Shown: positions 1 through 64,000 of the stretch, in pieces
Layout of the letters: each line of letters begins with the position of its first letter
Numbering within the stretch: position 1 is the stretch's first letter
NCBI RefSeq assembly: GCF_016097555.1
Contig: NC_054699.1
Location: 10,031,429 to 10,095,428 of the forward strand
DNA from: Gigantopelta aegis
Taxonomy: Eukaryota > Mollusca > Gastropoda > Neomphalida > Peltospiridae
Length of the DNA: 64,000 bases
Direction of reading: 5' to 3'
Made by a program: the position numbers and the translations under genes
Notes under the pieces: model-generated
What the model was told of the DNA's origin: nothing
Databases searched by the model: none
Seen by the model: the letters and a program-made list of their open reading frames with translations, nothing else

Positions 1-181
1 CTGTCTGTGTGATGGTGCATATAAAAGATCCCTTGCTGCTAATCGAAAAGAGTAGCCCATGAAGTGGCGACAGCGGGTTTCCTCTCTCAATATCTGTATG
101 GTCCTTAACCACAGACATGTCTGACGCCATATAAATAAAATGTGTTGAGTGCGTCGTTAAATAAAACATTTCCTTCCTTCC
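1..181 (+). mobile_element. SINE-A, cut by the window edge
   Basis: Body and tail (CGTCGTTAAATAAAACATTT, then CCTT repeats). Confidence 0.9.
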
Positions 182-182
182 T

Positions 183-345
183 CAGTGGTATAGCGCTCGC
201 CCAGATACGGGTCGTAGTATTGATCGCCCTCTGGGGGTGGGGGAGCGGGTTGCCGTCCCAACCAGTGTCTTATGACTGGTGCACCAAATGTCATGGTATG
301 TACTGCCCTGCCCCTTGTTTTATGTAGCGGCTATGGGTTTCCTCT
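183..345 (+). mobile_element. Old diverged SINE
   Basis: Head CAGTGGTATAGCGCTCGC and body TGTCATGGTATGTACTGCCC; tail decayed. Directly abuts the SINE-A. Confidence 0.6.
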
Positions 346-465
346 CATTGTCTCCTGACAAAATATCAATCATTTAATAGACACCAAATAACCTGTAGTA
401 TAAATTTTAATGAGGTCTAGTTTAAAAATATACAACCTTTCCTTTCGTTTAATGGTGGTTAGTGG

Positions 466-760
466 TCAAGTTTTTTAACGTGCACTTTCGGAGCAATCTG
501 TGGCGGATCCAGAAAATCCATTTAGGGGTGGGGGCAATGACATGAGGCGAAATGCCAAGGGAATTTTGGGGGTGTCTAGGAGGTGGATCTTAAAACAAAA
601 AATGATAATTAACATATAACAAAATTATAATTGTCGCAAAATTTAGGGGGCGGGCCCCTGCCCCCACCCCACCCCTAGATCCGTCTCTGGTTGTAGCACA
701 CGCCTGTCTTGAACGCAGGTTCTGACCACTGTCAGATCGTTTATCAAACATTCCTTTCCT
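466..760 (+). repeat. Dispersed GTGCAC repeat, copy 1 (split)
   Basis: TTTAACGTGCACTTTCGGAG ... TTGTAGCACACGCCTGTC; other copies at 4517-4612 (minus) and 18629-18738 (plus). Confidence 0.7.
501..689 (+). mobile_element. Short element with GGCGGATC...GATCCGTC ends
   Basis: Inverted ends around GGCGGATC and TAGGGGTGGGG; it splits a dispersed repeat (466-760) at GAGCAATCTG/GTTGTAGC compared with the uninterrupted copy near 18660. Confidence 0.55.
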
Positions 761-780
761 TTTCGGCCAGGAGGTGCTCT

Positions 781-855
781 GTCAACAGATGGAAATTACG
801 CAACGACAACATCACGTGTTGAGAGCCCAGCAACGCGATAACGGTTAATGCAGTA

Positions 856-858
<3 letters not shown>
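781..858 (+). promoter_or_regulatory. ACER3 5' leader with E-box and two-codon uORF
   Basis: The 75 bases before the ACER3 start hold a palindromic E-box CACGTG at 813-818 and a minimal upstream ORF, ATG CAG TAA at 848-856. The last base of its stop is the first base of the main start (TAATG). The upstream ATG has a poor context (T at -3, C at +4), the main ATG a good one. The transcription start is not visible, so inclusion of the uORF in the mRNA is inferred from its closeness. Confidence 0.5.
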
Positions 859-23471
<22,613 letters not shown>

Positions 23472-23627
23472 TCTTCTGATGTCAGCTTTTAATTAAAAAT
23501 TAATAATAATTAAATGTTTTTTAAAGAAACTTGCCTCTTACGTAATTTACGTAAAACATTCCATGGAAAGGTACATTATAGCACATGTGTAAAACAAACG
23601 CTGTCCTTTAGGAAATGTGATTTAGGA

Positions 23628-23633
23628 AATAAA
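23628..23633 (+). promoter_or_regulatory. Poly(A) signal of ACER3
   Basis: AATAAA 157 bases after the ACER3 stop, the first canonical signal downstream of the coding end. The implied 3' UTR is short, about 180 bases. Confidence 0.65.
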
Positions 23634-23736
23634 ATGTAATGTTCTAATTCACTGTAAAAGTGATTTCTGAGAAAAGGAAGAAGTAGAAGAGGTGAATGCT
23701 CAAAAAGGTCAGTTTGTAGGTGCTTAAACGAGTAAA

Positions 23737-24644
23737 TACTGTAAAACAGGTATTATTCGCGGCAGTAAATTTTCGCAATATCAAAAATGCAGGCAGTTCG
23801 CGGTTTTTAATTTTCGCGGTGTCATGGTTTTTGTTTTTTAATTTACTAACGTACAAAACTATACTTTGGTACATAACATTAAATCGACACTAGAGTGGTC
23901 AACAGAGGTATACGTAATATTATCCCTTTCTGAACGACTCCGCTAAGTGCTACAGCCACATGTCCAGCGGCTACCACACTGTGTGTACAATTAATGAAAT
24001 TAATCCAGGATGTGGTTCAATCAACTCTCCAGAAAGTGTGAAATAAAGACAAACACTTGTACTAGTAATCTTGTTTTAATGTTTAAACACTGGTTGTTAA
24101 AAACGTCTCACCTCTTTTGTTTTTGTCACTTGTCGATGACGTTTTTCCGGAAGTTTACAAAACCATTTGTGTCCCTTATTTTGATTGGCCAATTAAAAAT
24201 GGCTCATTATACTAATTTCTAAATGTTTATTGACAGCTTAACAATACTAGTAAGAATGTCTGTTCCAAAAATCAACTACATTTATCATTCTTCACAAAAA
24301 CAGCGTTATGCCAGGTTCAATTTTGCAGTGGCTAAAAAAAGCGCGAACAAACCTGAAACAGTTGGTTTACCTGTCCCTTCAACATGTTTAACGATCGAAG
24401 AAGTTCATTCGACACAGGCTGCCAGTGATGCCGTTGATAAATTAAACATTTCTACAAATCTTAAACAAAAACACGGTGAATATAGACTATGATGCAGAAC
24501 AGCATGCCACAATTGGTAAACTGTTTTTTTCTTTTGTTTGTTTTTTGTTCTAATGGATTTTATTATTTGCATAAGTGTAATTTTCGTGGCTAAAATTAAA
24601 AACGCAAAAATTACACATTCGCAAATAATACCCGTTTTACAGTA
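23737..24644 (+). mobile_element. DNA transposon with TACTGTAAAAC ends and an 89-aa ORF
   Basis: Inverted ends: TACTGTAAAACAGGTATTAT at left and its near inverse at right (24621-24644). The left end also has repeated TTCGCG motifs. Inside, 24223-24492 (plus) encodes 89 residues including MSVPKINYIYHSSQKQRYAR; I do not recognise it. Superfamily undetermined. It begins 100 bases after the ACER3 poly(A) signal. Confidence 0.65.
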
Positions 24645-24679
24645 TTTAGTGAAATATTTCTAAATCATAACACTAAATA

Positions 24680-24911
24680 TACTGATGGAAAGAAATAAAG
24701 GATCACACAGATAGCAACAAGAAATAATGACTGCATCAAAAATCAATTGATATTGTTAGAAGTTGACTGGGAACATATAGGCAGCATATTCAACACTACA
24801 GACATTCAGTCCCACATTACAACTTGGTATGGAATACAGACATTACTACGCTAGTAGTGAATTAAATATGGTCTACAAATTGATGTGTTCCCTTATTTCT
24901 TTCCATCAGTA
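24680..24911 (+). mobile_element. Mariner-like MITE, copy 1
   Basis: TACTGATGGAAAGAAATAA ... TTATTTCTTTCCATCAGTA, nearly perfect inverted ends with TA at the borders, 232 bases. Confidence 0.8.
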
Positions 24912-25071
24912 TAGATTAGTCAAATCAGAAATTTCGGAATCAAAATTTTGAAAATAATATTTTATTTCTGTATGCTTATCGGCCATGAAGTGCAATAAAT
25001 GAAAAATGTTTACTCCTCTAAACACTCACAGATTTAACTTTTGGAGCATGTGTCACATCAGCTTTGTGGGG

Positions 25072-25397
25072 GCAGGATGTAGCCCAGTGGTAAAGCACTC
25101 ACCTGATGCACAGTCGGTCTGAGATCGATCCCTGTCGGTAGGCCCATTTGGCTATTTCTTGTTCCAGCCAGTGCACCACGACTGGTATATCAAAGGTCGT
25201 GATATGTGCTATCCTCTCTCTGGGATGGTGCATATAAAAGATCCCTTGTTGCTAATCGAAAAGAGTAGCCTATGAAGTGGCGACAGTGGGTTTCCTCTCT
25301 CAATATCTGTGTTGTCCGTAACCATATGTCTGACACCATATAATCATAAATAAAATGTGTTGAGTGCATCGTTAAATAAAACATTTCTTTCCTTCCT
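25072..25397 (+). mobile_element. SINE-A
   Basis: Head GGATGTAGCCCAGTGGTAAA; tail GTTAAATAAAACATTTCTTT. Confidence 0.9.
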
Positions 25398-25641
25398 TGG
25401 ACTATTTTTCGTTTCAGCCAGTGCTCCACAACTGGTGTAACAAAGGCCATGATATGTATACTATCTTGTCTGTGGGATGGTGCATATAAAACATCCCTTG
25501 CTGCCTACTGGAAGAGAAGTCAGTTGTGTGGCAGCAGTGGGTTTCCTCTGTCATTAACTTCATATATTTACGTTTGTTTGACACCCAATAGCCGATGTGT
25601 ATATTTGTGCTGGGATGTTGTTAAACATTCATTCATTCTCT
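25398..25641 (+). mobile_element. SINE-E
   Basis: Same body (GTGGGATGGTGCATATAAAA), different tail GTTGTTAAACATTCATTCAT. Abuts the preceding SINE-A. Confidence 0.75.
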
Positions 25642-26008
25642 CATTATCTATGTGGTCCTTAGCCATATGTCCGATGCCATATAACCGTAATTAAAAGGAT
25701 TTGAATGGGTCATTAAATAGTTTTGTTTAACGACACCACTAGAGCACACTGCTTATTAATCATCGGTTATTGGATGTCAAACATTTGGTAATTTTGACAT
25801 TTAGTCTTAGAGAGGAAAGCAGCTACATTTTTAGCAAGTGGCAAGGGATCTTTTATGTACACCATCCTACAGGCAGGATAGTACATACCATAGCCTTTGA
25901 TATACCAGTTGTGGTGCACTGGCTGGAACGAAATCGATCCCAGACCAACCACGCATCAAGTGAGAGCTTTACCACTGGTCATAAAATAAAACATTCCATC
26001 CTTCCTTC
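25642..26008. mobile_element. SINE-B (minus) inserted in a SINE-A tail
   Basis: SINE-A tail 25642-25720 and 25981-26008; SINE-B minus strand between (GTTTAACGACACCACTAGAG). GGTCATTAAATA on the left and GGTCATAAAATA on the right are the target duplication. Confidence 0.8.
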
Positions 26009-26029
26009 TCCTTTGTCATTTCTTGGAAA

Positions 26030-26325
26030 TCATTATACAGTGTCTCTGGAAGTCACATTTACTGCAGAACATATCCCTTGCTACATAAGGAAAAATGTGG
26101 CAGGTTTCCTCCCTGTGACACTGTCATTTCTTAGAAATCATCATACAGTGTCTCTGGAAGTCACATTTACTGCAGAACACATCCCTCGCTACATTAGGAA
26201 AAATGTGGCAGGTTTCCTCCCTGTGACACTGTCAAAATGACCAAAGTTTGACATCTAATAGCCGATGATTAATAAATCAGTGTGCTCTGGTGGTGTCGTT
26301 AAACAAAACAAACTTTATTTCTTAC
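26030..26325 (+). mobile_element. SINE-B with 107-bp internal duplication
   Basis: The stretch from CTTGGAAATCATTATACAG to GTGACACTGTCATTTC is repeated in tandem before the tail GTGTCGTTAAACAAAACAAA. Confidence 0.75.
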
Positions 26326-26576
26326 TGCAGGACAGTATTTGTACAGGACTAGTATGTTCATGTAATATTAAACCTGCTGTCAAAAGTTAACTTCATCAGT
26401 GTAGCCTTGTTTGAAATGTGTGTCATCAGTGGTCAGAAAGCAGACCTCGAAGGGAGTAAATTTGGGTTACACCAAAACAACATGGTAACCTATTACAACC
26501 ATGCATATGGTGTCCTGATGTTAATGTGAATATTAAAAAAATGGTTTGTGCAAAACCAGACTTTCACAGTGCTTGG

Positions 26577-26970
26577 CAAGGCTCGAAATTAGCATGGAGC
26601 AAGAGGCAATTGTCACTCTAAATAGACAATGGGCTGAATTTATGCAGCCTGTTTTTCTTAAAACTGGTGTTTAAGAATTGTAGTTAACATGCATTTAAGA
26701 CAAACAGAGTTTGTAAATTCAGCCCATTGTGTTTTCTGATATTCTGTGTCACAAGCAGGTTTTACTTTCCATCTTAAAGCATTGAACAGTTATTTAGATA
26801 AAGAAATGAGTGCCAAGTATGTCTATATTAGGATGACCAATATCAAAAGAAAGTAAAGTTTTTGCCTGTACAAGTGGTCAAGAAGTGCTCAGTTTGTATC
26901 ATTTGCTTTCAGATTAAAGTATCAGAAGCAGAGATTGCTTCCCATTCCACAAAGTCAATTTTAAGCCTTG
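26577..26970 (+). mobile_element. CAGGGCTTGAAATTA MITE, copy 2
   Basis: CAAGGCTCGAAATTAGC ... AATTTTAAGCCTTG inverted ends; shared interior TTTCCATC and GAAGCAGAGATTGCTTCC. Confidence 0.6.
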
Positions 26971-27529
26971 TTGGGCGAAAACACACCATCGTTCTCCAAA
27001 TTTCTGAAAATAACTTGTTTAAGAACCTCAGACTAAATATAAATGTGCACATGCCATGTCGTCAATTTTGACTTGACTGTAGGTATGTGACTTCTCTTTA
27101 TTTGTGATAGCATAATGTTTGGACATGACTATGCAAAAAATACAACAAAAAACCCCAACAAAGAAAACCACCTTGAATGTATATATGATGTAATCAAAAT
27201 TTGGCATCCACCATTATGTTACAAAGGAATAAAACAGGATGGGGTTTTTAAAGCCACTGACCCTAGTTTATGAGATACATGTACATTTATTTCTTGATTG
27301 ATCAAAAATGTTTTCCACTCCAAAATGAGAAGTGTCGCAAGTCGGTATCTGAAAGAAACAAAACGCTAACTGGGAAGTCATTTCAAACATGTTTAAAGAC
27401 AAATCCCAACTACTACAAACACATTGCATCTCTTTGTATATCAGTTAGACTATATATAACTTGATATCAATATTCAAATATATTGCGGATTATTATGAAA
27501 TAAATTCAGTTCAATACTAAGATGCCAAT
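26971..27529. other. Intergenic: possible MITE remnant, otherwise nothing
   Basis: AAAGCCACTGACCCTAGTTT at 27250 resembles the start of a mollusc MITE. No coding signal. Confidence 0.35.
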
Positions 27530-27795
27530 TTTCCACCATTTATCTTCCATTTCATAATTCACATTGATCAATTCACTACAACCATCATCGTCACCAATCA
27601 TTGATCATTACTGTCATCACCATTGTGTTCTAACTGTTAACTGATGCCATCATCGAAAACTATTCACTGATAATCACTCTTCACCATTCACTGATCGCCA
27701 CTCTTCACCATTCATGGTCATCATCATTCTTATCAACAGCTACACAAATAAGCATCTTCATTCACTGTAATCATCATCGCCATGCACCATTCACT
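27530..27795 (+). repeat. CAT/ATC-rich degenerate repeat, left block
   Basis: Irregular TCACCATTCACTGATCACC-like units; continues after the SINE and LINE at 28870-29340. Confidence 0.75.
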
Positions 27796-28086
27796 AGATA
27801 GGATTTAGCTCAGTTGGTTGAGTGCTCGCGACACTGAATCGAACCACCTCGGTGGATCCATTCAACTGATTGTGTTTTTTCTAGTTCCAACCAGTGAACC
27901 GCAACTGGTCAAAGGTCGTGGTATGTGCTTTCCTGTCTGGAAAAGTGAACATAAAAGATCCCTTTCTGCATTAGGAAAAATGTGGGTTTCCTCTGATGAC
28001 TGTCAGAATGAGCAAATGTTTAACATCCAATAGCCGATGATTAATTAATCAGTGTGCTCTAGTGGTATTGTTAAACAAAACAAACT
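27795..28086 (+). mobile_element. SINE with TTTAGCTCAGTTGG head and B tail
   Basis: A-box TTTAGCTCAGTTGGTTGAGT, B-box GAATCGAACC; tail GTATTGTTAAACAAAACAAA. Confidence 0.82.
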
Positions 28087-28087
28087 A

Positions 28088-28880
28088 ACTTTTGATCACC
28101 AAAAGACGTTTTTATATAAAACAAAATACATAGAATCAAATATTTGCGATTTTTTTCATAGACAACCAGAAACATTGGAGCATTTGTTCTATGACTGCTC
28201 TAAAGTCTTTCTTTTATGGAAGGAAATTGAACGATGGATTCAGGACAAAGGTGAATATACACAACTTGATAAACAGACATTCTTGTTTTGAATCATAAAG
28301 AGGAAAAAAAGCTAGATGGTATTTATTAATTGGCTCATTATCAATGTTAAATACTATATATATAGATTCTAAAATGCAGAAACATGGACCTAACATATAT
28401 GCTTTTTAAAATAAATTAAAAGAAAATAGAAATTGAAAAATATCTACTTCTCAAAAATGTCAATTTCAAGAATGTGAAGAATTTTGGGCACCTTGGTCCA
28501 GATACCTAGAAACAAGACATAGCAATACAATGTTCTAGAGGTATTTCAATACAAATATGTTTTCTCTTTCGAAATTAAAGTATTTAATTCACTCTTTCTT
28601 TCCTTCTTCCTTCCTTACCTTCTATTTTTCCCTTTACCATTCCCTTTAAATCTTTCCTCTATCTCTATCTTCACTGTTAACCCCACATATTAGTGAACTC
28701 CATGTTTTCATGTATTCATGCTTATTAATATTATTATATTGATTCTAATTACACTATACTATATATATATATATATACATGTATAATGTTCATATGTACT
28801 TATAACATGGATGTAAGGTAGTGAAATCAGGGCCCCCCAACCCTGACACTACCATCCTTGTGTCTGGGGTCAATAAACTC
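28088..28880 (+). pseudogene. 3' end of a LINE (L1/Tx1-like) with zf-RVT-type tail
   Basis: 5'-truncated LINE. The frame to 28291 ends in CDFFHRQPETLEHLFYDC followed by W, the zf-RVT-like Cys/His motif after the reverse transcriptase of several LINE clades. Then about 580 bases of AT-rich 3' UTR with a pyrimidine tract (28590-28670), a TA repeat (28760-28778) and a terminal AATAAA near 28871. It lies between two CAT-rich microsatellite blocks, directly after a SINE. The clade is inferred from the motif only. Confidence 0.65.
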
Positions 28881-29340
28881 ACCTTTTGATACTACTCTTT
28901 ACAATTCATGATCATAATCGTTGTTATCGACGGCTACGCAAATAAATCATCATCATTCACTAACCATCACTCATCAACTGACATCATTATGAGTATTCAC
29001 TGATCTTCACCATTCATGGTTATCATCACCGGCTAGCAATCATCATCATGACCATTCACAGATCACCACTCTTCACCATTCATTGATCACCACTCTTTGC
29101 CATTCACTATTATCATTGTCCTTAACACCAGCTTCTCAAAAAAGAACCATTATTCAGAATAACCATCATGATCATTGTCCTCACCATTAACCAATTGCCA
29201 TCATCATTAACATCATGATCCTCACCACCATCATGATCCTTACCATTGTTGCTGTGACCATTCACGATCATCATCAAGACCACTGATCATCAGCTTCACC
29301 ATTCATGATCATCAGCATCCTTAGCACCAGCTACTCAAAT
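28870..29340 (+). repeat. CAT/ATC-rich degenerate repeat, right block
   Basis: Same unit type as 27530-27795 (CACCACTCTTCACCATTCA). Confidence 0.75.
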
Positions 29341-29576
29341 ACTGACTGTCACCAAGCCAGAGTAATGCAGAAAGAATGACTTTACAATATTTCTACACAA
29401 TGTTTGTCTTGAAATTCAACAATGTATTTTCAGTTACCAATTTGAAAGTATTTACAATGAATGTTATAAAATAAATTATAGTTGTTAAAAGACTACCCTT
29501 GACTTGCAACAACTAGAGGCACTCTCTAAAAGAGGAGGATGTTTTGGTTGTTTTAGAATCTACTTTGCATAATATA

Positions 29577-29813
29577 TACTGATAGAATGAAATAAGGGAA
29601 TGCACAGTATTTAAGACCAAATTTTAAAGTCACTACTAGAGACGTTACCGGTATGTGTGTATAAAATACAGAGACATGATGTGGGATTGAAGGTCAGTAC
29701 TGTGGGGTGGACTACCAATAACAGTTAACTTCCTGACACTATGAATGAAGGTTTTGGTTGCAGTTAATATTTGCTGTTACAATTTACGTCTTCCCTTATT
29801 TCCTTCCATCAGT
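29577..29813 (+). mobile_element. Mariner-like MITE, copy 2
   Basis: TACTGATAGAATGAAATAAG ... CTTATTTCCTTCCATCAGT; same family as 24680. Confidence 0.78.
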
Positions 29814-30000
29814 TCTGCGAAAATCTCAGTGGTTTCAAAAATGTCATAAAGTGTTTTTGAATGTGTCGACAGCCAGTATTGACGGTTTGAACTAGAAGTC
29901 TGTATACATGTACTTACCTGAGATATTTATTCAGGTGGTGCTTATTGTTTTCTTGAAAAGTAATAAATGTATAAGTCAATTATTATGTGCCCTTGACCTA

Positions 30001-30350
30001 GCCTGGGCCAGTGCTTATAACATTTTTAAGAGTCTCTAGAATCTCCAATGACGTCACACGCATACAATTTGTATGGCATTCTCATAACATTAGTGTCTCA
30101 GACTCGTATTAGAGTCTCAAGTCTAAGACTTTAAAAGTTGTATAAGCACCAGGCCAGGCCTGGGCCAATGCTTATAAAACTTTTAAAGAGTCCAGACTCA
30201 AATCTCTAATGACATCACACGCATACAATTTGTATGGCGTTGTCATAACATTAGTGTCTCAGACTATTAAAAGTCTTGAGTCTAGACTAAAAGTTTTATA
30301 AGCACCAGGCCTGATGCTTATAAAATTTGAAAATCTAGACGAGTCTGAGT
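30001..30350 (+). mobile_element. Tandem palindromic GCTTATAAAA MITEs, copies 3-5
   Basis: Two full copies (30001-30155 and 30156-30311) and a third half copy (30309-30350) run head to tail, sharing GGCCTGG junctions. Copy 3 has TGACGTCA in its arm. Confidence 0.8.
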
Positions 30351-30544
30351 GTTTGTATGTAAGATTGACCACCAGTAGCATGAACGGGCCCTTTTGAAGC
30401 TAAGGGGCCCAGCACTGCACCTGCCTAGCACTATAGCTTGTCATCAGTCATGATGATGTTATTATGCATATTGCTGTGATTGCCAATTGGCCACCTCAGA
30501 TACCTGGATTGGTATTCGAAGTGTTCAACCCTATTTCATTTCAT

Positions 30545-30802
30545 TTCAAACTTATTTGCATGCTTATATCCAATTAAGGTTCAAGCACACTGTCCTGGGC
30601 ACACACCTCAGCTATCTGGGCTGTCTGTTCAAGACGGTGTGTTAGTTGTTAGTTGGTTAGTGGTTTGCGAGAGAGAAGAGGGTGTAGTAGCCTTACACCT
30701 ACCCATTGGGGCCTTAAAAACTCGCTCTGGGTTGGAGCTGCGAACCCTGTACCTACCAGCATGTAGTCCGATGGCTTAACCACGACGCCACTGATGCTGT
30801 GT
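30545..30802 (-). mobile_element. SINE-D, full length, minus strand
   Basis: Plus-strand reading ATCCAATTAAGGTTCAAGC ... GATGGCTTAACCACGACGCC; ends in the inverse of a tRNA-like head. Confidence 0.85.
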
Positions 30803-31390
30803 TCATCCATGTGCTACTTTGAGGCTCAGCAATTAGACTTTAGCAGGGGTCTGACTGTTTGACATGGCAATTTCTTACACATTTTATGTCTGTGAAGTCT
30901 TTAGAGATTTGTGTCTTAAAGTTTTATTCAAAGCACAGGCCCTTGTTTCTCCATCTAGATGTTCTTAAATCATGTTTGCCATTTACTCCAACCTAATACC
31001 TTGCCCAGCCCCACCCCCACCCCACCCCCACTTCACATAGTAACTTCTTCATGCCATCAGTTTTCATTAACCAGTTGGAAGCCTCCTTCAAATGTTCTTG
31101 TGAAGTCCTTGAAAATGGGGTTGGAGTAGAGGTCCATAGTTTAAGAACCACAGAGTATCTTGCCAAACTTTAATAAACTACCACACTCAAGTATGGTGCT
31201 ACTGTAATGTGTTACAGCACTCGAGTATGCTATCTATTGAGTATACCACTGCACTCGATTATGCTATCCCAATTGAATATGCTATCGAATGTTACATGGG
31301 GGAAGGTGGTATATAAAATGACAAATTTTGCATTACGTAATTGTTGAATGGCACCCATGTTGTGATACTTGAGTATCCTAAAATGCTCCA
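30803..31390. other. Intergenic: no recognised feature
   Basis: A short series of ACTCGAGTATGCTATC-like phrases (31190-31300) and a C/A-rich tract (31010-31035). Confidence 0.4.
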
Positions 31391-32160
31391 ATATTTTACT
31401 TCACTTGTATAGGGTATGTTGTGGTTCTCTAGGATGATCAAACAATACAATACATAGCTTTATTATAATACCGCCTTTTTAGTATTCATAAATATTTTAC
31501 TTCACTTGTATAGGGTATGTTGTGGTTCTCTAGGATGATCAAACAATACAATACATAGCTTTATTATAATACCGCCTTTTTAGTATTCATAAATATTTTA
31601 CTTCACTTGTATAAGGTATGTTGTGGTTCTCTAGAATGATCAAACAATATAATATATAGTTTCATTATAATACCACCTTTTTAGTATTCATAAATATTTT
31701 ACTTCACTTGTATAGGGTATGTTGTGGTTCTCTAGGATGATCAAACAGTATAATACATAGCTTTATTATAATACCGCCTTTTTAGTATTCATAAATATTT
31801 TACTTCACTTGTATAAGGTATGTTGTGGTTCTCTAGGATGATCAAACAATACAATACATAGCTTTATTATAATACCGCCTTTTTAGTATTCATAAATATT
31901 TTACTTCACTTGTATAGGGTATGTTGTGGTTCTCTAGGATGATCTTTTTAGTATTCATAAATATTTTAACTTGTATAAGGTATGTTGTGGTTCTCTAGAA
32001 TGATCAAACAATATAATATATAGTTTCATTATAGTACCACCTTTTTAGTATTCATAAATATTTTACTTCACTTGTATAGGGTATGTTGTGGTTCTCTAGG
32101 ATGATCAAACAGTATAATACATAGCTTTATTATAATACCGCCTTTTTAGTATTCATAAAT
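31391..32160 (+). repeat. 101-bp tandem array with four-unit higher-order pattern
   Basis: Eight units start at 31391, 31492, 31593, 31694, 31795, 31896 (shortened), 31961 and 32058. Units 3 and 7 share one variant set (AGAATGATC, ATATATAGTTTC, ACCACC) and units 4 and 8 another (CAGTATAATACATAG), so the array is two rounds of a four-unit block. Confidence 0.9.
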
Positions 32161-32399
32161 ATTAGGTCAGCTAGTGTTTGTTACATATTTCATGAATGTA
32201 TTTTTTATTACAACTGACAGCTGCTTGATCTTTTTAAACAATGCAAGAGGAGTGAAAGTCATGTATTGAGATAGAATTTCATCAGGAATAATTCATGTTC
32301 TCTCTGATGCAAAACAGCTTTTCTGCCTGTATAACGTGCATGTGTGTATAATGGTATGTATACTCAACATAAGTAATTAGGGGTCAGTAAACATTTCAT

Positions 32400-32477
32400 A
32401 CTTCCTTGCTAGTGTTCCATATAACTAAATAAAATGTGTTGAGTGTGTTGTTAAATAAAACATTTCCTTCCTTCCAT
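32400..32477 (+). mobile_element. SINE-A tail fragment
   Basis: CCATATAACTAAATAAAATG and TTAAATAAAACATTTCCTTC. Confidence 0.85.
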
Positions 32478-32504
32478 GCTAGTGTCATGTAATTTTAGCT
32501 CTTT

Positions 32505-32816
32505 TTTTTTTAAACGACACCACTAGAGCACATTGATTTATTAATCATCAGTTATTGGATGTTAAGCATTTGGTAATTCAGACATATAAATTTAGTCTTA
32601 GAGAGGAAACCCGCTACATTTTTCCATTAGTAGCCAGGGATCTTTTATATGCACTGTCCCATAGACAGGATTGCACATACCACAGCCTTTAATGTACCAT
32701 TCGTGATGCACTGGCTGGGACGAGAAATAGCCCAATGGGCCCACTTACAGGGATTGATCCTAGACCGACCGTGCATCAAGCGAGCGCTTTACCCCTGGGT
32801 TACGTCCTGCCCCCTT
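32505..32816 (-). mobile_element. SINE-B, full length, minus strand
   Basis: AAACGACACCACTAGAGCAC ... GGGTTACGTCCTGCCCCC. Confidence 0.9.
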
Positions 32817-32973
32817 GCACGTTTTTATCACTAATGACTTTTAAACATTGCTTTAGTAACATTTGACCCATAATACTGTAAATAAATCTAGCACCCACAT
32901 TGGTAGAGCAGTTACCTTATTAATAACCCCAACCCCTACCCCCTCCAAACATACCATTCGGTATATGCATTTA

Positions 32974-33105
32974 TTTGTTTAACGACACTACTAGAGCATA
33001 TTGATTTATTAATCATCAACTATTGGATGTCAAACATTTGGTAATTTTGACGTATATTCTCAGAAAGGAAACCTACATTTTCCAATTAGTAGCAAGGGAT
33101 TCTCT
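32974..33105 (-). mobile_element. SINE-B fragment, minus strand
   Basis: GTTTAACGACACTACTAGAG ... TTAGTAGCAAGGGAT. Confidence 0.85.
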
Positions 33106-33337
33106 AGGAATGGTGCAGATTTTAACAACACATGGTGCTAATTATTATTTAAATTAGTAGCTTACATGTATGTAACCCTTCATAGAAAGGATAGTCACTA
33201 TGTGTACCTCTGTATGTGCATATGTACGGGTATACATGTGCATGCCTATGTATGTATGTTTGTGGGTATAAGTGCCTCCATGTGTGTGGTGCCTATGTAT
33301 GTACAATTTTTGTGGGTATAATTTTGCCTCCATTTTT

Positions 33338-33603
33338 TCTGTCAGATATGGTTCTTCGCAATTGTGGAATTAAACTTCCACAATTTCTTGTGTTTTCTCT
33401 TTAAAAATATATACATTTTTCTATTTATTTTTTCTGTTTCAGATATGTATTCTGTCGCAAGCTCCAGCCTCTTACATTAAACTTCCACAATTCTCCATAT
33501 GGTCGTCTGTCAGACATTTGACAGTTCCAGCCTCTTACATTAAACTTCCACAATTCTCCATATGGTCGTCTGTCAGACATTTGACAGTTTTTCTTACAAT
33601 AAA
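33338..33603 (+). other. Exon-like stretch with 63-bp tandem duplication
   Basis: ATTAAACTTCCACAATT occurs at 33369, 33476 and 33539. The first two copies each sit about 25-35 bases after a TTTCTGTTTCAG- or TTTTCTGTCAG-like acceptor followed by ATATG. The second and third are a 63-base tandem duplication. AATAAA follows at 33598. From the acceptor at 33442 an open frame runs through both units. It could be a terminal exon (even an alternative ACER3 end, 10 kb downstream), or a chance duplication; no homology is recognised. Confidence 0.3.
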
Positions 33604-34445
33604 ATACTGGGAGGAGGGGGGACTTCTTTTATTATCAGGTTCAATATAAGGGTTTACTTTAACAGGCATATGTATCCAGTTCAGGGTCATACTTAACAGA
33701 GAGGATGGTGGGTGGGGGAGGGGTGCAGTTGTCAGTCATCAAACAATTGTAGAAGTTCACTTTTAGTTTTAACTGGAGAGGATCCTACATACCTGTGTAC
33801 TGATTTTTTAAATTATTATTATTATTATTATTTTTATTATTTTATTTTTTTAAACTGCACCCTGAGCCTCTTCTCCCACCCCTCCACTAATTAGTTGAGA
33901 ATAGGTGCAGCCTTGTAATTTTGGTTCACACTGTTTTGCCTCTTGGCATTTTGAATTCCATTTACATAATTGTTGTAGTTTTTATTTTGTGCAAAATGTT
34001 TGGTTGTTGGATATTAAATATTAATATATCTATGTATTGTACATAACTACGCATTGTGATGTGTGTTGAATAATGTTATTAATTATTGGAACTGTTTATT
34101 TTTATGTAATGTCTGCACTTTTTGTATCTTCAATACAGAAGTATGCCATGAAGTATGTTACTTTAAAAAAACACACAAAAAATCCCTGGTGGTGCTAAGA
34201 ATTTATTAAAATATTTGTAGTCACGAAATCACAATTTGTTCTTATTTATTTTATATTCTATGGTATGTTAGTTTGTTTGTTCAGTTAAAAGCAAACATTG
34301 GTAAATAGTATATATAGTCATTCAGGTTGTGTGTCGACTATAAAATAATAATGACCAGGCTCAGGGACATCACTTTTGTTTATCCCCATAAATGAGTCTC
34401 CACCCACGCCCCCTAATGATTTGTGTCTATATTGATAACAATAAT
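33604..34445. other. Intergenic: AT-rich, no recognised feature
   Basis: Holds only (ATT)n at 33811-33855. Confidence 0.5.
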
Positions 34446-34459
34446 CTCTCAAAATAAGG

Positions 34460-34668
34460 GCCAGGATGTAGCCCAGTGGTAAAACGTTTGCTTGATGCGC
34501 GGTTGGTCTAGGATCGATCCCCATCGGTGGACCCATTAGGCTATTTCTCGCTCCAGCCAGTGCTCCACAACCGGTGTAACAAAGGCCTTTGTATGTACTA
34601 TCCTGTCTGTGGGATGGTGCATATAAAATGTGTTGAGTGAGTCGTTAAATAAAATATTTCCTTCTTTC
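34460..34668 (+). mobile_element. SINE-A, internally deleted, 14-bp target duplication
   Basis: Perfect flanking repeat CTCTCAAAATAAGG (34446-34459, 34669-34682). Between GGTGCATATAAAA and ATGTGTTGAGT about 120 bases of the normal body are missing. Confidence 0.93.
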
Positions 34669-34782
34669 CTCTCAAAATAAGGACCCCATAAATATACATT
34701 CCTTTGACGGGTAATTTTATAGTATGGTGTTGTCCGTTGGTACATCTATAAATATGGTTTTTCCTTCGCATGTCTTCCTTAT

Positions 34783-34845
34783 TAGTTCATTTAAAATAAA
34801 CCTCGGAATCTGCGCTAATGCCGAGGTTTATTTTAAAATGAACTA
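34783..34845 (+). repeat. 63-base near-perfect hairpin with 6-bp direct flanks
   Basis: Stem of 24/25 bases (TAGTTCATTTAAAATAAACC and on, one bulge) around a 14-base loop. CCTTAT abuts both sides (34777-34782, 34846-34851). Confidence 0.9.
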
Positions 34846-35042
34846 CCTTATTATTAACTTTTTTCCTTCTTCCTTTCTTCCACTGTTACAAAATTCTAAC
34901 AAAGACTGAGTAGCGCAAAATGCTCACAACACTTTAGTCTACGTTATTGTAATTTGTGACTCCTATTATTAATACTGATATAAAACGGAAATAATAAAAG
35001 TTGCTGTTACATAGTATGTACAAATAATGATTATAGGCTAAT

Positions 35043-35043
<1 letters not shown>

Positions 35044-35127
<84 letters not shown>
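35044..35127 (+). repeat. (CT)n microsatellite
   Basis: About 42 CT units. Confidence 0.97.
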
Positions 35128-35130
<3 letters not shown>

Positions 35131-35576
35131 TGTGTATAGTCGCCCCACCCATATAATAAAACATGTTAATAGTGTATTCACAGAGGGAAAAAAAATCCGA
35201 CAGTCCATATTGATTTATCTATAATTGATCTATCCATGCACCCTTTTTCCTATAGATATGTTTATCTGTGCGAATAGGCAATTTTTTTTTTTACAAAAAT
35301 GACACTTGTCTAGGCCAGGACTCTAAATAAATTAAAGCTAACACAACAAACTGACAGGAGAAAAAACACGACCGTGTTTATTTGCCGACATTTAAATGCT
35401 AATCGTGGTGTCTGCAGTTTGTCACCCGCAACGAAAAGAGACGGTTGGACCTAAACTTCGACGATACTTTCCACGATAGACTTGTCTAGACAAATTTAAT
35501 CATAAAATATAAAAGTGTAATTTCTTGTTAAAAACTCAAGCAGCCTGTATGTCTAGTGATCTATATACCTATGCGT

Positions 35577-35742
35577 GTATCCATCCATCCATATATCCAT
35601 TTATTTACCTACCGACCTCCGTTGGTCCATCCGTTCATCCATCCAATGGTCCATCTAACGTCCATCCGTCGATTAATCGATCTCTGTTCATTTATCCACC
35701 AATCAATCAAATATGTTTGTCCATCCATCCATCATTTTTTTC
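35577..35742 (+). repeat. Degenerate (ATCC)n microsatellite
   Basis: CCATCCATCCATATATCCA and similar, interrupted. Confidence 0.9.
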
Positions 35743-36350
35743 CCAGTTTTGGTTGTTTGAATTGTCTTGTTAGGTTTTGTTTATGTTGTAGTTTGTTTGT
35801 TTTTTTTTGTTGGGGGGGGGGGGGGGCTGGGGTGAGAGGTGAACTGGGAATGAGTGTTGATAATTCCATAAACATACAAATAAATATACTGTACAACTTT
35901 TGATGCTTTCGTATATAATGTATAGCCTGTATCGTTGAATAGCTTACATGCTATACAAAGTTCCTTCTAGGACAGCAGATGTTATAATACAACAGTTACA
36001 GACTAAAAACACCCCGGAACTCTTGGTCCATAAAACAAACAGTTTCTGCCATCACAGATGTAAAACACATGCGGGATCAATGCATGATGCGTGCTGCCGC
36101 CTTTCGAACTGCGATTAATACCAAGACCCCAGTCTCAGATCGAGACATGATCGTCATAAATGCGTAACACACCCTGTTTGCGCAAATAACAATGGGCGTA
36201 CGATCAAACATTCTCACCGTTTGTCTGTATTTACTTTTTATCCAGTGAGAATAGATGAACATCAGTACTGGCTGTGTTTGCTGTTGGAGGCCTTGATGGG
36301 AAAATAAAATATGTTTCAATGATACACTAAGAAAATTACCTTTTATTATG
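35743..36350. other. Intergenic: G-run and unique sequence
   Basis: Poly-G at about 35812-35826; the 115-residue ORFs here overlap repeats and lack family features. 36640-37660 is similar, with poly-G at 37411-37432. Confidence 0.4.
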
Positions 36351-36351
36351 A

Positions 36352-36634
36352 AGGCACGGCGGAAGAAAGTAGACATGGGGGGGTGGGGGGGGCGGTGCGC
36401 CGACAGATCGAGGGCGTAAAGCAAAGTTTCTAGGGGGTTCGGGGGTATGTTCCCCGTAAACTTTTAAAAACTAGATGTCCTGAAATGCAAGTTTCTGCAT
36501 TCTACAAGTCAAATTCATCTCTGCCTTAAGATTTACTACCAATAATATTTGTGATGCAGAATTAGTGTGTGTGTGTGTGTGTGTGTGTGGAGGGGGGGGG
36601 CTAGAACCCAGTCCCCCTTGCTCCGCCGTGCCTA
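36352..36634 (+). mobile_element. Element with AGGCACGGCGGA ends
   Basis: AGGCACGGCGGA and TCCGCCGTGCCT inverted ends; ATTATG on both flanks. Interior has G-runs, a repeat around GTTTCTAGGGGGTTCGGGGG, and a (TG)n tract at about 36567-36590. Confidence 0.6.
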
Positions 36635-37663
36635 TTATGTTAAAGGTGTAACGGGATATACAGAATACTTAACGTCTCATCAGTGTAGGAAATTGTGAAG
36701 GCAGGGGTGGGGTCCATGCTTTGGCGATTGAAGTTTCTATGGGAATACTTCTCCCGGAAAAAACCACAAACAATTTGCTGACGACGACTCCCACCCCAAC
36801 ACCCCCTCCCTCCCAACTGCACATGCGCCTGTTTAATTATAGCTATTATTGAAACATACTATAGTAGTTGTGACAACGTCTTAGAGATATTAAAGGTGAA
36901 ACCCGAAATTATCACAATTTATATAAGCAGAGGTTCCAAGATTACTTCTTTCTTTCTTTCTTTTAAAAGCAACAGCAGCAGCAATAATAATAATAATAAT
37001 AATAAATAGTAAATACCATTCATCATTTACATGCCAAAATTAAAAGGTGGAAGCTAAAAAAATTTATCTTACATTAGACTTAGAAAGAGAAAAGAAAGAG
37101 ATATAGATGAAAGGGAAAAAGTTAATTTTGAAAAAAAAGAGAAACCTTAAGAGAACCCCTGGCTTATAATTATATTCAATTTGCGTCAGTCGCGACTGGA
37201 ATAAACAAGTCTGCATAGAACTGTGTAACACAAGATAACGATGTGCAAACACAAATCACTTTTCAAAGGGATGAGACTTGATAGTATTGTTTGATTTTAT
37301 TCTTGAACGTGGAATGCTTGAAAAAAAAAAATCATATACCGAATACATTAACAGGTGCGTGTGCTGGAATATATGCAGGAGGGGTTCTAGACTGGTGAGC
37401 GAAGTTTCTAGGAGGGGGGGGGGGGGGGGGGGTGTGTGTCAAAATTTGTTGTCCCGGAAAATATATTGAAAAAGACAATATGCTTGACCAGGGGGGTTGG
37501 GGATACGAACCCGAACCCTCCTGCAGACGCGTCTGATTAAACCTTGGTTACAATCATGAATGTAAGGCACATACGATACCTTACACACCCGTTGGTGAGA
37601 ACATCTTTCGTTATTCTTGATAGCACATACTTGTTTACACATGTACGTGTGTTAACATTTTCA

Positions 37664-38590
37664 AGACATACGACTGGCTGCTCCTAGGTGATGACCGGGT
37701 CATCAATGCCATACGTCCAATGATAAAACAGCACTATCGAAATCGATTACACTGTGACGTATAGTTAACCTGACAATCATTTGTTTGTGAAACTTAAGTG
37801 AAGGTGCTGTAAATAACGTTTAGTAAAAAAATATGTTACAATTTGCTTAAAACCTGGTTTTTAAGGATGTTAGAAATAGAATAATACATTCGTGTCCGTT
37901 GGATACATTTTAAAACAACGAGTTGTAAGATAAATGGTATCTAACGGCCACTCATGTAGTATTCTATATATACACCCATTATATTGGCGAGAACGTCATT
38001 TATTATTTTTATAACACATGTAAACCAATAACACATATGCAATATAATATGCGTGTGATAACAATTTAAAGACATACGACTGGCTGTGGCTGCTCATTGG
38101 TTGCCACAGCCTCAGACCTTTTTTTTTTCCTTTTTTTTTTTTACTGTTTTAAATTTTATAAAATCATACATACATACATACATACATACATACATACATA
38201 CACACATACACACATATATACATACATATTGTTGGTTGCCCCCCTCCCCCATCTAAATTCCAGGCTACACCAGTGCACAGCCTTACCAGTAAATTAAACG
38301 GGCACTACAGAAATTTAGTTTTGTGACGTACAAGGTAACATAAAATTGATTACTTTGTGACGCGTAAACGAAAGCGCCGTAAATAAAATAAATTAAATTT
38401 GTTTTAAACTTGGGTTTTGAGGATATGTAAGAAATGGAATACTACATTTATGTCCGTTAGATGTCATTTATCTTACAACTCGTTGTTCAAAAACGTGTCC
38501 AACTTGCTTTCGCTCGTTAGATACGTTTTAAAACAACTCGTAATATAAATATGGTATCCAACGGCCATTCATTTAGTATGTTCCTTATTT
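37664..38590 (+). repeat. Two diverged copies of a ~330-bp repeat
   Basis: GACATACGACTGGCTG at 37664 and 38072; TGTCCGTTGGATACATTTTA and TGTCCGTTAGATGTCATTTA; GGTATCTAACGGCCA and GGTATCCAACGGCCA. A (CATA)n block (38165-38226) lies in copy 2. Confidence 0.65.
38165..38226 (+). repeat. (CATA)n microsatellite
   Basis: CATACATACATA grading into CACA/TATA. Confidence 0.93.
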
Positions 38591-38626
38591 AACAAAGTGG
38601 CAATGGTCCATATTTAAGTATTTGAC

Positions 38627-38661
38627 GTGCCTATACTAGTATCCAATTAATGTTCAAGGTA
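38627..38661 (-). mobile_element. SINE-D fragment at the left edge of the LTR element
   Basis: TATCCAATTAATGTTCAAGG, directly before the CTTGG target duplication. Confidence 0.55.
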
Positions 38662-40025
38662 CTTGGTATCGTGTTAGGTTGACCTGGGCGTACAGGTTCT
38701 AAGTCCTTGTAACGATAAACAATAAGAACGTGACACTTTTAGTATGCTGCAAGGTTTAATATCTAAGACTACCACTCCATGCCTGGGGTAACTCCCCGTA
38801 TGTACTTCTGTATTAAATCCCTAAACTATTTAGATGCTCTCTAACCTTACATCCCCCTTTCTTTAAGATTAAACTTAATTTTACACTTCCCGACTTAACT
38901 GTTCTTTCGTGTTCCAAATAACAGTCCTACTTGCAGTGTTCAGATAAGAAACTGGCTAACTACTGAAACTAATATCTCTATGCAGTTCAACCTAAAACAA
39001 AACTTCCCACATTTAAAGGTCCAGTTTTTGTGGTACTTTAACTACACGACTACTTCTGGTTATAATCCCCTTTGGTTGGGTGTTTGTTACATCAGAAGAC
39101 GACGACGACGCTGAAGCGGACTCTGTCATGGTCTCCTCAGACATTACTGGTACAGGATCGATATCCATAGAAATATTGTTCTCTGCAGGGTTTGGCAAAG
39201 TCGATGACACTGCAGGGTTGATCAGTTGATGAGGAGGCGGACTTGAACTTCGTCGATTTAGGTGCCTCCTATTCCTTCTGCGTAGCCCAGTCGATGTCCT
39301 GACTGCATAAGATCTCGGACCAATAGGCTTCACAACTTCCCCCTTCATTTCATTCGTTTCTTTGATCCAAACCTGATCTCCAGGTGACAGAGTCGGAAGT
39401 GTAGTAGCTCTATGCCGCCTGTCAAAGTTCTTTTTCTGCACTTCCTTCTGGTTTGCATTTGCTAACTTCGTGTCAGCCAGCTTAGGCCAATCAGGAGTAA
39501 GCAAGGCAGGGACGACTGGAACTCTCGTTCTCAGGCAACGGCCCATGGACATTTCTGCTGGACTGAAACCACACTGGAGAGGAGTCGCTCTGTAGTTAAG
39601 TAGCGCCAGATATGGGTCTTCAGCTTTCAACAGAAAATTCTTAACCGTCTGCACAGCCCTTTCAGCTTCTCCATTAACTTGCGGATAATGAGAACTGCTG
39701 GTTTCATGGGTGAATCCATATTCTGTAGCAAATCTGCTGAATTTCTGGGATGCAAATTGTGGTCCATTATCTGATTGAACAACTTCAGGAATCCCGTGTC
39801 GTGCGAAGATACTCTTGCAATGAACATGACACCATATCGTGTTAGGTTGACCTGGGCGTACAGGTTCTAAGTCCTTGTAACGATAAACAATAAGAATGTG
39901 ACACTTTTAGTATGCTGCAAGGTTTAATATCTAAGACTACCATTCCATGCCTGGGGTAACTCCCCGTATGTACTTCTGTATTAAATCCCTAAACTATGTT
40001 AGATGCTCTCTAACCTTACACTTGG
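38662..40025 (-). mobile_element. Ty3/gypsy-type LTR retrotransposon remnant (fossil)
   Basis: Two direct LTRs, 38667-38851 and 39835-40020 (185-186 bases), are flanked by a 5-bp target duplication CTTGG (38662-38666, 40021-40025). Inside the left LTR lies a purine-rich tract (minus strand), as expected next to a 3' LTR, so the element reads right to left. Between the LTRs a minus-strand open stretch (about 39013-39837) codes for the end of pol: integrase core motifs SDNGPQF and GEAERAV, then a GPY/F-like module (GPRSYAV). The element is broken: gag, protease, RT and RNase H are absent. The LTRs differ at about three sites, so the insertion looks young. The left flank is a SINE-D fragment, the right flank another SINE. 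Confidence 0.88.
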
Positions 40026-40256
40026 GTCAGAGAATTGAACCCATTGGTGGACCCATTCTCTGGGATTTCCCCGTCCCAACCAGTTGCTCACAAAAGGAAG
40101 TGGTGTGTGTGTGTGTGTATATATATATCTGCTATTTCCTGTGTGTGGGAAAGTGCATATAAAGGATATCTTACTACTAATGACTACTTTAAAAATGCTC
40201 AATAACCTCTGATTAATTAATCAATGTGCTCCAGTTGTGTCGTTATTCAAAGTAAA
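40026..40256 (+). mobile_element. Diverged SINE with inserted (TG)n(TA)n
   Basis: TTGAACCCATTGGTGGACCC, GGGAAAGTGCATATAAAGG, GTGTCGTTATTCAAAG. Confidence 0.65.
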
Positions 40257-40734
40257 CACTGTACGTTCATGTTGGCGAGACGTACTTAGGTTGCATGGTA
40301 CCAAAGAAGAGAGGTCCGTGTCAAAGTCCGAGGTGCGCCGTCAAATATTTACGGAGTAAAAACAGCTGTGGGTGTGATTGGTAGTAATATGTGACATTGA
40401 TTATTTATGCAAATACCATTATCCATCGACAATAAATAAATACACTTTTATTTGTTATGCAGTATATACCAGAGGTTGAAACTAATGCGGGGTACCCCAA
40501 GAAGTTCTGCAATTTTCAACAAAAACGACGGTTGCTATTAAACACATTCATTAAATATCTTAAATGGTATGTGACCCCCCCCCCCCCCCCCCCCCATTTC
40601 TTGCAGGTAGCTTAGATGTAAGGTGCCACACTTTGTTTTGCTGTACCTCCTGGGTGTGTTGATACGCTGCTTATATGAGTTTTATTAGTAAACGTTAACA
40701 CTATCGGCAATAGGAATTGATTTGGTCTATAAGA

Positions 40735-41372
40735 ACCTATAGTGCTTTACTAATGCGCGGTCGGTGTACGATCGATTTACGTAGGTGGGCTCATTGAGCT
40801 ATTTCTTCTTCCAGCCAGTTCACCACAACTGGTATATCAAAGGCCATGGTGTGTGCTATCTTGTTTGTGGGATGATGCATATTAAGGATTCTTTGTTCTT
40901 TATTGAAAAATGTAGTGGGTTTCCTCTAAGACTATATGTCAGAAATACGAAATGTTCGATATCCGATGATTAAAGGGACATACCCTAGTTTTTAAACACT
41001 AAGGCATATTTTTTTTACTATTATAGCCGTTTTTGATAACTGAAATCATACTTTACTTAGATTGTATGGTTTAGATTATCGTTTTCTGTACATTCGAAGT
41101 GTGGTCATCATGGTGTTTTTAATATCACAAAATTCATTTCTAATATTTTTAAAAACGCACGTGCGTCTGAGAAGTAACAGTTATTGAGTCGAGTTTTAGT
41201 CTATTTTTAGAGGGTATTTCACCATTTCAGAGTCACAGACTCATGTTTCACTCAATTGTAACTTTATCCAAATGTAAACTTAGTGTTAATTTTTACGGGT
41301 TAAAACTTGGGTCTGTCCCTTTAATAAGTCACTGTGCTCTAGTGATGTCGTTAAACACAGCAAACAGTTTCT
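40735..41372 (+). mobile_element. SINE-B split by a TTAA MITE
   Basis: Parts 40735-40973 and 41325-41372; diverged head, tail GATGTCGTTAAACACAGC. Confidence 0.8.
40970..41324 (+). mobile_element. TTAA-flanked MITE (family II), copy 2, inside a SINE-B
   Basis: TTAA at both ends (40970-40973, 41321-41324). The SINE sequence GATTAATAAGTCACTG is restored when the element and one TTAA are left out, which confirms the 4-bp target duplication. Confidence 0.88.
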
Positions 41373-41430
41373 TTATGTGACGTACCTAGCAAGGGGGGAG
41401 TTGTACTCCATGAAATTAAAAAAAAAAAAA

Positions 41431-42174
41431 TGAACAGTCTATTATGCCTCACTGCTACCGATAGTCATTATAAATGGTACCAATAATATAGTAATAACTA
41501 ACTTACTCTTCAATCAGCCACTGGTAAAGCGTTCGCTTGATGTACGATCGGTCTGGGGTCGATCCCCGTCTGTGGGCCCATTGGACTATTTCTCGCTCCA
41601 GCCAGTGCACCACGACTGGTATATCAAAGGCTGTGGTATGTGTTATTCTGTCTGTGGGATGGTGCATATAAAAGATCCCTTGCTGCTAATCGAAAAGAAT
41701 AGCCCATGAAGTGGCGACAGCGGGTCTCCTCTCTCAATATCTGTGTGATCCTTAACCACATGTCCGACACCATATAACTGTAAATAAAATGTGTTGAGTG
41801 CGTCGTTAAATAAAACATTTCCTTCCTTCCTTTAATCAGCGGATATATGTTAGATGGCACCAAGACATGATGTTTAATTAATTTTGTTTTGCAATTTTCC
41901 CAATGAATTTAACAACATCACATAGCCTTTAGTAAAACAATTATGGTGCCCTATTTGAAATGAACAGTCTATTATGCCCCACAGCTACCGATAGTCATTA
42001 TAGATGGTACCAATAATATAGTAATAACTAACTTACTCTTTAATCAGCAGATAAATGTTAGATGGCACCAAGACACCAAGAAATGACGTTTAATTAAATA
42101 TGTTTTGCAATTTTCCTAGTGAATTTAACAACATCACATAGCCTTTAGTAAAACAGTGACAGTGCCCTGTTTGA
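41431..42174 (+). repeat. Segmental tandem duplication, SINE in first unit only
   Basis: TGAACAGTCTATTATGCC starts both units (41431, 41961). Unit 1 carries a SINE-A (41515-41831) at CAATCAGC; unit 2 reads straight through TTTAATCAGCAGATAAATG. A 47-bp tandem duplication follows (42173-42266). Confidence 0.9.
41515..41831 (+). mobile_element. SINE-A in duplicated segment
   Basis: Head slightly truncated; tail TTAAATAAAACATTTCCTTC. Flanks CTTCAATCAGC and CTTTAATCAGC are the target duplication. Confidence 0.9.
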
Positions 42175-42269
42175 AATATGTACCCGGCTGAAGATGAAAA
42201 CCGAATCACAAAGTATTTTGAAATATGTACCCGGCTGAAGATGAACACCGAATCACAAAGTATTTTAAA

Positions 42270-43537
42270 ATATTGGTAAGAACAACTGCTGCTTTGATTG
42301 GTAATATGTGACATTTACGCAGATGATATATTATCTATTCCCAGTAAATAAATATATACTTACATTTAGTACACAGTGTTTACTAGGTACCGACTCGTAC
42401 GCTTATGCATGGGTACAATAAAATAAAATTCCAATTTTGTAAAATAATAATAAATAATAATAATAATAATAATAATAATAACTTTGCTGATAAAAAGCAT
42501 TCTTTAAATCTGTTAAAAGCCACATGGAACCCTATTTAAATTTGTTGCAGGTAGATTAAAAACAAGGTGTTTATATGTGTATTGTGCGGGCACTGACATA
42601 ATCAGGAATGAGGTTTGGGCGAAATGCCCCCTTCTTCTTCTGCGTTTAAGCTATAGTTGATCATGCTTTAGATTTGGAGTCCGGTGGTGGTGATAAAAAC
42701 GCTGTCTCTGTCAAGTCGTCTTTGAAACCCCAAAGCTTGACAGCCAGTGTTGCTCCGTTTGACCAGTGAAATACCCCCAATCACACTTCTTTTATCCCCC
42801 ACCATCTGTACCCCCATAACAATTGTCAAAAGACAGTGTGGGTGGCCCCACCAATGTGGGTTCCCCCTCACAATATAAAATCCTGACTACCCCAATGTGC
42901 GTGGGTGAATTGATGCGCATATTATATGGCACACTATTTTATGCGAAACTTGGTTCTGTTCGCGTGTAGGTTACCCTTATTTTAATTCACGTGAACCACC
43001 AGTTCTTTTCTTACTTTTGTTACTTTTATTACAGAAACTGTTCTAAAATAAAATTCAATAAAATAGTTTAATGTTATATTTTATTTTACTTAAACATACA
43101 ATAACAGAGCTATGACAATACTATCGTTAAAATGTAAGTATAATGCAAGTTTGAGTTAAATTACTAGGTTATGGAATTATAATTCATGTAAAATCATATG
43201 AACCAGTTTGCGGTTAACTAAGATTTTCAAATATATCCTGCATTATACCGGTTATTACAAAATATGTCGTAATATGTTAACTTTATCAGCAATGAAAATT
43301 ACTTTAGTGCAGCAGAACCTTACGTAACTAAGATTTTAAACAGTATTATGTCCTAGTTTTATTGTAAATTTCATTTAAGTTATCTGAGCATGCTGTTGAG
43401 CCATTTATATTATTATGGACATTTTAAATTTAGTGCACTTGACTATTTAATATTCATATCATTAATATTGTACTTTTTAAATGTAATTTAATAAAATAAT
43501 GTTAAATAATTATGTCAAAATAATAAATTCTCCCTAA
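42270..43537. other. Upstream of RNF168: AT-rich, no recognised feature
   Basis: No conserved coding or repeat signal beyond (AAT)n. Confidence 0.45.
42443..42480 (+). repeat. (AAT)n microsatellite
   Basis: About twelve AAT units; shorter (AAT)n also at 36983-37006 and (ATT)n at 33811-33835. Confidence 0.95.
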
Positions 43538-43617
43538 ACCGGAAATAAAAATGGTAACTTCCGGTTGGAAAACCCGCCAGTTGAATTGTCTAACGACCGT
43601 AACTTAAATTAAAGACC
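43538..43617 (+). promoter_or_regulatory. RNF168 proximal promoter with paired ETS sites
   Basis: Two ETS/GABP-type motifs lie within 80 bases of the start codon: ACCGGAAAT at 43538-43546 (plus) and ACTTCCGGT at 43557-43565 (minus-strand ACCGGAAGT, a perfect consensus). No TATA box is evident. The arrangement is typical of TATA-less housekeeping promoters; binding is inferred. Confidence 0.55.
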
Positions 43618-46600
43618 ATGGCTGTAGCAGCTGAAGACCCAAGAAGTTCTTTAGAAGATTGCACGTGCCCAATATGCATAAGTATCATGATTTTCCCCGT
43701 AACAATGCCGTGTACCCATGAACTGTGTATGCCATGTTTTAAGCATAATGTCGAAGAGTCGAGTTTGCTGTGTCCCCTTTGTCGACGAAGAATATCTACC
43801 TGGACGCGACTTGCGTCAAGAACAAATACCTTGGTTAATGAATCCAGGTGGAAACAGATTCGCGAATTGTTTCCAGAGAGAGTGCAGAGACGACTGGATG
43901 GCAAGGACGAAGACGCCAATGAAGAGAGTAAGTTCTGTTAAAATAAAAACCAAAAATGCACTGCAGCATAATTCATATTAATTGGTAATCAAAAACTGCC
44001 CTATTATTTTTTGGGAATTAAAAAATGGAACTGCTTAATCTTGATCATTGACATGACAACACATTTTTTTGGGTAGGACTTTCTTTTGGCACTGTCATGT
44101 ATATTAAAGGACATTATAAATACTTAACATAAATAGAGTTAGGGTTAGGTTTTTGTGAGAGTGCCAGTGCCAAAGGAAAGTCCTTCCGCACAGTACAATG
44201 CAGGGTTGAAAATAGCAGTTGACATGCCTGTAGCAACCTTTATTGGTTACACTGATAGACCATCGCTTTAGAAAGATCTATTTTAGTATTTAAATTTCCT
44301 ACACTAACTGTTTATCCTGAAAGCACAAAGTAATAACACCAAATGGATTTTTAAAAACATTTAAATTAATGTGGAGTGCCATCTGTTGAGTACTGGATGT
44401 TTGGAAAATCTTGTAATTGACACTGTTAATTAGGTTCAAAACATGCCAGAGCTGGGTCACAGTCTATCAAGTATTGTACACATACACAGTGTTCTTGCTG
44501 GGTGAAAATTAAAGGAGGGTGGCCGCTCAGCACCACACCCTTCAAAAAAAGAAGCAAAAAAAACACATACAAAAAGAAAGGGAGGGGGGGGGGGGGGAGT
44601 AGTTTGGTTACCATATTGTTGTGTGTTGGTAGACTTTGTGAAAAGACATACTCCTTATTTTGCCTACAAAAAAGTGCGAAAAGGTTTATAAATACGAAAT
44701 ACAAGTAGACTCGTCTTTTAATTGAACCGAAGATGATATCGGTCTGACATTCACGGGCAGTTCCGGTTTTGCTGGACCGATCAAAGTTTTAATATTATTT
44801 TTAATAAATCTTTCAAGATATACGAAAAACAATAAAGATGTTTGTAAAGTGATCTCCTAATGTCGGATACATTTTTGTTATCTTCATCGAATGAATCGAT
44901 CGCTGTGATAAAATATTATCGCCAGCTGATAACTAATATTTGTGAGTTTTAGTGTATATTATAAATACAGTGTGTTTTAACCAAAATATGGGTATGTTTG
45001 GTTGGTATATTTTTGACCAAAAAGTGAGTGTGTTTTGACCAAAATCGGATACTTACGGTTTGGATACATTTTGACCAGCTCCCTTTGTAAGTCATATTTT
45101 ACACAGCTGTGAATAAGGGATACATTTTTTCATAATAAATGGTTGATTTCTTGATGTAAAACTTTTGTCAATATTTCTTGATATATCAACAATTGTATTA
45201 ATTTTAATAATGTTAGTCTTGATAATTGCAGCTGTTTACCTAATGTTAACAAATGTCTACTTGCAGCGTTTCATCACCCACCAGTTCACCTAGCCGCCCC
45301 CGGTGAAATAAGGAAGGAATATGAAGAGGAACTCCATAAGGTATTCATTGTAATTATATGTATTAATACAGTGTCTTTTCTCGTATTGCTGTCGGTGAGC
45401 CTATTTGGCTATTTCTCGTTTTACCCAATGCACCATGACTGGTATATCAAAGACCGTGGGATGGTGCATATCAAAGATCCCTTCCTACTAATGGAAAAAT
45501 GTAGCGGGTTTCCTCTCTAAGACTATATGTCAATACAGTCAAATCCACTTAATTGGATGTCGGATTATTGTATATTTCGGATATTTGAATATGTTTGTCC
45601 TGCACGGAACCATTTGCCATTATGACAATACAAAATCCAACGGTTAATTGGATGTGTTTTTTAACGTGTTTTCGGAACAAATATAAATTATCCTTGCCGA
45701 ATCTTAAATTGCATGTAAAACTAGGAAAGTTTGTTAACAACTTGATGTGTTTTTTGTAAAATTTATGATCGTACGTAATACCATACTATCGTACATGCAG
45801 AAATGAATACTTGTAATTTATTTAATTTCATTGAAAAAAAAGAGAAAAGACTTACAACAAACTTGATTTTTCTTGTTTCTTAAATTATTTCGGATGACTA
45901 ATTATTAATCAATACATTTACTAATTACATCGTAATTATCCATGAACTCTGAGATTCATCTCAAATGTGACCCAATGGCCGAGACAATGCAGGACAATCA
46001 AGGATCAAAGTAGGTCATTCCCACCTTGTTGGCGGCGATGTGCGTTTCGTAAGCAGGCATCCCTTAATCTCATGTCGGCCACGTTTTTGAAGCAGTATGT
46101 TTAATCCATAAATAAACACTTGTAAGATATTTTTCTCTATGAATTGGCGGAACAGTAACAACTAAAGCTGTTTGCTACTAGTGTTATTTTTTAGCGGGAT
46201 CTTTTGATCACGTGATTTTCCTCTGCAGCTCACAATGTGAGGCCCCATTTGAGGTAATCGATTATGGTGATTACTGTTTAAATTGTTAAATGTCGACAAA
46301 AGGTAAGTTGTAGGAGATTTTCTTGGCAAGTTGGATCATCATCTTTTGGCTATAAATATTGACAAGAACTTTTTTTTCTTCACAATGTCAACATGGCAAG
46401 TAAACGGAAACGAAAGGTCTATTTGGCTCAGAAATACGACGAGATATGTGCCCAGATCTCACCAATGCTAACCCAGAATGAAAAAGACAGAGAACGGGAA
46501 AAGCAGCCAATGTGGAGAAGGCCTTATCAGAATGGTTTTCTGTCGCCAAACAAAAAGACATTCCAAATCGGGCCCAATATTAGCGTTTGTGTTTGTGTTT

Positions 46601-49600
46601 TTCCTTCTGTAAAAATTGAATAACGGCCTTTCACTTATTTGACTTTGGCCAGTCTAGTTACCTGTCAAATCAGTTACAAATGCACACAGATAATAGTCAG
46701 ATAGATTTCCTGGTAAAATACAGAACATGGAAATGACTACTTATTCAAGATTATATGGGTGGGTGGTGGGGGTGGGGTCTTGTTGCATTTGATTTACAAA
46801 TGTACAAAGAAGTTAATAACGGCCGTTTAATTATCAAGAAGTTAATAACGGTCTTTTAATTATTTGACTGTGGCCAGTCTAATTGAGCTTCCGGTGGTTT
46901 TTTATCTGGGTCATTAGATGTTTAGTCACTTCTACTTCTAGGCATACAAACAGCATTAACTGTTGCTTCTTGTATTTATCAAGTTTATAGACAAGTTTAT
47001 AGACAAAACTAGAGTCACAATATGGAACTTGGAATCGATATTTTATTAACACAAAATACTTACCGGTTTCTGACGAAAATTCCACATGTCATGAGGCCCA
47101 AATTGGGAGAATCGTAATTAGGGTTTGCATAAATCAACAAGAGGTCTTAATTGGGTATATCGTATATCGAAATTGTACCTTCGGTTTATTGAATATGTCG
47201 CTTATTTGAATATAATTTTGTTGCACGAGGCACATCCAAATAAGCGGATTTGACTGTATTACCAAATGTTTGACATCCAATTGCTAATAATTACTAAATC
47301 AATGTGCTCTAGTGGTGTTGTTAAACAAAACACACTTTTTTTTGTATCTTAACTACCGTACTACTCATTTATTTAACAACTGGGTATAATACCCCCACAC
47401 CTGATGCCTATAACAGTGTATATCAACAACTACAGAAATATGGGGGGGGGGGGGGATGTTTGTAGATAGTGATTTATATTTTTTATTATATTACGTGTAT
47501 ATCTCTTTTTTGTAGCTTCGACTACAGCGCCTGGCTGAGCGTCAGAAGGAGGCTGAGGAGAGTGCCAAGCTGATCGCTCGACTGGCACAGGAAGAAGACG
47601 ACGTCACACTTCAACGCCAGCTCGAATTGGCGAGAACAGTGCAACTAGACGAAGCTGTGGCCCAGGAACTCAATGAGATAATCAATAACGAGGTGACTGA
47701 CCACAATCTGTCACTCTAGGTGCATGTTATATGCTGCAAAATCACGGCTCAAACGTAATGGCAGCACCAGCGACAATTTGCTGTTACTGCGATATGAATT
47801 GCTGTATGTCCGATACAAGCAAATTAGAGGGCAAGGTTATTTGGCCTAGAGTAATGGAGATTGTTTTTTTTTTGCGCATTAAGGCCAGAAAGCAGGACAA
47901 CAAAGCAAACATCAACAAATGTCTAAATATAACACAACAGCCGACATTAAAAATAAATAACGGGGCTAGCTTTGGCAATCGCCAAATTTGCCAATTGAAA
48001 ATTTGAAAAATAGTTGGGCGAATTTTCATTAAATCTTGGTGACATAATTTCATGTAATAGTTGACATTTTGTTAAAAAAAACCCCACCTGTATTTCTGCA
48101 AGTTTTGAAATTTAATAGATAATTCGACGCCGTTTTCTGCTCACCCAGAGCTAGCCCTGAATATAAGTATAAATGGTTTCATGTTTTCTTTTTAAAAAAA
48201 ACCCCCACTTTCACAGGAGTTACGTTTGAGTATGATAACCAGCTAGTAGCATGCAAAATAAGGCACAGCCAGTATGGTCGTTAGATTATGTTTAATTTTA
48301 AGGGCATTACGGCACTTTGCAGCATGGCCACAGTTAAATTCGAGCCCTGCAGATACTTTATCCACAAACACAATACAGTACAGTGGGAACAGTACTATGA
48401 ATGAATAACAAAGTATCGGTGCATCAGTGAAGGGATTTGTATAGTAGTAATAATGGAAATACAAATGTGTCGTAACCTTATAGGTTACCGGGCCTGGTGC
48501 TTATAAAACTTAGTCTAGACTTGAGACTCTAATAGAGTCTGAGACACTAATGTCACGACAACACCATACAAATTGTATGTGTGTGATGTCATTTGAGATT
48601 GAGTCTGGACTCTATAAAAGTTTTATAAGCACGGGCCCTGGTCTGTATCTTGTGGTAACCTGTACATAGGTCAGGCCCTAATCTAGAATTGAAAAAGTAG
48701 GAGAAGTAAGTTCTCCCATTCCAGAAGAAAGTGGAGAAGTTTGATAAAAATGGGCAAAGTGAACATTTATCAGTACATTTCGTAACGTTTCGCCAGTTTC
48801 CATGTTCAAATTCCAAATTTTACACTGTTCTAATCGTAATATTTCAATATAAAATACTACTTCCTATAATAAAATTTAAACAAAACAGTTGTATGTTTCA
48901 TTATAAACATGATATTAAGTAGTTGATAATGTATCGTTATGTTAAATGGAAGTATTAATTAGTATTTTCTGGTATTACTGAAATAGATGTGGCTGAGGAT
49001 TAACAATACTAGCCCGTTTTACATGTGTACCTGAAGAATATCAACATTAGACTACGACATGCATTTAATCTCTTCACAACAGAAACTGGCATCAGTATTA
49101 ACATATTTTGTTTGAATTTTGATAATAAATTGAACACGGTAAAACATTATTTCATCAAACATTATTTCATCAAATCAATCATACATTACAGTGCGCATGC
49201 ACAGAAACCACTTCCTATTAATAGGCCGGTTCACGATTATTCAAGGATACAGTCTGGCACCAAAGTAAAAACACTGGTTGACGTAAGGTGACGAGGTACC
49301 ATATATGTTAAATACTAAATTTAGCTGTAGTTTAAAAAATGTGGTGAGGTGTCTTTAAACAACTAGTTCTTTTCTTTATTTTATGTTTCGGTAATATAAA
49401 AGGTTTTGCAAGCCAAATTGTTACAAATGCTTTTGGCATAATCCCACAGTGGGAAGCTGAAAGGACACTAACCTGACTTCTCTCCCCGGGCCTAGTAACC
49501 ACTAACAAGGAACTGTTAACCTGTTCCTAACTTTTGCTGACCGTGCTGTTAAGGGGAGCTATCACTCTCCCCTGAGACTAGTCCAAGTAGAGTAATTTTT

Positions 49601-52600
49601 AGCTCCCCTTAGCACGTGAATTTATATGGTATCAATATGATAATATCCTAAATGGCTCCCTATAATCTTGTCAGGGGAGCAATAAATCACTGGCCTCAAC
49701 TTTTTTTTTCATGGAGAGATCTGCTTTTCTAGCCTTAGTTAATAAAAGAAATTAATTTATTTATGGTTTAGGTATTTCAAGTTATCTATTAATGATGAAG
49801 GCTGATGGAGTGCTCTCCCATAAATTACAATTGTTGCACTAGACAAAAATAACCAACACATGTTAAATAAAGTTTACAAGTACTTTTTTTTAATTATTTT
49901 TTTTAATCAAAGATATAATAAAACAGAGATAAGTGATTAATTACTTCCTTAACTTAGATTTTGGGTCCATATTACTATATATATCATGGGAATTTCAAAT
50001 GGATTATGGAAAATCTTTTTTTTTTATTTTTTTTTTTACCAATTTAAAATAATCTAAGAATAGATATAGAATTAAAAGAAAGAAAACTAAAAGGTAATGG
50101 GAAGTAACTTTAAAATGTGAAATTTGGTTGCTAAAGTGTAGGAACCCTGTAGAATTTTAAGATGCATCAAAAGTAATAAATGTAGTGTTATATAAATTTT
50201 TGCGAGCAGTAGACGTGTATAGGTTTCAAAACAGTATATAGACACAGCTAACAGACTGACTTTGTGTTTTCTAGAATGCGCCAAGCACATCTACAGAAAC
50301 TCTGAGATTTACTGGAAGTTCGTCTAGTGCAAGCACATCAAGCAGTCTCAGCGATCGCAGCACCTTGGTGGCGTTCTTCAGTCCCAAGGTCATGAAGGCG
50401 AAGGATCCATACCCATACAGCTGTATTTCGCCAGCAGACAAAGAGAAGGAAGACAAATCTGACGGGCTTGGGTCTGTGGTGGACACCGCTTCAGGCAGAG
50501 GTTCTGCGAGTGCCAGGGAAGATTTCAGACTGTTTGACACGTCTGACCACACATACTGTCCACCGTCGCACTCAAACAAACCGAGCACAGTGGGACGGCC
50601 ACCGAGTAGAGAGGGAGAGGGAGAAGGTTCCAGCACAGAGCAAATATCTTCCAGCACGAGTCAGAGACCTTTATGCAGAGAGCAAAGACCTCCAAGCAGA
50701 GAGCAGAGACCTTTAAGCAGAGAGCAGAGACCTCCAAGCAGAGAACAAAGACCTTCAAGCAGAGAACAAAGACCTTCAAGCAGGGAACAAAGACCTCCAA
50801 GCAGAGAGCAGAGACCTTTAAGCAGAGAGCAGAGACTTTCTAGTAGAGAACAAAGACCTCCAAGCAGAGAGCAGAGACCTCCCAACACAGGTCAGAAGTC
50901 TGCCAGCACAGTGAAGAGACCACCGAGCAAAGAGCGAAGCCCTCCCCACAAAGCTAAAGAACCTTTGAGCACAGATATCATTGCATTGTTGTCGCCGCCG
51001 CCGGTTGACAGAAGAGAGAAACGGGACGACGCTGAGAGGAGTGCCAGCACCACGAGCAGTAACGACAGCATCAACAACGAGCTGTCTCACTTCAAACCCA
51101 TAACCGCTTGTCCCCGAACTCCGCCGCGGAAACTTGCAAATGGCGTTCTGGTCGATCCACCAGTCGTTCGAACGACTCCTCGGAACCTTTCGAGAAACGA
51201 CTTCAGCCCATTGCACGAGCCGTCGTCATCGTCGTCGGGACTCGACCCAGGGAGCCCGTTCATGCAGCGCCGCTTACTGGAGCTGGCCGAGGAGCGGAAA
51301 CAGATGGTGAAGGAACGGTCAAAGTCCACGTCCACGGCAGCTGCCATTCCAAGTCGGGTGGACGATATGGATCAGCATTTGGTGGGTTGCTTCTCTGCTG
51401 AAGATGTGGATGGACTGGAAAACCTGGTGCGTCGTCCTCTACATAAGCATTTAGACCAGAACAGCGATGCTAACCCTGCGACTAACCCTCCTGCCGTGGA
51501 ATCGAAAACGAGTCTCTTGATTCCCATGGAGTCTATAATCGAAGACGACGATCTGATAGACGTCCCATCGCTGTTTCCTCGCTTGAAGCCTGAAGAAACA
51601 AAAAATCTCTGTAATGAAAAGGAAAATGTTATACAGCCATCTTCAAGTGGAGCGTCGTCGACTGAACGGTCAAAACTGCAAGGCAGTAAGTCGTCGAAAA
51701 ATACAACAAATAAAAATAGAGAGCCCAAAAGCAGAAAGAAAACTTTGACTTCTCCTCAGAGATCCATCAAAGACTGGCTAATTAACAGTGAGAAACGTTC
51801 TGAGGGTGCATGTATATCCCCAGACTTATTCCCGAATGATTCAAATTCGTCTGCGAATTTTGAGCCCGTAAGTAAGGCAGATGACTCTCTGGTGTCAGAG
51901 TCTTCTAAGCTGGATTCCTACATAGACAGAAATGCAAATGAAAGGTTTAAGAGTAAGCATACGAGGTATATACAGCTGGATGAAGATTCTAATGACTCTG
52001 ATTGTGAAGTCGTTTTTTCTATAAGGAAAGCAGACTTGCAGGTTGGCAAGAATGATTTGGTGAAAGACAGAGGCAGTCTTGCTGATCACGGTTATCACAA
52101 GGATATAACTAGTACAGTAGTTCCTGTTGTTCCTGTTACGAGTATTAGTATCCCTGATCAAGTCGGAACCGATAGTCGAGATATCAGTAAAAGTTGTTCT
52201 ACCCTCTGTGGAGATATTTCAATGCCATCACATTCCAATAGTAAAAGTCTAGTAACAAGTAAAAAGGATTTGCAGAGTGGTAAGCTCTTTACTGAAGAAG
52301 TAAACAGTAGTGGTGGTAAGAACGCCGTTGCAGAGTGTGATAAAAATAAACATCTAAACACATCGGTGTCAAGCAGAGGACGACTGATAAAAAAGAAATC
52401 GTATCCGTCTGACGACGAGGATGATAGTTCCGAGGAATTCATTGCAAAGTCGCTGTTGCCAAAGAAAACCGTTCGCTGTAAAATGGGCCAAACCTTGAAG
52501 AAGAAGGTTAAATCGGGAGGGAATGAAAACACCGATACACTGACCCACGGCAAAGCCACACGTCACAGCAGCAGTTTGGACTTGGTGTCTCGTTCGACAG

Positions 52601-53664
52601 GACATGTACCTTGTGTATCATCCTCATCATCAACCACGACGAGGACCGGGAAGGTTCGATCCCATGCAAGCAGTCTCGATTCCAGTGTTGTCCAGTCGGA
52701 TGCAGATACCAGCTCGAAGATTCAACCCGGGGAAAGGGAAGGAAAGAAAGTTTCGAAGGGGCGATGCAGATCTGGAAGGGACAACTCTGTGGATGCTCCG
52801 ACAGAGGGCGATGAGAAGAATTACTGCATACAACATGATGTTTCTTCACGTAGTGTTCCGAAGAGCAGAACCAGAGGGGCTGCTGCTTCTAAGCATAGAC
52901 AAAGATATTATTCTGGACAGGAGACGGCTGAGCGTAAACAAAGCCGTAAAAAACGGAAATTCGTAATTGGTGAGGATGTGGCTGATCCTGTAACACCAGT
53001 GAAACCGAAACCAGATTCGGACTCGTTGCAAATCGACAGAGATGAGTGGCAGTGTTCTAGTCCAAAAAAGGGAAAAACAAGTCCGAGGAAAACGTTACGT
53101 AGTTTTATCAAATTTTTTGAAGTGCTATCTCCAAAGAAAAGAGCTAGAAAGAAAACTATGCAAACTTCAAATGTGTCTGAATTACCCACTCGAGGGAGAA
53201 GAAAAAGAATCCCAAATGATGTGCATATATCAGACTCGTCAGATCCAGAAAAAAGAACATTTGGTGAAAAGAAAAAGACAAAAAGTTATTTTGGGATCTC
53301 GGAATCCTTTGTTGCTGAGAAAGGGCATCCGAGGAAGAAATTAAACAGTTGCATTGTTGATGTTCCGCAGTGTTCAAATACGTTAAAAAGAAGAAAGCGT
53401 CCAAGGAAAACTTTAGGAAAGACAACTGGTGGTTCAGTGTCAGTAAGAAAAACTATTGGTAGCAAGAAAAACCACTTGGACGTGTGTAAATCTCCCACTC
53501 ACAGTGAAGTGTCTCAGTCGCTGTCCCAGGAGGACCACGATGGTGTTATTGCGCGTAAACTCCAGAAACAGTTTGACCTCGAAGTCAAGTTGAAGCTGGT
53601 AGAGGGTAGATTTAAGGGAACCGACAAACAGTACTACTTCCGTAGAGAACCAAAGTACAGCTGA
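43618..53664 (+). CDS. RNF168: RNF168/RNF169-type RING E3 ubiquitin ligase (4 exons)
   Basis: E3 ligase family that ubiquitinates H2A N-terminal lysines at DNA breaks and reads ubiquitinated nucleosomes. Exons: 43618-43927, 45267-45340, 47516-47692, 50275-53664; joined length 1316 residues, far longer than human RNF168 (571) or RNF169 (708). RING C3HC4 at C17-C20, C32-H34, C37-C40, C52-C55, followed by the R56-R58 patch (family acidic-patch contact). LRM1-like APGEIRKEYEEEL at about 114-126, UMI-like LIARLAQEEDD at 147-157, MIU1-like DEAVAQELNEI at 173-183. The long exon codes for a Ser/Lys/Arg-rich, probably disordered region with an 11-copy heptad (317-390), QRSIKDWL at 682-689 (PIP-box-like), an acidic stretch with DCEVVFSI near 763 (SIM-like), and basic clusters. 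The end has MIU2-like VIARKLQKQFDLE (1278-1290) and LRM2-like KGTDKQYYFRR (1301-1311). Strong start context (A at -3, G at +4). Probably the single ancestor of the vertebrate pair. Confidence 0.93.
44075..44184 (-). mobile_element. AGGACTTTCC MITE with telomere-like core, copy 2
   Basis: Same ends and same interior as the copy at 1083 in opposite orientation, with fewer telomere-like units (GAGTTAGGGTTAGG). RNF168 intron 1. Confidence 0.8.
44185..45266. other. RNF168 intron 1: nothing recognised
   Basis: Poly-G at 44581-44597; TTTTGACCAAAA-type phrases (44980-45080) recur but form no array. Confidence 0.45.
45389..47336 (+). mobile_element. SINE-B, split by the Tigger-like element
   Basis: Parts 45389-45535 and 47257-47336; tail GTTGTTAAACAAAACACAC. 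Head missing. Confidence 0.85.
45536..47256 (+). mobile_element. Pogo/Tigger-like DNA transposon inside a SINE, RNF168 intron 2
   Basis: Terminal inverted repeats of about 25 bases start CAGTCAAATCC at both ends, with TA at 45534-45535 and 47257-47258 (target duplication). The SINE reads through cleanly when the element is left out. Transposase fragments remain: MASKRKRKVYLAQKYDEI (46393 on), like the CENP-B-type N-terminus, and in another frame from 46518 KALSEWFSVAKQKDIP, like the Tc5-type HTH. No DDE catalytic part is seen, so it is a deleted copy. It is a plain DNA transposon of about 1.7 kb. Confidence 0.82.
47961..48159 (+). mobile_element. CAGGG-MITE beta, copy 2, RNF168 intron 3
   Basis: GGGGCTAGCTTTGG ... 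CCCAGAGCTAGCCCTG; interior GCGAATTT motifs shared with the copy at 2096. Flanks AATAA and AATAT (4 of 5). Confidence 0.72.
48490..48639 (+). mobile_element. Palindromic GCTTATAAAA MITE, copy 6, RNF168 intron 3
   Basis: GGGCCTGGTGCTTATAAAAC ... GTTTTATAAGCACGGGCCC with core ACCATACAAATTGTATG. Confidence 0.82.
48640..50274. other. RNF168 intron 3, right part: AT-rich
   Basis: Apart from the inverted repeat at 49549, nothing recognised; ends in the exon 4 acceptor TTTTCTAG. Confidence 0.45.
49549..49613 (+). repeat. Inverted repeat GCTAAGGGGAGCTA
   Basis: TTAAGGGGAGCTA and TAGCTCCCCTTAGC about 40 bases apart, with a further GGGGAG/CTCCCC pairing; a short MITE or hairpin in RNF168 intron 3. Confidence 0.55.
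50662..50883 (+). repeat. In-frame 21-bp coding minisatellite in RNF168 exon 4
   Basis: Ten full and one partial 21-base units code for the heptad Q-R-P-x-S-R-E, residues 317-390. Position 4 varies among P, L and S; one unit has C for S and one has L for P. Each unit has net charge near +1. The period is a multiple of three, so copy-number change keeps the frame. Confidence 0.95.
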
Positions 53665-53893
53665 TGTGGCCATACAGCGGGCTGTTTAACCTCTTGAAAG
53701 ACTGCTGGAAAATGTGATATCTTCTAAATATGCTATTGTATGAAATGATGTGTATAACATTAAACAAGTGAAAGCTGCTACAGGGTAAATTTAAGGGAAC
53801 CAACAAACGGTACTTGTTCTATAGCAAAACCAAAGAATAGCTTATATGCTCTTTAAACTGAAAAAAAGAGAACCTGCTGGAAAATGTGATATC
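53587..53893 (+). repeat. Tandem copy of the RNF168 LRM2-coding tail in the 3' UTR
   Basis: Copy 1 (53587-53722) codes for the last residues KLVEGRFKGTDKQYYFRR, the stop and the first 60 UTR bases. Copy 2 (53766-53893) is a diverged repeat of the same stretch; read in the corresponding frame it gives KLLQGKFKGTNKRYLFYSKT and then a stop (TAG 53838-53840). Both end in the same CTGGAAAATGTGATATCT. Copy 2 lies after the gene's stop and is non-coding as annotated. Confidence 0.85.
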
Positions 53894-53957
53894 TGTTAAA
53901 TCTGTTAAGTGGGAAATGAATGTTTATATCTGATGTTTATACAGTGCACAAATCAGC

Positions 53958-53963
53958 AATAAA
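53958..53963 (+). promoter_or_regulatory. Poly(A) signal of RNF168
   Basis: AATAAA 294 bases after the stop codon. Using it would include the duplicated LRM2 segment in the 3' UTR. Confidence 0.55.
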
Positions 53964-54052
53964 GTCAACTAGTTGCCGGTGGTCGGCTAGATGGTTTTCA
54001 GCTTGTAGAACCAATTTTCTGTTGGTCATGTGATCAATTACAGTTAAAGTAG

Positions 54053-54325
54053 CAGGGCTTGAAATTAACGGGCAGCAGGCAGCAAATGCCTCTCGAAATA
54101 CGTAATATGCTTTCTAATATAATTGGAATTAATTTCACAAGCACATTTTGCTTTCCATCCTATTTTGACAGCAGTCCTGCTAACAAAAGTTATACACCAC
54201 AAGTCTAATTAGAAGTTTAATTCTGAGACCCTAACATTTTATTTGCTTCCAGAATAAAATTTGAGAAGCAGACATTACTTCCTATTCCATTCCAAAAAAT
54301 TTTAAAAATTAATTTCGAGACTTGC
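54053..54325 (+). mobile_element. CAGGGCTTGAAATTA MITE, copy 1
   Basis: CAGGGCTTGAAATTAACGGG ... TTAATTTCGAGACTTG inverted ends; interior matches 26577-26970. It begins about 90 bases after the RNF168 poly(A) signal. Confidence 0.65.
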
Positions 54326-54402
54326 AATTGTTGAATAATTTAAACAATTTGGGGTCCTCACAAGTTGCTGTTATGCTAAGGTGTTCAGAATGAGTCAGAA
54401 AC

Positions 54403-54716
54403 AACCATGGGTTGTTAATTGACATTGGGTAATGCCAAACATAAGAAACCAACCATGGGTTGTTAGTTGACATTGGGAAATGCCAACCATGGGTTGTTAG
54501 TTGACATTGGGTAATGCCAACCATAAGAAATCAACCGTGGGTTTTTAGTTGACATTGAGTAATGCCAACCATGAGTTGTTAGTTGACATTGGGAAATGCC
54601 AACCATGGGTTGTTAGTTGACATTGGGTAATGCCAACCATAAGAAACCAACCATGGGTTATTAGTTGATATTGAGTAATGCCAACCATAAGAAACCAACC
54701 ATGGGTTGTTAGTTGA
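54403..54716 (+). repeat. Minisatellite with 34- and 48-bp units downstream of RNF168
   Basis: Core ACCATGGGTTGTTAGTTGAC then ATTGGGTAATGCCA, with or without a 14-base ACCATAAGAAACCA insert; about seven units. Confidence 0.9.
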
Positions 54717-55010
54717 CTTTGTTGTTGGATTGTGTACTGTACATGTATGTGCAATTATTCTTGATTACTGTGAAGCTGCTGTGAAGAAAGTAGCTGCTGT
54801 GTATAATGTATGATGTTTTTACATACATTATTAATACAGGTAGTTAAATAGGGACTGAGGGACCATATACAAAGTATGGAAAGGTAGATTTGGGTTAGTT
54901 TACATAGGTTGCCATACAAGGTGGGGGGGGGGGGGTAGGTCTGTGAGTAGTGGTGAAGGTAGCCAAATGTGTGTACTTTCTTTGTTTTAATATGGGTTTA
55001 TTACAACTGA

Positions 55011-55271
55011 CAGTGTTTCTGCCAGAATATGTTTTGGGTATGGCACTATGAAATTGAATATTTATAATGTGTGTGATCAATGTAACCGCAGTCGACGGGG
55101 TATGGGGGGCCTCCCCCCAGAAAGAAGATGGGTATGGTTTAGGTTAGGGTTAAGAAAATTATACAGTAATGATAAAAATAATTAATTTTGTTAAAATGTT
55201 AAGCTTAAAAAAAAATAGCAAACAATTTGGGTATGGCGCCATACCTGTTTTATCTTCTGGCAGAAACCCTG
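55011..55271 (+). mobile_element. CAGGG-MITE alpha, copy 4
   Basis: Ends CAGTGTTTCTGCCAGA and TCTGGCAGAAACCCTG; exact 5-bp duplication ACTGA (55006-55010, 55272-55276). Confidence 0.87.
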
Positions 55272-55708
55272 ACTGATTTCATTTGTATTGGCTGAGATAT
55301 TGGCATCTTTTATTATTGAAATATACTTTGGTAAAACAGTGCTGTCAGTATCAGCATAATAGGTAAAATAAACATTCTTCAGATGATACTAATAGATACT
55401 CCATCAGGCTTATGTCTGGTGGGGATGGGATGGTGTGGGTGCATGCTTACCAAATTGTGTTTTATATGGCTTTGGATGTGGTCAAACAGTTGTGTGTGCT
55501 TGCATACATGTGTTGTCTGATGTTAGTAAAAGTATTTTTTTTTAGCATAAAGTACTTTGTATGTGGTCCCTAAATGAAAGAATACGTGTATATAAAGACA
55601 TAAACCTTAGCCTAAATGGAAACGTCTTAATTTGCTAAATCTCATATGCAGTGTTCAAATCAACAATAAAATCAACTACACCTAAGTGGATAGATACATG
55701 GTTTTTAG

Positions 55709-55984
55709 CCTGTATTTCCCTCTCCCTCCCCCAATAGCCTGTGTGTCTGACCAATATAAATGTAAAAAAACTATAAAAAATTGGATGAAGCAACAAATAA
55801 GGGGCTCTATGTGTTATTTTGGGGGTAATTACAAACTCCCCCCAATAGCCTGTACCTCCCCTCCCCCCAATAGCCTGTGTGTCTGACCAATAAAAATGTA
55901 AAAAAGAAAAAAGAAAAAAAAAGTATTTGGATGAAGCAACAAATAAGGGGCTCTAGGAGTTATTTAGGGGATAATTACAAACAT
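55709..55984 (+). repeat. Tandem duplication of about 135 bp
   Basis: CCCCCAATAGCCTGTGTGTC ... GGATGAAGCAACAAATAAGG occurs twice; a third CCCCCAATAGCCTGT lies between. Confidence 0.85.
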
Positions 55985-58851
55985 TAAGAAACTAACTGCA
56001 TGTATGGATGGTTGGTTGACTTTATTGTTGGGTCATGTGTGTGTAGCCATTGCGATGGTATTTTGTGGGGCCGTTTTATATAAGGAACACAAACAACCTT
56101 TATGAGCAAATGTCTGAAGATTGCACCAATTTGTCGAGACAAAAAGCTGTATTACTATTAATAAGAACCTATTTTTAATGAATGCTCAGATTGTGTTCTT
56201 TATATGACATGGCCCAATAAATTAATACCCTATTTTCATAATGAAGGCTAATGATTTGTTTGTTTTCTTTTTGTCGTGGGTATCACAGGAATATTACAGT
56301 AACTACATTTATTTGTTAAGTAGAGCTTTATGACTAAGTAGTGCTTTGTGGCTAAGTATTTTATATATTTTATGAGTATCTAACCACTAACCTCACAGGC
56401 AACTGTAACACAGATTAACATACATAAATAAAACTATTGTATAATGGTAAATCAAGATTGGTTTACGCAAGTAAATTTGGTGTGTATTGGTAAATGTTAT
56501 ATAATTTCGACAATATTTGCGTTTTACCCTCTTCATTCATCTCAATTTTATTGCCTTTTAACGTGTATGTATTTATAATAATAATTTCTATCTCTACAAT
56601 ATATTTTTTGTTCAGAATACATGTTAAATGGCTATAAGATTGATATTATGTATGAACAGAGTATAAGCAAAATATTGTGTAAATACTTGCATATAAAATG
56701 TACTAACATTCAACGATTTTATTTATGTGTACTAATCAGTGTCAGGTGGCTGTGATTAAACCATGTGTACAGTGCATCACACATTTGTCCTCATTGATTC
56801 TGTCATTCTGTCTCTAAGTCTAACTCAATTTTAATGTAGGGCAGGAGGAAGCTGGGTTATGTGATGACTGATGTGTCACAGGATCCAATGCCCTCCAGGG
56901 ACATTTTTTTTTCTCTTCCCTATCCCAACCAATGGAACGATCCTCTATCAGGGTTCGTATGGGTCATGAAAATCCTGGAATTTGCAGATGTTACTTTCCA
57001 GGCCCCAGAATATTAAGGAATTTTTTAGTTTGGTCATGGGGATTTCAAAAAAAGATAGTTTTCAGGCAACATCTGTTAGTGTTGGAAAGTATAATTTTCA
57101 TGTCCATTATTCGGAATTTCCACCATCAAATTCTCAAGTAGTTTATCACTTGCGGCACTGTACAATATCCATGATATAAATGAATTCTTGGAAGTCCAGT
57201 AACTTGATTTGATGAAAATCCAAATCGGTTCTGATGAAATTAAATTACGAAAATGTATTTTCAAATGCCCTCACCCCCCTCTTTTTTTATCTTAATGTAT
57301 TTGATCATCTTATAAGCTGGTATGATATTTTTGTCTTAAACTTGCACAAAATGAGATTTTTTTTTTGACATATCTGTATATTGTGAAGAGATTTTTTTCT
57401 ATTCTGATTGCACATGTATGTTATCACCTGTGAATATTTCTTGCAATCTACTACCCAAAACATTGAAAATCTTATTTGGAGGCGAGTGAAGGTGTGTGTA
57501 CCTTTAATGAGTTTAGACATTGTTGTTTGAAATGGGCACAATCTGATTGAAATGGGCATTATGAATTGTTATATATATATATTTTTAATACAAATATGTA
57601 TTAAGAAAATGTTTGAAAAAAAAATGAAAGCAAAATTATATTGTTAATTTAGGTAAGATGATATAGTACATGTATTAGAAGAATATTTGGTTCATTTTGG
57701 AATGCAAAGCTGGGATTTGAATGTAATATATGTAAAACACAATCTATGCATGATATTTATATTTATTGTTAGGGCATGTTTAATTTGATTTTGTTTTAAA
57801 TTACCATGGATTTTGGTGTGTTTTAGAAAAATGTGCTGGATAAGCACCTCTTACAATTACTTATAATCTTAAAAGTTGTGCTAGTATCAAAGTTTTATGT
57901 TTGTATTTTTATCTTCTGTTTTCACTCTTTTTCTCTCTTTCTTTCTTTTTAATTTTTTTTTTTTTTTACAGAATTATAATTTATCAAACCCAATTAGTTA
58001 TGAATTTTGTGGACTGCATTTATACAAATGTAGAGTAAGCGTGAAACGCCCTTTAAAACAAACATGTACATGTATCAAAATCTCCTACTTTTAAAATGTG
58101 AAACATCACATTCTAAATTAATAATAATAATAAAAACTAGCTAAAAAGAATGTTTTTGATTGTTATTATTTTGAATTAATTGACATTTATCGGTAATTAA
58201 ATTTTAAAATAAAAATATTTCTTACAAAAACAAGATTTTCAGTGTATTTTATTAGGGGGGGAGGAGAGCAGGATGATAAAAAAAAAGAGAAGGAATTTAA
58301 AAAAAGTATGGTTGGTACTTTTCTATAACACAATGTAACAGAAATTTTCAAATTTCTTAGTTATGTCAATTTTTGTGTTGATCAGCACTGATCTTGTAGC
58401 AAGGGTCTCTGGTTCGAATCCCCCCAGTGGAGGCTGATATATCTGTTACACTGCTCTAGTGTGTCCTGCTTGTGTGGCTCGTTCACTGTATTATTATTGT
58501 GTTATTTACCGAATACTTGTATCACATTCAGATTCTTTTCCCCATTGACAAGAATGTGCAATAAATCTGTATATCCTCACAAATTTTAAACCCCACCTCT
58601 CACAAAACCAATTTTTCTTGTGTTATGCAATATCACTTAGGGAAGGTGGTGTGTTCAGGTGAGTGAGCACTTAATATTGCTGGTCAGACAAGTTTTTTTG
58701 TGGCATGATAGAACTAGATGGTACTAGTCAAAATTGTTTGCAAGTGTCTGCCCTCTGAACTTGTCACTGGTATGCATGGTCATTGCAAACTTTGAAACTT
58801 TCGATTGACAGCAGATAGACCCTCCTGCTGTTGCACTCTGGGCTATTGCAG
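55985..58851. other. Intergenic: AT-rich, one old repeat
   Basis: Besides the repeat at 56949, a B-box-like GGTTCGAATCCCC at about 58412 is the only notable motif. No ORF with coding character. Confidence 0.45.
56949..57180 (+). repeat. CAGGGTTCGTATGGGTCATG repeat
   Basis: Begins CAGGGTTCGTATGGGTCATG with AAAATCCTGGAATTTG; resembles a dispersed element found in many animals. Right end unclear. Confidence 0.45.
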
Positions 58852-59190
58852 GGTTTGTAGTGGTCTTTAAATTCAATGAAAGTCTTTGAATTTGAAAAAA
58901 TTATTTTTTTGGTCTTTGAAAGTCTTTGAATGGTAATAAAAACCTTTAATTTCTCACAAGTCATAGCCAAAGCATTGATGATATATTTTACAGCTGCATG
59001 CATTTGAGATTTTCCAGTTACAAGGTTTAATCTGTCATAATGCATGTAAAAAAGCAAAAAAAAATTGCCATGGACAACAACATAAATTAACTGATTTGGT
59101 CTTTTTATCACATTCTATTGTCTTTGACCATTGTGTAGAAGACTTTGAAAATAGAAGGTAAAAGTCTTTGAATTTGTTTGGTCTTTGAGG
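58852..59190 (+). repeat. GTCTTTGAA-rich repeat with inverted ends
   Basis: GCAGGGTTTGTAGTGGTCTT then several GTCTTTGAAAGTC units; right part AAAAGTCTTTGAATTTGTTT. Internally repetitive. Confidence 0.5.
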
Positions 59191-59473
59191 CTACGGACAC
59201 TGCTACTGGCTGTTGATAAAACCATTAAGAGTGTGCGGTAACCACGCATACCACAAGTAAGGTGATAGTCATTTTAGAATGTAGCTGCATAATCACATTG
59301 CTAACAGCTGGCTGAAAGCAAAGCTAGGTCGATATTGGACAACACGCAGGCCCGATTTCTCAATGATTGTTCAAAACCACAATGTATGGTTCAGATATGA
59401 TTCAAGGGAAATCCAACCAAACACTGAATTCCACATTAACAAGTCAGTTTTGGTCTCTGCTCATAATATGTTA

Positions 59474-60045
59474 GAACTGAATGATTTTACATGTGAAAGT
59501 GTTTACGGCACGATCAATAGTTCATTGTAAACCGAGTGTATCAGAGCTTGTAGTACCAATAATCTGTTTCGAACCAATTGATTTTGCATGTACAATTGTT
59601 TCGAACATGATTGACTGTAAACTGATTTTATCACAGCATAATTCAAAGTTGTAACTCTATATTTGTCTGAACTTAATGATTTTGCATTTGAAACTGTTTG
59701 ATAAGACTTAATTCATTGTAAACCAACTGTATTCGAGTGTAGTTGAAGGGTTAACTTGTAATCTGTTTGAACTGAATTACTTTTTGTTTGAAACTGTCCC
59801 ATATGATCAAATTCATTGTAAACTAAGTTTATCTGAGTGGACTTGAAGCTTTGACGTACAATCTGTTTCAATGATTTTCCATATGAAATTGTTTACGACA
59901 TGATCAACGGTTCATTGTAAACAGTATATCCAAGCATAGTTGAAGCTTTGACTTAAAACCTGTTTGAATGATTTTCCATGTGAAATTGTTTACGACGCGA
60001 TCATTGATTCATTGTAAACAGTGTAGTTAAAAGATTTAAACCTGT
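59474..60045 (+). repeat. Six diverged ~98-bp tandem units with TGTTTAC/GTAAACA pairs
   Basis: Units share GAATGATTTTGCATGTGAAA, TTCATTGTAAAC, GTTGAAGCTTTGAC and AATCTGTTTGAA. The last two and the first hold inverted forkhead-like TGTTTAC and GTAAACA. Confidence 0.8.
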
Positions 60046-61717
60046 CACAGCTGAATCGCCAATGTATAATCAGGCTTCAGTAGTTTTGCTAAATTGTTAC
60101 TCGAAACCTGAATTTATTTTTACAGATTTCAGTGTTTTGGTCCTTCACTAATATTTTAATTGCACTTTATCTAATATCAAGGATGCGAGAGATACGCGTA
60201 AATGCGCTTTTCCATTTTGTCTAAACCCTCCCCCAAAAACATGTTCAATACTGTTGACCACACAAGGTTCATTTGCATGTTTCATGGTTTCAAGTTTATG
60301 ATGTATGCCTTATATTATAAGTTATAACCAGTTTAGATTTGTTAGTGCTGAATGCAATTTTTGCCAGTTTCAGGGGTTGCAAACAACAATTTTCCTACAG
60401 GGGCCTTTGAGTGACCCCTGGACACCGGCCGCAATAAGCTTTTTTGTTCCAGCCCCTCTTGCATCCCTGAAATATGCTATTATTTTACTTTTAAACCGAG
60501 TGAATATTATATCAGTTTCTCCAGTACAGGAATGATAAATATTGTTGTTGTATTTTCATATTCTGCCTTGCTGAATTCCAAAACTTATTTATTACAGACT
60601 TTATAATCCAGTGTTTTTGTGTCCTCATATACAAATTATTTTAATTAAGAATACCTGGTTTGCTGCCACCATTGTAACATGTTTTCAACTATAGTCCATC
60701 CCATCCTCCTACAATTGTTTTTTTTTTCTGTAAATAATTTCAGTTTGGTTTGATGTAAGAAAAAAAATAAGTGTTTTGGAAATAACAATAAAATATAATT
60801 TTTGTGTGCAAATTACAAAACAGGCTGCTCAGAAATAAATAACTTGTAGTAAATTCTATAGTATGAAAAAAGTCCTCTGTGGGATGAACTACATTCAGTT
60901 AAAAATTAAAATTTAGAATATCAGTGTCTGTATATCCAAAGTGTTTCTCGTTGTCATGGAGTTAGTACTAGCTGAAACTTAATAATTTTACCTCCCAGTA
61001 TGTATGAAATTAAAAAGAAATGAAAAAAAAAGAGAAGAAGTTTGAGCCAATACAAATTTTAGGATGGTCAGAAACACACTGAATATTTATACACACCGAT
61101 ATTCAAGAAAATGTATTTCAAATGTAATTTTAGTTGTTAAAAAGGATTTGTTAGTTGCAAACATTTAAAGATGGCAGTAACTTGGGACGGTTTCCTTAAT
61201 TTAAATTTTGCAGTGTACAATATTTAATTTTATTTAGGTAGTCCAAAGTAGGTTCACATGATTTTTATCTAGCGAACTGATTGTACAGTTACGTGAAGTA
61301 TATCAGTGAAATCTAATCAGTTACCTCAAATTTGCATTGAACTTCATTTATCTTCTTACATTTATTTTTAATACGTGTAATGGTTCACCACAAAACCAAC
61401 TGACAGTTTGCGTGAATTATAAAACTACTTAACAGCAGTTCGCAAGAAATGTAGTACACCGGTTTAGCTATGCATATGGATTTTCTTTTTATATATATAT
61501 ATATATATTGCATTTAAGGATTCAGACTTCAATATATGATTATATTATATTATTAATATTTATTTACACAGCTTGTTTATAGATTGTTGTTAAGATGCTA
61601 GCATTTCAAGACATTCATTGTTAATAATCTGTTGAATCTATTGTTAGATGTAGATTGAGATTAAAATCACATCTTTGAAAACCTCATGTGTTGTCAGTTT
61701 GCTTCATTGTGTGGCAA
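60046..61717. other. Intergenic: AT-rich, no recognised feature
   Basis: (TA)n at 61490-61508; no coding or repeat family recognised. Confidence 0.45.
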
Positions 61718-62060
61718 AATCCAGCTCAATTGATAGAGTGCTCGTCTGAGGTGCTTTGATCACAGGATCGAACCTTCTCAGTAGACCCATTCTCTGATTG
61801 TTTTTTTTCCCCCCTTCTCAACTGGTATGTCAAAGGCTGTGGTATGTGCTGTCCTGTCTCTGGGTAAGTGCATATAAAACATCCCTTGCTGCTAATGGAA
61901 AACAAAATGTAGCGTGTTTCTTCTAATGCTATGTCAGAATTACTAAATATTTAACATCCAGTAGCCAATTGGGAGATAACCATGTGGAGTTTTTAGATTT
62001 GCGGATGTTATTGTCAATTAGGCCTTAGCCCGACGTTAAAAATTAAACATTTGTGGGAAT
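61718..62060 (+). mobile_element. SINE with tRNA-like head AGCTCAATTGATAGAG
   Basis: B-box GGATCGAACC; body TGTCAAAGGCTGTGGTATGT, GTGCATATAAAACATCCC; tail AGCCCGACGTTAAAAATTAA. Confidence 0.75.
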
Positions 62061-62424
62061 CAATATAGTTATGTCCATTGTAAACTGAATCGTTTTTTTT
62101 TATGAAACTGTATAAATGGTATTTCTTGGAAAAAATACCTGTCTACTATCTAACTGTAGACCCTTGAACCATCAACTTGGCCTTTTCCAATATTAATGAT
62201 GTCACTTTCTAATGACGTCGTTAGCTTTCTGGGTGTCAAGTTCATTTGATCCTGGAAAAAGAATGTAATTAACCAATTACAATACAGAACGCTTGCCATC
62301 ATTTACAATGATGAATAAATAAATCAAAGTACTCTAGTGGTATCACTGTGTGCAGCACTGATATAGGTAGGATGTAGTTCTGTGTGTGATTGCTGGAGGA
62401 ACAATCACCCTCTATCAATTCTGT

Positions 62425-62673
62425 TTCTCGCAGCAAATAAATGTGACTGAAAGGTTATTTTGTTGCATGTAGACATATTTCAAATGTGCAAATGTTAAAT
62501 ACTGGCAGATAATGTACACCAGATATATTAATTTTACTGTTGAGGAGGAATACTCACAGTAGTAATCTTTATCCAGTGGCATAAAACTGCCATCAGAGAT
62601 GCTCCCAACCCATGGAACCCATGGCAATTTATATCTTAACGACTTCAATTGCCGTTGGTAAGTTCAAGCCCTG
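62425..62673 (+). mobile_element. CAGGGCTTGAA element, left-truncated copy
   Basis: Shares GCAAATAAATGTGACTGAAA with 13493 and ends AAGTTCAAGCCCTG. It preserves the uninterrupted site ACACCAGATATATTAA (about 62517-62532). Confidence 0.7.
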
Positions 62674-62745
62674 ATACAATAGAATTCCACATTGTAAACA
62701 ACATTGTATAATAACCTTATAATATTTCAAATTATTTTTATACGT

Positions 62746-62751
62746 TTTATT
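62746..62751 (-). promoter_or_regulatory. Minus-strand poly(A) signal of the convergent gene
   Basis: TTTATT on the plus strand, AATAAA on the minus strand, about 170 bases after the stop of the putative terminal exon. Confidence 0.4.
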
Positions 62752-62839
62752 ACTCGGATGTGTTACAAATACGTAGATTAATCCACTGTCCGTTTTAATG
62801 GCTACAAACTGGACAGTCCATTAACATTGTGTCAACAAG

Positions 62840-62916
62840 TCTGTTTAGAAATGTGCTGTTGTTTGGGATCTCAAGTCCGTTTAGAAATGTGCTGTTGTTT
62901 GGGATCTCAAGTCTGT
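62840..62916 (-). repeat. Tandem duplication in the putative 3' UTR
   Basis: A block of about 37 bases around GTTTAGAAATGTGCTGTTG occurs twice back to back, directly after the stop of the minus-strand terminal exon; the copies are nearly identical. Confidence 0.8.
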
Positions 62917-62973
62917 TTATTCTGAATCCGGGTCTGCATCCACGAAACTCAACAGCATTGCTTCCACTTCAGC
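62917..62973 (-). CDS. Terminal coding exon of an unidentified convergent gene
   Basis: On the minus strand a pyrimidine-rich tract and ATTACAG acceptor (62974-62990) precede an 18-codon open stretch that begins in frame and ends AEVEAMLLSFVDADPDSE-stop (TAA at 62917-62919). A poly(A) signal lies about 170 bases downstream. I do not recognise the product: an acidic C-terminal tail with a short helix-prone LLSFV segment. No upstream exon is evident between 62974 and 64000, so the rest should lie past the right edge. The gene would be convergent with RNF168. The call rests on splice acceptor, open frame and poly(A) signal only. Confidence 0.4.
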   Translation of the reverse strand, partial: AEVEAMLLSFVDADPDSE

Positions 62974-63304
62974 CTGTAATTAAAAAATAAGAGATCATGT
63001 ATATGTTAAAAGTTTTAAAATAATGTAAATAAAATATACAGAACCGTGAAAGTATATGTATAACTACAGATATGCAACAAAGCTTTATTAAAAAAAAAAA
63101 TGAGCACAATTATGTAATTCTGAAAATAATTAACTATAAATATATCCAAATAATAAAGATGTTATTTTAAAAATAAATTTAATTATTATGTATTTGGTTA
63201 TTTGTGTATTAAGTAATCAATAAATACCCTGAAAATTAATTTAAGATTTAAAACTTTTTGGTAGGCAATAGGAAGATGACAATTAAGTTATCCCAATCTG
63301 GTTA

Positions 63305-63490
63305 AGTGCAGCGTTTGAAATGACCACTTATCTGTTTGTCTTGTGGACAAGTGAAAATCTGTCTGGACAAGCAAATTGTCCCTCAATGATTGTCTTGTGG
63401 ACAAGTGAAAATGTTCAGTGCAGTTTCATTTTGAGCATCAAAAACATAACCCTTGTGTACTCGAGTAAAACAAACCATAAGGAGATTTCT
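63305..63490 (+). repeat. CTTGTGGACAAGTGAAAAT repeat
   Basis: CTTGTGGACAAGTGAAAAT occurs at about 63340 and 63391; a related GGTGGACTTGAAAATTTCTG at 63507. No coding potential seen. Confidence 0.5.
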
Positions 63491-63660
63491 AGGTGTATTT
63501 GTCTGGTGGACTTGAAAATTTCTGCTTACTTCTATCGCAGTAGTGGACTTAATATTTTAGAGATTTCTTTAAAAGGCTCATATTTAACACAAAGAAGATG
63601 GAGAGGGTATGCAATATAGTGGATCAAATGTATTCTTGTAAAAAGTGAACAAAACCATTT

Positions 63661-63978
63661 TAAGTTTTTGTTTAATGACCCCACTACAGCACATTGATTT
63701 ATTAATCGTCGGCTATTGGATGTCAAACATTTTGTAATTTTTACTTATAGTCTTAGAAAGGAAACTTGCTACATTTGTCCATTAGTAGTAAGAGATCTTT
63801 TATATGCATCATCCCAAAGACTGGATAGCACATACATGTACCATGGTCTTTGATACACCAATCTTGGTGCACTGGAACAGGAAATAGCCCAATAGGTAGA
63901 CTGATGGGGATTGATCCCAGACCGACCATGTATCAAGTGGGTGCTTTACCACTAGGTTACATTCTGTCCCTGGACATA
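63661..63978 (-). mobile_element. SINE-B, full length, minus strand
   Basis: TTTGTTTAATGACCCCACTA ... TACCACTAGGTTACATTCTG; right-most feature of the window. Confidence 0.88.
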
Positions 63979-64000
63979 ACCATTGCTCACTGTCGTCCAT

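Follow-up and report, generated by a model that had tools for sequence, protein, structure and literature searches.

A probable decaying copy of the LRM2-like coding tail in the 3′ UTR of an RNF168-like gene of Gigantopelta aegis

The coding end of an RNF168-like gene of the gastropod Gigantopelta aegis recurs, head to tail, directly downstream of itself. We analyzed the gene within a stretch of 64,000 nucleotides (the window) and conclude that the repeat very probably reflects a partial tandem duplication that is neutral and has left its second copy decaying in the 3′ UTR of RNF168. The two copies are adjacent, the reading frame of the second one is broken, and its former coding part is no better kept than its UTR part. 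The arrangement illustrates how the end of a coding sequence can be duplicated into the 3′ UTR while the protein stays the same. As it stands, the case is of little weight, being another small tandem duplication amid repeat-rich sequence.

A tandem repeat across the stop codon

Local alignment paired positions 53586–53756 (171 bases) with 53765–53928 (164 bases), and 128 of the 157 ungapped columns were identical. The score of 106 was far above that of 1000 dinucleotide-preserving shuffles (mean 18.3, maximum 32), and a second scoring scheme gave the copy pair 78.5 against a shuffle maximum of 30.5. A blastn search of the unit against the window returned the same pair at E of about 4.5e-19. 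Together, local alignment and blastn establish that the repeat reported here by the initial annotation is real. The unit was rejected as a dispersed repeat, given that its next best place in the window scored E = 0.10.

The period is 179 bases, in agreement with the earlier estimate of about 180, and the aligned ends are separated by 8 bases; these two values indicate one head-to-tail tandem duplication of adjacent copies, whose similarity is far above chance. The duplicated unit starts inside the last exon of RNF168 and ends in its 3′ UTR (Table 1), and the second copy would be expected to end at about position 53936. The shared part is longer than originally described: it comprises 25 whole codons plus the stop, rather than approximately 18 residues, and the alignment extends 92 bases past the stop, rather than 60. 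After 20 of the 25 shared codons, copy 2 carries a one-base insertion. Tandem Repeats Finder, run on positions 53400–54100, missed the repeat even with the minimum score set at 30, which we attribute to the divergence of the copies and the gaps in their alignment. A third copy was sought downstream (54742–55100) and not found, the scores of the two units there being reached by 208 and 57 of 500 simple shuffles.

Table 1. Positions in the window of the RNF168-like gene, the two copies and the downstream poly(A) signal
Feature	Positions	Strand	Basis or remark
RNF168 coding exon 1 (RING)	43618..43927	+	E = 2.6e-28 to RNF168 chain 4gb0_A
RNF168 coding exon 2 (model)	45267..45340	+	frame-consistent splice model
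RNF168 coding exon 3 (model)	47516..47692	+	frame-consistent splice model
RNF168 last coding exon, MIU2/LRM2-like tail at its end	50275..53664	+	open frame, 1129 aa
Copy 1: final 25 codons with the stop, plus the initial 100 bases of 3′ UTR	53586..53764	+	alignment
Copy 2: diverged, broken	53765..53936	+	aligned to 53928
AATAAA, nearest canonical poly(A) signal downstream of the stop	53958..53963	+	poly(A) use presumed

The host gene

Judged from its sequence, the gene upstream of the repeat reads as RNF168-like, and the match of its RING exon bears out the identity first given to it. When the RING exon was compared with PDB sequences, the best 14 of the 62 matches were all RNF168 or RNF168-containing fusions (E = 2.6e-28 to 3.7e-26), and the next one was a RING2-BMI1 chimera at E = 2.6e-9. 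Exon 1 therefore carries an N-terminal RING domain of the RNF168 type. A Pfam scan, which covered the first and last of the four exons at E up to 1, matched exon 1 to 15 families, of which most were RING fingers and PF00097 alone exceeded its curated cut-off; the last exon matched none. Exon 3 presumably encodes a UMI/MIU1-like stretch, as judged by eye.

The four exons joined in frame to give 1316 aa with a single terminal stop; a model with exon 1 shortened by one base contained 44 stops and was dropped. Splice sites were scored with matrices and expressed as percentiles among the plus-strand sites of the window (3265 AG and 4110 GT). On this scale, the exon 1 donor stood at the 99th percentile, the exon 2 acceptor and donor at the 82nd and 93rd, those of exon 3 at the 99th and 98th, and the last-exon acceptor at the 96th. 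Relatives of the RING exon were also sought in viral contigs, where 11 stretches fitted a pattern and none was confirmed. A literature search on RNF168 in molluscs and invertebrates found no paper.

Two further repeats were observed within the last exon. An in-frame 21-base repeat at 50628–50880, with approximately 12 copies, encodes REQRPPS-like heptads. Closer to the C-terminus (53082–53460), the basic motif PRKTL is recurrent, at residues 1124, 1206 (PRKKL), 1230, and 1244 (VRKTI); a 49-base stretch at two of these sites is 71% identical.

Resemblance of the C-terminal tail to RNF169 UDM2

The last 59 aa of the RNF168 model matched RNF169 UDM2 (5vey_C) weakly, at E = 0.0042; the other of its two matches was APC16, at E = 1.4. 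Equivalents of the RNF169 residues were assigned by manual counting on the alignment of this tail with 5vey_C. Copy 1 and the sequence upstream of it align to UDM2, which consists of MIU2 and LRM2, and the MIU2-like stretch ends directly upstream of the duplicated unit. Copy 1 keeps Arg at the place of R689 (codon at 53608), Tyr at that of Y697 (codon at 53632), and Arg at that of R700; the L699/R700 pair corresponds to Phe-Arg (53638–53643). The Leu of this pair is replaced by Phe in both copies, unlike RNF169, and copy 2 departs further in having neither an R700-equivalent nor a MIU2. According to PMC5426901, Ala substitutions at R689, Y697, L699, and R700 abolish the recruitment of RNF169 or reduce its function, and LRM2 works jointly with MIU2.

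Coding status of the second copy

Translated in register, copy 2 reads Lys, a stop, KLLQGKFKGTNKRYLFYSKTKE, and another stop. The first of these stops is a TGA, the second whole codon of the copy, and translation arriving from upstream would end there unless splicing removed it; the other is a TAG located downstream of the insertion, one codon ahead of the place of the original stop. The peptide KFKGTNKRYLF, which had been pointed out as surviving in copy 2, is indeed present, but a stop lies five codons ahead of it and Tyr follows at the place of the key arginine. As 179 equals 2 modulo 3, copy 2 is outside the reading frame of RNF168. We rejected translation past the RNF168 stop into copy 2, because it would proceed in the wrong frame and end at a stop after 10 codons.

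The codon comparison covered the 20 codons ahead of the first indel (53587–53646), of which 11 were the same, none differed synonymously, 8 differed non-synonymously, and 1 was a stop in copy 2. The comparison stopped short of the one-base insertion of copy 2 and so excluded the final five codons and the stop; at a fixed register, these six contain one synonymous difference (AAG/AAA). Neutral simulations, in which random changes were placed in copy 1 (n = 5000), gave means of 2.1 synonymous changes, 7.3 non-synonymous changes, and 0.6 stops, and a probability of 0.10 for no synonymous change. The zero observed fits neutrality, short of proof. Identity was 64 of 79 columns in the former coding part and 64 of 78 in the UTR part, and hence the coding part is not visibly better preserved than the UTR part.

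The two arginines expected of a functional LRM2 are both missing from copy 2, with Lys (AAA) as the equivalent of R689 and Tyr (TAT) as that of R700. An open frame joined to MIU2 is likewise missing, owing to the TGA and to the position of the MIU2-like stretch upstream of the unit. The in-frame stop and the substitution pattern led us to reject copy 2 as a preserved coding sequence. By eye, a Leu and a Ser of copy 2 agree with RNF169 at two places, unlike copy 1, so some of the changes may have occurred in copy 1.

The LRM2-like tail lies within the duplicated unit, and copy 2 accordingly shares its origin with coding sequence, as the initial annotation supposed in describing it as once coding. 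The accompanying view of a duplicated functional module is unsupported, since LRM2 acts together with MIU2 in RNF169 (PMC5426901) and the MIU2-like stretch is outside the unit.

Splicing, regulation, or decay

Copy 2 could alternatively serve as a terminal coding segment, reached by an intron starting in copy 1 that swaps the tail to GKFKGTNKRYLFYSKTKE. The candidate intron has the donor CTG/GTAGAG at 53599 and the acceptor CTACAG/GGT, with the exon starting from 53784; the two sites are phase-compatible, and their use would skip the TGA of copy 2. Mutually exclusive terminal exons following a tandem duplication are known, for example in the fly gene pip (PMC9013439). The scores of the sites are less encouraging: the acceptor reaches the 54th percentile, compared with the 82nd, 99th, and 96th for the modelled RNF168 acceptors, and the donor is at the 86th, compared with the 99th, 93rd, and 98th for the modelled donors. 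Higher-scoring sites occur nearby, namely a donor at 53606 (92nd percentile) and acceptors at 53701 (77th) and 53825 (72nd). Splicing between the copies is thus weakly supported by the sequence. Moreover, all 8 non-stop codon differences among the 20 codons are non-synonymous, and the product would have Lys at the R689-equivalent and Tyr at the R700-equivalent, with no pair resembling R689/R700. An alternative tail from copy 2 is possible but unlikely, and we consider the specific intron described here very improbable. A more elaborate form of this reading is that, in some transcripts, the intron between the copies replaces the LRM2-like tail with one without the anchoring arginine, yielding an RNF168 isoform that binds ubiquitin and not the nucleosome acidic patch and that acts as an intrinsic brake on DNA-damage signaling. 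Such an isoform, if true, would mean that RNF168 naturally uncouples ubiquitin binding from acidic-patch binding; we regard its existence as extremely doubtful.

A non-coding role can also be envisaged, with copy 2 kept as a regulatory element of the 3′ UTR, i.e., a duplicated RNA element or binding site. The longest identical run in the alignment spans 26 columns once gapped columns are removed, and a 34-base block of the UTR is 88% identical. Were the changes spread evenly, a run of this size would be slightly unexpected, and a constrained UTR element is therefore conceivable, but the run length is not significant (P = 0.083, 5000 column shuffles), and the coding and UTR parts are equally identical. 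A regulatory role therefore appears unlikely.

Decay of copy 2 is the better explanation. Of the two fates initially proposed for it, decay or provision of an alternative C-terminus, the former is favored by the in-frame stop, the wrong frame, the lack of synonymous changes in 20 codons, the even level of identity across the coding and UTR parts, the missing R700-equivalent, and the mediocre splice acceptor; the latter is not favored. Slippage during replication, or repair by end joining, would have produced a head-to-tail duplication of approximately 179 bp, broken on one side within the final RNF168 coding exon and on the other within the 3′ UTR. The rest of the coding sequence still runs into copy 1 and terminates at its stop, so the protein would have remained unchanged and copy 2 would have been born as 3′ UTR. 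Since then, copy 2 has presumably drifted without coding constraint, carried along in the UTR.

The 3′ UTR and its downstream neighborhood

The first canonical AATAAA lies beyond copy 2, and copy 2 would most simply be transcribed as 3′ UTR. The variant ATTAAA is found earlier, at 53759; if this signal is used instead, copy 2 would be outside the transcript.

A transposon-like element at 53940–54741 begins a few bases past copy 2. It has CAGT...ACTG ends flanked by TA, and its terminal inverted repeats are identical at 34 of 49 positions, whereas the best of 5000 shuffles reached 24 of 49. We take it to resemble a Tc1/mariner-type MITE. Its first terminal repeat holds the AATAAA at 53958, and the element may therefore be the source of the RNF168 poly(A) signal. 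A minisatellite inside the element (54397–54721) has a unit matching the inner part of the right terminal repeat, as would result from an inward amplification of that repeat.

Tandem duplications in the window and in known systems

The window was compared with itself for same-strand pairs at E up to 1e-8 and an offset of up to 600 bases, which disclosed 33 pairs in 16 clusters. By hand count, 11 of the 16 clusters, that of RNF168 included, contain a pair with a gap of at most 18 bases; some of the other clusters may be pairs of dispersed elements. Adjacent repeat clusters thus occur about once per 6 kb of the window. This abundance indicates that small tandem duplications are common here, and no special cause is needed for one of them to straddle a stop codon.

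According to PMC9013439, tandem exon duplications are abundant, and this holds for UTRs and coding parts alike. The RNF168 repeat resembles the duplications described there in that part of an exon is found again, in head-to-tail order, close to the original. It differs from them in that only the end of the exon was copied, and in that copy 2 has a broken frame and neither a convincing splice site nor any sign of coding constraint. A literature search on partial tandem duplications across a stop codon into the UTR gave no case of the RNF168 type among the matches listed, as far as the text available for these sources goes.

Additional features were observed elsewhere in the window. An open frame of 297 aa on the minus strand (39013–39906) resembles, as judged by eye, the integrase end of a retroelement polyprotein. 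A possible second element at 55649–56031 has terminal repeats related to those of the element downstream of RNF168 (left-end match at 55649–55678, right-end match at 56031–56004), and it also holds a two-copy tandem repeat of approximately 146 bases at 55719–55982.
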